Source: Burkholderiales bacterium (lineage in GTDB: Bacteria; Pseudomonadota; Gammaproteobacteria; Burkholderiales; Casimicrobiaceae). From it: a DNA stretch of 64,000 bases. Under the pieces are notes generated by a model, which saw only the letters and a program-made list of their open reading frames with translations, ran no database searches and was not told the origin of the DNA. Of this stretch, positions 1 through 64,000 are shown in pieces. Every line of letters begins with the position of its first letter. Within the stretch, counting starts at the first letter, position 1. Made by a program: the position numbers and the translations under genes. Location: contig JADYZP010000009.1 of assembly GCA_020853025.1 (NCBI GenBank), forward strand, positions 150,410 through 214,409, read 5' to 3'.

Positions 1-270
1 AAGGAGGCGATGGAACAGTCGCTGTACCCGGGGTCGCAGACCTTCGAACAGGCGCTGTGCCGGCTCTACCTCGACGGCGTCATCACCTACGAGGAAGCGA
101 TGATCGGCTCCGATTCGCCGACCAACCTGGCCTGGCAGATCAACCAGAACAATCCGACCGCGCGCATCGACTCGATGGAGTCGGAAAGCGACGGCAAGGT
201 CGAGCGGCGACCGGGTGCCGATTTCACGTCGATGACCATCAATCCCGAACTGCTCGATCGCGCGTATTGA
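1..270 (+). CDS. pilU: Twitching motility ATPase PilU, C-terminal fragment (5' end outside window)
   Basis: Open frame from base 1; [39 protein letters not shown] resembles the PilT/PilU C-terminus. Confidence 0.75.
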
Positions 271-322
271 GGCCGGGAGTCCGGCATCGGGCTCGAACCA
301 CGCATTTGTTACCATCGGCGGC

Positions 323-1480
323 ATGGACACGGCCGCGCACCCGACACTCTCGCTGGTACGCGAACTGATTGCGCTGCGCTCGCCGACCCCCGATGACGGT
401 GGCTGCCAGGCGCTGCTGCAAAGGCGCCTCGCGCCGCTCGGCTTCGCCTGCGAAACGCTGGTTTCCAAAGGCGTGACCAACCTGTGGGCACGGCGCGGAA
501 TGACAGCACCGCTGGTTTGCTTCGCCGGGCATACCGATGTCGTGCCCACCGGGCCGCTGGAAGACTGGATTTCGGACCCTTTCGTGCCGACGCTGCGCGA
601 CGGCTATCTGTATGGCCGCGGCGCCGCCGACATGAAGAGTTCGCTGGCCGCCTTCGTCACCGCGATCGAGGAATTCGTCGCCGCGCAGCCCGATGCGCCG
701 GGATCAATCGCGCTGCTCATCACTTCCGACGAGGAAGGCCCCGCCACCGACGGCACGGTGAAGATCGTCGAGCGGTTGGCCGCGCGCGGCGAGCGCATCG
801 ACTATTGCATCGTCGGCGAGCCCTCGTCCGCCGCCGTGCTCGGCGACATGATCAAGAACGGTCGCCGCGGCACGCTGTCGGGGACATTGACCGTCCGCGG
901 CATCCAGGGCCACGTCGCCTATCCGCAGCATGCGCGCAACCCGATCCATGAACTCGCACCTGCGCTCGCTGAACTCGCGAGCACCGTCTGGGACGCGGGC
1001 AACGCCTATTTTCCGCCCACGACCTGGCAATGCTCGAACATCCGCGCCGGTACCGGCGCGACCAACGTGATCCCCGGATCGCTGGAGCTCAAGTTCAACT
1101 TCCGCCACTCTCCGGAGACTCCGCGCGAAGCGCTGCAACAACGCCTCGAGGCGGTGGTTTGCCATTACGGACTCGACTACGAACTCGAGTGGACCGGATG
1201 GGGTAGGCCGTTCCTGACGGCGCGCGGCGCGCTGGTCGATGCCGTCACCGACGCCGTCCGCGCGGTGACGGGTTTGACGCCGTTAGTGTCGTGCGAGGGC
1301 GGCACGTCGGACGGCCGCTTCATTGCCGACATCTGCCCCGAAATCGTCGAACTGGGTCCCGTCAACGACACCATTCACAAATTGAACGAGCGCGTGCGCG
1401 TCGCCGACCTCGAGCCGCTGTCGGCGATCTATCGCGGCGTGCTCGAGCGGCTGCTGGTCGTGCACGCGGCACGCCGATGA
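323..1480 (+). CDS. dapE: Succinyl-diaminopimelate desuccinylase
   Basis: M20 peptidase motifs [48 protein letters not shown]. Confidence 0.95.
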
Positions 1481-2379
1481 GCCCGATTGCTGCGGGGGAA
1501 CTGGAAACGCTGCGCGACTGGCTGCGCTTCGCCGTCTCGCGCTTCGGTGAAGCGAAGCTCGCCTTCGGCCACGGCAGCAGCGAGGCCTACGACGAGGCTG
1601 CGTACCTGCTCCTGCACGCGTTGCACCTGCCGCTGGACCAGCTCGACCCGTTCCTCGATGCCCGATTGACGCAGAGCGAGCGGCAGGTATTGGCGCAGCT
1701 CTTCACGCGCCGCATCGACGAGCGCATTCCTGCCGCGTACCTGACGCACGAGGCGTGGCTTGGCGACTTTCGGTTCTACGTCGACGAGCGCGTCATCGTT
1801 CCCCGCTCCTGCATTGCGGAACTGCTGCCAGGGGGACTCGAAGACAACGTCGGACCCGCCGACGCGGTCGAGACCGCGCTCGACATGTGCACGGGTTCGG
1901 GGTGCCTTGCGATCGTCCTCGCGCACGCCTATGCGAATGCGGACATCGACGCCGTCGACATCTCGCCCGAGGCGCTGGCGGTCGCGCAGCGCAACGTCAG
2001 CGACTACGGGCTGGCCGACCGCATCAACCTGATTTGCTCGGATCTCTTCGCCAACCTGCCGGAGAAGAGTTACGACCTCATCATCTGCAATCCACCCTAC
2101 GTGACCGCAAGGGCGATGGACGCGCTACCCCCCGAGTACCGGCACGAGCCAAGGCTTGCGCTTGCGGGCGGCGAAGACGGGCTCGATGCCGTGCGCACGC
2201 TGCTCAAGGAGGCGCCGCGCTTCCTCAATCCGCGCGGTACGCTGGTGGTCGAGATCGGCCACAATCGTGCCGCCGCGGAGCTGGCGTTTCCACGTCTGCC
2301 GATGCTGTGGCTGTCCACCACCGCGTCCGATGACGGCGTCTTTCTCGTCAAGCGCGAGGAGCTGGTCGCCGGGCGCTGA
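1477..2379 (+). CDS. prmB: 50S ribosomal protein L3 N5-glutamine methyltransferase
   Basis: SAM motif [11 protein letters not shown] and NPPYV; ATGA overlap with dapE. Confidence 0.92.
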
Positions 2380-2457
2380 CGATGGGGAGGCGCCGCTCGT
2401 TGCGCTCCGGTCACAACTGAAGCGGCGCGTCGCGCGCGACGCTTGACTCCGCAAAAG

Positions 2458-3012
2458 CTACCGCGGTCCAGGCGTGCGCAGCGCCCGCGCCAGCACGATC
2501 CGCCACATTCCACCGGAAATCATCATGATGCCGACCAGGATGCCGATAAAGCCGATCGAATTCTGCGGCCAGCCCATGGCGATGAGCACGGCGATGACGA
2601 TCGACAGTGCGCCGTCGAAGGCGACCCAACCCCAGCCGGACTTCGGCTTCACTTTCATCGCCAGCATCAGGCTCGACACGCCGCTCGCAAACAGGAAGGC
2701 AGCGATCACCAGCGCCAGCGTGGTAATGCTTGCGATCGGGTTTACCAGCATCAGGATGCCGAGCGCGAGCGGCGCGAGCCCCGAGATCAGCTTCCAGATG
2801 AAGCCGTCCTCGGCCCGCTGCTGGAAGGCGTGCACCAGCTGGACCACGCCGACAAAGACGAACAGCCAGGCGAGCAACAGCGCGAAGGCCAACGCCGCGG
2901 GCGCGGGAACGACGATGGCGACGATGCCGGCGACGATCATCAGGAGTCCCCAAACGGTGACCCAGCCACTCGACTTCTGCATCTGCGTACCTGCGGCTTC
3001 GGCCATGACCAT
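2458..3012 (-). CDS. HdeD/DUF308-family membrane protein
   Basis: Six hydrophobic helices, GWVTVWGLLMIVAGIVAIVVP pattern; start chosen at 3012 (3006 also possible). Confidence 0.75.
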   Translation of the reverse strand: MVMAEAAGTQMQKSSGWVTVWGLLMIVAGIVAIVVPAPAALAFALLLAWLFVFVGVVQLVHAFQQRAEDGFIWKLISGLAPLALGILMLVNPIASITTLALVIAAFLFASGVSSLMLAMKVKPKSGWGWVAFDGALSIVIAVLIAMGWPQNSIGFIGILVGIMMISGGMWRIVLARALRTPGPR

Positions 3013-3131
3013 CCCTTCCCTATCGGTTTTCGAACAGCATCGTAGCGCCGATGGGCGCTTCCCGCAATGTTCTATGATCGCAGTTCGGCCGGCCGTCGTC
3101 ATCGACACACGGCGCATCGACGGGAGTCGCG

Positions 3132-3911
3132 ATGGGAATCCGGACGCTGCTCGACCTGACCGGGAAGGTCGCGCTGGTCACCGGCGGTTCGCGCGGAATC
3201 GGTCTGCAGATGGCGCAGGCACTGGGCGAAATGGGCGCCCGCGTCGCAATCACCGCGCGCAAGCAGGAAGAACTCGACGACGCCGCCGCGCATTTGGGCG
3301 AACAGGGAATAGCCTGCCACACCATCGCTGCCAACCTCATCGAATCCGCTGCGATCCCCGGCATCGTCGACGAAGTCGATGCGCGCTGGGGTCCGGTGGA
3401 CATCCTGGTCAACAACGCCGGCAACAACTGGGCGGCGCCCGCCGAAGACTACCCGGACGAAGGCTGGCGCCGCGTGATGAGCCTCAACGTCGATGCCGGT
3501 TTCTTTCTTTCCCGCGAAGTCGCACGGCGCGCGATGATCCCGAGAAAGAACGGCAAGATCATCAACATCGCGTCGATCGCCGGGCTCTACGGCAATCCGC
3601 CTGCGTGGCGGTTGAATACCATCGCCTACAACACCAGCAAGGGCGCCCTGGTGCAGATGACACGCGCGCTGGCCGCCGAATGGGGCCCGCACAACATCAA
3701 CGTCAACGCGATCTGCCCGGGCTTTTTCCCATCCAGGATGAGTCAGGTGACGCTGGATCGCATCGGGCGCAGCGTGCTCGAATTGACGCCGCTGCAGCGC
3801 CTGGGCGGCGACGAGGATCTGAAGGGCGCCGTCGTCTTTTTTGCGTCCGAGGCTTCGCGCCACGTCACCGGCCAGGTGCTGGCGGTCGACGGAGGCTGTA
3901 CGGTTGTCTGA
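3132..3911 (+). CDS. SDR-family oxidoreductase
   Basis: TGGSRGIG, NNAGNN, YNTSKGA catalytic motif. Confidence 0.92.
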   Translation: MGIRTLLDLTGKVALVTGGSRGIGLQMAQALGEMGARVAITARKQEELDDAAAHLGEQGIACHTIAANLIESAAIPGIVDEVDARWGPVDILVNNAGNNWAAPAEDYPDEGWRRVMSLNVDAGFFLSREVARRAMIPRKNGKIINIASIAGLYGNPPAWRLNTIAYNTSKGALVQMTRALAAEWGPHNINVNAICPGFFPSRMSQVTLDRIGRSVLELTPLQRLGGDEDLKGAVVFFASEASRHVTGQVLAVDGGCTVV

Positions 3912-3952
3912 GGGCCAGGTTGCTGCGGCGGCCGTGGCCGCCGGTGCAATGG

Positions 3953-5632
3953 CTACTGCGCGATGGCCGCCCCGTTGCGCAGCGGCGGCCACGCGCGCTG
4001 CATGATCGCCGCGCAGTCGACCCCCGGCGGCAGCGCGCCGAACACGCCGCCGCCGAAGGCAAGCGGCGCAAGACGCGAGGTGCAGAAAGCGTCGGCGACG
4101 AAGGCAGGAGCGAAACGTACGAGCAGCGCGCCCTGCACCGCCAGCGCAATGCGTTGTGTCAGTGTCCGCGCGTCGCGCTCGTCGACTGCCGGCCGCTCGA
4201 GGTCGCGCAGCAGCGCATCGATGTACGCATCGAGCAGCGCATTGCCGTGGCGGGCGGGGCGCAACTCGACGGCGAGCGCATCGACGCAGCGCGCATCGCG
4301 GGCCAGCGCTCGCAGCACGTCGAGGCACATGACGTTGCCCGAACCCTCCCAGATGGAATTGAGCGGCATCTGCCGATAGACGCGTGCCAGCGGTCCCTCC
4401 TCCACGTAGCCGTTGCCGCCCAGCACCTCCATCGCCTCGGCGGCGAGCGCCGGCCCGCGCTTGCAGATCCAGAACTTGACCGCAGGTGTCAGCACGCGCC
4501 GCAGGACACCCTCCGCTTCGTCGTGCTGCGCGTCGAAGGCGCGGGCGAGGCGCAGTGCCAGCGCGGTCGCCGCCTCCGATTCGAGCGTCAGGTCGGCGAG
4601 AACATTGCGCATCAACGGCGCATCGACAAGATGCCTGCCGAACGCAGAACGATGCTGTGCGTGATGCAACGCCTGCGTTAGCGCGTCGCGGATCAGTCCG
4701 GCGGTGCCGAGCGCACAGTCGAGACGGCAATAGGTGCCCATCTCGAGGATGGTCGCCACGCCGCGCCCCTCGGCGCCGACGAGTTCGCCGTGCGCGCCGT
4801 GGAACTCGACCTCCGAGCTGGCGTTGGAGTGGTCGCCGAGCTTGTCCTTCAGGCGCTCGATGCGCATGGCGTTGACGCTGCCATCCGGCGCGAAGCGCGG
4901 CAGCAGGAAGCAGGAGAGGCCGCCCGGAGCCTTGGCGAGGACGAGGAAGGCGTCGCACATCGGCGCCGACAGGAACCACTTGTGGCCGACGATCCGGTAG
5001 CAGCGGCCGGCGACGTGTTCGGCGCGCGTAGTGTTGGCGCGTACGTCGGAGCCGCCCTGCTTCTCGGTCATGCCCATGCCGAGGGTCACGCCGCGCTTTT
5101 CGGATGCCGGCAGGAAGCGCGGGTCGTAGTCGGGCGAATAGATTCGCGGCAGCCAGACCGGCGCCAGCGCGTCGTCGCGCCGCAACGCCGGCACGCTGGC
5201 GTAGGTCATCGTCGTCGGGCACAGCGTGCCGTCCTCGACCTGCGCGTACATCAGAAACAGCGCTGCACGCCTGACGTGCGCGCCTGGCGCCGGCTGGGCC
5301 CAGGGCCCGGCTGCAACACCGTGGCGCTTGAGGTACGCCATCAGCGTGTGGTAGGCCGGATGAAAGACGACCTCGTCGCGGCGGCGGCCCTGACGGTCGT
5401 AGGCGACCAGCGCCGGGACGACGCGGTTCGCCTGCTCGGCCAGCGCCTGCATCTCTTCCGTTCCCAGTTCGGCGCCGCGCTCGTGCAGCCAGGCAGCCGA
5501 CGACGCGGCACCTTCGCGCGCCACCGCTTCGGTCAGCGCAATGTCGGACGCGTAGAGGTTGTGCCCCACGAGCTGCGGCACCTGGTTCACGACTTCGTGT
5601 GTGGCGGCGGGCGGATTCGGCGATGCATTCAT
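3953..5632 (-). CDS. Acyl-CoA dehydrogenase, AidB/isovaleryl-CoA dehydrogenase-like
   Basis: GMGMTEKQGGSDVRANTT, EVLGGNGYVEEGPLARVYRQMPLNSIWEGSGN. Confidence 0.88.
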   Translation of the reverse strand: MNASPNPPAATHEVVNQVPQLVGHNLYASDIALTEAVAREGAASSAAWLHERGAELGTEEMQALAEQANRVVPALVAYDRQGRRRDEVVFHPAYHTLMAYLKRHGVAAGPWAQPAPGAHVRRAALFLMYAQVEDGTLCPTTMTYASVPALRRDDALAPVWLPRIYSPDYDPRFLPASEKRGVTLGMGMTEKQGGSDVRANTTRAEHVAGRCYRIVGHKWFLSAPMCDAFLVLAKAPGGLSCFLLPRFAPDGSVNAMRIERLKDKLGDHSNASSEVEFHGAHGELVGAEGRGVATILEMGTYCRLDCALGTAGLIRDALTQALHHAQHRSAFGRHLVDAPLMRNVLADLTLESEAATALALRLARAFDAQHDEAEGVLRRVLTPAVKFWICKRGPALAAEAMEVLGGNGYVEEGPLARVYRQMPLNSIWEGSGNVMCLDVLRALARDARCVDALAVELRPARHGNALLDAYIDALLRDLERPAVDERDARTLTQRIALAVQGALLVRFAPAFVADAFCTSRLAPLAFGGGVFGALPPGVDCAAIMQRAWPPLRNGAAIAQ

Positions 5633-5719
5633 GGCGGTGGTCTTCGCACGGGACTGCGCAGGTGGTGACGAAACTCTAGCCTACGCTAGAATGCGGACGA
5701 TTCAAGCCTGGAGCATTCG

Positions 5720-6904
5720 ATGTACCGCAAGACCATCGTCGCCGGAGTCGGCATGATTCCGTTTGCCAAGCCGGGTGCGGGTCCTGCGTATCCGGAAATG
5801 GCGGCGCAGGCGACGCGCGCCGCACTCGCCGATGCCGGTCTCATCTATCGCGACATCGAACAGGCCTACGTCGGCTACGTCTACGGCGACTCGACCGCCG
5901 GGCAGCGTGCGCTCTACGACGTCGGCATGACCGGCATTCCGATCGTCAACGTCAACAACAACTGCGCGACCGGGTCGACCGCGCTGTTCCTGGCGCGGCA
6001 GGCCATTGCCTCGGGCAGCGCCGAATGCGTGCTGGCGGTGGGCTTCGAACAGATGGCACCGGGTGCGCTGACGGCGAAGTTCCCTGATCGTCCGACACCC
6101 TTCGAGCGCTTCGACGCGGAGACCGACGCGCTGGTCGGCCTGCCCGACGTACCGCTGGCGCTGCGCTATTTCGGCGGCGCCGGCATCGCGCACATGCGCC
6201 GCTACGGAACGCGGATGGAAACTTTCGCGAGAATCCGCGCCAAGGCGAGCCGCCACGCCGTGCACAATCCGCTGGCGCTGTTCCGCCGCGAATTGACGGT
6301 CGACGACGTGATGGCCTCGCCCGAACTGATCCCCGGCGTCATGACCCGGCTGATGGCCTGTCCACCGACCTGCGGCGCCGCCGCCGCCGTGCTCGTGTCG
6401 GAAGCGTTCGCGTCTCGCCATCGCCTGCCGGCAGGCGTGTCGATCGCCGCCCAGGCGATGACCACCGATACGCCGTCGACCTTCGAAGCGCACGACATGA
6501 TGCGGCTGGTCGGTTACGACATGGCGCGCGAAGCGGCGCGGCAGACCTATGCGCAGGCGGGCATCGGACCGGAGGATGTCGACGTCGTCGAACTGCACGA
6601 CTGCTTCGCGCACAACGAGCTATTGAGCTACGAGGCGCTGGAACTGTGCCCCGAAGGCGGCGGCGAGCGCATGGTCGAGGACGGCGACAACACCTATGGC
6701 GGCCAGGTGGTGACGAACCCTTCCGGTGGCCTGCTGTCCAAGGGTCACCCGCTGGGCGCGACCGGGCTTGCGCAGTGTTTCGAGCTCACGCAACAGCTGC
6801 GCGGCAACGCCGGTGCGCGGCAGGTGGCGGGCGCCCGGATCGGGCTCCAGCACAACCTGGGCCTGGGCGGCGCGTGCGTGACCACGCTGTATCGCGCCGC
6901 GTAG
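5720..6904 (+). CDS. Thiolase / SCP2-type lipid-transfer protein
   Basis: NNNCATGSTALFLARQAI, VVELHDCFAHNEL, NPSGGLLSKGHPLGATGLAQ. Confidence 0.9.
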   Translation: MYRKTIVAGVGMIPFAKPGAGPAYPEMAAQATRAALADAGLIYRDIEQAYVGYVYGDSTAGQRALYDVGMTGIPIVNVNNNCATGSTALFLARQAIASGSAECVLAVGFEQMAPGALTAKFPDRPTPFERFDAETDALVGLPDVPLALRYFGGAGIAHMRRYGTRMETFARIRAKASRHAVHNPLALFRRELTVDDVMASPELIPGVMTRLMACPPTCGAAAAVLVSEAFASRHRLPAGVSIAAQAMTTDTPSTFEAHDMMRLVGYDMAREAARQTYAQAGIGPEDVDVVELHDCFAHNELLSYEALELCPEGGGERMVEDGDNTYGGQVVTNPSGGLLSKGHPLGATGLAQCFELTQQLRGNAGARQVAGARIGLQHNLGLGGACVTTLYRAA

Positions 6905-7022
6905 CCCGGCGCCGTCTGCCGGCCTGGCACGCATTTCGGAACATCGACCGCTCTCTTCCACCACCGACATCCGTCATTACAAGGCGTGATCCGGCGACGC
7001 AGCCGGCACGAAATCGATTCCC

Positions 7023-9518
7023 ATGAACCCCCTTTCACTCCACCCCGCCCGCGCGCTGCTGTTCGCGCTGGCCTTGCTCGTCACCGCGGCCGCCTCCGGC
7101 CAAACGCCTGCCCCGCGCGAGGCGCCGCCGCCCGATCCCTGGCCGCGCGTCGTCGACCTGTCGACCGGCCAGGTCATGGTCTACCAGCCGCAGATCGACA
7201 AATGGACCGACAACCAGCTCGATTTTCGCGCCGCGATGGCGTACAAGAAGGACGGCTCCGGTGACCAGTCCTTCGGATCGATCGTCGGCACCGCGCGGAC
7301 GCAGGTCGACAAGACCTTGCGCACCGTGGTCTTCGAGAACCTGCAGATCTCGAAGGTCGACTTTCCGACGCTGCCCGATCGCGGAGCGTCGATCGCCTCC
7401 GAGCTCAAGCAGGAATTTTCGGCGACCATCCGCACGATGTCGCTGGACGCGATGATCGCGTCGCTGGCGGTACAGGGCATCAAGCCGCCGACCGTGCAGG
7501 TGAACAACACGCCGCCGCGCGTGCTCGTCAGCTATACGCCGGCGATCCTGGTGCCTATCGACGGCGCCCCCGTGTTGAAAGCCGTTCCCGGCCACTCGCG
7601 CGCACAGCGCGTCGTCAACACCCGGGCGCTGATCCTGCAGGGCGGACTCGGCGACCAGTACTACATCCACGTCTACGACGGCTGGCTTTCGGCAGCGTCG
7701 ATCGCCGGCCCGTGGTCGCAGGCGTCGATGGGACCGTTCATGAAAAGTACTGCCGATTCGATCGCGCAGGAATTGTCCGGGAAGGGCGTGGTCGACCTGC
7801 TGACCGGCGGCGCCAAGGCGCACCCCAAGCCGTCGCTGGCCGACGGCGTCCCGACGATCTTCACCAGCCAGGTGCCGGCCGAGCTGATCGTGTTCAAGGG
7901 CCAGCCCGACTTCGTGCCCATCGTCGGCACCCAACTGCTGTGGGCGGCGAACACGACCAGCGACGTGCTGATCGACACCGCCAACAACGGCTACTACGCG
8001 CTGCTCGCCGGCCGTTGGTTCCGCTCGCCCGCGATCGCCGGCCCCTGGGCCTTCGTGGCGAGCAACCAATTGCCTGCCGATTTTGCGAGAATCCCGCCGG
8101 CGTCGCTCGCCGGCGCCGTGCTGCCGACGGTGGCGGGAACGCCGCAGGCGCAAGCCGCGGTCATCGAGAACTCGATTCCGCAGACCGCCACGGTGCCGCT
8201 GAAAGGCGGCCCGACGTTCACGCCGAACTTCGACGGCCCGCCGCAGTACGCTTCGGTGCCCGGGACCACGCTGTCGTACGTCGTCAACTCGTCGGCGCCG
8301 GTGATCCGGGTCGCACCCGACGCCTACTACGCGGTCACCGCCGGTGTCTGGTTCACCGCGCCATCGATCACCGGGCCGTGGCGGGTGGCGACCTCGGTGC
8401 CGAGCACCATCTACACGATTCCACCGTCGTCACCGATCCATTACGTGACCTACGTGCGCGTCTACGGCGCCACGCCCGAATACGTCTACGCCGGCTATAC
8501 GCCCGGCTACCTGGGCACCGTCGTCTCGCCCTACGGGACCGTCGTCTACGGCACCGGCTACGCGTACACGCCATGGATCGGCAGCGTCTGGTATCCGCCG
8601 CCCTACACCTATTCGGTGGCGGCCACGCCCGTGTACAACCCCTACGTCGGCTACACCTTCGGCTTTGCGATGGGACTCGCCACCGCGGCGTGGACCGAGC
8701 CCTACTGGGGCGGCGCCTACTACCACCCCGCCTACTGGGGCGGCTATCCGTGTTGCGCGTCGGCGTCCGCCAACGTCTACGGTCACTGGGGTGCGACGAC
8801 GTATTCGGGAACGCGCACCTGGTACGGTGGCGGCGGCGTCGCCGGGACCAAGGCAAGCGGCAGCTACTACAACGCGCGGACCGGATCGTCGGGAACGATC
8901 AATGCGGGCCGCCAGTACAACGCCTGGACCGGCAACGCGACGCGCGGCTATGACCGCACCGTCAACGGCGCCGCCGGCGGCTCGGCGGACGTCGCGCGCG
9001 GCGGCAACTACAACACCTACACCGGACAGCGCTCGACGGGCTCGAGCGTGTCGGCGACCGGCGCCGACGGCAGCAGCTTCGATCGAACCGGGGCGACGAC
9101 CGCCGGGCCGCAAGGCTACGCGCACGCCGGCAGCGGCTCGACCTACAACGCGAAGACCGGCAAGACCAACACCTGGGACGCCGCCAGCGTCGGCAACAAT
9201 CACTACGCCGACGTCAACGGCAACGTCTACAGGAACACCGGCAACGGCTGGCAGCAGCACTCGTCGAGCGGCTGGGGGGGCGCGTCGGGCGACACGACGT
9301 GGGCCAATCGCGAGTCGCAGGCGCGCAGCGGAGGTGACGGTTTCGGCGGCGGGAGTTTCGGCGGCTTCGGCGGTGACCGCTCCTTCGGCGGCGACTTCGG
9401 CGGTGACCGCTCCTTCGGCGGCGGTCGTGGCGGCGGCTGGGGTGGACGCTTCGGCGGCGGCGGGTTCCGCGGCGGCGGCGGCGGGTTCCGCGGCGGCGGT
9501 GGCGGGTTCCGGCGCTGA
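7023..9518 (+). CDS. Large secreted protein with repeated (Y)YAL..G.WF.SP.I.GPW motifs and a Gly/Arg/Phe-rich C-terminus
   Basis: Signal peptide-like N-terminus ending ASGQTPAP; repeated IAGPW/ITGPW units; GGGGFRGGGGGFRGGGGGFRR tail. Confidence 0.75.
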   Translation: MNPLSLHPARALLFALALLVTAAASGQTPAPREAPPPDPWPRVVDLSTGQVMVYQPQIDKWTDNQLDFRAAMAYKKDGSGDQSFGSIVGTARTQVDKTLRTVVFENLQISKVDFPTLPDRGASIASELKQEFSATIRTMSLDAMIASLAVQGIKPPTVQVNNTPPRVLVSYTPAILVPIDGAPVLKAVPGHSRAQRVVNTRALILQGGLGDQYYIHVYDGWLSAASIAGPWSQASMGPFMKSTADSIAQELSGKGVVDLLTGGAKAHPKPSLADGVPTIFTSQVPAELIVFKGQPDFVPIVGTQLLWAANTTSDVLIDTANNGYYALLAGRWFRSPAIAGPWAFVASNQLPADFARIPPASLAGAVLPTVAGTPQAQAAVIENSIPQTATVPLKGGPTFTPNFDGPPQYASVPGTTLSYVVNSSAPVIRVAPDAYYAVTAGVWFTAPSITGPWRVATSVPSTIYTIPPSSPIHYVTYVRVYGATPEYVYAGYTPGYLGTVVSPYGTVVYGTGYAYTPWIGSVWYPPPYTYSVAATPVYNPYVGYTFGFAMGLATAAWTEPYWGGAYYHPAYWGGYPCCASASANVYGHWGATTYSGTRTWYGGGGVAGTKASGSYYNARTGSSGTINAGRQYNAWTGNATRGYDRTVNGAAGGSADVARGGNYNTYTGQRSTGSSVSATGADGSSFDRTGATTAGPQGYAHAGSGSTYNAKTGKTNTWDAASVGNNHYADVNGNVYRNTGNGWQQHSSSGWGGASGDTTWANRESQARSGGDGFGGGSFGGFGGDRSFGGDFGGDRSFGGGRGGGWGGRFGGGGFRGGGGGFRGGGGGFRR
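9365..9424 (+). repeat. Two direct 30-bp tandem repeats (cttcggcggtgaccgctccttcggcggcg[a/g])
   Basis: Read directly; encodes GGDRSFGGDF GGDRSFGG. Confidence 0.9.
9462..9517 (+). repeat. 21-bp tandem repeat (gggttccgcggcggcggcggc, units at 9462, 9483 and a partial third at 9504)
   Basis: Read directly; encodes GFRGGGG units at the C-terminus of the 7023 CDS. Confidence 0.85.
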
Positions 9519-9583
9519 ACGATCGATACCTGTGGCAGCGCAATCGCCAAGGCGACGCGCCGCCGGTAGCGAAGCCCCTACCC

Positions 9584-9617
9584 GGGTTCTTCGGACGTCG
9601 AGGCGTCCGAAGATCCC
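9584..9617. other. Strong intergenic hairpin (tcttcggacg-tcgagg-cgtccgaaga, plus outer GC pairs)
   Basis: Perfect 10-bp inverted repeat with 6-nt loop between the Gly-rich CDS and the kinase gene; no clear T-tract. Confidence 0.7.
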
Positions 9618-9689
9618 CGGCCGGCCGTTCTGGCATACTGCAGCGCACCGCGCAGCAGACCTCACCTTAGCCGGAGCGGCGACCAGCCC

Positions 9690-11322
<1,633 letters not shown>

Positions 11323-11333
<11 letters not shown>

Positions 11334-12357
11334 CGGCACGCGGCGCGGCGCGGCGGTGCTCGCCTTCGCGGCGGCGCTCGCCGGATGCGCGACTGCGCCG
11401 GCTCCGGCGCCTGCGCCCGCCCCCATCGCTGTCGCAACACCGGCGCCGGCACCGCTGCTCGCCCGCGACGAGAACTTCGCGGTCGTGATCGTGCAATCCG
11501 GCGATACGCTCGCCTCGCTGGCGAAGCGCTACCTGGGCGACGCCGAGCGTGGATGGTGGATTGCGCAATTCAACGACATCGACGCGGTGCGCGCTGGCCA
11601 GGTCGTGACCATCCCGCTGCGCCAGCGCAATCCGCTGGGTGTCCACGTCAACGGCGTGCAGACGGTTCCGATACTCTGCTACCACCGCTTCGGGTCGAAA
11701 GCGAGCAAGTTGAGCGTCACCGCGGCCGCCTTCGAGGCGCAGATGAACTACCTGGCGCAGCACGGCTACACGGTGCTGCCTTTGCAGCGACTCTCACGCT
11801 TTCTCGAGGGCCGCGAGGCGCTGCCAGCCAAGTCCGTCGTGATCACCATCGACGACGGCTACCGGTCGACATTCGAGATCGCGTATCCGATCCTGCGCAA
11901 GTTCGGCTTTCCGGCGACCGTGTTCCTGTATTCGGATTTCGTCGGCGCACCCGACGCGATGACCTGGGCGCAGATGGAGGAGATCACGGCGTCGGGAAGC
12001 ATCGAAATCCAGCCGCATTCGAAATCGCACGCCAACCTGACGCTGCGGCTGCCCGGCGAAAGTGAAGCGCGGTACCGCGAGCGCATACGTCGCGAGGTCG
12101 ACGCGCCGATCGCGATGCTGCGCCAGCGCTTGGCTGACGGCAGCTTCGCGTTCGCCTATCCGTATGGCGACGTCAACGACTACGTGGTCGAGCTGCTGGT
12201 CAGGCAGAAACTCAGCCAGGGCGTCACCGTCACGCCCGGCGGCAACCCCTTCTACGCCTATCCGTACATGCTCCGGCGCAGCATGGTGTTCGGCAACGAG
12301 GATCTGGACGCCTTCGCGGCCAAGCTGGTCACGTTTGTACGCATCGCCAGCCAATAG
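11323..12357 (+). CDS. LysM-domain lipoprotein with polysaccharide deacetylase (NodB-like) domain
   Basis: Lipobox LAGCATAP; VQSGDTLASLAKRYLG..IAQFNDI (LysM); PILCYHRFG, ITIDDGYRSTFEIAYPIL, IQPHSKSHANL. Confidence 0.9.
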
Positions 12358-12362
12358 CCCCT

Positions 12363-13340
12363 GTGAAGCGGACTTTTCGCAGAATCTGGCTCGCCATGCC
12401 CGGAGTGCTTGCCGCGTGCGCGCAACTGCCGGCCGAGCGAGCGCCGGCGCCCGCACCGCCGGCGACCCCCGTCGCGCCGACGGCCAGCGCACCGCTGCCG
12501 GAGGCGATCGCCCGCTACCGGAGGCAGGCGGATGCCGCACGCCAGGCGGGCGACCTCGCGCTCACCGCAACCAACCTGCAGATCGCCGTGCTGCTCGCGC
12601 CGGACGACGCGACCTCTCGCCGCGAACTCGCTGCGGTCCGCACGGCGATCGCCGGCGAAGTGCGCAACCGGCTAGCCGCCGGCAACGCGGCGATGTCCGC
12701 CGGCGACCTCGACCATGCCTACCATTCGATGTTGCGTGTGCTGGCCCTCGATCCGGGACAGGAAGAGGCGGCGAAGACGCTGCGTGAGATCGACCGCCGC
12801 CGCTTGACACGCATCCAGGCCGGCCGCGCGGCGCGTGTCAGGAACGCGGAAGCGGCAGCACCCAAGGTTACGAGCCATGCGCCCGTCGCGTCCGTCGACG
12901 CTGTGGACGGCTACGACCTCGAGCAGGCGCTGGAAATATTTGGCGCCGGCGACACCACGGGCGGCCTGCGCGATCTGCGTGCCTACGTCGGCGCCAATCC
13001 GGGCAACCGTGCGGAACGCCAGCGCATTGGCACCATCGTCGCCGAGCGGGCACGCGAACTGGAGAACCGGGGCGCCAAGGAACAGGCGCTCGGCCTCTAC
13101 GAACAGGCGAGCCTGCTGCGCGGCGACGGCAACGGCCCGTGGACCGCGCGAATGGCGCCGCTGAAGAAGTCGCTGTCGCAGGAGTACTTCGAGAAAGGCT
13201 CGCGCGTGTTCCGAACCGACCTGACGCAGGCGATCCGCCTGCTCGAAACGAGTGTGCGCTACGATCCCGGCAATACGCAGGCGTCGATCAAGCTGCGCGA
13301 AGCGCGCACCGTGCGCGAGAAGTTCGACAAGATCAAGTAG
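12363..13340 (+). CDS. Putative tetratricopeptide-like lipoprotein
   Basis: MPGVLAACAQLPAE lipobox; helical repeats (AGDLDHAYHSMLRVLALDPGQEEA). Confidence 0.7.
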   Translation: MKRTFRRIWLAMPGVLAACAQLPAERAPAPAPPATPVAPTASAPLPEAIARYRRQADAARQAGDLALTATNLQIAVLLAPDDATSRRELAAVRTAIAGEVRNRLAAGNAAMSAGDLDHAYHSMLRVLALDPGQEEAAKTLREIDRRRLTRIQAGRAARVRNAEAAAPKVTSHAPVASVDAVDGYDLEQALEIFGAGDTTGGLRDLRAYVGANPGNRAERQRIGTIVAERARELENRGAKEQALGLYEQASLLRGDGNGPWTARMAPLKKSLSQEYFEKGSRVFRTDLTQAIRLLETSVRYDPGNTQASIKLREARTVREKFDKIK

Positions 13341-13406
13341 CGCGCCTCGTAGCGCGACTCACTTCGACGACCGCTTCCCTCTCGCCTCGATTCTCAACAC
13401 CGCGCG

Positions 13407-14363
13407 TCACTTCGCTCCGAACTTCTCGGCCAGCTTCTTGCGCAGGTCGATCGCGCGCTCGCGTTCGAGTTTCGCCTTCTGGTTGTTGGGCTCCAGCGCC
13501 AGCACGCGATCCCACTTGCCGATGGCAACGTCCAGGTTTTGTCTCTGGAACGCCTGCGCGGCCTCGCGTTCATAGCGGCGCGCAAGCTGGCCGCGCAGAG
13601 CATCGCGTTGCATGAGCGCATCGCGATTGCCGGGGTCGCGCAGCGAGGCTTCGCGAAACGCGTCGTAGGCGCCTTCGAGGTCGCCCGCCTTCTGCAGCTC
13701 TCTTCCCTGCTGCATCAGCGCCGCCGACGCGTTGCGCGGTGTCGCCGGTTCCACGATCGCCGCCTTGGGCGTCTCTTCGGGCGCGTCCGCGGCCGCCGGC
13801 CGCGGTGGCATCGCGCCCGGCGCCGGCGCCTTGCCGGGGACCTTGATCACCTGTCCGGCCGCAAGATGGCCGGGATTGGCGATGTCGTTGTACCTGGCGA
13901 GGATGTAGAACTTGTACCGATCGCCCATGAACTGCTGCGCGATCTTCGACAGCGAATCGTCGCGCTGCACCGTATAGCGGAAAAAGACCGCCCCGAGTTC
14001 CTTCTGCGGGTCCGCCTTGATCTGCTCCATCAGCTTTTTTGCCAGGTCGCTGCCCGGGTCGAGCGCCAGCGCCTGCTCGAGCATGCGCTGGGCGGCGGGC
14101 TCGTCGCCATTCTGCAATTCGGCGATGGCGTCGAGCGTGAGCTTCTGCGCCTGCGCCTTGGCCTGCGCCGGGGTCAACTCGGGCACCGGCGGCGGCGCCG
14201 GCTTCGGCGGCTCCGGAGCGACGACCACTGGCGGCGGTGGCGCCGGTGCCGGCGCCGGGGCCGGTTCGGGCGCTGGCGCGGTTGCGCAGCCGGACAATGC
14301 AAGCGCCAGCGCAGCCAGCAGCGGGCCGCCGCGCCGTATGGTGTGCAGGATCGAAGGTTTCAT
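13407..14363 (-). CDS. Lipoprotein with LysM-like segment and TPR-like repeats
   Basis: LALSGCATAP lipobox; VQRDDSLSKIAQQFMGDRYKFYILARYNDIANPGHLAAGQVIKVPG. Confidence 0.75.
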   Translation of the reverse strand: MKPSILHTIRRGGPLLAALALALSGCATAPAPEPAPAPAPAPPPPVVVAPEPPKPAPPPVPELTPAQAKAQAQKLTLDAIAELQNGDEPAAQRMLEQALALDPGSDLAKKLMEQIKADPQKELGAVFFRYTVQRDDSLSKIAQQFMGDRYKFYILARYNDIANPGHLAAGQVIKVPGKAPAPGAMPPRPAAADAPEETPKAAIVEPATPRNASAALMQQGRELQKAGDLEGAYDAFREASLRDPGNRDALMQRDALRGQLARRYEREAAQAFQRQNLDVAIGKWDRVLALEPNNQKAKLERERAIDLRKKLAEKFGAK

Positions 14364-14463
14364 CGTGGCCGCCGCGAACTATCGCTTGCTCATCGTATCT
14401 TCGCCAACCGTGGCGCGAAAGGCGAATATTGCACACGGTTGCCGTCCAATATCAACCTGCGGT

Positions 14464-14502
14464 CCCCTCACCCGGTCCCTCTCCCCGCAAGCGGGGCGGG
14501 AG
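14464..14502. repeat. REP-like element: ccctcacccggtccctctccccgcaagcggggcggga
   Basis: ccccgc-aa-gcgggg palindrome with CCCTCACCC.. flank, the type of repeat dispersed in many proteobacterial genomes; overlaps the 3' end of the phosphatase ORF. Confidence 0.55.
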
Positions 14503-15256
14503 CGTCGCCCGTCGACACCGCCTCACGACACCAGACCGCCAGCGCCGAGAAATTGTCCTGCTCGCGGCGGCCGTTGGCGAGAACGTCCTGTTCCATGATC
14601 CGCAGCCAGTCCGCCGGCGAGCGAGCATCGGCGAGCGCGAGCGCCATCGCGGACTCGTCGACGTATTCCCAGAAGCCGTCGCTGCACAGCAGGAAGGCGT
14701 CGCCGGTGACGATGTCGAACGAGGCATCGCCCAAGGTCACGGTGAACGCTTCGTCGTGTCCGAGCGCGGCAAACAAACGGCTGCGCTGCAGCGATTCGCG
14801 CAGCGCAGCCGGCCCCAGATAACCGGCGTCGACCATCCGCTGGACCACGCTGTGGTCCTTGGTCTGGGCGATGACCCGGCCGTCGCGAAAGCAGTAGAGC
14901 CGGGTGTCGCCCACGTGCCCCCACGCCGCCGTGCGGTGGATCGTGTCGACCGCGAGCACGGTTGCCGTCGCGCGCATGGCCGATAGCGTGCCGCTGCCCG
15001 CCTGCTGCGCGACGATCGCCCGGTGTGCGGCCTGGAGCGCGGCGTCGACCGCCGCAGCGGTGAAGGCGGGGGTCTGCTGGAACTCCGTCAGGATCACGCG
15101 CACCGCGAGCTTCGAGGCGACATCCCCGCCGCCGTGTCCACCCGCGCCATCGCTGACGACGCAGACGCAGCCGCCATCGGCCGTCCAGAATCCGCAGGCG
15201 TCTTCGTTGCGCTCGCGCCCGCCGGGATTGGACAACACGGAGACCTCGAGCTGCAT
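14468..15256 (-). CDS. PP2C-type protein phosphatase
   Basis: NEDACGF, VSDGAGGHGGGDVAS, AWGHVGDTRLY, LLCSDGFWEYV. Confidence 0.88.
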   Translation of the reverse strand: MQLEVSVLSNPGGRERNEDACGFWTADGGCVCVVSDGAGGHGGGDVASKLAVRVILTEFQQTPAFTAAAVDAALQAAHRAIVAQQAGSGTLSAMRATATVLAVDTIHRTAAWGHVGDTRLYCFRDGRVIAQTKDHSVVQRMVDAGYLGPAALRESLQRSRLFAALGHDEAFTVTLGDASFDIVTGDAFLLCSDGFWEYVDESAMALALADARSPADWLRIMEQDVLANGRREQDNFSALAVWCREAVSTGDAPAPLAGRGTG

Positions 15257-15272
15257 ACGTCGGCTTCCGTCC

Positions 15273-16439
15273 TCAGCGCACGTCGTTGTTCCGTGCACGC
15301 GGCTCGGGCAGCCGAGCCTTGGCGTGGTAGGCGCGAAGGAACTCCTCGCCGAACAGAAAATGGAAATCGCCTTCCGCTTCGCGCGAAATTTCGCCGTAGA
15401 GTTCCTCGTAGAGATTCCAAAGCTTCGCCTTGTGACTGGTCGGCAGCAGCGATCCTCCCGACTCGCTCGCGGTCAGGCGCTGCTCGAGCCGGGCCGGATC
15501 GAAGCGCGCGAGCACCGCGGCGAGTGCCGCGCGCATGCCGGCGACGAACCCCTCCTGGTGTGACCGCAGGCTGGCACGCGCGTCCTCGATGCTGCGCAGC
15601 GGCGTCATGAAGCCCTGCCCGGGCGGTTTCAGCAACAGCGCGACCGCCGCTTCGAGGTCGGGCGCGAACTTGAGCGGGTTGTTGTCGTGCGCGACGATGA
15701 TCGTGGCGTCGGCGCGGACCTCCCGCTTGGCCTGCGCGCGTGCGGCGAGCAGGTCGAGCAGGCCGTGCAGCGTCTCGCGCATGACGGCGCCGACTTCCTC
15801 CATGAACTGCGGTGTGAGCCCCCCTGGAACGGCGAGGTCGCGAAGGCCGGCGCCACGCAGCAGTGCCGCAAGCAATACGTCGGTATCGGGCGCCGGCAAT
15901 GCGGCACTGCGCGCCCCATCCACGGTCACCGTCGCGGCGATCGGCGCGGCAACGGCAGCCGCTGCAGACGCGGCCGGCGCCTGGTGCTCGGGCGCCGGAA
16001 CGATCACCGTCGTGATCCGGTTGCCTGCCGCCGAGCGCCCATCTTCGGACCACGAAAGCATGGTCCCGTGGCGCAGGATGGTCGTCGTCTCGTCGTCGCC
16101 GACATCGTGCACGGAAGCCACGGTGTCGGCGCCGTCGACCCGCAACAGGTAGCCGGCGATGCGCAGCTCGTCGCCGGCGGCGAGTGGATGGTCCTGGCCG
16201 CGGCCCGCCGCTCGTCCATTGACGAACAGCGCGACGGTGGTGCCCTGGTCGCGCACCCAGTATCGGCCGTCCCTGAAGGCGATGATCGCGTGCGTGCGCG
16301 AGATGACGCGATCCGGATCGGGCAGCAGAAGCGTGGACCCCGGCGAGCGGCCGATGGTGCCCCCTTCCGGCGGAAACGAGGCGCTGATCGCCGGGTCGAC
16401 GGCGGTGTCCTTGTAGCTCAGTACCTTGATCTTCAGCAT
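15273..16439 (-). CDS. FHA-domain protein with TagH-type C-terminal domain (type VI secretion-associated FHA family)
   Basis: GTIGRSPGSTLLLPDPDRVISRTHAII (FHA); NNPLKFAPDLEAAVALLL, AGMRAALAAVLARFDPARLEQRL, LWNLYEELYGEISREAEGDFHFLFGEEFLRAY. Confidence 0.85.
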   Translation of the reverse strand: MLKIKVLSYKDTAVDPAISASFPPEGGTIGRSPGSTLLLPDPDRVISRTHAIIAFRDGRYWVRDQGTTVALFVNGRAAGRGQDHPLAAGDELRIAGYLLRVDGADTVASVHDVGDDETTTILRHGTMLSWSEDGRSAAGNRITTVIVPAPEHQAPAASAAAAVAAPIAATVTVDGARSAALPAPDTDVLLAALLRGAGLRDLAVPGGLTPQFMEEVGAVMRETLHGLLDLLAARAQAKREVRADATIIVAHDNNPLKFAPDLEAAVALLLKPPGQGFMTPLRSIEDARASLRSHQEGFVAGMRAALAAVLARFDPARLEQRLTASESGGSLLPTSHKAKLWNLYEELYGEISREAEGDFHFLFGEEFLRAYHAKARLPEPRARNNDVR

Positions 16440-16619
16440 GGTCGGCGTGGTCGAAGCTCGTCGGCAGATCGTGCTGCATGCAACGCGGAGCCGGGGGTGA
16501 CGTGGCAGCATGCGCAGCGTCGAGCCCTGCGAAGAATGGCGTGCGCACCGCATGCCCGTCAAGTGCCGCTCTGGCAGAATGCGCGGAATGAACCGACGAC
16601 CGCAACGGCCGGCCGCGCG

Positions 16620-18869
16620 ATGAGCGACCACGGCGAGCAGGCATCGCCAGCACCGCAGGGGCTCGCCGACTTCGCGCGCGAAGCCGGCGCCGGCATTTCG
16701 GCTGCGTTCGTGCTGGTCGCGATGATGCTGCCGCTCGGCTTGATCGCGTACGCGCCGCTGGGCGAATACGCGGTGGAAGCGGGACTGCGAGCCGCGCTGG
16801 CCTGCGCCATTTTCGGCAACCTCACGGCGCTGGTGTTGGGCGGCGCGCTGCTGCCCAACGAGGTACCCCGCGCGTCGTCGGTGTTCCTGTTCGCTGCGTT
16901 CATCCTGCGCATGGCGGCCGATGCGCAGCTGCGGGCTTCACCCACGCATGGGGTCGCCGAGATCCTGGTGCTGGCCGCGGCCTGCCTGGCGCTGACCGGC
17001 ATCATCCAGATCGCCTTTGGCGTCCTGCGTCTGGGCAACATCGCGCGCTTCGTGCCGTACCCGGTGGTCGCCGGACTCATGACCGGGCTTGCCATTTCGC
17101 TGGTGATCTACGAGCTGCCCGAGATTCTCGGCATGCATGGCGAAGGTGCGCCGAACGCCGAGGCGGGCGGACATCACGGCATCAACGGCTGGACGCTGCT
17201 GGTCGGACTCGTCACCATCGTCGGCTTCGTCTTCGTTCGCCGGCGCTGGCCATTGCTGCCGTCGAAATTGATCGGCCTTGCCGCGGGCACCGTCGCTGCG
17301 GTGGTCATCACCGCGCTCTTCCACGGCGACGTCGGTCCGCGCGTGCCGTTTCTGGGGAGGATTCCACTGCCCGACGCGCTGCTGCCATTGATCTCCGCCG
17401 ACGGCATCGCACTGGTGCTGCGCTTCGGCTACGACCTCCTGATCACTGCACTCGCGATCGGCGTCGTCGGTTCGCTCGACAGCCTGCTCGCCGCGGTCGG
17501 CGAGGCGGACGGGCCGCTTGATACCGCGCACCATCCGAACCGGCTGCTCGTCGCGCTGGGTTGCGGCAATCTCGTGTCCTCCGCCTTCGGTGGCGTGCCC
17601 GTCGCCTACTCGTCGCATCACGCACTGGGCACGCACCAAGGCGGCGAGCGCAAGCTGGTGTCGAGCTTCACGACGACGGCGACGCTGCTGCTGCTGCTGC
17701 TCTACGGCGCACCGCTGCTGCAGCTCATTCCGGTGGCCGCACTATCGGCGATGATGCTGGTGATCGCCGTTGGGCTCATCGATCGGTGGGCCGGGACGAC
17801 GATCGACCGCCTGCGCCGCGGGCAGTACGACAGCGAACTCATGGTCAACATCGCTCTGGTCGTGCTGGTGGCGGGCGTGACCATCGTCTTCGGCCTGGTC
17901 GCCGCGGTGCTCACCGGTCTGATCCTGTCGATGGGGCTCTTCCTCGCGGTGATGAACCGGTCGCTGATCCGTGCCGTGCGCACGGGGACCACGCGCGGTT
18001 CGCGCCGCGTCTACCCGCCCGAGCAGGCGAGCCTGCTGCGCGTCGAGGGCCACCGTATTCGCCTGCTCGAACTCGACGGCGCCATCTTCTTCGGCACCGC
18101 CGACCGGCTCGCCTTCGAGGCGCTGCGTGCGGCCGAAGGCGCGCAGTTCCTGATCATCGACCTGCGCCGGGTGACGATGATCGACGCCTCGGGCGCGCTG
18201 ATGCTGCACAAGTTGTCGCGCCTGCTGCGCGAGCAGGGCGTCACGCTGCTGCTCGCATACATCAGCGCCACCAGCCGGCTGGGACGCGCGGTCCAGGGCG
18301 CAGGTGTGTTTACGCAGCGACACCATGCGGACTGGTTCGATGACGCCGATCGTGCGCTCGAATGGGCCGAGCGACAGCTGCTGGTGCACGCGCAGGCCGC
18401 CTCGGTCGACCACGAGCTCGAGATCGGCGAATTCGCGTTGATGAAGGGACTGTCGCCGGACGAGATGCAGTTCATGAAACCCTACCTCGACCGTCAGCTC
18501 TTTCCCGCGCGCGCCGCGCTCTACCACGAGGGCCAGTTGGGCGACCGCCTGTACCTGCTCGCGCGCGGCGCCGTCAGCATCGTCTCCGAGGATCCGGAGG
18601 CGAAGGGCAAGCATCGCCGGGTGGTGACGCTCGCCCCTGGTGTGATCTTCGGCGAATCGGCGATCATCGAAGGCGGCACGCGCTCGGTCACCGCGATCGC
18701 CGAGGACGAGGTCGTCACCTACAGCCTGTCGCGCCGCAACCTCGAGGCGATCTACGCGCGCAACCCGGACCTGTACCGGCGCATCGTCCTCAACATGCTG
18801 GGCCACCTGTCGGGATTGCTGCGCATGGCCAGCGCCATTCTGCGCGACGCCAGCGAATCGGTGGAGTGA
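16620..18869 (+). CDS. SulP/SLC26-type anion transporter with STAS and cyclic-nucleotide-binding domains
   Basis: Multiple TM helices; STAS (IDLRRVTMIDASGALMLHKL); cNMP-like (LFPARAALYHEGQLGDRLYLLARGAVSIV..VIFGESAII). Confidence 0.88.
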   Translation: MSDHGEQASPAPQGLADFAREAGAGISAAFVLVAMMLPLGLIAYAPLGEYAVEAGLRAALACAIFGNLTALVLGGALLPNEVPRASSVFLFAAFILRMAADAQLRASPTHGVAEILVLAAACLALTGIIQIAFGVLRLGNIARFVPYPVVAGLMTGLAISLVIYELPEILGMHGEGAPNAEAGGHHGINGWTLLVGLVTIVGFVFVRRRWPLLPSKLIGLAAGTVAAVVITALFHGDVGPRVPFLGRIPLPDALLPLISADGIALVLRFGYDLLITALAIGVVGSLDSLLAAVGEADGPLDTAHHPNRLLVALGCGNLVSSAFGGVPVAYSSHHALGTHQGGERKLVSSFTTTATLLLLLLYGAPLLQLIPVAALSAMMLVIAVGLIDRWAGTTIDRLRRGQYDSELMVNIALVVLVAGVTIVFGLVAAVLTGLILSMGLFLAVMNRSLIRAVRTGTTRGSRRVYPPEQASLLRVEGHRIRLLELDGAIFFGTADRLAFEALRAAEGAQFLIIDLRRVTMIDASGALMLHKLSRLLREQGVTLLLAYISATSRLGRAVQGAGVFTQRHHADWFDDADRALEWAERQLLVHAQAASVDHELEIGEFALMKGLSPDEMQFMKPYLDRQLFPARAALYHEGQLGDRLYLLARGAVSIVSEDPEAKGKHRRVVTLAPGVIFGESAIIEGGTRSVTAIAEDEVVTYSLSRRNLEAIYARNPDLYRRIVLNMLGHLSGLLRMASAILRDASESVE

Positions 18870-18870
18870 C

Positions 18871-19557
18871 TCAGGTTGGTTCGGAGGGCGCTGCCTGGCC
18901 GGTAGCGTAGGCACGGCGGAACTCGCGCTCGAATACCGACCAGAAGTCCTCGCCCGCCTCCTTCGCGAGGTCCTCGTAGAGCTCGAGCAGCAGGTCCCAC
19001 TGCCGCGCCTTGCGATTGCCGGGGAGAAAGCGATCGAGGGCCCCCTTTGCCTCGAGCCGCTGGTCGAATTCCTCCGGATGAAACCGCGTGAGCAGGCTTT
19101 GCAGCGCCGCCTCGATGCCGGCGGCGAGACCGCGATCGTGCGCACGCAGGTCGTCGTAGGCGTCACGCACTGCGCGTAGCGGAGCCATGAGGTCGCTGCG
19201 CTCGGGGGCCAGCAGATGTCGCAGCGCCACGTCGACATCCCACGCCGCCTTCAACGGATTGACGGCGCGCGGACCGATGATCGTCATCTCGGCGTGGATG
19301 CTGCTCTTCGCCTGCGAACGCAGGCGCAGCATGTCGACGGTGCCGGCCGTCATTTCGCGCAGCAGAGCGCCCAGCTGCTCCATCGTCTGCACATCGAGGC
19401 CCGAGGGCAGTTCGAGCTGCGACAGGCCCAGGCCCTTGAGCAGCGCCGCCTGCAGCTCGGCGATGTGCGCGCGATCGCGCGACCTCTGTTCCGGGGCTTC
19501 GCGGGAATCCGCAGCCTGTGGCGAATCGTTGGAGTCGATGGGTGTCGACTGCTGCAT
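18871..19557 (-). CDS. TagH C-terminal-domain protein lacking the FHA domain
   Basis: VNPLKAAWDVDVALRHLL, AAGIEAALQSLLTRFHPEEFDQRL, QWDLLLELYEDLAKEAGEDFWSVFEREFRRAYATG; parallels the 15273 protein. Confidence 0.75.
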   Translation of the reverse strand: MQQSTPIDSNDSPQAADSREAPEQRSRDRAHIAELQAALLKGLGLSQLELPSGLDVQTMEQLGALLREMTAGTVDMLRLRSQAKSSIHAEMTIIGPRAVNPLKAAWDVDVALRHLLAPERSDLMAPLRAVRDAYDDLRAHDRGLAAGIEAALQSLLTRFHPEEFDQRLEAKGALDRFLPGNRKARQWDLLLELYEDLAKEAGEDFWSVFEREFRRAYATGQAAPSEPT

Positions 19558-19884
19558 GGCGTGGTCCTGCACTGCTGTCGCGCGATTCCGTTTCCCGACT
19601 GCCCTGCGCGCGAAGCGCTCTAGTCTACTGCAACTTCCGGCGTCACGGAACCGCGTCGAGGTCCGTCGTGTCAAGCGCGTCCCGCGTCCCGCCATTCGCA
19701 GTTGGCACACTACCGACCGTGAGGATGCACCGGCGATCTTGGCGGTCGCGCAACGACGAAGGCATCGACCGCGGCCATCGAGCACCGCCTGGACTGCGTG
19801 CTGGCCGGCGTATGATCACCGGCTGCTGTCACGCTCTGTCCATCGCAAACCGCGTCGACCACCCATTACCGTGATTCAATTCCC

Positions 19885-21057
19885 ATGACGTTCTCCGACC
19901 CGACCTTCTGGGTGGCGCTGCTGCAGATCATCGGCGTCAACATCGTGTTGTCGGGCGACAACGCCGTCGTCATCGCGCTCGCGGCGCGGTCGCTGCCGGC
20001 GAAACAGCAAAGACAGGCGGTCCTGTGGGGCAGCGGCGCGGCGGTGGTGATGCGCATCGTGCTGACCATCGTCGCGGTCGAACTGCTGCGCCTGCCGTAC
20101 CTGAAGCTGATCGGCGCCGCCTTGCTGCTCTGGATCGGCATCCAGCTTCTGTTGCCGGAGAAGGAGGAAGGCGAAGGCGCCGACCACGGCAGCACCGGCA
20201 TGATCGCCGCGATCCGGACCATTCTCATCGCCGACCTGGTGATGAGCCTCGACAACGTGATCGCCGTGGCGGCCGCTGCGAAAGACAGCGTGCTGCTGCT
20301 GACACTGGGCCTGCTGATCAGTATTCCCTTGGTCGTATTCGGAAGCACGCTGCTGATGCGCTTCATGGAGCGGTGGCCGATCATCATCACCGTCGGCGCC
20401 GGGCTGCTCGGCTGGGTAGCCGGGGAAATGGCCGTTTCCGATCCGTCGGTCAAGGACTGGATCGACGCCAACATGCACTGGCTGCACTATGCAGCGCCGG
20501 CGCTGGGTGCGGTGCTTGTGGTCGTCATCGGGCGCTGGCTGGCGTCGCGCGCCGTGGGGGGGGAAGCGAGGCGGCCCGCCGTCGACCTTGCAAGTGCCAT
20601 CGATCAGCACGTATCGCAGTCGGCATCACCGTCGCCGCGTCCGCGCCTGCTGGTGGCCGCCGACGGCTCGCCAGAGTCGCTGCGCGCCATCGTCCGCTTT
20701 GCCGAACAACTGCGCTGGTATCGCGAGCCGGTCGCCATCGATCTGCTCAGCGTCCAGCCGCCCGCCCATCGCGACGTCAGCAGCTTCGTGGCGGACGACG
20801 CCATCCGCGGCCACCATCACGACCAGGGCATGACGGCGCTGCAGCCGCTGCGCGAAGCGCTCGAACGTTCCGGCGTGCCTTGCGCCGTGCACATCGGCGT
20901 CGGCGAACTGGCGCCGGTCGTCGCCCGCTACGCGACGACACTTGCGTCCCGACAGGTCTATCTGGCCGCCGCCGCCCAAGGCGACCGTGCCGAACTCGGT
21001 GCCGTCGTGGCGCAATTGTGCGAGCTCGTCGAGGTACCGATCGGTATCCTGCGTTAG
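19885..21057 (+). CDS. TerC-family integral membrane protein fused to a C-terminal universal stress protein-like domain
   Basis: LSGDNAVVIALAARSLPAKQQ, LIADLVMSLDNVIAVAAAA; C-term RLLVAADGSPESLRAIVRFAEQL...EVPIGILR. Confidence 0.85.
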   Translation: MTFSDPTFWVALLQIIGVNIVLSGDNAVVIALAARSLPAKQQRQAVLWGSGAAVVMRIVLTIVAVELLRLPYLKLIGAALLLWIGIQLLLPEKEEGEGADHGSTGMIAAIRTILIADLVMSLDNVIAVAAAAKDSVLLLTLGLLISIPLVVFGSTLLMRFMERWPIIITVGAGLLGWVAGEMAVSDPSVKDWIDANMHWLHYAAPALGAVLVVVIGRWLASRAVGGEARRPAVDLASAIDQHVSQSASPSPRPRLLVAADGSPESLRAIVRFAEQLRWYREPVAIDLLSVQPPAHRDVSSFVADDAIRGHHHDQGMTALQPLREALERSGVPCAVHIGVGELAPVVARYATTLASRQVYLAAAAQGDRAELGAVVAQLCELVEVPIGILR

Positions 21058-21196
21058 TCGGAGACGGTGGACTGATGTCGCGCCGCTTTCCGAACCATCG
21101 AACCGCGTCGTCAAGCCGCAGACTGTCGATGCATCGACTTCGATGCGCTGGACGCGATCCGCGCACATGGGTCCCGGTGTTGGTTATCATGTGCCG

Positions 21197-22180
21197 ATGA
21201 ACGCTGCCATCGCAACACCGCCTCCGCGCATCGTCTTTCTCGACCGCAGCGGCTTTCCGCCCGACATCGTGCTGCGTCCGCTGTCGTTTGCGCACGAGTT
21301 CGAGGTGTTCGCGTCGACGGCGCCCGATGAGGTCGCAATGCGCATCGTCGGAGCCGACATCGTGATCACCAACAAGGTGCCGGTGCCTGCAGCCGCTATC
21401 GCGCAGGCGCCGCATCTTTCGAGGGTCGCGATCGCCGCCACCGGCTACGACATGGTCGACGTCGCCGCCTGCAAGGCGCGCGGCATCACGGTCTCGAATA
21501 TCCGCAACTACGCGGTGCACTCGGTGCCTGAGCACACCTTCGCGCTGATCCTCGCGCTGCGCAGGAGCATCGCCGCATACCGGCAATCGGTCGCCGACGG
21601 CGCGTGGCAGCGCTCGGGACAATTCTGCTACTTCGACTATCCGATCCGCGATCTCGCGGGCTCCACACTCGGCATCATTGGCGACGGCACACTGGGGCGG
21701 GCGGTGGCCGACCTCGGCCGTGCGTTCGGCATGACGCCGCTGTACTCGAGCTACAAGGGCGTGGCAGGCATGGGGCCGCTGTACACGCCTTTCGACGATG
21801 TGTTGCGGCGAAGCGACGTCATCACGCTGCACTGCCCGCTCACGCCCGCCACGCGCAACATGATCGCGGCGCCGGAATTCGCGCTGATGGAACGCAGGCC
21901 GTTGCTGATCAACACGGCGCGAGGCGGCCTGGTCGACGAGGGCGCGCTTGCCGATGCGCTGCGCGGCGGGCAGGTCGCGGGGGCCGCCTTCGACGTCGTC
22001 ACCGTCGAGCCGCCGCCCGCCGACCATCCGCTGATGGCGCTGCTCGACCTGCCCAATTTCATACTGACGCCGCACGTCGCGTGGGCCAGCCACGAGTCGA
22101 TCCAGGGACTCGCCGACCAGCTGATGGAGAACATCGAGCTCTTTCGCCGCGGCACGCCGCGCCACCTCGTGACGTCGTGA
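21197..22180 (+). CDS. D-2-hydroxyacid dehydrogenase (glycerate dehydrogenase-like)
   Basis: GIIGDGTLGRAVADLGRAFGM, HCPLTPATRNMIAAPEFALM, LINTARGGLVDEGAL. Confidence 0.9.
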   Translation: MNAAIATPPPRIVFLDRSGFPPDIVLRPLSFAHEFEVFASTAPDEVAMRIVGADIVITNKVPVPAAAIAQAPHLSRVAIAATGYDMVDVAACKARGITVSNIRNYAVHSVPEHTFALILALRRSIAAYRQSVADGAWQRSGQFCYFDYPIRDLAGSTLGIIGDGTLGRAVADLGRAFGMTPLYSSYKGVAGMGPLYTPFDDVLRRSDVITLHCPLTPATRNMIAAPEFALMERRPLLINTARGGLVDEGALADALRGGQVAGAAFDVVTVEPPPADHPLMALLDLPNFILTPHVAWASHESIQGLADQLMENIELFRRGTPRHLVTS

Positions 22181-22196
22181 CGCGGGGAACCGCCGC

Positions 22197-24605
22197 TCAG
22201 ATCATCAGCTTGCGCAGCGTGTCAGGATTCTTGACGACGGCTTTCTGCCGCGCTGACGGCGCGCCGTAGAGCGCCGCCGGAGGATTGGTTTCCAGCCTGG
22301 CGATCACCGCGGCATCGTTGCAGCGCGCATCGAAGGTCACGTTGACCTGGTCACCGGCCACCGCGCCGACACTGAAGCAGGCCTGGCCGAGTTTCGCATT
22401 CAGCGGCTTCAGGATGCCGGCCGCCACCAGGTCTCCCGCCGGGCCGTTGCCGGCGAGCTGTATCTCGAATACCTGCGGCCCGCCGGGCGGCGCGACGGTG
22501 ATCACCGACGGCATCGCCACCAGCTCCCGGCGCAGCGCGTCGTCGCCAATCGCCGGCGGCAGGCCTTCGACGCGCAGCACGACGCGGCGGCCGGTCACCG
22601 CCACGTGCTGCAGGAAGAAATCGCGCGAGAATTCGCTGGCGATCTTCGTCCCGATCGCCTTCAGCGCGTCGGCCTCGGTCGGCCAGCTGCCGTCTCCGGC
22701 CGGCAGCTTGGTATTGAAGTAGATCTCCTCGCCGGTAGCACGGTCGGTGCACTTGATCGTCCACCCGTTGAGCGCGTATTTGGTGACGACCAGCCCCGAC
22801 GCCGCGAGCCGCATCGACAACCGCTTGATCGTCGCCTCGCCCTCGACGATGAAATCCGGCGCGTCGGCGGTGCCGTCCTTGCGCGGCGCATCCTCCGTCC
22901 AGGTCCGGAAGCCGAACGACTTGATGCGCTCCTTCAGGATGTTCTCGGCGGTGGGCGAGACCCGCGGCGGCGCGTCCGGGGCATCCGCGTCACGGGTGAC
23001 GATGCGCACCGCCACCCGCGGATCGCCGCTGGCGCGGATGAAGTCGATGCGCTCGTTGCGCGACATCTCGTTCAGCGACTTCTGGATAGCCTTGACGTCG
23101 ACAATGGCTTCGGTGGTGATCGACACCAGCCCGTCCTTGCCGGTGGTGGGCGCGCTCTCGCGCATGACGGTGGTCACGAATTCGCCGCTCTTTGACAACA
23201 GCCTGTCGCGCAGCACGTCGTAGTTTTTCGCGACCGACTGTGTCTCGACCAGCATACCGACGGCCTTCGCAACCAGCTGTCCGCGCGAATCGGCGCGCAG
23301 ATCGCTGCGCATCAGCGCCTGATCGCTCTGGTAGCGCGGCTGGCTGGGGTCGACGAAGCCGACCGCCGAAATGACCAGCGAGCCTGGGCTTGTCGGTGAA
23401 GGCGCGGCGACCGGCGTCGGTGCCGCGGGTGGCGCGGCGGGACCAGCACCGCCACCGCCCTGGGTGCCGGCGCCCACGGGCGGCGCCACGGCAGGTGCTG
23501 CGGCGGCGGCCGGAGCGGTGACCTGCGCGACCGTTGGATCCTGCGCGGCCTTCGAATCGTCGGCGCCCTGCCACGCCAACCAGATCCCGGCCGCTACCGC
23601 CACGACGACGCCCAGGCCCGCGAGCGCCGCCAACGTCGCCTTCGACTTGCGCTGCGGCTGCGGCGTTCCGGTGCCGGACGTCGCGCGACCCGCCGCGGCA
23701 GTCGTCGTTGCGGGGGTGGCGGCAGTACGTGCGCCGGCGATGGTCGGAGGCGGCACCAGCGTCGTCTCGCCCGAATGCCCGCCTTCGGCGCGAGCGGCCG
23801 CACGCAGTGCGGCGACGAATTCCTCCGCCGTCGGAAAGCGCTCGTCGGGCTTTTTCGCGAGGGCGCGCCGCACGACGGCATCCATCGCCCCGGGAATCTG
23901 CACATTGAAGCGCGACGGCGGCAGCGGATCCTCCTCCAGCACCTTGCGCATGGTGATCGTCGCGTTGCCGGTGAACGGCCGCTCGCCGGTCAGGAACTGG
24001 TAGAGCATCACGCCGACCGAGAACAGATCCGAACGGCCGTCGACGGGCAGGCCCAGGATCTGCTCGGGCGACATGTACGCCGGTGTGCCGAGCACCGTGC
24101 CGACCTGGGTCAGGTCCGATGATTCGAGATGCGCGATGCCGAAGTCGGCGACCTTCGCCGTGCCATCGGCCAGAATGAAAACATTCGACGGCTTGATGTC
24201 GCGGTGGACGACGCCCTGCTGGTGCGAGTAGCCGAGTGCTGCGAGGATCTGCTCGAGGATGCGCACGATGTCGGCGATCGCGAAGCGCTCGTTGGCGTCG
24301 AAGTACTCCTTGAGCTCGCGCCCGGCAACGAGCTCCATCGCGATGTACCAGACGCCGGCGTCCTCGCCGAAGTCGTAGATGGAGACGATGTTCGGATGCG
24401 TGAGCCTGCCGGCGGCCTGCGCCTCGCGGCGAAAGCGCTCGAGGATTTCCTTGGCGTGCGCGCCGGCGAGCTGGTCGGGGCGAATGGTCTTCAGCGCGAC
24501 GGCGCGCTGGATCATCGGGTCGAAGCCCTCGTAGACGACGCCCATGGCGCCGTGTCCCAACTCGCGCCGGACCTCGTATTTGCCCAGCCTGGTCAATTCC
24601 GCCAT
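22197..24605 (-). CDS. Eukaryote-like Ser/Thr protein kinase with TM segment, Ala/Pro-rich linker and large extracytoplasmic CsgG/FlgT-like C-terminus
   Basis: LGHGAMGVVYEGFD, HRDIKPSNVF, DFGIAHLE, GTPAYMSPEQ; TM LAALAGLGVVVAVAAGIWLAW; C-term ILKERIKSFGFRTWTE..DFIVEGEA..IKCTDRATGEEIYF. Confidence 0.9.
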   Translation of the reverse strand: MAELTRLGKYEVRRELGHGAMGVVYEGFDPMIQRAVALKTIRPDQLAGAHAKEILERFRREAQAAGRLTHPNIVSIYDFGEDAGVWYIAMELVAGRELKEYFDANERFAIADIVRILEQILAALGYSHQQGVVHRDIKPSNVFILADGTAKVADFGIAHLESSDLTQVGTVLGTPAYMSPEQILGLPVDGRSDLFSVGVMLYQFLTGERPFTGNATITMRKVLEEDPLPPSRFNVQIPGAMDAVVRRALAKKPDERFPTAEEFVAALRAAARAEGGHSGETTLVPPPTIAGARTAATPATTTAAAGRATSGTGTPQPQRKSKATLAALAGLGVVVAVAAGIWLAWQGADDSKAAQDPTVAQVTAPAAAAAPAVAPPVGAGTQGGGGAGPAAPPAAPTPVAAPSPTSPGSLVISAVGFVDPSQPRYQSDQALMRSDLRADSRGQLVAKAVGMLVETQSVAKNYDVLRDRLLSKSGEFVTTVMRESAPTTGKDGLVSITTEAIVDVKAIQKSLNEMSRNERIDFIRASGDPRVAVRIVTRDADAPDAPPRVSPTAENILKERIKSFGFRTWTEDAPRKDGTADAPDFIVEGEATIKRLSMRLAASGLVVTKYALNGWTIKCTDRATGEEIYFNTKLPAGDGSWPTEADALKAIGTKIASEFSRDFFLQHVAVTGRRVVLRVEGLPPAIGDDALRRELVAMPSVITVAPPGGPQVFEIQLAGNGPAGDLVAAGILKPLNAKLGQACFSVGAVAGDQVNVTFDARCNDAAVIARLETNPPAALYGAPSARQKAVVKNPDTLRKLMI

Positions 24606-24631
24606 CCGGTAGCTCCCGCGTCGGCGCCGCG

Positions 24632-25468
24632 CTACTTGTACTTGCTGTCGATCTCCCACACCGACTTCTGGACCAGCCGCTGGACCATCGTGTCGAGGCC
24701 CGCACCGCCCTGCTGCGAACTGTTGACGCCCAGCGCGCCGCCGGAAGTCGCGCCGACTTCCATCTTCTCCTCGGTATAGCCCTGCGCCAGCTGCTCGGTG
24801 GTCTCGGCGTTGATGATCTTGTAGCGCATGCCGATCACCCAGACGCTGGTCGCCTCTCCCGAATGCACCGAGCCGATCGCCGTACCGCCGACCGCACCCG
24901 CCGCGGCGCCGCCGCGCGAACCGGAAAATGCGCCGAGCAGGCCCGCCATCCGGCCCAGCGTGCCGCCGTCGAAGCTCTCTTGTGCCGAGGCGACCTGCTC
25001 GGTCTTCAGGATGTCGAACTTGACGATGTACTTGGTCGTCTTCAGCTTGCCCATGCCGAGGTACTTGCGCGCCGCCTGCGGGTCGCCGAGGTTGTACGCC
25101 AGCTCGAACTCCTTGAGGATCGGCCCCAGGTTCGAGCGTTCGAGCACCTGGAAATTGGCGTTGGAGAGTTCGAGTTCGCCGAAGTCCGCGATGTTGTTCG
25201 CGGTGAATTTCTGCAGGAAGGTCGCGTTGCTGCTCTTGATTTCCCCGGGGATGACGACCAGCGCGGGTCCTTTCTTGTTCTTGTTCGAGTACTCGACGGC
25301 CTGATAGACCGTCTTGTCGGCGGTCTGATTCGCCTGCTGTGACGTCGTGCCGCCGGCGGTGGGCGACGCGCTTTCGAAGCGGGGTTGCGCGAGGGCGAGC
25401 GACGCGCAGGCAGCCAACGCAAGCCCGAGCGGCACGGACAAGGAACGGGATTCGTGATTCATGCGCAT
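24632..25468 (-). CDS. CsgG/HfaB-like secreted protein
   Basis: Signal peptide; ADFGELELSNANFQVLERSNLGPILKEFELAYNLGDPQAARKYLGMGKLKTTKYIVKFDILK. Confidence 0.7.
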   Translation of the reverse strand: MRMNHESRSLSVPLGLALAACASLALAQPRFESASPTAGGTTSQQANQTADKTVYQAVEYSNKNKKGPALVVIPGEIKSSNATFLQKFTANNIADFGELELSNANFQVLERSNLGPILKEFELAYNLGDPQAARKYLGMGKLKTTKYIVKFDILKTEQVASAQESFDGGTLGRMAGLLGAFSGSRGGAAAGAVGGTAIGSVHSGEATSVWVIGMRYKIINAETTEQLAQGYTEEKMEVGATSGGALGVNSSQQGGAGLDTMVQRLVQKSVWEIDSKYK

Positions 25469-25514
25469 TGCTGTCTCCTACAGTTGATTGCGGATTGGAT
25501 CGTGGCGCCGCGCG

Positions 25515-26213
25515 TCACCTGGCCTTGCCCTTGGGTGAGGGGACGCCGAGACCGGCATTGCGGCAGTAGTCGCCGTAGAGCTTCGCGACGACTTCGTCGG
25601 CCTGCTCGTCGACCAGCGTCAACGCCATTTGGGCAATATTCGCGCCCGAGTACGACGCCGAACTGGCACCGACATCCGAGATGATGCGTCCATTGCTGCC
25701 GGCCAGCGTGAAGCCCATGCTGACGGTAACCTGGTTGACGCGGATGATCGGGTTGGGGATCGCCTCCGCCGTAATGAGGCCGCGGAGCACGAAACTCGCG
25801 CCGAGCCGCTTGGCCGCCGACAGCGCGGCATCGGGGTTGTTCCGGAAGTAGGCATCGATTTCGGCCTGCGCGATCTGGGCGCGGATTTGCTCAGGTGCGA
25901 ACGTGCGCAGCCCGAGCGAGCGCAGTCGCGCGTTGATGGCCTGGAAATGCGGGCCGTAGTTGTCCTGCTGCGCGCTGATGTAGCCGTCGGATTGCCGCTC
26001 ACCGATGACGACCATGATCTTCTTGCCCTTGAGATCGGCGCGGCAAGGTGTCGACAACTCGTAGGCGATGCGATCTCCACGCGCGGCCTGCGCGGCAAGG
26101 TCCGCCTGCTCCGCGGGATCGGGATTGGAAAAGCGAAACCCCTGCCCCCCCGCCACGCCAACGGAGAAGTGCGCGAGAAACAGCGCGAGCGTGAAATGAC
26201 GCATAAGATTCAT
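25515..26213 (-). CDS. Secreted protein of FlgT/CsgG-like fold (hypothetical)
   Basis: Signal peptide MNLMRHFTLALFLAHFSVGVAGGQG; KRLGASFVLRGLITAEAIPNPIIRVNQVTVSMGFTLAGSNGRIISD. Confidence 0.6.
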   Translation of the reverse strand: MNLMRHFTLALFLAHFSVGVAGGQGFRFSNPDPAEQADLAAQAARGDRIAYELSTPCRADLKGKKIMVVIGERQSDGYISAQQDNYGPHFQAINARLRSLGLRTFAPEQIRAQIAQAEIDAYFRNNPDAALSAAKRLGASFVLRGLITAEAIPNPIIRVNQVTVSMGFTLAGSNGRIISDVGASSASYSGANIAQMALTLVDEQADEVVAKLYGDYCRNAGLGVPSPKGKAR

Positions 26214-26502
26214 AGGAACGCGGCGAGACGGTGATCGCAAGCGGGTGGATGAGTGAAGATTATGCCACCCGGCCGTCGAAAATCCACCGAAACGAGATCG
26301 GCGCCGACACGCGGTGCGCCGCTCGGGCGGGTACGTCTCGCGCCCCCGCTTCGCCCTGCCCGCGTCTGCGCGCAGCTTGCGGCGGACCGCGACCGTACGG
26401 CGCGGCAGCGAAGTCCGGGTATCCTTGCAGCGTGGCAGCGCGTGGCGCGCACCAGCGTTTGCCATCGCCCGCCCATTCGCCAACGCACATGATTCGCACC
26501 GC

Positions 26503-27165
26503 ATGGACTCCATCGCCGCCAATCCGACCATGGTCGAGCAGGTCTATCGGGCGATCCTCGACGCCATCTGCGATGGCGTGCTCGCACCGGGCGAGCGCCT
26601 GACGCAGGAAGGGGTCGCAAAAAAGCTCAACGTGTCGCGCCAGCCCGTCAACCAGGCATTGATGCTGCTGAAGCAGCAGAAGTTCGTTTGCGAAGCGGGA
26701 CGCCGCGGGCTGATGGTCGCGCCAGTCGACCGCGAGTTCATGCGCTGGGTGTACGAGCTGAGGCTCGGCATCGAGCCCATCGCGGCTGCACTCGCGGCGC
26801 GCCATGCGACCGACGCCGATTGCGATGCGGGGCGCGCACGGGTGCAGCGCGGACGCGCCGCGCTGCGCGACGGTGCGATCGGCCCGCTCATCGGTGCCGA
26901 CATGGCGTTTCACATGTGGCTGTACACGACGTCCGGAAACAGGCTTTTCGTCGACACGATGGAAGAGCTCTGGCACCACCTGCGGCGCGCGATGCGGGAA
27001 GTGCTGATGCAGCGCGACTACCGCAAGTCGATATGGGCCGAGCACGAACACATACTGCGCGCGATAACCAGCCACGACGAGCACGCGGCAGCCTCACTGG
27101 TGCGCGCGCACCTGCGCAGCGCGGCGCTCAGCGTCGAAGTAAGCCTGCCGGTGTCGGGCGAATGA
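26503..27165 (+). CDS. GntR-family transcriptional regulator (FCD-type)
   Basis: wHTH LAPGERLTQEGVAKKLNVSRQPVNQALMLLKQQKFV plus helical FCD-like C-terminus. Confidence 0.9.
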   Translation: MDSIAANPTMVEQVYRAILDAICDGVLAPGERLTQEGVAKKLNVSRQPVNQALMLLKQQKFVCEAGRRGLMVAPVDREFMRWVYELRLGIEPIAAALAARHATDADCDAGRARVQRGRAALRDGAIGPLIGADMAFHMWLYTTSGNRLFVDTMEELWHHLRRAMREVLMQRDYRKSIWAEHEHILRAITSHDEHAAASLVRAHLRSAALSVEVSLPVSGE

Positions 27166-27215
27166 ATCGCGGCGGCGCTTGTGCAGGCTGGCGCGCGGTC
27201 TGCGGACCGTGACGG

Positions 27216-28247
27216 CTAGCCTGACCGGTAGACGTCGCTGTAGTGTGCGTACACGGTGACGATGTCCGCAAAGCCTTCGCGTTCGGCGGGCCTCAGTTCG
27301 CGAAACGGCCTTGCCGGACGCCCAGCGTAGATCCAGCCGGCCGGAACGCGCGTGCCCGGCGCCACCTGCGCGCCCGCACCCACGCACGCATCCGCTTCGA
27401 CGACGACGCCGTCGCCGACAATGGCGCTCATGCCGATGAGCGAGCGATCGCCGATGCTGGCCGATCCCATCCGCACATTGTGGCCGATCGTCACGTCGCG
27501 GCCGATGACGATGTCGCCGCGCGCGCGCGAGGTGACGAGAAACGTGTTGTCCTGCACGTTGCTGCGCGAATCGATGGCGATTCTGCCGTCCCCGGCGTCG
27601 GCAACGCAGGCGAAATAGATGCTGGCGTCGTCCGCCAGTTCGACAGTTCCGGCAACGATTGTCGTCGGCGCGATGAAGCTCGCTTGCGGGCGCACGATCA
27701 GCGGCGGCTGCGCCGAGGACTGTTCATCGCCTGCCGGCAGATCGGTTGCAGCGGAGGTCTCGAGCGGCGATTCGCGGCGCAGCGCGGCATGCCACAGCGC
27801 GAGTTCGTCGCGGCCGATGGCACGCACCGGCTGTGCGGGGCTGCCCGCGTAGACGACACCGCCGGCGAGCGTCTTGCGCGGCGGCACCACGGCCCCCGGC
27901 ATGATCAGCGCGTGCGCACCGACGACGGCGCCATCCATTACCGTCGCCGCGTCGGCGACAACGACGCCGTCGGCGAGCGTGCACGCGTGGACGAGGCCGT
28001 AGCGGCCGACGGTGACGTCGTCACCCATGATCGTCGGGTAGACGCTGTCGGCGATGTGCACGGTGGCGCGCACGCCGAAGAAGGCATTGGCGCCGATGCG
28101 GATTGCCTCGCCGTCGGCGCGCAGCGTCGCATGGCGCCGCAGGACGAGGCCCGGGCCGGCCGATACGCGCCCGGCGACGACCGCATGCGCGGCCAGCGTC
28201 GACGCCGCGCTCAGCGCCGGCGTGTACTCGAGATAGGACAATTCCAT
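27216..28247 (-). CDS. Tandem left-handed beta-helix (gamma-carbonic anhydrase-like) protein
   Basis: Two hexapeptide-repeat halves, each ending GGVVYAGSPAQPVR / AGWIYAGRPARPFREL. Confidence 0.8.
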   Translation of the reverse strand: MELSYLEYTPALSAASTLAAHAVVAGRVSAGPGLVLRRHATLRADGEAIRIGANAFFGVRATVHIADSVYPTIMGDDVTVGRYGLVHACTLADGVVVADAATVMDGAVVGAHALIMPGAVVPPRKTLAGGVVYAGSPAQPVRAIGRDELALWHAALRRESPLETSAATDLPAGDEQSSAQPPLIVRPQASFIAPTTIVAGTVELADDASIYFACVADAGDGRIAIDSRSNVQDNTFLVTSRARGDIVIGRDVTIGHNVRMGSASIGDRSLIGMSAIVGDGVVVEADACVGAGAQVAPGTRVPAGWIYAGRPARPFRELRPAEREGFADIVTVYAHYSDVYRSG

Positions 28248-28310
28248 AGCGGATCAGAGCCTGATGGTGCTGCGCAGCGACCGCGACGCCTGAAACATCC
28301 TTGTGGGCAA

Positions 28311-28348
28311 GGCTTCAGCGGTGGGCGGTGCCGCGTCCGGCTGAAGCC
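28311..28348. terminator. Intergenic inverted repeat ggcttcagc...gctgaagcc between the mutase and beta-helix genes
   Basis: 9-bp perfect arms, 20-nt loop; no clear U-tract. Confidence 0.4.
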
Positions 28349-28389
28349 GAACCCGCCGCCCGAACGCGTGCAGCGAGCCCCGTTGCATC

Positions 28390-30101
<1,712 letters not shown>

Positions 30102-30105
<4 letters not shown>

Positions 30106-31064
30106 GCGTTTTCTCCCAGTTCGGCAATGAGTAGGGTCGCCGCCGAGTGCGGACTCAGCGAACGACGCGCAAGCTGCGCCAGCAGCCCGGCCAGCCGCCC
30201 GTGTCGGTCGCGGACGAAGCGATCGCGAAGGATCTCTTCCCCGGCCGCAAGCAGGCGGCGCTCGGCGATCGCCGCGCAGCGGGCATCGATTTCGCCGCTC
30301 GCCGCAAGCGCCTCGCGGTGGCGGTCGATCATCGTCAGCAATTCCTGGACGCCTTCGTCGCGCACAGCGCTCGTCGGCACGACTTGCGGCCGCCATGTAC
30401 CGCGCGCGCTGGCCAGCCCCAGCATCAACATGTTCTTGAGATCGGCAATCGTCTTGTCGGCATCGGCGCGATCGCACTTGCTGACAACGTGGACGTCGGC
30501 GATTTCGAGAATGCCGGCCTTGATCGCCTGGATGTCGTCGCCGAGGCCCGGCGCCGAGACGACGACGGTCGTGTGCGCGGCGCGCGCAATGTCGACTTCG
30601 TCCTGGCCGACGCCGACGGTTTCGATCAGCACGATGTCGTAGCCGGCGGCGTCGAAGACGTCGACGGCCTCGAGCGCACCGCGCGCCAGGCCGCCCATCG
30701 ACCCGCGTGTCGCCATGCTGCGAACGAACACGCCGGGGTCGCCGCCGAGTTCACCCATGCGGATGCGGTCGCCAAGAATCGCGCCGCCGGAAAATGGCGA
30801 CGACGGATCGATGGCGACGATCGCCACCTTGCGTCCGCCGGCGCGGATCGCCGCCGCCAGGCGCGCCACCAGCGTCGACTTGCCGCTGCCGGGCACGCCG
30901 GTGATGCCGACGATATGCGCGCGGCCGGTGTGACGAAACAATTCGTCGAACGCCGGACGCGCCTCCGCAGATCCGCTTTCGGCACGGGTGAGCAGCCGCG
31001 CGATCGCGCGGGTATCGCCGGCCAGCGCCTTTGGCACGAGGTCGGACGAGGCAAGGTAGACCAT
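30102..31064 (-). CDS. meaB: MeaB/ArgK-type GTPase, mutase chaperone
   Basis: GITGVPGSGKSTLVARL, VAIDPSSPFSGGAILGDRIRM, VETVGVGQDEVDI. Confidence 0.93.
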
Positions 31065-31082
31065 GGCGCGGATCGCGCGGCG

Positions 31083-32507
31083 CTAGCGCGCGAGCCTTTC
31101 GTTGAGTTCGCGGAACACCTCGCGGTCGTCGATCACGCGACGCGCCTTGAAGTCGGTGCGCGGAAACGTGCCGGGCGCGACGACTTCGATCCGCGCGCGC
31201 AATCCCAGCATCTTCGCAAGCTTGCGCGCGGCGTCTTCACGCATCGCGCGAAGCGCGTCTTCGCCGCGTGCCGTGCAATCCTGCGTTGCCTCGATGCGCA
31301 CCAGCAGTTCGTCCATCGCACCCTCGCGCGAAACGACGATCCGATGCTCGCCCCCATAGCCGTCGACCTGGTTGACGACGGCGTCGACTTCGCTCGGATA
31401 GACGTTTTCGCCGCGGATCGTGAACATGTCGTCGATGCGGCCGAAGATCCCCTGCGGCAGGCGCGGATACGTGCGGCCGCAGGGGTTGGGTCCGTTCTCC
31501 CACAGCGTGAGGTCGCCCGACACGAGGCGGATCATCGGCTGCGACGTGCGCTCGAGGTGCGTGTAGACTGGTGTGCCGCGCTGTCCGTAGGGAACGCGCT
31601 GGAAGGTCCGCGGATCGCATACTTCGGTATAGACGATGTCCTGCCACAGCAGCATGCCGTCGGTCTCGGCGGTGCCGGCAATGTTCATGAACGGTGTCAT
31701 TTCGGCCATCGACCCGCAGTCGATGACGCGCGCACCATAGAGTTCGGCAATGCGGTCGCGAACGCCGGGCACCGACGCGCCGGGCTCGCCGGAGAAAAAC
31801 ATCGTCTGCAAGCCGAATCCCCGCGGGTCGTAGCCTTCGTCGCGGGCGACCTCGGCAAGATGCAGCGCGAACGACGGCGTCGAGTAGAAGCCTTTCGGCT
31901 TCACGAGGTCGAGCCACATCGCCGCGCGCGCGGTCATGCCGGCGGCGCCGGCGCCGAAGGGGAATGCCTTGGCGCGCAGGCGTTCGGCGCCCGCGAGCGA
32001 GCCCCACGAACCCATGTAGAGGCTGAAGATCGCGGCGATGAACACCGTGTCGCCCGGGCGCAGGCCCATCGCCCACAGGATTCGCGCATGCGCGTTGGCG
32101 ATCGCGTCCCAGTCGCTGCGGCCGATCGCGAACGCCGTCGGTCTGCCGGTGGTGCCGGAGGTGCCATGCACGTGGAAGACCTCGGCATCGTCGACGCACA
32201 GGTAGTCGCCGAACGGCGGCAGGCGCGACTGCGCATCGCGGAGATCCTTCTTGGTCAGCACCGGTACGCGCGACTCGAAGTCCTCGAGTGAGCGCAGCTG
32301 GTCGGGATGAAAGCCCGCCGCCTCCCACGTGCGCCGGTACATCGGCGAGTGGTCCCAGGCGTGGCGCGTGACTTCGCGCAAGCGCGCGACGATCGCCGCT
32401 TCGCGCTCGGCAACGGGCATCGTCTCGCGCTGCGCGAACCAGAAGCGCGAGCCCGCGGGTGGCAAGTAGTCCGCGTCGTAGCGCGGGGGGAAGCTCCAGG
32501 ATTCCAT
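31083..32507 (-). CDS. Phenylacetate-CoA ligase-like acyl-CoA ligase (PaaK family)
   Basis: HGTSGTTGRPTAFAIG, RIDDMFTIRGENVYPSEVDAVV. Confidence 0.88.
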   Translation of the reverse strand: MESWSFPPRYDADYLPPAGSRFWFAQRETMPVAEREAAIVARLREVTRHAWDHSPMYRRTWEAAGFHPDQLRSLEDFESRVPVLTKKDLRDAQSRLPPFGDYLCVDDAEVFHVHGTSGTTGRPTAFAIGRSDWDAIANAHARILWAMGLRPGDTVFIAAIFSLYMGSWGSLAGAERLRAKAFPFGAGAAGMTARAAMWLDLVKPKGFYSTPSFALHLAEVARDEGYDPRGFGLQTMFFSGEPGASVPGVRDRIAELYGARVIDCGSMAEMTPFMNIAGTAETDGMLLWQDIVYTEVCDPRTFQRVPYGQRGTPVYTHLERTSQPMIRLVSGDLTLWENGPNPCGRTYPRLPQGIFGRIDDMFTIRGENVYPSEVDAVVNQVDGYGGEHRIVVSREGAMDELLVRIEATQDCTARGEDALRAMREDAARKLAKMLGLRARIEVVAPGTFPRTDFKARRVIDDREVFRELNERLAR

Positions 32508-32516
32508 CACCCCCCC

Positions 32517-32933
32517 CTATCGCGGCCCGCGCTCGGTGACGACGCGTTCGATCATCGCCACGATCTCCGCGGGCGGCGTGTCCTGCAACATCAGCTCGCG
32601 CACGCCCATCGACTTCAATGCCGCGCAGTCGTCATCGGCAATGACGCCGCCGCCGACAACCAGGATATCGTCGGCGTCGCGCGCCTTCAGCGCTGCGAGG
32701 ATCCGCGGGAACACCGTCATGTGCGCGCCGGACAGGATCGAGACGCCGATCACGTCGACGTCTTCCTGGACGGCGGCCTCCACCACTTCCTCGGGCGTAC
32801 GGTGCAGGCCGGTATAGATGACGTCCATGCCGGCATCGCGGAGCGTGCGCGCGACGATCTTGACACCGCGGTCATGGCCGTCGAGCCCGACCTTGGCAAT
32901 GATGACCCGTATGCGTTCGCCTCCGGCGTCCAT
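32517..32933 (-). CDS. hcmB: B12-binding small subunit of acyl-CoA mutase
   Basis: DGHDRG (DxHxxG) base-off B12 motif, GVSILSGAHMT, VVGGGVI. Confidence 0.88.
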   Translation of the reverse strand: MDAGGERIRVIIAKVGLDGHDRGVKIVARTLRDAGMDVIYTGLHRTPEEVVEAAVQEDVDVIGVSILSGAHMTVFPRILAALKARDADDILVVGGGVIADDDCAALKSMGVRELMLQDTPPAEIVAMIERVVTERGPR

Positions 32934-32958
32934 CGGCTCTCCCTGGGAAGTTTTTCGT

Positions 32959-32987
32959 ATTGTATACGGTATCCAATAATGTATCAA
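32959..32987 (-). promoter_or_regulatory. Predicted sigma70 promoter TTGATA-N17-TACAAT overlapped by a 19-bp palindrome ATTGGATAC-C-GTATACAAT (minus-strand reading)
   Basis: -35 at 32982-32987, -10 at 32959-32964 on the minus strand; palindrome 32959-32977 with one mismatch; AGGGAG just upstream of the hcmB ATG. Confidence 0.75.
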
Positions 32988-33236
32988 CCATGTCGCCTAT
33001 CGCGCTGGCGCCGAGCCTCCAAAGGCAGCGGCGCATTTGGCGGCTATCGGTACGCATCGCTCCTGGCGCCACGTGACGCGGGCAGCGAACGGCGGACGAG
33101 GCATCGCTCGACCAACGCCTGAACCCGCGGCCGCGCATCGCTGTTGCCGCCGCATTTCCAGCTAAGATGCGGGGTGCCCACCGCAACAACGACGATGCAG
33201 GACGCCGTTGCGGACCGTACGCCATCGCTCACCGCC

Positions 33237-33566
33237 ATGTCCTCCAGATCCGTCGCTCCCCTTGCCCGGCGCCTCCTCCTGACGCTGGCGCTGCTGACAG
33301 GACCGGCGTCGGCCGCCGATGTGCAGGAACTGTTGCAAAAGTACCGTTGCACGATCTGTCATGCCGAACGCGAAGTGCTGGCGGGCCCGCCCTGGGTGGA
33401 CATCGCGGCGCGCTATCGCGGGCAGCCGCAAGCCGAGATGATCATCAGCACCAGGATCCGCGCCGGCGCGCGCGGCAGCGGTCTGTGGCACATGCCTCCG
33501 CACCCGGAAGTTCCGAAGACGGAGGCGGCGTTGATGTCACGCTACATCCTGACCTTCACCGAATAA
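33237..33566 (+). CDS. Small periplasmic c-type cytochrome
   Basis: Signal peptide LLLTLALLTGPASAA; CTICH haem motif; distal Met candidate HMPP. Confidence 0.8.
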   Translation: MSSRSVAPLARRLLLTLALLTGPASAADVQELLQKYRCTICHAEREVLAGPPWVDIAARYRGQPQAEMIISTRIRAGARGSGLWHMPPHPEVPKTEAALMSRYILTFTE

Positions 33567-33659
33567 CCGACACCGTCGCCGAAGCGCGCCCGCATTGCGC
33601 GCAGCGTCGGTGTCGCCTCCTGCGCCGATCCGCGCGGCATTTCGCTTTCGTGCCGGTCG

Positions 33660-34457
33660 CTACTGGCCGGTGTCGATCATGCGCTTCAACTGCGGCGTGT
33701 CGAGCAGCTTGATCGTACGCCCCTGCACCAGGATCAGTCCGTCGCGATGCATCCGCGACAGCAGGCGGCTGACCGTCTCCAGCTTGAGCCCGAGATAGCT
33801 GCCGATCTCGTCGCGCGTCACTCGCAGCACGAATTCGGTTGCCGAGTAGCCGCGGGCACGGTAGCGGTCGGCCAGGTCGAGCAGGAATGCCGCCAGCCTC
33901 TGGTCGGCGCGCATCGTGCCCAGCATCAGCATCACCCGACGCTCACGCGATATCTCGCGGGCCAGCAGCCGGTGCATGTTCTGGCCCACGCGTGCGTGGT
34001 CCTGCGCGAGTTCCTCGATGCGCGCGAAGGGCAACGCACACACCTCCATGTCCTCGAGCGCGGTCGCCTGGCAGTCGTGAGCCCCGACGCCGATGCCGTC
34101 GGTGCCGATGATGTCGCCCGCCATGTGACAACCGGAAACCTGGTCGCGGCCATCCTCCGACAACAGCACCGTCTTGCACGAACCGCTGCGAATCGCATAG
34201 AGCGCGGAAAAGCGCTCGCCCGGGCGGTACAGCGTGTCACTTTTTTTCAGACGCAAGCGCTTGCCGATCAGTTCGTCGAACATCTGCATGACGCCCGGCT
34301 CGAGTCCGAAGGGCAGGCACAACCGCTGCAGGTGGCAGGTGGCGCAGTGCGGCTGTGGATCCTTGACGTCGTGCAGCCGCGTGCGACGCGCGCCTTGATG
34401 TGCGTCGGCGATGGTTTCGGCGGGCCTGCGCCGCCCAGCAGCAGGTTGAGCAGGCAT
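33660..34457 (-). CDS. fnr: FNR-type Crp-family transcriptional regulator
   Basis: HCATCHLQRLC cysteine cluster plus central SGCHM; effector-binding fold; HTH RDEIGSYLGLKLETVSRLLSR. Confidence 0.9.
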   Translation of the reverse strand: MPAQPAAGRRRPAETIADAHQGARRTRLHDVKDPQPHCATCHLQRLCLPFGLEPGVMQMFDELIGKRLRLKKSDTLYRPGERFSALYAIRSGSCKTVLLSEDGRDQVSGCHMAGDIIGTDGIGVGAHDCQATALEDMEVCALPFARIEELAQDHARVGQNMHRLLAREISRERRVMLMLGTMRADQRLAAFLLDLADRYRARGYSATEFVLRVTRDEIGSYLGLKLETVSRLLSRMHRDGLILVQGRTIKLLDTPQLKRMIDTGQ

Positions 34458-34602
34458 CCTGTTCTTCAGGGGGACACGCCGCGGCATCATTGTGGCTCGG
34501 CCTGCGGCATCGAATGCCACAGCGTTGGCAGCCGTTCCGATGCGCTCGCCTGAAAGCCGATCGTCACCGGCACGGGCCCCGCGCCGGTGCCGCTGCGACG
34601 GT

Positions 34603-36564
34603 TCACGGCGAGCGCTCTGCCGGCGCAACCGTCGCGGCGACCGCATCGAACATCAGCGCGTTCAAACGCCGTACGAAGCCTGCCGGATCGGGAAGCTGCG
34701 CGCCTTCGGCGAGCACTGCCTCGTCGAGCAGGAGTTCCGCCCATTCGGCCAGCCGCTCTTCGCCTTCACCGTCGATGCGCCTGACCAGCGCGTGGCGCGG
34801 ATTGATCTCGAGGATCGGCACCACCGCCGGCGCCTTCTGCCCTGCCGAGCGCAGCAGGCGCTCGAGGTTGCCCGACAGTTCGCCCTCACCCACCACCAGG
34901 CACGCCGGAGAGTCGGTCAGACGATGCGTCACGCGCACCTCGCGGACACGCTCGCCCAGCGCCTTCGTGAGACGCTCGACCAGCGGCCGCAACGCCGTCG
35001 CCTCCTCTTCCTGCGCCGCCTTTTCCTCGGCATCCGCCAATTCGCCCAGGTCGAGCGCGCCCTTGGCGACCGAGCGCAGCGGCTTGCCCTCGAATTCGGT
35101 CAGCGACGTCGCCACCCACTCGTCGATGCGGTCCGACAGCAGCAGCACCTCGATGCCCTTCTTGCGGAAGAACTCGAGGTGCGGGCTATGCGCGGCGGCG
35201 GCGTGGCTGTCGGCGGTCACGAAGTAGATCGCCTGCTGACCTTCCTTCATCCGCCCAACGTAACCGGACAGTGAGACCTCCTGCACGTCGGTTCCGCTGG
35301 CCGTCGACGCGAAGCGAACGAGCTTCGCGAGCCGCTCTTGCTGCGCGTAGTCGTCCACGAAGCCTTCCTTCAGCACATTGCCGAAAGTACGCCAGAACGT
35401 CGCGTATTTCTCCGGTTCGTTGTCCGCGAGATCCGAAAGCAGGTCCAGCACGCGCTTGACGCAGCCGCCGCGAATGGCTTCGACGTCGCGCGAATGCTGC
35501 AATATCTCGCGCGACACGTTGAGCGGCAAGTCGTTGGAGTCGACGACACCGCGCACGAAGCGCAGGTACGGCGGCAGCAGCTGGTCGGCGTCGTCCATGA
35601 TGAACACCCGCCGCACGTAGAGCTTCACGCCATGCCGATGCTCACGATCCCGATCCCACAGGTCGAAGGGGGCCGTGGCGGGCACGTAGAGCAGCAACGT
35701 GTACTCGGTGCGTCCTTCGACGCGGGCGTGGACGTGGGCGAGTGGCGCCTGCCCATCGTGCGCGACGTGCCGATAGAACTCGTCGTACTGTTCGGCGGTG
35801 ATCTCGGACTTTGGACGCGCCCACAGCGCGGAAGCCTGGTTGACGGTTTCGTTCTCTTCGCTCGCGCGGTACGCCTGCTTGTCCGCGTCCCAGACTTCGC
35901 CGCGCATGACGATCGGCAGTGCGATGTGATCCGAGTACTTGCGGATGATCGATGCCAGTCGCGCACGAGACAGCAATTCGTCGTGCCCTTCGCGCAGGTG
36001 CAGCGTCACTTCGGTGCCGCGTGCTGGCCGGTCGATGCGCTCGAGCGTGTATTCACCCTCTCCCGCCGACTCCCAGCGCACGCCGTCGGCCGGCGGCAGC
36101 CCCGCGCGGCGCGTGACCAGCGTGACACGGTCGGCAACGATGAACGAAGAATAGAAGCCGACGCCGAACTGCCCGATGAGTCGCGCATCCTTCGCCTGGT
36201 CGCCGGACAGCGAAGCGAAAAACTCGCGTGTTCCCGACTTGGCGATGGTGCCGATATGCGCGATCACCTCATCGCGCGACATGCCGATGCCGTTGTCGCG
36301 CACCGAGATGGTCCGCGCCTCCTTGTCGAAGCTGACGGTGATGGCGAGGTCCGGATCGTCCTCGTAGTACCGCGGATGGTCGAGCGCCTCGAAGCGAAGC
36401 TTGTCCGCCGCGTCCGAGGCGTTGGAGATGAGTTCCCGCAGGAAGATCTCCGGGTGGCTGTACAGCGAATGGATCATCAGGCTCAAAAGCTGCTTCACCT
36501 CGGCCTGGAATCCGTGGGTCTGCGGCGGCTCTCCCGCCGCGTTCGCGGTCGTCTCGTCGTTCAT
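34603..36564 (-). CDS. htpG: Molecular chaperone HtpG (Hsp90)
   Basis: [62 protein letters not shown]. Confidence 0.97.
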
Positions 36565-36619
36565 CGCTCGTCTCGTTGGATTTCCACGCGGCGCACATCG
36601 TGATTACAATGGCAACGGA

Positions 36620-36638
36620 GGCTTTGCGCCGCAAAGCC
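36620..36638. other. Palindrome ggctttgcg-c-cgcaaagcc in the divergent htpG/SnoaL intergenic region
   Basis: Perfect 9-bp arms; divergent intergenic position. Confidence 0.6.
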
Positions 36639-36734
36639 GTATCATAGAGCACTCGAGCGCAGCCATCGCCGCGCTCGATCACCCGGGCGAGCCTGGCTTC
36701 ACCACCGCCGCCGCTTGCGTCATCGGAGTCCGTC

Positions 36735-37160
36735 ATGTCCATCGATGCGTTCATGTCCGGCTACAAGCGCGCGTGGGAGTCGAGCGACGAGCACCTTCTC
36801 GCTGCACTGTTCACGACTGACGGCGTTTATCGCAATACGCCGTTCGCGCAACAACGTGGACACGAGGCGATCAAGGCGTACTGGCAGCGCACCAAGCTGC
36901 AAAGCGACATCCGCCTCGACTACGAAGTGCTGCATCGCGAAGAGCATGCCGGTGTCGCGCACTGGCGCACCACCTATCAGGTGACATCCGAGGAGTTGTT
37001 CCGCGTGTGGGCGGCTTCGACCGGCACCCCTCTCGTTGCCCGCAAGGAAGGCGATCCACTGCCACGGCTGGTGCTCGACGGCATCGCCGCCGCACGGTTC
37101 GCCGCCGATGGAAAGTGCAGTGAGCTGCGCCTGTGGTGGCACAGCAGGACGGACGAATAG
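36735..37160 (+). CDS. SnoaL/NTF2-like protein
   Basis: [41 protein letters not shown]. Confidence 0.75.
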
Positions 37161-37339
37161 TGGCCGACCCTTTCGACAATCCGATGGGGCTGATGGGCTT
37201 CGAGTTCGTCGAATTCGCTTCTCCGACACCCGGCGTGCTGGAGCCGGTCTTCGAAATGCTCGGCGAGGGCAACTTCAAGGCGCTGTTCGAATCGCTCGAG
37301 CGCGACCAGTTGCGCCGCGGCGCGATCGAGCCGAGCTGA
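37160..37339 (+). pseudogene. hpd: 4-hydroxyphenylpyruvate dioxygenase remnant: N- and C-termini joined in frame, catalytic core missing
   Basis: [35 protein letters not shown] (HPPD N-term) directly followed by [24 protein letters not shown] (HPPD C-term). Confidence 0.85.
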
Positions 37340-37359
37340 GTACCCACGAGCCGGCAGCG

Positions 37360-38625
37360 ATGACTACTTCCGTCGACGACACGCACGATCCGGCGCTCTC
37401 GAGCTGGGTCGAATCCGCCAACGACCCCGGTACCGACGTCCCGATCCAGAACCTGCCCTTCGGACGCTTTCGCCGCGCAGGCGAGGCGAGGTACCGGATC
37501 GGTGTGGCGATCGGTGACCAGATCGTCGACCTCGAGCACGCGCGACTGCTGTCGACCGACGACATGAACGACTTCATGCGCGCGGGTGCGCCTGCGCGCA
37601 CCGCGCTGCGACACTCGCTGTCACAGCGGCTGCGCGACGGCAGTGCGCAGCAAAGCGCGATTCAGGCGAGCCTGGTCCCGATGGCGGCGGTCGAGATGGG
37701 ACTGCCCTGCCGCATCGGCGACTACACCGACTTCTACACCAGCATCCATCACGCAACCAACGTCGGACGCCAGTTCCGGCCCGAAGCGCCGCTCCTGCCC
37801 AACTACAAGTGGGTGCCGATCGGCTACCACGGTCGCGCATCGTCGATCATCGCCAGCGGCGAGTCGATACGCCGCCCACGCGGCCAGTCCAAGCGTCCCG
37901 ATGACGAGACCCCGCACGTCGGCCCTTCGGCGCGGCTCGACTACGAGCTCGAACTCGGCATCGTCGTCGGCGCGCCGAATGCGCTGGGCGAGCCGATTCC
38001 GCTCGACGATGCCGAAGCGCATATCTTCGGCCTCGCGCTGTTCAACGACTGGACCGCGCGTGACCTCCAGGTGTGGGAGTACCAGCCGCTGGGACCCTTC
38101 CTGTCGAAGAACTTCGCGTCCACGCTGTCGCCGTGGCTGGTGACGATGGAAGCGCTGGCCCCGTTCCGTGCCCCATTCCGGCGCCCGGCCGGCGACCCTT
38201 CGCCGCTGCCCTATCTCGATGCGGCCGCCAACCGCGCGGCAGGCGCCCTCGACATCGCACTCGAAGTCTGGCTGCAGACGTCGACGATGCGCAACGCCGG
38301 CACTCCGCCACAGCGACTGATGCAGTCGAATTTCCGCGACAGCTACTGGACGGTGGCACAGCTGATCACGCATCACACGATCAACGGCTGCAACCTGCGG
38401 GCAGGCGACCTTCTGGGCTCGGGGACACAGTCGGGTCCTGAGCCCGGACAAGGCGGCTCGCTGCTCGAATTGACGCTGGGCGGCAAGCAGCCGCTGCAGC
38501 TTGCCGACGGCGAGATGCGCGGGTTTCTCGAGGACGGCGACACCGTGATCCTGCGCGGGCATTGCGCACGTGCAGGCTTTCGCCGCGTCGGCTTCGGCGA
38601 CTGCGCGGGAACGATCGTCGCATGA
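37360..38625 (+). CDS. fahA: Fumarylacetoacetase
   Basis: DYTDFYTSIHHATNVGRQFRP, PIGYHGRASSI, LDYELELGIVVG, NDWTARDLQVWEYQPLGPFLSKNF. Confidence 0.95.
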   Translation: MTTSVDDTHDPALSSWVESANDPGTDVPIQNLPFGRFRRAGEARYRIGVAIGDQIVDLEHARLLSTDDMNDFMRAGAPARTALRHSLSQRLRDGSAQQSAIQASLVPMAAVEMGLPCRIGDYTDFYTSIHHATNVGRQFRPEAPLLPNYKWVPIGYHGRASSIIASGESIRRPRGQSKRPDDETPHVGPSARLDYELELGIVVGAPNALGEPIPLDDAEAHIFGLALFNDWTARDLQVWEYQPLGPFLSKNFASTLSPWLVTMEALAPFRAPFRRPAGDPSPLPYLDAAANRAAGALDIALEVWLQTSTMRNAGTPPQRLMQSNFRDSYWTVAQLITHHTINGCNLRAGDLLGSGTQSGPEPGQGGSLLELTLGGKQPLQLADGEMRGFLEDGDTVILRGHCARAGFRRVGFGDCAGTIVA

Positions 38626-39338
38626 GCGCAGCGCCCGTGCCTTCGCCTGCCACGGTCGTCGTCACCGGCGCCGCGGGCAATCTCGGTCGCGCGGTGGCCC
38701 GGGCCTTTGCCGAACGCGGCGCGAAGCTCGTGCTGCTCGGCCGCAGCCGGGAAGCGCTCGATGCGCTGCATGGCGCGCCGGATGACGCTCGCCTGCACAT
38801 TGCCGTCGATCTGCTGGACGCAGCACAGGTCGATACCGCCGCGCAGGCGGCGATCGATCGCTTCGGACGCATCGACGTCCTCTGCAACATCGCCGGCGGT
38901 TTCCGCATGGGGCCAGCCGTACACCAGACGAGCGACACCGATTTCGCGTTCCTGATCGACATCAACGCGAGCACGCTGCTGCATGCCGCACGCGCCTTCG
39001 TGCCACGGATGCTCGCCGGCGGCGGCGGCAAGATCGTCAATGTCGGCGCCTTCGCGGCACAGAAGGGTGCGGCGAACATGGGCGCGTACACGGCCGCCAA
39101 GAGCACGGTGATCCGGCTCACCGAGGCGATGGCCGCGGAACTGCGCGAACGGAACATCAACGTCAACTGCGTGCTGCCGACGGTTATCGACACGCCGGAG
39201 AATCGCAAGGCGATGCCCAAAGCCGATCCGGGCCGCTGGGTCGCGCCCGACGACCTGGCCCGCGTCATCGTCTTCCTGGCCTCCCCCGAGGCGGTCGCCA
39301 TCCACGGCGCCGCGTTGCCGGTGACGGGACTCTCGTAG
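38622..39338 (+). CDS. SDR-family oxidoreductase
   Basis: TGAAGNLGRAVARAF, CNIAGG, YTAAKSTVIRLTEAMA. Confidence 0.9.
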   Translation: MSAAPVPSPATVVVTGAAGNLGRAVARAFAERGAKLVLLGRSREALDALHGAPDDARLHIAVDLLDAAQVDTAAQAAIDRFGRIDVLCNIAGGFRMGPAVHQTSDTDFAFLIDINASTLLHAARAFVPRMLAGGGGKIVNVGAFAAQKGAANMGAYTAAKSTVIRLTEAMAAELRERNINVNCVLPTVIDTPENRKAMPKADPGRWVAPDDLARVIVFLASPEAVAIHGAALPVTGLS

Positions 39339-39372
39339 CGGCCGGCGGATCGCGCCAACCTCGTGAAAGCCA

Positions 39373-40020
39373 ATGCACATGAAATCGACCATCCAATGCG
39401 AAAGCACGAACCCCGCCGCGTCTGCCGCGCAGCCGTCGCGCGCCGAGGCGATCGCCGCCGTGCGCACGCTGATCCGCTGGGCCGGCGACGATCCGGACCG
39501 CGAGGGCCTGCTCGAAACGCCGGACCGGGTAATCCGCGCCTACGCCGAGTACTTCTCCGGCTACCGGCAGGACCCGACAGAAATCCTCGCCAAGACGTTC
39601 TCGGAAGTCGATGGTTACGACGAGATGATCGTGATGAACGACATCCGCTTCGAAAGCCACTGTGAGCACCACATGGCGCCGATCATCGGCTGCGTGCACA
39701 TCGGTTACCTGCCCGACCGGCGTGTGGTCGGCATTTCCAAGCTCGCACGGCTGGTCGAGATTTACGCGCGACGACTGCAGATCCAGGAGAAGATGACCGT
39801 ACAGATCGCCGACACGCTGGCCGAGGTTCTGCAGCCGAACGGCGTTGCCGTCGTCGTCGAGGCGGCGCATCAGTGCATGACGACACGCGGCGTGCACAAA
39901 CCCGGCGCCACGCTGGTGACCAGCCGCATGCTCGGTGCGTTTCGCAAAGACGCGACCACTCGCCGCGAATTCCTGGCGATCATCGGGCGCAACGGCAGCG
40001 GAATGCCCGCCCACGCCTAG
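39373..40020 (+). CDS. folE: GTP cyclohydrolase I
   Basis: [56 protein letters not shown]. Confidence 0.95.
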
Positions 40021-40026
40021 GCTCAC

Positions 40027-41148
40027 GTGCAACCGACGATCGTCGTCGCGCCCGCCTCGGGTGCCGAGGTGACAGAAGTGCACTGTGCGGGCGCATGGAA
40101 CGTCCATGCACTCGCAGAACTCGAGCGGCGGCTCGAGGCCGTCGACTGGCCGACGCAGGGCGAGATCGTCGTCGACGGCAGCGCGCTTTCGACGCTCGAC
40201 ACTTCGGGCGCATGGCTGTTGCAGCGCACGCTGCGCGATCTCGGAGCCGGAGGCCGACGCGTTTCCGTGCGCGGCCTGCGGCCGGAACATGCGGCGGTCA
40301 TGAAGCTGATCGCGGCGTGCGAGATTTCGGCGCCGGCGCCTGTCGCAACGACGCCGGATACGCTGACCCGGCTCGGCCGCCACGCATGGGGCGGCATCAT
40401 CGGCAGCATCGGCTATTTTTCCTTCGTCGGAGAGAGCTTCATCGCGCTGCTGCGCTCCCTCCGGCATCCGTCCCGCCTGCGCTGGCGGCCGATCCTGCAC
40501 AACGTGCAGTCGGCGGGCGTGGAAGCGCTGCCGATCACCGGTCTCCTGTCGTTCCTGATGGGTATCGTCATTGCCTACCAGGGCGCGGACCAACTGCAGC
40601 GCTTCGGTGCGAACATCTTCGTCGTCGATCTCGTCGCGCTGGCGATGCTGCGCGAACTGTCTCCGCTGCTGACCGCGATCATCATCGCCGGACGCTCCGG
40701 CTCGGCGTACACCGCGCAAATCGGCACGATGAAGGTTACCGAGGAGATCGACGCGCTGCGCACGATAGGCATCGGACCGCAGGAGCTGCTGGTGCTGCCC
40801 AAGGTCGTCGCGCTGATCATCGTGATGCCGCTTCTGACCGTCTACACCGACGTCACCGGCGTACTCGGCGGCATGGTCATGGCACGATTCAAGCTCGACA
40901 TCGGCTTCGACGTGTTCATCGACCGCCTGGACGAAGCGATCAGCCTGTCGTCATACTGGACCGGACTCATGAAGGCGCCGGTATTTGCAATGATCATCGC
41001 GCTGGTCGGCTGCTATCGCGGCTTCCACGTCACCGGCAGCGCCCAGAGCGTGGGCCGGCAGACCACGATCAGCGTCGTCCAGGCGATCTTCCTGGTGATC
41101 CTGACCGACGCTATTTTCTCCGTCGCGTTCCTGTGGCTCGACCTCTGA
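40027..41148 (+). CDS. MlaE-family ABC transporter permease with N-terminal STAS-like domain
   Basis: VDGSALSTLDTSGAWLL (STAS); MlaE core ELSPLLTAIIIAGRSGSAYTAQIGTMKVTEEIDALRTIGI; GTG start. Confidence 0.9.
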   Translation: MQPTIVVAPASGAEVTEVHCAGAWNVHALAELERRLEAVDWPTQGEIVVDGSALSTLDTSGAWLLQRTLRDLGAGGRRVSVRGLRPEHAAVMKLIAACEISAPAPVATTPDTLTRLGRHAWGGIIGSIGYFSFVGESFIALLRSLRHPSRLRWRPILHNVQSAGVEALPITGLLSFLMGIVIAYQGADQLQRFGANIFVVDLVALAMLRELSPLLTAIIIAGRSGSAYTAQIGTMKVTEEIDALRTIGIGPQELLVLPKVVALIIVMPLLTVYTDVTGVLGGMVMARFKLDIGFDVFIDRLDEAISLSSYWTGLMKAPVFAMIIALVGCYRGFHVTGSAQSVGRQTTISVVQAIFLVILTDAIFSVAFLWLDL

Positions 41149-41948
41149 TGAACGTCACGGCCACGCCTTCGGCGGCAGACGCCGTCATCGAGGTGCGCGG
41201 TCTCGTCACCCGTTTCGGCGATGCGGTGGTCCACGACAACCTCGACATGAGCGTCCACAAGGGCGAGGTCTTCGCGCTGGTCGGCAGCAGCGGTTCCGGA
41301 AAGTCGACGCTGCTGCGCGAGATCATCCTGCTGCAGCGGCCGGTGTCCGGATCGATCCGCGTCCTCGGGCAGGAAGTGGTCGGTCTGTCCGACGACGAGG
41401 CGCTGCCGCTGCGCCGCCGCTGGGGCGTGATGTTCGAGCGCGGTGCGCTGTTCAGTTCGCTCACCGTCGCCGAGAACGTCGGCATGGTTCTCGAGGAGCA
41501 CACCGACCTGGGGCCCCGGCTGATCGACGAGGTCGCCGCCGTGAAAATCGCACTGACCGGCTTGCCGGCCGACGCCGGTCCCAAGTACCCGAGCGAGCTC
41601 TCCGGCGGCATGCGCAAGCGGGCGTCGCTCGCGCGCGCGCTGGCGCTCGATCCGGAACTCCTGTTTCTGGACGAGCCCACCGCCGGGCTCGATCCCTTGA
41701 GTGCCTCCGGCATCGACGACCTCGTCCGCAGTCTGCGTGAGGGGCTGGGCCTGACGATCATGATGGTGACGCACGACCTCGACCTCCTGTGGCAAGCGGC
41801 GGACCGGGTCGCCGTGCTCGGCCGCGGCCGCATCGCTCAGGCGGACACGATGACCGAACTGTCGCGCTCGGAGGATCCGCTGGTCAGCCAGTATTTCCAT
41901 GGACCGCGCGGCCGCGCCGCTCTGGAGCAGGCATGGAAGCGAAAGTGA
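41148..41948 (+). CDS. MlaF-like ABC transporter ATP-binding protein
   Basis: VGSSGSGKSTLLREII, ELSGGMRKRASLARALALDPELLFLDEPTAGLDP. Confidence 0.93.
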   Translation: MNVTATPSAADAVIEVRGLVTRFGDAVVHDNLDMSVHKGEVFALVGSSGSGKSTLLREIILLQRPVSGSIRVLGQEVVGLSDDEALPLRRRWGVMFERGALFSSLTVAENVGMVLEEHTDLGPRLIDEVAAVKIALTGLPADAGPKYPSELSGGMRKRASLARALALDPELLFLDEPTAGLDPLSASGIDDLVRSLREGLGLTIMMVTHDLDLLWQAADRVAVLGRGRIAQADTMTELSRSEDPLVSQYFHGPRGRAALEQAWKRK

Positions 41949-42880
41949 ATTTCGCAGTCGTGGGTGTATTCGTGATCACGCTGACGGTGGCGATGATCGC
42001 GGGCCTCCTGTGGCTCGGTAGCGGCAAGTTCTATCGGCGGAGCTTCGATGGCTACGTCACCTACATGTCCGAATCGGTGGCTGGCCTCAACGTCAACGCG
42101 CCGGTCCGCTACCGCGGCGTCGACGTCGGGCGCGTGCGCAACATCGCGCTCGCTCCGGACAATGTCGAAGAGGTGAAGATCAGGCTCGACATCGAGCACG
42201 GCACTCCGGTCAAGGAGGACACCGTCGCCATGCTGCAATCGCAGGGACTGACCGGCATTGCCTTCGTGGAGTTGACGGCCGGCGGCAAGGACTCTGCGCC
42301 ATTGCGCGCGCGCCCGGACGAGGAGTACCCGGTGATCGCGTCGGCGCCTTCGTTCATGAACCGGCTCGAAACGCTGGTCCCTGCACTGCTCGCCAATCTG
42401 ACGCGGGTGAGCGAATCCGCCAACGCGTTGCTCGATGACGACAACCGGCGCACCGTCCACGCGACGCTCACCGAACTCGAGATCCTGGCACGCAATCTCG
42501 CAGCGAGCTCGACCAACGTCGATCGCACGCTGGCGAGTGCTGCGCGCGCCATGGACAGCACGGCGCGCGCGATGGACAACGCCACGCGCGTCGCCGGGCA
42601 GCTGCCGCAGCTCGTGCAACGCGTCGAGCGTTCCGCCGACGCCTTCGACCGGATGGCCGCACAGTTGGCCGGCGCCGGCGCCAGCGCGCGCAGAGGAATC
42701 GACAGCGTCAGCAGCGACGTCGGGCAATTCACCAACGAGACATTGCCGGAGGTGCGTGCGCTGGTCACCGAGCTGCGCGCACTGACGACGACACTGCGCC
42801 GCGTCGGTGACGAGGTCGAACGCAACCCGAGCGTGCTGCTGCACGGACGGCCGCCCGCGAAACGCGGCCCGGGAGAATGA
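41933..42880 (+). CDS. MCE/MlaD-family substrate-binding protein
   Basis: VAGLNVNAPVRYRGVDVGRVRNIAL; LQSQGLTGIAFVELTAG. Confidence 0.92.
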   Translation: MEAKVNFAVVGVFVITLTVAMIAGLLWLGSGKFYRRSFDGYVTYMSESVAGLNVNAPVRYRGVDVGRVRNIALAPDNVEEVKIRLDIEHGTPVKEDTVAMLQSQGLTGIAFVELTAGGKDSAPLRARPDEEYPVIASAPSFMNRLETLVPALLANLTRVSESANALLDDDNRRTVHATLTELEILARNLAASSTNVDRTLASAARAMDSTARAMDNATRVAGQLPQLVQRVERSADAFDRMAAQLAGAGASARRGIDSVSSDVGQFTNETLPEVRALVTELRALTTTLRRVGDEVERNPSVLLHGRPPAKRGPGE

Positions 42881-43620
42881 TCGTGCGCATAGCCGGACCC
42901 GCCTCCAGACCTTCCCTCAGGCGCGAAGGCGCCCTGGCGCCGCCTTCCGCCCCGCTGCCGACCCTCGGCGACGGCGATGGTCGGTGCCGGTGGCGGCTGC
43001 CCCTCCTTCTGCTGGCGACAGCGGCGCTGCTCGCCGGCTGTACGGCACTGAAGCCGCCAGAGGTGGTGGAAGCGACGCTGCACGTATTCGAACCCGGGAT
43101 GGCGTCGGTGCGCGCGACGGTCGCGCGCGATCTCGTCCTCGAGATCGCCACGCCTACCGCGGCGCCGGGCTTCGACACGGCACGAATGGCCTACGCGGTG
43201 CGGCCCTACGAACTCGATTACTTCGCGGTCAACCGCTGGGCCGACGCACCGGCGCGAATGCTGCGGCCGCTGCTGACGCGGGCGCTCGAGCGTTCGGGCG
43301 ACTTTCGCGCCGTCGTGCAGTCTGCGGACGGCGTCGCCGCCGATCTACGGCTGGCGACTGAAATCGTTCGCCTGCAGCAGAACTTCGCAACGCGTCCGAG
43401 CCGCGTCGAACTCGTGCTGCGCGTGCAGTTGGTCGACGTCCGCAATCGCCTTGTTGTCGCGACCCGGACGATCGCGGAAACGGAAACCGCAGCGTCCGAC
43501 GATCCGCGCGGTGGTGTGATCGCCGTCAACGCCGCGCTCCGGCGTGCACTGGCGCAGGTGGTCGAGTTCTGCACGGTCGAATCCGGCCGCTTGCGGCCGC
43601 CATCCGCGACCGTGCGCTGA
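42877..43620 (+). CDS. ABC-type transport auxiliary lipoprotein
   Basis: ALLAGCTALKPP lipobox; RMAYAVRPYELDYFAVNRWADAPARMLRPLL. Confidence 0.88.
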   Translation: MIVRIAGPASRPSLRREGALAPPSAPLPTLGDGDGRCRWRLPLLLLATAALLAGCTALKPPEVVEATLHVFEPGMASVRATVARDLVLEIATPTAAPGFDTARMAYAVRPYELDYFAVNRWADAPARMLRPLLTRALERSGDFRAVVQSADGVAADLRLATEIVRLQQNFATRPSRVELVLRVQLVDVRNRLVVATRTIAETETAASDDPRGGVIAVNAALRRALAQVVEFCTVESGRLRPPSATVR

Positions 43621-43633
43621 GTCGGGCGGCGCT

Positions 43634-46057
43634 TCACGCTTTGGCCGGGCCAAAGCCGGTCGCCCGCAGCTTCCGCTCCAGGCGCGCGCCCTTTCTTGCG
43701 CGGCGCAGGACGTGGCGCGCGAGCGCCTCACCTTCGAGGACGACCTCGACGGCGCGGCCGGCGCGGTTGCTGCCGCGGACGACGAGGCGCTTCGCCGTCG
43801 CCAATCCCACCGCCAGCAGGCGGTCACCGGCATCGAGCCCCATGACGATGACGCCGCGCCCGCGCGGCACCTCGCGCATTTCGGCAAGCGGGAAGACCAG
43901 GAGCTTGCCGCCGGCGGACAACGCCGCCACATGATCCAAGCCCGCCGCGAGCGCGACGGGCGCCACCGGCTCCTCGTCCTCGGCAAGGGTCATGAAGGCG
44001 CGGCCGGCCTTCACGCGCGACAGCATGTCGTCGAAGGTGGTCACGAAGCCATAGCCGCCGCTGCCCGCCACCAGAAGTTTCTGGCCGGGTGCCGCGCACA
44101 GCGCATGCGCCACGCGCGCACCCGGCTGCAGGTCGATGAGCGTGGTCACCGGCACCCCGTCACCGCGACCGCCCGGAATGTCCGCGCCGCGAATCGTGTA
44201 AGCGCGCCCTTGCGTGTCGAGGATAAGCACCGGGTTGACGGTACGCGTCTCGAGGATCGCCGCCGGAGCATCGCCGGAGCGCCACGCGAACTGTGTCGCA
44301 TCGAGCGCGTGGCCCTGTCGCGACCGGATCCAGCCGTGATGGGACAGTGTCACCGTGATCGGCTCGTCGGGGACGGTGCGACTGGAAATTGCCGGCGCCA
44401 CCTCCTCGATCAGCGTGCGGCGCGCGTCGCCGAAGCGCTGGGCGTCGGCTTCGATTTCCGAGACGATCATCTCCGCCAGCGCCGACCGGTCCGCAAGCAG
44501 CCGCTGCAGCGCGCGACGTTCCGCCTTCAGTGATTTCTGCTCGGCCTCGATCCTGATTCCTTCCAGCCGTGCGAGCTGGCGCAGGCGGATTTCGAGAATG
44601 TCATCGGCCTGGACATCGGTCAATCCGAAGGCCTGCATCAGGTCGGCCTTCGGATCGTCCGCCTTGCGGATGATGCGGATCACGCGGTCGATCGCCAGCA
44701 GCGCGATCAGCCTTCCTTCGAGTATGTGGATGCGGCGTTCGACTTCGGACAAACGATGCCGGCTGCGGCGCGTGACGCATTCGAAGCGGAATTCGATCCA
44801 CTCGTCGAGCAGCGCCTTCAGGTTCTTCTGCCGCGGACGCCCGTCGCGCCCGAGCGCGACCAGGTTGACCGGCAGGCTGGACTCGAGTCGGGTCTGCGCG
44901 AGCAGAAGGTCGATGAACTCCTGCGGATTCTGGCGGCTCGAGTGGGGCTCGAGGACGATACGCACCGGCGCGTCCTTGTCCGATTCGTCGCGAACGGTGT
45001 CGAGCGCGCCGAGCAGCAGCGCCTTCAGGTTCAGCTGATCCTGCGTCAGCGACTTCTTGCCCTCCTTCGGCTTCGGATTGGTCGCCCGTTCGAGATCCTC
45101 GAGCACCATGCGCGTCGACACTCCGGACGGCAGCTCGGTCACCGCGATGCGCCACTGTCCGCGCGCCAGTTCCTCGACCTTCCATCGCGCACGCATGCGC
45201 AGGCTGCCGCGGCCGCCGGCGTAGATGGCGCGGAGGTCGGCCGGCGACGAAATCACCTGCCCGCCGCCGGGCAGGTCGGGCCCGGGCAGCAAGGCGAGCA
45301 GCGCGTCGACAGGGATGTCCGGATCGTGGATCACGGCAATCACCGCGCGCGCGACCTCGGCCAAATTATGCGACGGGACGTCGGTTGCCATGCCGACGCC
45401 GATGCCGGAGCTGCCGTTCAGCAGCAGCATCGGCAGCCGCGCCGGCAGCAGCTTCGGCTCGCGAAATGCGCCGTCGTAGTTGGCGACGAAGTCGACGGTA
45501 TCGCGGTCGATCTCCGAGAGCAGCAGTTCGGCGATCGCGGTCAGCCGGCATTCGGTGTAGCGCATCGCCGCCGCGTTGTCACCGTCGCGCGAACCGAAAT
45601 TGCCCTGGCCGTCGATCAATGGGTAGCGCAGAGAGAAATCCTGCGCCTGCCGCACCAGCGCGTCGTAGGCGGCGGAGTCGCCATGCGGATGGTACTTGCC
45701 GAGGACGTCGCCGACGACGCGCGCCGACTTGACGTGGCGCGACGGAGCATAGAGGCCCAGTTGGTGCATGGCGAAGAGGATGCGTCGCTGCACGGGCTTC
45801 TGCCCGTCGGCGATATCGGGCAGCGCGCGGCCCATGACGACGCTCATCGCGTATTCGAGGTAGCTGCGCTCAGCGAACGCGGCCAGCGACAGCGCGTCGC
45901 CGTCATCCGCCTCCCGGCCGAGCGGTGCGGGTGGCGCCGGCGGTGCTGGAACGCCTTCCCCCACCGGCAGGTCGGCGAACAATTCGCCGCTCAGCTCGTC
46001 GGGCGCCGCATGCCGCGTGGTCCTGCCCGGGGATCGGGATTTGCGTGGTCCGGCCAT
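43634..46057 (-). CDS. parC: DNA topoisomerase IV subunit A
   Basis: [51 protein letters not shown]. Confidence 0.96.
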
Positions 46058-46094
46058 GCGAATTTCGCTCTTGCGCGTCGGGTATCGTCGCGCG

Positions 46095-48071
46095 TCAGAT
46101 ATCGACGTTGACGGTGTCGCCCGCGCGTTCCATCCACTCGCGGCGGCCTGCAGCCTCGGCCTTGCCCATCAGCCGTGTGAAGACGCGCATGGTGTCGGCG
46201 GCATCCCCGCGTCCGACGCGCACCGGCATTACGCGGCGCGTCTCGGGATTCATCGTCGTCTCCCACAGCTGCTCGGGGTTCATCTCGCCCAAGCCCTTGA
46301 ACCGTCCCACCGACCACGTGCCCGGCTTCACGCCCTCCTTGCGCAGCCGGTCCTCGATCGTCGCGAGTTCAGCGTCGTCGAGCGCGTAGAACTTGCGCGC
46401 CGGACGCTTCGCCGAGGCCGGGACGTCGAGACGGAACAGCGGCGGATGTGCGACGCAGACATGGCCGCGCTCGATCAACGCGGGGAAGTGGCGGAAGAAC
46501 AGCGTCAGCAAGAGCACCTTGATATGGCTGCCGTCGACGTCGGCGTCAGCCATGATGATGATCCTCGCATAACGCAATCCGGACAGGTCGACGTTGGTGC
46601 CGGCGGCGTGCGGATCGACACCGATCGCGACGGCGATGTCGTGCACTTCGTTGTTGGCGAAGAGGCGCTCGCGCTCCACTTCGAAGGTGTTCAGCACCTT
46701 GCCGCGCAACGGAAGGATCGCCTGGTACTGCTTGTCGCGCGCGAGCTTGGCCGAGCCGCCGGCGGAATCACCTTCGACCAGGAACACCTCGCGTCGCGTC
46801 ACGTCTACGGATTCGCAGTCGGTGAGCTTGCCGGGCAGCACCGCGACGCTGGAACCGCGCCGCTTTTCGACCTTCTGCGCGGACTTCAGCCGCGATTGCG
46901 CCTGAAGGATGACCAGCTCGGCGATGCGCCGGCCGTATTCGACGTTGGCGTTGAGCCAGGTCTCGAAGGGGTCGCGAACCGACTGCGCGAGCAGCTTCAA
47001 GGCGTCGCGACTGGTCAGCTTTTCCTTCACCTGTCCCTGGAACTGCGGATCGAGGACGCGCGCCGAGAGCACGTAGGAAAGGCGCGCCGACACGTCCTCG
47101 GTCTGCAGCCGCACGCCGCGCGGCAGCAGGTTGTGGTGGTCGACAAAGGTCTTCAGCGCGTCGAAAAGCCCGGCGCGCATGCCCGCCTCGTGCGTGCCGC
47201 CTGCCGCCGTCGGAATCAGGTTGACGTAGCTCTCGCCGTCGCCACGGCACTCTTCGTACCAGGCGAGCGCCCACGCCGCACCTTCGCCTTCGCTCCAGTT
47301 GTCGCCTTCCGCCGGCGGTCCCAGATACGTTTCGCCGGCAAATATCGGCGCCACCGGCACCGCACCTTGTCCAAGCTCGGCCAAGTATCCTGCGAGTCCC
47401 TCCGGATACGACCAGGTCTGCGTCGTCGGCGTCGTTCCGATTTCGACGCGCAACGAGACGCGAACGCCCGGCAACAGCACGGCCTTCGCGCGCAGCAGGC
47501 GCGTGAGCTCGGGCACCGACACCGTCGGCACGTCAAAGTACTTGGGATCCGGCGCCACGCGCACGCGCGTGCCAGTTGCGCGCGCTGCACAGCTGCCGAC
47601 CACTTTCATGGGCTCCTCGACTTCGCCGTCGGCGAAGACGATGCGGTGCAGCTTGCCGTCGCGCTTGACCTCGACCTCCAGCCGCTTCGACAGCGCGTTG
47701 GTCACCGACACGCCAACGCCGTGCAGGCCGCCGGCGAAGGCGTAGGCGGCGAGTACTCCCTTCTTGTCGAACTTGCCGCCCGCATGCAGGCGGGTGAAGA
47801 CCAGTTCGACCGTCGGCAGCCCTTCCTCCGGATGCACACCGACGGGGATGCCGCGTCCGTCGTCGTCGACGGTGACCGAGCCGTCGGCATGCACGGTGAC
47901 GTCGATACGCGTGGCGTGGCCACCGAGCGCCTCGTCGGCGGCGTTGTCGATCACCTCGGCGACGATGTGCGTCGGATCGGCGGTGCGCGTGTACATGCCG
48001 GGCCGCTCGCGGACCGGCTGCAGTCCCTTGAGGACACGGATCGACGATTCCTGGTAGCTGCCCTTGGCCAA
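46095..48071 (-). CDS. parE: DNA topoisomerase IV subunit B
   Basis: [70 protein letters not shown]. Confidence 0.97.
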
Positions 48072-48078
48072 CGCGGTA

Positions 48079-48966
48079 CTACCTGACGAGCGTCACCGGA
48101 ACGTCGACGCCGTGGATCGCCTTGTACGCGACCGAGCCCAGCATCAGCGCGGTGGCGGCGCCCAGACCGCGCGTGCCCATCACGACATGGGAGCAGGCGC
48201 GGCTGCGTGCGGCGCGGGCAATTTCGATCGCCGGATCTCCAAACTGCATTTCAAATTCATAGCTGATGCCGGCGGAGTCGAGTTCGCGCCGCGCGATCTC
48301 GGTAAGCAGCAACGCGTGCTCGCGTCTGTACCGCTCCGCCTCCTCGCGGTCGACAGCGGAGCCCGGCGACCCGGCAATCGGTTCCTGGATGTTGAGCACG
48401 TGCACGCGGGCGGCACCGCAGCGCCGGGCGCGCAACGCCACGTAGCGCACCGCACGCAGCGCGTTTTCGGAGCCGTCCACCGCCACCAGCACCGGATCGA
48501 AGGGTGTGCCCCACTCGCCCTTGCTCTTGACCAGCGTCACCGGGAGCGATGCGGCCTGGACGACCTGGGTTGCAACCGAACCAAGCATCAGGTTGCCGAA
48601 CATCCCCATGCCGCGCGAGCCCATGATGATCTCCTCGCAACCGGTGTCGAGCGCGTGGCGGCAGATGGTTTCGCCGAAACGGCCGATCAGGACTTGCGCT
48701 CGATAGCCGATGCCGGCTTCGTCGAGGAGCGCGCGGGACGACTGCAGCGCATCCTCGCCGAATCCGGTCAGGCCCTCTTCGATCGTGCGGGCAGACAACT
48801 GCGCGCGGACAAGGCCGGATTCGATGGGTGCCTGCACGTTCAGCAGCTCGATCTCGGTGCCACCGCAGCGCCGGGTGAAATCGATGGCGAAGCGCAGCGC
48901 CTGCTGCGACGGCGCCGAACCGTCCACCGGCACGAGTATCCTGTTCGTCACATCCATATTTTCCAT
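48079..48966 (-). CDS. Tandem universal stress protein (two UspA domains)
   Basis: ILVPVDGSAPSQQALRFAI..IIMGSRGMGMFGNLMLGSVA and VLVAVDGSENALRAVRYVAL..VVMGTRGLGAATALMLGSVA. Confidence 0.93.
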   Translation of the reverse strand: MENMDVTNRILVPVDGSAPSQQALRFAIDFTRRCGGTEIELLNVQAPIESGLVRAQLSARTIEEGLTGFGEDALQSSRALLDEAGIGYRAQVLIGRFGETICRHALDTGCEEIIMGSRGMGMFGNLMLGSVATQVVQAASLPVTLVKSKGEWGTPFDPVLVAVDGSENALRAVRYVALRARRCGAARVHVLNIQEPIAGSPGSAVDREEAERYRREHALLLTEIARRELDSAGISYEFEMQFGDPAIEIARAARSRACSHVVMGTRGLGAATALMLGSVAYKAIHGVDVPVTLVR

Positions 48967-49267
48967 CGCCAGAGCACTCCGTATTCGCCCGAACTTCCGC
49001 CGGCACGGCGGCGTACAGCGTCCGCTTCAGCCCGATGCAACCGGCGGTGGACAGCGATCCTCTCCTGCGGCAGCAACTTCGGGTTGCAAAAAGGCGTTCG
49101 CAACAGCTGCGATCATACGTGGCGACGCCGACGGCGGCGACGCAACCGGAAACTTCGCGTGTGCGGCGCCTGGGGCAGCGCGTGCCCGTCGCCAGCGCTG
49201 CCATCGGGAGCGGCGACGTCGCCCGGTATGATGCCGGCATTAGCGGCACCCTGCCACGGCGCGACCT

Positions 49268-50470
49268 TTGCCACGATCCAACGCAATACCCGAGCTCGTG
49301 GTCATCGTCGCCGGCGTCGTCGCCGCGTTGCACGTCGGCAAGCTGCCGCCCGCGCTGCCTGTGCTGCGCGACGCGTTCGCGATCACGCTGCTGGAAGCCG
49401 GCTTCCTGTTGTCGCTGGTGCAGCTCGCAGGCATGACGACGGGGCTTCTGGTCGGACTCGCCGCCGACGGCGTCGGACTGCGGCGCAGCGTGCTGACCGG
49501 CCTCGCCATTCTCGCGCTGGCGAGCGCGTTGGGCGGTTTCGCGCGCGACGCGCATCAGCTCATGTGGCTGCGAGGACTCGAAGGCTTCGGCTTCCTGTTC
49601 GTCGTCCTTCCGGTTCCGAGCCTGCTGCGCTCGCTGGTTTCACCTGAGCGCCTGAGCCTGAGGCTCGGGCTCTGGGGCGCGTTCATGCCGGCCGGCACCG
49701 CGCTCGCGTTGCTCTGCGGTCCGTGGGTGATGTCGGTGGCGGGGTGGCAGGGCTGGTGGTGGAGCCTGGCCGCCCTGACCGCGGCGATGATGCTCTGGAC
49801 GGCGCGTAGCGTACCTGCGGACCGCGCGCGGGTCGCAGCGGGCGCGCGACCGGATCCGGCCGGAGGCGAGAGCTGGATGCAGCGCCTGCGTCTCACGCTG
49901 TCGTCGGCCGGGCCCTGGCTGGTGGCGCTGACTTTCGCCATGTACAGCAGTCAGTGGATGGCGGTCATCGGCTTCCTGCCGTCGATCTACGCGCAGGCCG
50001 GCTATTCGGTGCGCGCGGCCGGCGCGCTGACCGCGCTCGTCGCCGCGGTGAACATCATCGGCAACGTCGGCTCCGGCCGCCTGCTGCATCGCGGCGTGCG
50101 GCCCGAAATCGTGCTCTATGTCGGCTTCGTGGCCATGATCGCCGGCGCAGTGGGCGCGTTCGGCCTGCCGGACACGTCGTCGGCAGCGCTGCGCTACGGC
50201 GCCGTGTTGTTGCTGTCCGCCTTCGGTGGGCTCATTCCGGGTGCGCTGTTCTCGCTCGCCGTACAGCTGGCGCCCGGAGTCCGGACCGTATCGACGACCG
50301 TCGGCTGGATGCAGCAATTCTCCGCACTCGGCCAGTTCGTCGGCCCGCCGCTGGTCGCCTGGGTCGCCAGTGTGACGGGTGGCTGGCAATGGACATGGAC
50401 GGTCACCGGCTCCGCGTCGCTTGCCGGATTGCTGCTGGCGGCGATCATCGGCCGCGTGCATCGACGCTGA
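49268..50470 (+). CDS. MFS transporter (CynX/NimT-like)
   Basis: 12-TM pattern; LKLGLWGAF-like RLSLRLGLWGAFMPAGTALA. Confidence 0.85.
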   Translation: MPRSNAIPELVVIVAGVVAALHVGKLPPALPVLRDAFAITLLEAGFLLSLVQLAGMTTGLLVGLAADGVGLRRSVLTGLAILALASALGGFARDAHQLMWLRGLEGFGFLFVVLPVPSLLRSLVSPERLSLRLGLWGAFMPAGTALALLCGPWVMSVAGWQGWWWSLAALTAAMMLWTARSVPADRARVAAGARPDPAGGESWMQRLRLTLSSAGPWLVALTFAMYSSQWMAVIGFLPSIYAQAGYSVRAAGALTALVAAVNIIGNVGSGRLLHRGVRPEIVLYVGFVAMIAGAVGAFGLPDTSSAALRYGAVLLLSAFGGLIPGALFSLAVQLAPGVRTVSTTVGWMQQFSALGQFVGPPLVAWVASVTGGWQWTWTVTGSASLAGLLLAAIIGRVHRR

Positions 50471-50527
50471 CGGCGGGTCGATCGTGCGCCGGCGCGTGGT
50501 CGACCGATCCCCTGCGCACATGGGACA

Positions 50528-50851
50528 ATGTTTTCGATGCACACTCGCAACCACGCCAGCAGCACCCTACGCAGCCCGACGGTGAACTGCGCCGCGTGCG
50601 CAGCATGCTGCTGTCGGCTGGAAGTATTGCTGACGGGCGACGACGATGTCGCACTGCGGCTCACCGTGGACGACCCGCGCGGCGGAACCTCGATGCGCCG
50701 GTTCGATGACGGCTGGTGTGCGGCATTGGATCGCGACACGTTGCGCTGCGCGATCTACGCGCGACGGCCGGCACTGTGCCGCGAATTTGCCGAAGGCGGC
50801 GACGACTGTATCGAACAGCGGTCCCGGTGCGCCGCGCCGCAATCGTCGTGA
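50528..50851 (+). CDS. YkgJ-family cysteine cluster protein
   Basis: NCAACAACCCRLEVLLTGDD..CAALDRDTLRCAIYARRPALCREF. Confidence 0.85.
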   Translation: MFSMHTRNHASSTLRSPTVNCAACAACCCRLEVLLTGDDDVALRLTVDDPRGGTSMRRFDDGWCAALDRDTLRCAIYARRPALCREFAEGGDDCIEQRSRCAAPQSS

Positions 50852-51492
50852 ACCGCAGGCGCCGCCTCGGTCTTTGCCTGGTCGCGCTGCTCGCGTCGGC
50901 GACCGCCGACGCGACAGAAGTGTCGGTGGTCGGCCTGTTCCCGAACAAAGCTGTCGTGCAGATCGACGGCGGCGCGTTGCGGACGTTGTCGGTGGGGCAA
51001 AGGACGGCAGAAGGCATCGTTCTCGTGGCCGTGGGTCGCGACGGCGCGACGCTGGACATCGACGGCCAGCGCACGACCCTCGGACTCGGCAACGCACGCA
51101 TCGCAAGGACCGCGCCGGTCGCCGAATCCGCCAGGCTGACCGCCGACCTCCAGGGACATTTCGCCGCCGATGGCCAGGTGAACGGCAGGTCGATCCGCTT
51201 CGTGGTCGACACCGGCGCCACGCTGGTCGCGCTGCCCGCGGACGACGCGCGCCGCGTCGCGATCGACTACCGCAACGGCAAGCAGGTGACGATGCGCACC
51301 GCCAACGGCAATGCGCCGGCGTACCTGGTCAAGCTCGACACCGTCAGCGTGGGAAGCGTCACGCTGCACGGCGTCGATGCGCTGGTGATCGAGGGCAAGG
51401 GACTGCCGTACCCGCTGCTCGGGATGAGCTTCCTCAACCGCATGGACATGAAACGCGAGGGAGACATGATGACGCTCACGCGACGCTACTAG
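50827..51492 (+). CDS. Retropepsin-like aspartic protease
   Basis: RFVVDTGATLVALPADDARR..LLGMSFLNRMDMKREGDMMTL; GTG start. Confidence 0.88.
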   Translation: MRRAAIVVNRRRRLGLCLVALLASATADATEVSVVGLFPNKAVVQIDGGALRTLSVGQRTAEGIVLVAVGRDGATLDIDGQRTTLGLGNARIARTAPVAESARLTADLQGHFAADGQVNGRSIRFVVDTGATLVALPADDARRVAIDYRNGKQVTMRTANGNAPAYLVKLDTVSVGSVTLHGVDALVIEGKGLPYPLLGMSFLNRMDMKREGDMMTLTRRY

Positions 51493-51870
51493 GGCCAGGC
51501 CCCAATCGCCACCGAACCTCCGGAAATCGGCGGCCTCTGTGGACGTTTCCCGGGTCGCCATCCGCATCGCCTATGCGCACCGCATGTTGCCTCGCCGCAC
51601 GCAGGGTGCTAACATTAAGGTGTATTTGTTCTACATCTTTATGACCAACCAGCAGTCCCGTGCTGCACGCCGACTCGAGTCCCCGTGTAATGCAGTGCCG
51701 CCGAACATCCTGGAACCCTTGCCGCCTGCGCAGGCAGCCGGTCCCGGTTTCGTCGGCCACCGTCGCGACTGCGCCTCGACACGCGCTTCGAAGCGAATGC
51801 GGCTTTCGTGCCTTGCGCTGCGGCTCGCCCGGCCAGGTCGCCTTCGAAAAATGCCGGTAGGAGTATCGCC

Positions 51871-52197
51871 ATGACCTATGTCGTCACCGAATCGTGCATT
51901 CGTTGCAAGTACACCGACTGCGTCGACGTCTGCCCGACCGACGCATTTCGGGAGGGGCCCAACTTCCTGGTGATCGACCCCGACGAATGCATCGACTGCA
52001 CGCTGTGCGTGGCCGAGTGCCCGGTGGAGGCGATTTTCGCCGACGACGACGTGCCGGCGGACCAGCAGGCGTTCACGGCGCTCAACGCCGAACTTGCGCA
52101 AAAGTGGAAGCCGATCATCGAAAGAAAGCCGGCGCTGACCGACGCCGACGCGTGGGCCGCGATCAAGGACAAGCGCGGAGAACTCGATCGCGGCTAA
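51871..52197 (+). CDS. fdxA: 7Fe-type ferredoxin
   Basis: [55 protein letters not shown]. Confidence 0.95.
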
Positions 52198-52508
52198 CGG
52201 CGTTCCGACCCACGATCCTCGGCAGCGCCTTCCGCGAACGCTGCCAGCGCCTGCCGCGCCTGCTGCTGCAGCGCACGATACGAGCGCTCCCATTCCCCGT
52301 CGCGCGGCGTCGTCGACGCCATCCGGCGGAGCACGGTCGCGATCGACTGCGCGGCTTGTTGCGCGCGCTGGGTCTGCGCCAGCGCCTCCTCGTACTCGTA
52401 GGCGTATACGAATTGCACCTTGCGGTCCTCGCAGACGCCGATGCAAGGCTGCGGCGCTTCGATCTTGCCGCAGCCTATGCATTGCCATGCCTTCACGTAG
52501 TCAGTCAT
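52194..52508 (-). CDS. Small conserved-looking Cys-cluster protein of unknown function
   Basis: [37 protein letters not shown] (CxxC-x7-CxxxC); RBS-like GGAGG upstream; stop codon overlaps fdxA stop on the opposite strand. Confidence 0.7.
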
Positions 52509-52784
52509 CGACGTTCCACCTCCTTTCGACCCCAGCCCCCTTCGGTACCAGGTGCGCTGGTGTCGACACCCGACACCGTACACCCGCGCCTCACCCGTTG
52601 CGCACTCACGTTCGCATTGCACTGCAGCAGCACGATCGAGACCACGGCCCGCTTGATCCTCATCAAATTGTCCATGCTCCGCCAAGCGTAACGTCTGGCG
52701 ATTCATTCGACTACTCAGGCGGCGTCGAAGCGATTCGGGGCGAAGTTCCTCCGGATTTCCTGGCCGCGCGATCTCGGGAGTGCC

Positions 52785-53216
52785 ATGTACGACATGTCGG
52801 TCAGAAGCGTAATGCGCAAGCAGCGGCTCCTGAAGGTGCCGCCGGAGGCGACCATCGGCAGCCTCGCCGAGATGATGGCGCGCAAGAACGTCGGCGCCGG
52901 GCTGGTCGTCGAGGACGACCGGCTGATCGGCATCGTGAGCGAACGCGACGTCGTGTTCCGCGTCATTGCCCACGGGCTCGATCCACGGGCGACGCGGGCG
53001 ATCGACGTCATGACCTCTGCCCCGCATACGATCGAGCCGGACAAGCGCTTCGGCTACGCGCTGCTCATCATGTTCGAAAAGGGCTTTCGTCACCTGCCGG
53101 TTGTCGAGAAGGGCAAGCTGATCGGCATCGTCTCGGCACGCAGCGCACTTGACCCGGACCTGGAAGAGTTCAGGTTCGAGGAGGAGCGGCGCAAGCATTT
53201 GTCGAAGATCGGGTAG
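52785..53216 (+). CDS. Tandem CBS-domain protein
   Basis: GAGLVVEDDRLIGIVSERDVVFRVIA..HLPVVEKGKLIGIVSARSAL. Confidence 0.92.
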   Translation: MYDMSVRSVMRKQRLLKVPPEATIGSLAEMMARKNVGAGLVVEDDRLIGIVSERDVVFRVIAHGLDPRATRAIDVMTSAPHTIEPDKRFGYALLIMFEKGFRHLPVVEKGKLIGIVSARSALDPDLEEFRFEEERRKHLSKIG

Positions 53217-53358
53217 CCGGCGAGCACGGCAGGTCGACCTGCTCGCAGTTCTGAAATTCTGTACACTGCGCCGATGGCCGTGGCGCAACTCAAGTTCCGC
53301 ACGCAACACGCGCAGGCGCTCGCCCGGGCGAGAGACACCTTGAACCATTGACCCGCGA

Positions 53359-54111
53359 ATGGCCGCCGAAAACGCTCAATCCATAGTCAGCATTCGCGAC
53401 GTTCACAAGTCCTTCGGCAACGCCGAAGTGCTGAAGGGCCTGTCGATGGAGGTGCCCAAGGGCGCGGTCATCTGCATCATCGGTCCTTCCGGTTCCGGCA
53501 AGTCCACGCTCCTGCGCTGCATCAACGGCCTGGTGCCGATCGACTCGGGGAGCATCCGCGTCGGCGATTTCGACGTCCACCTGCTTGCGACCGACCAGCA
53601 GAAGATCGCATTGCGCAAGGAGGTGTCGATGGTATTCCAGCAGTACAACCTCTTTCCGCACAAGACGGCATTGCAGAACGTGATGATGGCGCCGATCCAC
53701 GTGCTGAAGGAGGACAAGGCGGAAGTGCGTACGCGCGCGCTGGCGCTGCTCGACAAGGTGGGGCTCGCCGCCAAGGCGGACGCGTACCCCGGCGAGCTGT
53801 CGGGTGGGCAGCAGCAGCGCGTGGCGATCGCGCGGTCGCTGGCGATGCGGCCGGAGGTGATGCTCTTCGACGAGATCACCGCCGCGCTCGACCCGGAAAC
53901 GGTGAAGGAAGTGCTGAACACGATCCGGCAGCTCGCCGGGGACGGCATGACCTGCATGCTGGTCACGCACGAGATGCGCTTCGCCCGCGAACTCGCGCAC
54001 GAGGTCTACTTCACCGATGGCGGCCTGATCGTCGAATCGGGGCCGCCGGCCGATGTTTTCGACCGGCCGCAGAAGGAGCGGACGCGCGCGTTTCTGTCGC
54101 AGATTCTCTAG
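53359..54111 (+). CDS. Polar amino acid ABC transporter ATP-binding protein (GlnQ-like)
   Basis: IGPSGSGKSTLLRCINGL, VFQQYNLFPHKTALQNVM, LSGGQQQRVAIARSLAMRPEVMLFDEITAALDPE; no permease or binding protein beside it. Confidence 0.93.
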   Translation: MAAENAQSIVSIRDVHKSFGNAEVLKGLSMEVPKGAVICIIGPSGSGKSTLLRCINGLVPIDSGSIRVGDFDVHLLATDQQKIALRKEVSMVFQQYNLFPHKTALQNVMMAPIHVLKEDKAEVRTRALALLDKVGLAAKADAYPGELSGGQQQRVAIARSLAMRPEVMLFDEITAALDPETVKEVLNTIRQLAGDGMTCMLVTHEMRFARELAHEVYFTDGGLIVESGPPADVFDRPQKERTRAFLSQIL

Positions 54112-54133
54112 CCGCGCCGCAGCGATCTCGAGC

Positions 54134-55819
54134 ATGCGCTATTCGGTCTTCTCGCTCGCCCGCCAGGCGCTGTCCCGGCACCGCCACTGGCCGCTCGCCT
54201 GGCGTAGCCCGGCCCCGAAAAAGCACTATGACGCGGTGATCGTCGGCGGCGGCATCGCGGGACTCGCGGCTGCGCGCGCGGCGGCGAGCGCCGGCGCGCG
54301 CGTCGTCGTCTGCGACGAAAATCCGCATTGGGGAGGTGAAACACCCGGTGACGACCCGCAGATCGACGGCATCGACGCCGTCTCGTGGATCTCCGCCACC
54401 GCCTTGGAGTTGGCGCAGTCCGCCGATGTGACGCTGCTGCCGCGCACGACGGCCTTCGGCGTCTACGACGGCATGCTGGTCGGCGCCGTCGAGCGTGTCG
54501 CCGATCACCTGCCCGAACCCGCGCCGCATGCGCCGCGGCAGCGGCTGTGGAAGATCCGGGCCAAGGCCGTGGTGCTGGCCAGCGGCGCGCACGAGCGCAG
54601 CATCGCCTACGGCAACAACGACCTGCCGGGAACGCTGCTCGCCGGCGCCGCGCGTACCTACGTCCGGCGCTACGGCGTAGGTCCGGGAAGGCGGGCGGTG
54701 GTGTTCGCCAACCACGACGGCGCCTACGCCGACGCGCTGGCGCTGCACGCAGCGGGAATCGTCGTCGCCGCGGTGATCGACGTGCGCGCGAATGCGCAAT
54801 TGCAGCAGGGCTTGCCGGCGCGCGTGCGTGCCGCGGGCGTCTCGATACACGCAGGCTCGATGGTCGTCCGTGCGCATGGCCGCAGGCACGTGGCGGCCGT
54901 CGACGTAGTGCAGCAATCCGGCGGCGCGCCGCAGCGCATCGACTGCGACCTGGTCTGTGTGTCGGGTGGATGGAACCCTGCAGTGCATCTATTTTCTCAG
55001 GCACGCGGCAGCCTGCGTTTCGACGAGTCGCTGGCGGCGTTCGTTCCGGCGTCGTCACCGATGCCGATTTATCCGGCCGGCGCCGCGAACGGCCGTTTCG
55101 ATCTCGCCGACGCGCTGGCCGACGGTCACGCCGCGGGTGCGCGTGCTGCGGCGAATGGGGGCGCCGATCCGGCAGTCACGACGAGCGCACCGCGCGCCTC
55201 GGTGCAATCGGTAGCCCCGCTACAGCCGCTGTGGGCAGTCGCGACCGACACGCGCGGCGCCAAGCGCTTCGTCGACCTGCAAAACGACGTCACCGCCGAC
55301 GACGTGGCGCTCGCCGCGCGCGAAGGCTACCAGGCGGTCGAGCACCTGAAGCGCTATACGACGCTCGGCATGGGCACCGACCAGGGTAAGACCAGCAACG
55401 TGATCGGCCTGGCGCTGATGGCCGAGCAGCTGGGCGTAGCGATTCCCCGCGTCGGCACGACGACGTTTCGGCCGCCGTACACGCCGGTCACGCTGGGCGC
55501 GTTTCCCGGCGCCGACTGCAGCCCGCAGGTGGCGCCGACGCGCCGTTCGGCGATGCACGCGTGGCACGCCGCCCACGGCGCGCGCTTCGTCAACGCGGGT
55601 TTGTGGAAGCGGCCGCACTCGTATCCGCGCGACGGCGAGTCCGAGGACGACGCGGCGATGCGCGAGGCGCGCTCGATTGCGCTGGCGCTGCTCGAGCGCG
55701 GCCGCGCCAGGCACGGCGAGGAATTGTGGGCGGTATCGCCGCTGGCCGGCGCGCGCGTACGTGTCCGTATCGGTCCGCCGTGCTTCATCGATCCCGAAGG
55801 GGAGCGCCTGCGTGTCTGA
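54134..55819 (+). CDS. Chimeric/deleted sarcosine oxidase: SoxB N-terminus fused to the SoxA FAD/NAD domain, SoxA folate domain missing
   Basis: MRYSVFSLARQALSRHRHWPLAWRSPAPKKHYD (SoxB-type N-term) joined to VIVGGGIAGLAAARAAASAGARVVVCDE...VERVADHLPEPAPHAPRQRLWKIRAKAVVLASGAHER (SoxA); ends ALALLERGRARHGEELW..PCFIDPEGERLRV (SoxA C-term). Confidence 0.8.
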   Translation: MRYSVFSLARQALSRHRHWPLAWRSPAPKKHYDAVIVGGGIAGLAAARAAASAGARVVVCDENPHWGGETPGDDPQIDGIDAVSWISATALELAQSADVTLLPRTTAFGVYDGMLVGAVERVADHLPEPAPHAPRQRLWKIRAKAVVLASGAHERSIAYGNNDLPGTLLAGAARTYVRRYGVGPGRRAVVFANHDGAYADALALHAAGIVVAAVIDVRANAQLQQGLPARVRAAGVSIHAGSMVVRAHGRRHVAAVDVVQQSGGAPQRIDCDLVCVSGGWNPAVHLFSQARGSLRFDESLAAFVPASSPMPIYPAGAANGRFDLADALADGHAAGARAAANGGADPAVTTSAPRASVQSVAPLQPLWAVATDTRGAKRFVDLQNDVTADDVALAAREGYQAVEHLKRYTTLGMGTDQGKTSNVIGLALMAEQLGVAIPRVGTTTFRPPYTPVTLGAFPGADCSPQVAPTRRSAMHAWHAAHGARFVNAGLWKRPHSYPRDGESEDDAAMREARSIALALLERGRARHGEELWAVSPLAGARVRVRIGPPCFIDPEGERLRV

Positions 55820-56441
55820 GCGCGGCAACGGCGAATTGGGGTCGATGGTCCCCGGGCATTACGGCGCGCCGGGGACCGGTGTCGTGCTGTCGGTGGCGAC
55901 GATCAGCGCCGCGTGGAACCTGCACGGCGACCCAGAACGCACACCCGTCGTCGCCGACGCCGCGCGGCTCTTCGGCATCGCACTCCCGCGCGAAGCCAAC
56001 ACGACGTCGCGCAGCGATGCGCTGATCGCGTTCTGGCTCGGCCCACGGTCATGGCTGCTGGTCGAAACGACACCCGCGGCGGATGCCGCAGCGCTCGCCG
56101 ATTTCGACGCGCGGCGCGACGCGCTCAATGCCGTTGGCGGGGCGCTGTTCGACGTTTTGGCGAGCCGCATCGCGTACGTGCTGCGCGGTGCACGTGCCAC
56201 GGCCGTACTCGAGCACGGCTGCCCGCTCGATCTGCATGCACGCGCATTCGCTCCTGGAACCTGCGCACAAAGCGTTTTCGGCCACGTGAGCGCGCTCTAC
56301 TATCGGCACGACGATGCGCTGGCGTTCACCGTGATGGTTGCACGCAGCCTGGCTGCCGGCGTCTGGCACGCGCTCTGCGCCGCGGCGGCCGAAGACGGCT
56401 ACGAGGTGGCGCCGCCGTCGGCTGCCTGGACCGGACGCTGA
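55812..56441 (+). CDS. soxG: Sarcosine oxidase gamma subunit-like protein
   Basis: LGPRSWLLVET, FDVLASRIAYVLRGARATAVLEHGCPLDLHARAFAPGTCAQSVFGHV; GTG start overlapping the upstream gene. Confidence 0.8.
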   Translation: MSERGNGELGSMVPGHYGAPGTGVVLSVATISAAWNLHGDPERTPVVADAARLFGIALPREANTTSRSDALIAFWLGPRSWLLVETTPAADAAALADFDARRDALNAVGGALFDVLASRIAYVLRGARATAVLEHGCPLDLHARAFAPGTCAQSVFGHVSALYYRHDDALAFTVMVARSLAAGVWHALCAAAAEDGYEVAPPSAAWTGR

Positions 56442-56442
56442 A

Positions 56443-56950
56443 CATGCAAACTCGAATCACGCAGTTGCTCGAACGACACGGCGTGACCTACCGGCTGCTG
56501 CCGCACAGCGAGCCCGTGTTCACCGTCGAAGCCGCCGCCGCGCAGCGCGGCGTCGTCGCCGGCGAAATGGTGAAGTCGATCCTGCTGCGCGAGAAATCCG
56601 GCGCCAGCCGATTCGTCATGGCTTGTGTGCTTGGGCACCACGCACTCGACGCGAAGGCGGTGCGCAGCTACCTGGGCGACGATGGATGGCGGCGGCTGAC
56701 TTTTGCGTCGGCCGCCGAGATCACCACGGTGACCGGATGCGTCCAGGGTGCGGTAGCGCCGCTGTGCTTGCCTGATAGTGTGCCGGTCGTCTTCGACTCC
56801 GCCATTGCCGGCTGCCGCATGGTCAACATCAGCAGCGGCGACCCGCTGGCCGGAATCGAACTGTATCCGCAGGACCTGATCCGCCTGGCCGGTGCACGGC
56901 TGGCGGCGATCGCCGCGAAGGACTTGCCGCCTGTCGGAATCGGTACCTGA
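56443..56950 (+). CDS. YbaK/prolyl-tRNA deacylase-like protein
   Basis: LLERHGVTYRLLPHSEPVFTVEAAAAQRGVVAGEMVKSILLR..TGCVQGAVAPLCLP. Confidence 0.88.
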
Positions 56951-56960
56951 TTGAAGTGAA

Positions 56961-58799
56961 ATGAACGACGACATCGCGCTCACCATCGCCGGCATCGGCG
57001 TCGTCGCCATCGCCTGCCAGTGGCTGGGTTGGCGGCTCAAGCTGCCGTCGATCGTGTTCCTGCTGATCGCCGGCCTGATCGCCGGGCCGGTCACCGGCCT
57101 CGTCGACCCCGACGAACTTTTCGGCGACCTGCTCTTTCCGCTGGTGTCGCTGTGCGTCGCGGTCATCCTCTTCGAAGGCAGCCTGACGCTGCGCTTTGCC
57201 GAGATTCGCGGCGTCGAGCGCGTGGTGCTGCGGTTGATCACCGTCGGTACGGCGATCAGCTGGCTGTCGACGACGCTGCTGACGCGGTGGCTGATCGACG
57301 CGTCGTGGGAAGTCGCCACGCTGTTCGGCGCAGTCATGGTCGTGACCGGTCCGACGGTAATCGTGCCGATGCTGCGCACGGTCCGACCGACCGCGGCGGT
57401 CAGCAACGTGCTGCGCTGGGAAGGCATCCTGATCGATCCGATCGGCGCCGCACTGGCGATCCTGACCTACCAGTTCATCATCGCCTACGGCCTCCAGGGT
57501 GCGCTGCTACAGACGCTGCTGACGCTGGGCAAGATGGTGCTCGCCGGTGTCGCGATCGGCGCGCTGGCCGGTTACGCGGTCGGTCTCGCGCTGCGCCGCG
57601 GCTGGCTGCCGGGGTTTTTGCACAATTTCACGGTACTCGGGCTTGTGTTCGGTGTTTTCGCGATCTCCAACGCGGTCGAACACGAGACGGGATTGCTGGC
57701 GGTCACCGTGATGGGCCTCTGGCTCGCCAACATGCCTGGTGTGCACACCGACGATATCCTCGACTTCAAGGAAAGCCTGTCGATCTTCCTGATCTCGGGA
57801 TTGTTCATCGTGCTCGCGGCACGACTCGACTTCTCGCTGTTCCGGAGCCTGGGCTGGTCGGCGTTGTGGATCTTCGTCGCGATGCAGTTCGTCACCCGGC
57901 CGCTGAAGGTGGCGGTCGCCACCATCGGCAGCAAGCTCAACTGGCGCGAACGCGTGCTGCTGGGCTGGATCGGGCCACGCGGTATCGTTGCCGCCGCCAT
58001 CAGCGCGGTCTTCGGTCTGCAACTGACCCAGGCCGGTCACCCGCAGGCGGGTTACCTGGTACCGCTGAGCTTCATGGTGATCATCGGCACCGTGCTGCTG
58101 CAGGGCGCGACCGCCGGCTGGCTGGCGAAATTCCTCGGCGTCTCCGAGCCCGAGCCCAAGGGTTTCGTGATCGTCGGCGCCAACAAGCTGGCACGCGCAA
58201 TCGCACTGGCTCTGCGCAAGGTCGGCTACCGGAGCTTGCTCACCGACACGTCGTGGGACAACCTGTCCGCCGCGCGCCACGAGGGATTCGCCACCTACTA
58301 CGGCAATCCGGTCTCCGAACATGCCGACCGTCATCTCGAGCTGATCGGCTACGGCGGACTGCTTGGACTGTCGGCGCGGGCCGAGCTGAACAGCTTGTCG
58401 GTGGTTCGCTACCGCCGTGAATTCGGCGACGAAAATGTCCATGCGCTGCATTCGACGCTGGACGAACAGCCGGAGAACCTGCGCATCGCGGTGTCGCCGG
58501 CCGGACGCGCTCTGTTCGGCGAGGATGCAAGCTACAGTCGCTTGAGCCGGATGTTGTCCGAAGGCGGCGCCGTCACGGTGACCGAGTTCGGCGAAGGTGA
58601 AACGCTGGAGACCACCATGCAGAAACATCCGCAGGCGATCCCTCTGTTCGCCGTCGACCCCAAGGGGCGCCTGTCGGTGTTCACCGAAGCGCGCAAGCCC
58701 TCCACGCTGGCCAAGGGCTGGACGCTGGTCGCGATTGCACCGAACTCCGAAGCGGCAACCGATGCCGATGCCGACTCCGGGGCCGGCGGTGCCGGCTAG
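56961..58799 (+). CDS. Cation:proton antiporter with C-terminal TrkA-N-like domain
   Basis: VTGPTVIVPMLRTVRP, LGWIGPRGIVAAAISAVFGL; GFVIVGANKLARAIALALRKVGY. Confidence 0.9.
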   Translation: MNDDIALTIAGIGVVAIACQWLGWRLKLPSIVFLLIAGLIAGPVTGLVDPDELFGDLLFPLVSLCVAVILFEGSLTLRFAEIRGVERVVLRLITVGTAISWLSTTLLTRWLIDASWEVATLFGAVMVVTGPTVIVPMLRTVRPTAAVSNVLRWEGILIDPIGAALAILTYQFIIAYGLQGALLQTLLTLGKMVLAGVAIGALAGYAVGLALRRGWLPGFLHNFTVLGLVFGVFAISNAVEHETGLLAVTVMGLWLANMPGVHTDDILDFKESLSIFLISGLFIVLAARLDFSLFRSLGWSALWIFVAMQFVTRPLKVAVATIGSKLNWRERVLLGWIGPRGIVAAAISAVFGLQLTQAGHPQAGYLVPLSFMVIIGTVLLQGATAGWLAKFLGVSEPEPKGFVIVGANKLARAIALALRKVGYRSLLTDTSWDNLSAARHEGFATYYGNPVSEHADRHLELIGYGGLLGLSARAELNSLSVVRYRREFGDENVHALHSTLDEQPENLRIAVSPAGRALFGEDASYSRLSRMLSEGGAVTVTEFGEGETLETTMQKHPQAIPLFAVDPKGRLSVFTEARKPSTLAKGWTLVAIAPNSEAATDADADSGAGGAG

Positions 58800-59833
58800 C
58801 GCGTTTCGCCTTTGCGCACGCTGAATTCGCGGCGGCTGATTCCGCGCAACAACCGGCCCAGGATATCCGAGCCGGTGATGACTCGCCGCTGTTCGCCCCA
58901 GAGCAGGATGATGTCCTCTTCGACGACGTCGTCGCCGGGTGCGGATGAGCGAACCTTGAGGCTGCCGATGACCTCGCCGAAGCGCGTCGCCGGATTGCGC
59001 ACGACGATGGGCCGATGCCAGCAGATGTCCGGGCGAAACGTCGTGTCGCGAAACAGCACACCGCGCAGGAATCGATGCGCGTCCATCACCAGCGCCGGTT
59101 CACCCGCGGCGTCGGTGAAGATCACCCACTTCTTTCCAGACGCGTTGATCCGCTCGAGAAACGGATCGCTGGCCGTGCGCTCGAATTCCGGCAGCAGCGG
59201 GCGACCGGCCTTCACCGGTAACGCGATGATGCTGGCCGGATCCACGACTTCGCCTTCGTCGGCAAGGCGCACGTCGTCGAAATCGAGAAAATTGATGGCA
59301 CCCGCGCCTTCGATATTGCCGACGTCTGAACCGGCATTCTCGACATGCTGGCGAATCAGTTCGCGAAAATCGCGCTCGCGGAAGTAGGCGATGGACTCCG
59401 GCCCGAGCAAGCGGTCGAGCAGCCACGCCGACGGCCGGGCCACCGGATAGAACAGCACCTGATAGAAGCGCAACAACGGCGTCAGGCGCGCGGCGATGCG
59501 CAGCGCGTGGCGCGAAAAATAGGCCTGCGGAAAGATCTCGCCGGCGAAGGTGATGACCACGGTGGAAAAGAAGAAGGCCGCAACACCGGTCATCACCGAA
59601 TCGGCGAGCAGCGTCAGCAGCACGTTCGCGCAGACGTTGCCCCAGAGGATCGTCGCCAGCAGGAAGTTGGGATCGCGCCGCAGCGTGAGCACCCGCGCGG
59701 CCGCGGCGTCGCCTCCGGCGGCGGCCACTTCAAGCCGCAGTCGGCCGACGCTGAACACCGCGAGATTCAGCCCCGAGAATACGGCCGACTGGCTAAGACA
59801 AAGCGCCACACCCACCCAGGTCAGCGCGTTCAT
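58796..59833 (-). CDS. CNNM/DUF21-domain (CorB-like) membrane protein
   Basis: SGLNLAVFSVGRLRLEVAA, LLATILWGNVCANVLLTLL, FAGEIFPQAYFSRHALRIAA. Confidence 0.85.
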   Translation of the reverse strand: MNALTWVGVALCLSQSAVFSGLNLAVFSVGRLRLEVAAAGGDAAAARVLTLRRDPNFLLATILWGNVCANVLLTLLADSVMTGVAAFFFSTVVITFAGEIFPQAYFSRHALRIAARLTPLLRFYQVLFYPVARPSAWLLDRLLGPESIAYFRERDFRELIRQHVENAGSDVGNIEGAGAINFLDFDDVRLADEGEVVDPASIIALPVKAGRPLLPEFERTASDPFLERINASGKKWVIFTDAAGEPALVMDAHRFLRGVLFRDTTFRPDICWHRPIVVRNPATRFGEVIGSLKVRSSAPGDDVVEEDIILLWGEQRRVITGSDILGRLLRGISRREFSVRKGETR

Positions 59834-59988
59834 GTGCGTGGCTCCTGCGGGACCGTAGACTGGGGTCCGCGCTCGGTCGTGATGATGCAGTGTACTTTGC
59901 CTTTCCGACAACTTAAGATGATCCGTCGGTGCCGGAAAATGGCGCAAGGCGGCGACCGAGCGTGCGTTCCGATGCGAAGGGGGTCGAT

Positions 59989-60417
59989 ATGAAACGTGTG
60001 AGCAATCTGCTGGCGTGGGGAGCGTTGGCCGTGGCCGTGGCGCTGATCGTGCTGAACTGGTCGACGCTGATGACACCCGCGCCGCTGAACCTCGTGGTCG
60101 CGGAGGTCCAGGCGCCGCTGGGTGTCGTGATGCTGGGAATTACGGGGGTGCTGGTCGCGCTGTTCTTCATCGCCTACCTGCAGAACCTGATCGGCTCGCT
60201 ACTCGAAACGCGGCGGCTCCTGAAGGAAGTCCAGCGCATGCAGGACCTGGCCGACAAGGCGGAAGCCTCGCGCGTCGAGAACCTGCACCAGCTCGTCGCC
60301 ACCGAGTTTCGCCTGTTGCACGAACGGCTGGACACCACTGGCGCAACAGCACCCCTGGCCACGCCCGAACGCAAACACGAGGAAGCACCGGTAGGCATCC
60401 TGCCGCCGCCGATGTAA
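59989..60417 (+). CDS. Small membrane protein, LapA-like
   Basis: Two TM helices followed by a coiled-coil segment (LLETRRLLKEVQRMQDLADKAEASR). Confidence 0.6.
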   Translation: MKRVSNLLAWGALAVAVALIVLNWSTLMTPAPLNLVVAEVQAPLGVVMLGITGVLVALFFIAYLQNLIGSLLETRRLLKEVQRMQDLADKAEASRVENLHQLVATEFRLLHERLDTTGATAPLATPERKHEEAPVGILPPPM

Positions 60418-60587
60418 CGCCCGTCGCGGGCCCGCAATCGCGGCGCTTGCCGGCGCCGAGGTGGCCCCGGGCGGCACGGCATCGGTTACACTCAAAGGTT
60501 GCGTGCTGCCCGCGAATCCAGGTTCGCGACGGGCACGGCGGCCAGCTCCGGCCCGTCGAAACGCTTACCAGGCACAAAGGAACGCTC

Positions 60588-61577
60588 ATGCCGTCGTTGG
60601 ATCACTGGCAACGTGTCGAAGCGGCACTCAACGGCACCGCCGTCGACCATCCGCCGATTGCACTCTGGCGCCACTTTCCCGAGGACGACCAGCATGTCGA
60701 TAGCCTGGTCCGGCATACGCTCGCCTGGCAGGAGCGCTGGCAGTTCGACCTGGTCAAGTTCATGCCGTCCGGCACCTACGGCATCGAGGACTGGGGTGCG
60801 GTGACCCAATTCACGGGACAGGCCAACGGCGCGCGCGCGGTCGTCAAGCCCGCAGTCCTGCGCACCGACGACTGGAGCGCCGTGGGCGACTTGGACGCCC
60901 GTTCCGGCGTCTACGGCATGCAGAACCAGGCACTGCGGGCAACGGCGGCGGCGCTGAAGGGCAAGGTTCCGCTGCTGCAGACGGTGTTCAGCCCGCTGAC
61001 GACGGCACGCAAGCTCTCCACCGACCGGTTGTACGCGGATCTGCGCCGTACGCCCGATGTAGTGGAACAGGCACTGCGGCGCATCACCGACGTCACCATA
61101 CGCTTTGCTCTCGACGCAATCGATGCCGGCGCGCATGGCCTGTTCTTCGCGACGCAGCAGGCATCGTACCGGCTGTTGAGCGCCGCCGAATTCGAGCGCT
61201 TCGGCCGGGCCTACGATCTCGAAGTATTCGCGGCGATCGCCGGCAAGGCCAAATTCAACATGCTGCACGCCCACGGCGACGACATCATGTTCGACCTGCT
61301 CGCGAGCTACCCGGTCGAGATGCTCAACTGGCACGATCGACTGACCGAACCCGACCTGCGTCAGGGTACAAAAAAATTTCCCGGCCTGCCGGTCGGCGGC
61401 GTCGACGAATACGGCGCGCTGCTGCGCGGCGACACCACGGCGATCGCCGGTGAGGTCCGCGACGCCATCGCGCAGACCGGCGGGCGCTTGATGATCGGAC
61501 CCGGCTGCGTCGTGCCGATCGCCGTCACCGACCCAAGCATCGACGCGGCGGTACGCGCCGCCCGTACGACCCGGTAG
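60588..61577 (+). CDS. Uroporphyrinogen decarboxylase-family protein
   Basis: RVEAALNGTAVDHPPIALWRHFPEDD, AHGDDIMFDLLASYPVEMLNWHDR, GGRLMIGPGCVVPI. Confidence 0.85.
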   Translation: MPSLDHWQRVEAALNGTAVDHPPIALWRHFPEDDQHVDSLVRHTLAWQERWQFDLVKFMPSGTYGIEDWGAVTQFTGQANGARAVVKPAVLRTDDWSAVGDLDARSGVYGMQNQALRATAAALKGKVPLLQTVFSPLTTARKLSTDRLYADLRRTPDVVEQALRRITDVTIRFALDAIDAGAHGLFFATQQASYRLLSAAEFERFGRAYDLEVFAAIAGKAKFNMLHAHGDDIMFDLLASYPVEMLNWHDRLTEPDLRQGTKKFPGLPVGGVDEYGALLRGDTTAIAGEVRDAIAQTGGRLMIGPGCVVPIAVTDPSIDAAVRAARTTR

Positions 61578-61641
61578 GTTTCTGCCGGCGGTGCGCAGCT
61601 GCGCGGCGCCACTTTTCGACAACCAAGCATCGAGGTTCATC

Positions 61642-62619
61642 ATGCGCAAATATCTGGTTCCACTGGCTGCCGCGACCATCTTGTCCGGCGTCGTCACTCC
61701 GGTGCTGGCGGAAGACTGGCCGGCCGGCAAGGTCGTGCAGATCGTCGTGCCCGCCCCGGGCGGTGGCGGCACCGGCGACACCATCGCGCGCGTTCTCGCC
61801 GAGGACCTCGCGAAAAAACTGAAGACGTCGGTCGTGATCGACAACAAGCCCGGCGCCAACGGCAACATCGGCGCCGCGGCCGCGGCGTCCTCGCCGCCGG
61901 ATGGCCACCGATTGCTGTTCTCGTGGGCGGGCACGCTGGCGGTCAATCCGAGCCTGCTGAAAAACATGCCCTTTGATCCGCAGAAGAGCTTCACGCCGAT
62001 CATCCTCCTTGCCGACGTGCCGAACATCCTGGTCGTCAACAACGACGTCCCGGCGAAGACGCTCGACGAGTTCATCGCCTACGCCAAGGCAAACCCGGGC
62101 AAGCTCAACTTCGGGTCGACCGGCAACGGCAGCTCGATGCATCTCGCCGGCGAGTTCTTCATGCGCGAGACCGGTACGAAGATGGTGCACGTGCCGTACA
62201 ACGCACCGGGCACCGCGACGACCAACCTGATGGCCAACGACATCCAGCTCATGTTCCAGCTCGTCCCCGGTATCATCGGCCAGATCAAGGGTGGCAAGGT
62301 ACGGCCGATCGCGGTGATGGCGACCACCCGCTCGCCGGCGCTGCCGGACGTGCCGACGACCGCGGAACTCGGCCATCCGAAGCTTCTGTCGTCCACGTGG
62401 TTCGCACTGCTCGCGCCAAAGGGCACGCCGGCGCCGATCATCGCTCGCATCAATGCCGACATGAATGAAATCCTGCGCGATCCGGCCGTGCGCAAGCGTC
62501 TGGCCGACATGGGTGCGTCGACGCTGGGCGGCACGCCGCAGCAGCTCGCCGATCACCTTGCCGCGGAAACCACCAAGTGGGCCGCCGTCGTCCGTGATGC
62601 GGGGATCAAGATTCAGTAG
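61642..62619 (+). CDS. Tripartite tricarboxylate transporter substrate-binding protein (Bug/TctC family)
   Basis: WPAGKVVQIVVPAPGGGGTGDTIARVLAEDL, VVIDNKPGANGNIGAA, HVPYNAPGTATTNLMAND. Confidence 0.93.
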   Translation: MRKYLVPLAAATILSGVVTPVLAEDWPAGKVVQIVVPAPGGGGTGDTIARVLAEDLAKKLKTSVVIDNKPGANGNIGAAAAASSPPDGHRLLFSWAGTLAVNPSLLKNMPFDPQKSFTPIILLADVPNILVVNNDVPAKTLDEFIAYAKANPGKLNFGSTGNGSSMHLAGEFFMRETGTKMVHVPYNAPGTATTNLMANDIQLMFQLVPGIIGQIKGGKVRPIAVMATTRSPALPDVPTTAELGHPKLLSSTWFALLAPKGTPAPIIARINADMNEILRDPAVRKRLADMGASTLGGTPQQLADHLAAETTKWAAVVRDAGIKIQ

Positions 62620-62688
62620 TTCTGTGCCCGGCGGCGCCAGCACTGCCGCCGTCACCATCTGCCCGGCCGCGCTGCACGCACGCTGACC

Positions 62689-63555
62689 ATGCTGCCGACC
62701 GTCGGCTGGATCGGACTCGGCAACATCGGCCTGCCGATGGCCAGACGCGTGGCGGCGGCCGGTTTTCCGCTCCACGTCTGGGCGCGGCGGCCGCAAGTCG
62801 CCGCGCCGCTGGTGGCCGAGGGCGCGTCGCTGGAGGAAGACCCGGAGTCGCTGGCGCGGCGCTGCGATATCGTCGCGACCATCGTCGGCGGGCCCGACGA
62901 CGTGCTCGAGCTGTACCGGCGCATGTTGCCGCTGGCGCGGCCGGCAACGATCTTCGTCGAGATGACGACCGCGTCGCCGGACAGCGCGCAGGAGTGCGCA
63001 GCGCTGGCCGCACGCGTGGGTGCCGCCGTTCTGGACGCACCGGTGACCGGCGGCGTCGCCGGCGCCGGCCGCGGAACGCTGACTTCGTTTGTCGGCGGCG
63101 ACGCCGCCACGTTCGAACGTGCGCGAGCACTGCTCGCGGCATTCAGCCAGCGTATCGTGCATTGCGGTGCCGCGGGATCCGGCTACCGGATGAAACTCGT
63201 CAATCAGACCATCGTCGCCGGCGTCCTGCTCGGGCTGGCGGAGGCCGCGGCCCTCGCCCGAGTCAGCGGTTTCGAGGCGCCCGTGGTAGTCGACGCGCTC
63301 TCCGCCGGAACCGCATCGGGATTCCTGTTCGACGCCTACCTGCCGCGAATGGTCGAACCCGGCGGCCCGGTTACCTTCACGCTCGGCATGCTGCGCAAGG
63401 ATCTGCGACTCGCCCGCGCCGAAGCCGCGAAGCGGTCGGGCACGACGCGGATGCTCGATTTCGCGATCGGCGAGGTCGATGCCGCCTGCGCGCGGTTTGG
63501 CGAGCAAGCGGGCGTGCAGTTCCTTGCCGTGGCGGAGCAGCGCGGACCGGCCTAG
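62689..63555 (+). CDS. 3-hydroxyisobutyrate dehydrogenase-family NAD(P)-dependent oxidoreductase
   Basis: VGWIGLGNIGLPMARRVAAAGFPLHVWAR, DAPVTGGVAGAGRGTLTSFVGG, GSGYRMKLVNQTIVAG. Confidence 0.93.
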   Translation: MLPTVGWIGLGNIGLPMARRVAAAGFPLHVWARRPQVAAPLVAEGASLEEDPESLARRCDIVATIVGGPDDVLELYRRMLPLARPATIFVEMTTASPDSAQECAALAARVGAAVLDAPVTGGVAGAGRGTLTSFVGGDAATFERARALLAAFSQRIVHCGAAGSGYRMKLVNQTIVAGVLLGLAEAAALARVSGFEAPVVVDALSAGTASGFLFDAYLPRMVEPGGPVTFTLGMLRKDLRLARAEAAKRSGTTRMLDFAIGEVDAACARFGEQAGVQFLAVAEQRGPA

Positions 63556-63570
63556 CGTCGTGCCTTGTTG

Positions 63571-64000
63571 CTACTCGGTGAACTGCACGCCGTGCCGCTG
63601 CGCCCGCAGGCGCGGATCACGCGATTTCACGTTCACCGGACGGCCGGCGAGGACCTCCAGGCAGCGCTCGAGTGCTTCATCCTCGAGCCGCTGCATCGCC
63701 TCGTGCGTGAAGAACGTGAGGTGCGGGAAAACGATCACGTTGTCCATCACATAGAGTGCGGCGAGAGGATGCCCCTCCTTCGCCAGCGGCTCGCGCGAAA
63801 AGACGTCGAGCGCCGCGCCTGCGATACGCCTGCTCCGCAAGGCCTCCAGAAGTGCCGCCTCGTCGACGAGCGCACCGCGCGAGACGTTGATCAGGAACGC
63901 GGTCGGCTTCATCTCCGCAAGCTCGCCGGCTCCGATCATGCCGCGCGTCTCGTCGTTCAAGACGCTGTGCAGGGAAACGAAATCGCTCTGCGCAAGCAGC
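63571..64000 (-). CDS. D-2-hydroxyacid dehydrogenase, C-terminal part (5' end outside window)
   Basis: [61 protein letters not shown]. Confidence 0.88.

Follow-up and report, generated by a model that had tools for sequence, protein, structure and literature searches.

A Single Reading Frame Composed of SoxB and SoxA Sequences

The locus described here raised the question of whether a reading frame carrying pieces of two different sarcosine oxidase subunits was the relict of a lost operon, a fault of the assembly or a new protein. In the window, i.e., the whole stretch of 64,000 nucleotides that was analyzed, positions 54134–55819 (+ strand) were translated as one stop-free reading frame of 561 aa. 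It began with the N-terminus of SoxB, continued with the Rossmann motif and the A3 domain of SoxA and about 55 residues including the start of GcvT, and ended with the last ~47 residues of SoxA.

In profile searches, positions 1–60 of the NCBIfam SoxB profile TIGR01373 aligned with residues 2–59 of the fusion, and positions 167–652 (of 996) of the SoxA profile TIGR01372 aligned with residues 30–514, with a total of 612.7 bits, below the cut-off of 1164. The two matches overlapped in the Rossmann motif. In the PDB search, residues 31–515 aligned with residues 127–619 of 1vrq_A and residues 512–558 with 917–961, the latter match being weak when taken alone. The Pfam domains found were Pyr_redox_2 (the NAD/FAD domain, residues 32–290) and SO_alpha_A3 (residues 377–457), together with just positions 1–41 of the 255 of GCV_T, on residues 474–514 and slightly below the cut-off. 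Since an intact relative (locus L032) additionally has Fer2_4, full GCV_T and GCV_T_C, the fusion lacks the N-terminal ferredoxin-like domain of SoxA and most of GcvT; by profiles and Pfam it was not a full-length SoxA (~1000 aa, with Fer2_4, NAD-binding, A3, and GcvT).

On the + strand, the SoxB N-terminus (residues 1 to ~36, recognized by TIGR01373 and by relatives' SoxB) spans 54134–54241. The NAD/FAD (A2) and A3 domains of SoxA (residues ~37–457), delimited by Pfam, conserved columns and the structure model, follow at 54242–55504, and the first ~55 residues past A3, which take in the beginning of the GcvT-like folate domain, at 55505–55669. The extreme C-terminus of SoxA (~47 residues, 70–85% identical to the C-termini of close relatives) occupies 55676–55819. 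Judged from the sequences, chance similarity can be ruled out, because relatives have counterparts of all these pieces in one operon, where they follow one another in the same order and mostly lie beside the same ABC ATPase.

The Intact Locus of Relatives and the Two Joins

An intact soxBDAG locus was present in relatives of the same family. Where enough flank was available, the usual order was permease, permease, ABC ATPase, soxB (417 aa), soxD, soxA (~1050 aa), and soxG, the exceptions being L029, where the ABC genes are divergent, and L128, where no ATPase of the polar-amino-acid type lies beside sox. The window keeps this order in its ATPase (79–85% identical), SoxB N-terminus (67–85%, over SoxB residues 1–33), SoxA core (57–69%, close relatives) and SoxG (45–61%). 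Twenty-two genomes of the genus were compared, and about a dozen of them have other SoxA copies. The CBS gene upstream and the tRNA_edit gene downstream did not adjoin sox genes in the stretches fetched from relatives.

The initial annotation had proposed a SoxB–SoxA fusion produced by two internal deletions, the first of them joined within a Rossmann glycine motif common to both genes, with the frame kept. Profiles, PDB matches and codon-level comparison with relatives bore this out. Join 1, where the glycine motif of soxB passes into that of soxA, was located at 54239–54253 (+), i.e., residues 36–40 (IVGGG), inside the GGG motif shared by the two genes. The SoxB part, first placed at residues 1–33, could be extended to about residue 36, the sequence being SoxB-like through YDAVI and SoxA-like starting at IAGLAAAR. 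Approximately 1.95 kb (1.94–2.05 kb) are missing at this join in comparison with relatives, corresponding to the rest of soxB, soxD and the Fer2_4 domain of SoxA, as had been annotated; the domain is found in L032 and the reading frame is kept.

The proposed jump from the start of GcvT to the extreme C-terminus of SoxA was likewise found, as join 2, at 55667–55675 (+), inside A512-R513-S514, again by codon-level comparison. In comparison with every relative that could be measured, 900 bp are missing here, comprising the bulk of GcvT and the start of its C-terminal barrel, and the frame is kept. This join falls within the GcvT domain, away from any domain border. The longest words common to both sides of the joins were 6–11 bp (join 1) and 5–6 bp (join 2), lengths read from the relatives since the lost copies of the genome itself cannot be seen; shared words of such length would fit illegitimate recombination or slippage. 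The locus has suffered a third loss, that of the permease genes ahead of the ATPase.

Neighboring Genes and Missing Partners

The fusion is surrounded by genes for CBS, ABC ATPase, SoxG, tRNA_edit and antiporter proteins, and the remaining larger genes of the window have the expected domains. The orphan ATPase of a polar-amino-acid ABC transporter (53359–54111, +) was 79–85% identical to those of L125–L127, L129, L130, and L132. The counterpart ATPase of relatives follows the permease genes and in several of them directly precedes soxB. In the window it stands alone beside the CBS-domain gene; the permease genes of relatives are gone, and no remnant of them was recognized in the window ahead of the ATPase. 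The gap where relatives have these genes holds a 25-codon ORF (MAVAQLKFRTQHAQALARARDTLNH; 53274–53351, +), flanked by the CBS gene and the ATPase and placed right after a TACACT stretch, for which no convincing match was found in the relatives' loci.

Downstream, soxG (55812–56441, +) overlaps the end of the fusion and is intact, in agreement with the initial annotation. This frame of 209 aa lies downstream of the soxA sequence and matched TIGR01375 with E = 7e-23 (81 bits, below the curated cut-off of 144). It is followed by a YbaK-like tRNA_edit gene (56444–56950), of which only distant copies (22–36% identity) were found in the nine other genomes searched, so that, as judged by these matches, it may be a lineage-specific arrival.

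The window's own genome, that of an uncultured bacterium (3.65 Mb in 71 contigs, 93.9% complete), was then the object of searches for the partners of these genes. No match to SoxD was obtained in it, with a query that clearly matched in three relatives; nor was there a SoxB match over the TIGR01373 cut-off, or a second SoxA, anywhere in the genome. The L032 permease used as a query gave nothing in this genome and 6–19 matches in each of four relatives. Moreover, among the 22 genomes of the genus it alone had no polar-amino-acid ABC permease of the HEQRo family that exceeded the family's cut-off, which suggests that the whole transporter class has been lost. Therefore, the ATPase, the fusion and SoxG are all partnerless in this assembly.

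Two other sequences of the same genome are worth recording. Contig C28 encodes (L023, 190–2622) an 810-aa single-chain DAO-FAO_M-GcvT protein of the dimethylglycine/sarcosine dehydrogenase type, which could partly replace the lost enzyme or cover related chemistry. On contig C39 (L024, around 1501–2358) there is a DAO/SoxB-like match of 74 bits with one TGA within the matched frame.

Search for the Same Architecture in Other Genomes

A clade of proteins with the same architecture would have spoken against a fusion by deletion. A search turned up no such clade, and the remaining close homologues are full-length. No fused SoxA was detected in 64 genomes of the family, 399 sampled genomes of the order, or the best 80 loci of the species collection, among matches listed at E ≤ 1e-100 (order search) or 1e-60 (family search), levels at which a chimera that is much more diverged, or shorter, could go undetected. 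A shared ancestral architecture was ruled out by its absence from the other genomes of the genus, the family and the order sample. L032, which had seemed a second chimera by its match to residues 1–515, was found to carry separate SoxB (417-aa) and SoxA (1060-aa) ORFs. The short SoxA frames of G006, G007, G010, G021, and G022 all run off contig ends.

Condition of the Kept SoxA Part

In the SoxA module, residues 30–515, 84 columns reach a conservation of 95% or more across 88 homologues, and none of them was broken in the fusion. Its end branch was average (0.30; median, 0.28), and in sequence identity it stood about as close to its relatives as they stand to one another; no accelerated evolution of the kept part was found. 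The frames of the ATPase, the fusion and SoxG comprise 1,020 codons without any stop, and therefore any decay must be young. With about 2.25% of random changes expected to create a stop, such frames are unlikely (P = 0.03) to have gathered more than ~0.05 neutral changes per site after the loss. Because no conserved column is broken, the branch is average and stops are absent, the kept part was under normal constraint until recently, or is still constrained, or the assembly is wrong.

The last of these alternatives supposes that soxBDAG is really intact and that, by a fault of assembly, binning or amplification, two or three stretches are left out of the contig. The division of the assembly into 71 contigs at 93.9% completeness speaks for such a fault, as do the wholly undegraded appearance of the kept sequence and an architecture unique among all the genomes examined; a third loss on top of two clean skips that keep the frame is also much for one locus. 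However, typical assembly k-mers are longer than the words shared across the joins, which in relatives are no longer than 11 bp (join 1) or 6 bp (join 2). Furthermore, soxD, the body of SoxB and the permease leave no trace elsewhere in the assembly, a local misjoin would not explain why the HEQRo permease is absent from the whole genome, and elsewhere in the window the larger genes have the domains expected of them. Taken together, an artefact seems unlikely, though it deserves to be kept in mind.

Probable Origin of the Fusion

The ORF is probably a relict, left behind by recent deletions when a sarcosine-utilization locus was lost. An ancestral locus with the order ABC permease/ATPase-soxB-soxD-soxA-soxG would have lost its permease genes; the ~1.95 kb from soxB into soxA would have disappeared, with recombination at short words common to both glycine-motif regions as the probable cause, and the 900 bp would have been lost within soxA. 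Both sox deletions would have been in frame by chance, leaving a single long ORF, whose product, if translated, would consist of a SoxB leader, the NAD/FAD-binding and A3 unit and then two GcvT stubs.

In sarcosine oxidase, the amine is oxidized at the FAD of SoxB, the electrons are handed on to an FMN that SoxB binds covalently at its interface with SoxA, and folate, in SoxA's GcvT domain, accepts the one-carbon unit. Because the SoxB FAD, covalent FMN and folate sites are gone, the fusion product should not, on the basis of its sequence, oxidize sarcosine. We infer that the deletions are genomic and not a fault of assembly, that they are recent, and that the fusion product is non-functional.

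Several results favor the relict: the operons of relatives are intact, SoxD, a SoxB over the cut-off, another SoxA and the permease are all missing from the genome, join 2 lies inside a domain, the architecture is unique among the 64 family and 399 order genomes, and the single-chain DAO-FAO_M-GcvT protein of contig C28 could take care of related chemistry. Against it, three separate losses accumulated although the decay must be young, neither sox deletion disturbs the frame, which chance would give in 1 of 9 cases, and no conserved SoxA column is broken. The initial annotation had left the choice between a dead gene and a minimized FAD/NAD amine dehydrogenase. The first is the better branch, strengthened by the missing permeases, which that annotation had not seen; the second found no support, given that SoxB breaks off after ~36 residues and GcvT after ~55.

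Should the deletions prove real, this would be an operon early in decay, in which a gene fusion arose within a motif common to two neighboring genes of related fold. The loss of sarcosine oxidase would then be tied to a genome-wide lack of polar-amino-acid ABC permeases in one species of the genus. There is also a warning for annotation, as the product would be called sarcosine oxidase alpha though the enzyme cannot be made.

Structure Model and Comparison With Known Enzymes

An AlphaFold2 model of the fusion was built from 36 sequences (mean pLDDT 81.9). Residues 31 to ~340 were confident, and pLDDT was below 50 for residues 1–29, 458–465, 515–518, and 550–561, although the low score of residues 1–29 is weak evidence, the alignment having been made without SoxB rows. 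The GcvT stubs had low to middling confidence. According to the model, the NAD/FAD core would probably fold and the two stubs may fail to do so. The best fold matches were SoxA (1vrq_A and 2gag_A), followed by the L-proline dehydrogenase 1y56_A (E 8.5e-22, TM 0.55/0.64, 22% identity).

This second match bears on whether the fusion could be a functional new protein, in which a minimized SoxA-type NAD/FAD domain plus A3 would act in electron transfer or nucleotide binding in the manner of an alpha subunit and might be partnered by SoxG or by a DAO-family protein encoded elsewhere. The kept part matches the core of the alpha subunits of opine, hydroxyproline and L-proline dehydrogenases, and the in-frame joins, the lack of stops, the intact conserved columns and the average branch length speak for such a protein. 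Nevertheless, the amine-oxidizing beta subunit is lost, the GcvT stubs are modeled with low to middling confidence, no other species examined has kept the protein, its five cysteines (at 60, 271, 275, 462, and 550) are scattered and form no iron-sulfur motif, and the adjoining ATPase lacks its permeases. This reading is accordingly held to be improbable. A selected new subunit, i.e., a SoxA core that has lost the ferredoxin-like and folate domains, gained a SoxB leader and become an NAD/FAD protein that works, like an alpha subunit, beside a new partner, is very improbable.

A free-standing amine dehydrogenase is also unlikely, because a linked beta subunit and a cysteine cluster are both absent, and the amine-oxidizing and folate-binding parts are gone. 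The alpha subunit of opine dehydrogenase carries a [2Fe-2S]-binding motif, and the opine and hydroxyproline dehydrogenases pair this subunit with a DAO-type beta subunit and contain FAD, FMN and iron-sulfur centers (PMC4575208). The genes neighboring the fusion include none for a linked DAO-type beta subunit.

The fusion defines no new system, and it can be placed beside four known ones. Like the alpha subunits of the opine, D-hydroxyproline, and L-proline dehydrogenases (OdhA; 1y56_A), it has a Rossmann FAD/NAD domain and an A3-like C-terminal domain without GcvT; unlike the fusion, those subunits work with a DAO-type beta. The single-chain DAO-FAO_M-GcvT proteins of the dimethylglycine/sarcosine dehydrogenase type carry out related chemistry and have their 810-aa member on another contig of this genome, whereas the fusion lacks both the DAO body and a complete GcvT. 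With the SoxB beta subunit (2gag_B; TIGR01373) it shares its first ~36 residues, but not the catalytic FAD domain or the covalent FMN site. Finally, it differs from the SoxA of the heterotetrameric enzyme, TSOX (1vrq_A, 2gag_A; TIGR01372), in lacking Fer2_4 and ~300 residues of the GcvT folate domain, in starting with 36 SoxB residues and in belonging to a genome without SoxB or SoxD, while its residues 30–515 align with that subunit over the NAD-binding and A3 domains, its identity is 43% to the solved structures in the fold match and 59–69% to close relatives in the family, and it is likewise positioned before soxG.
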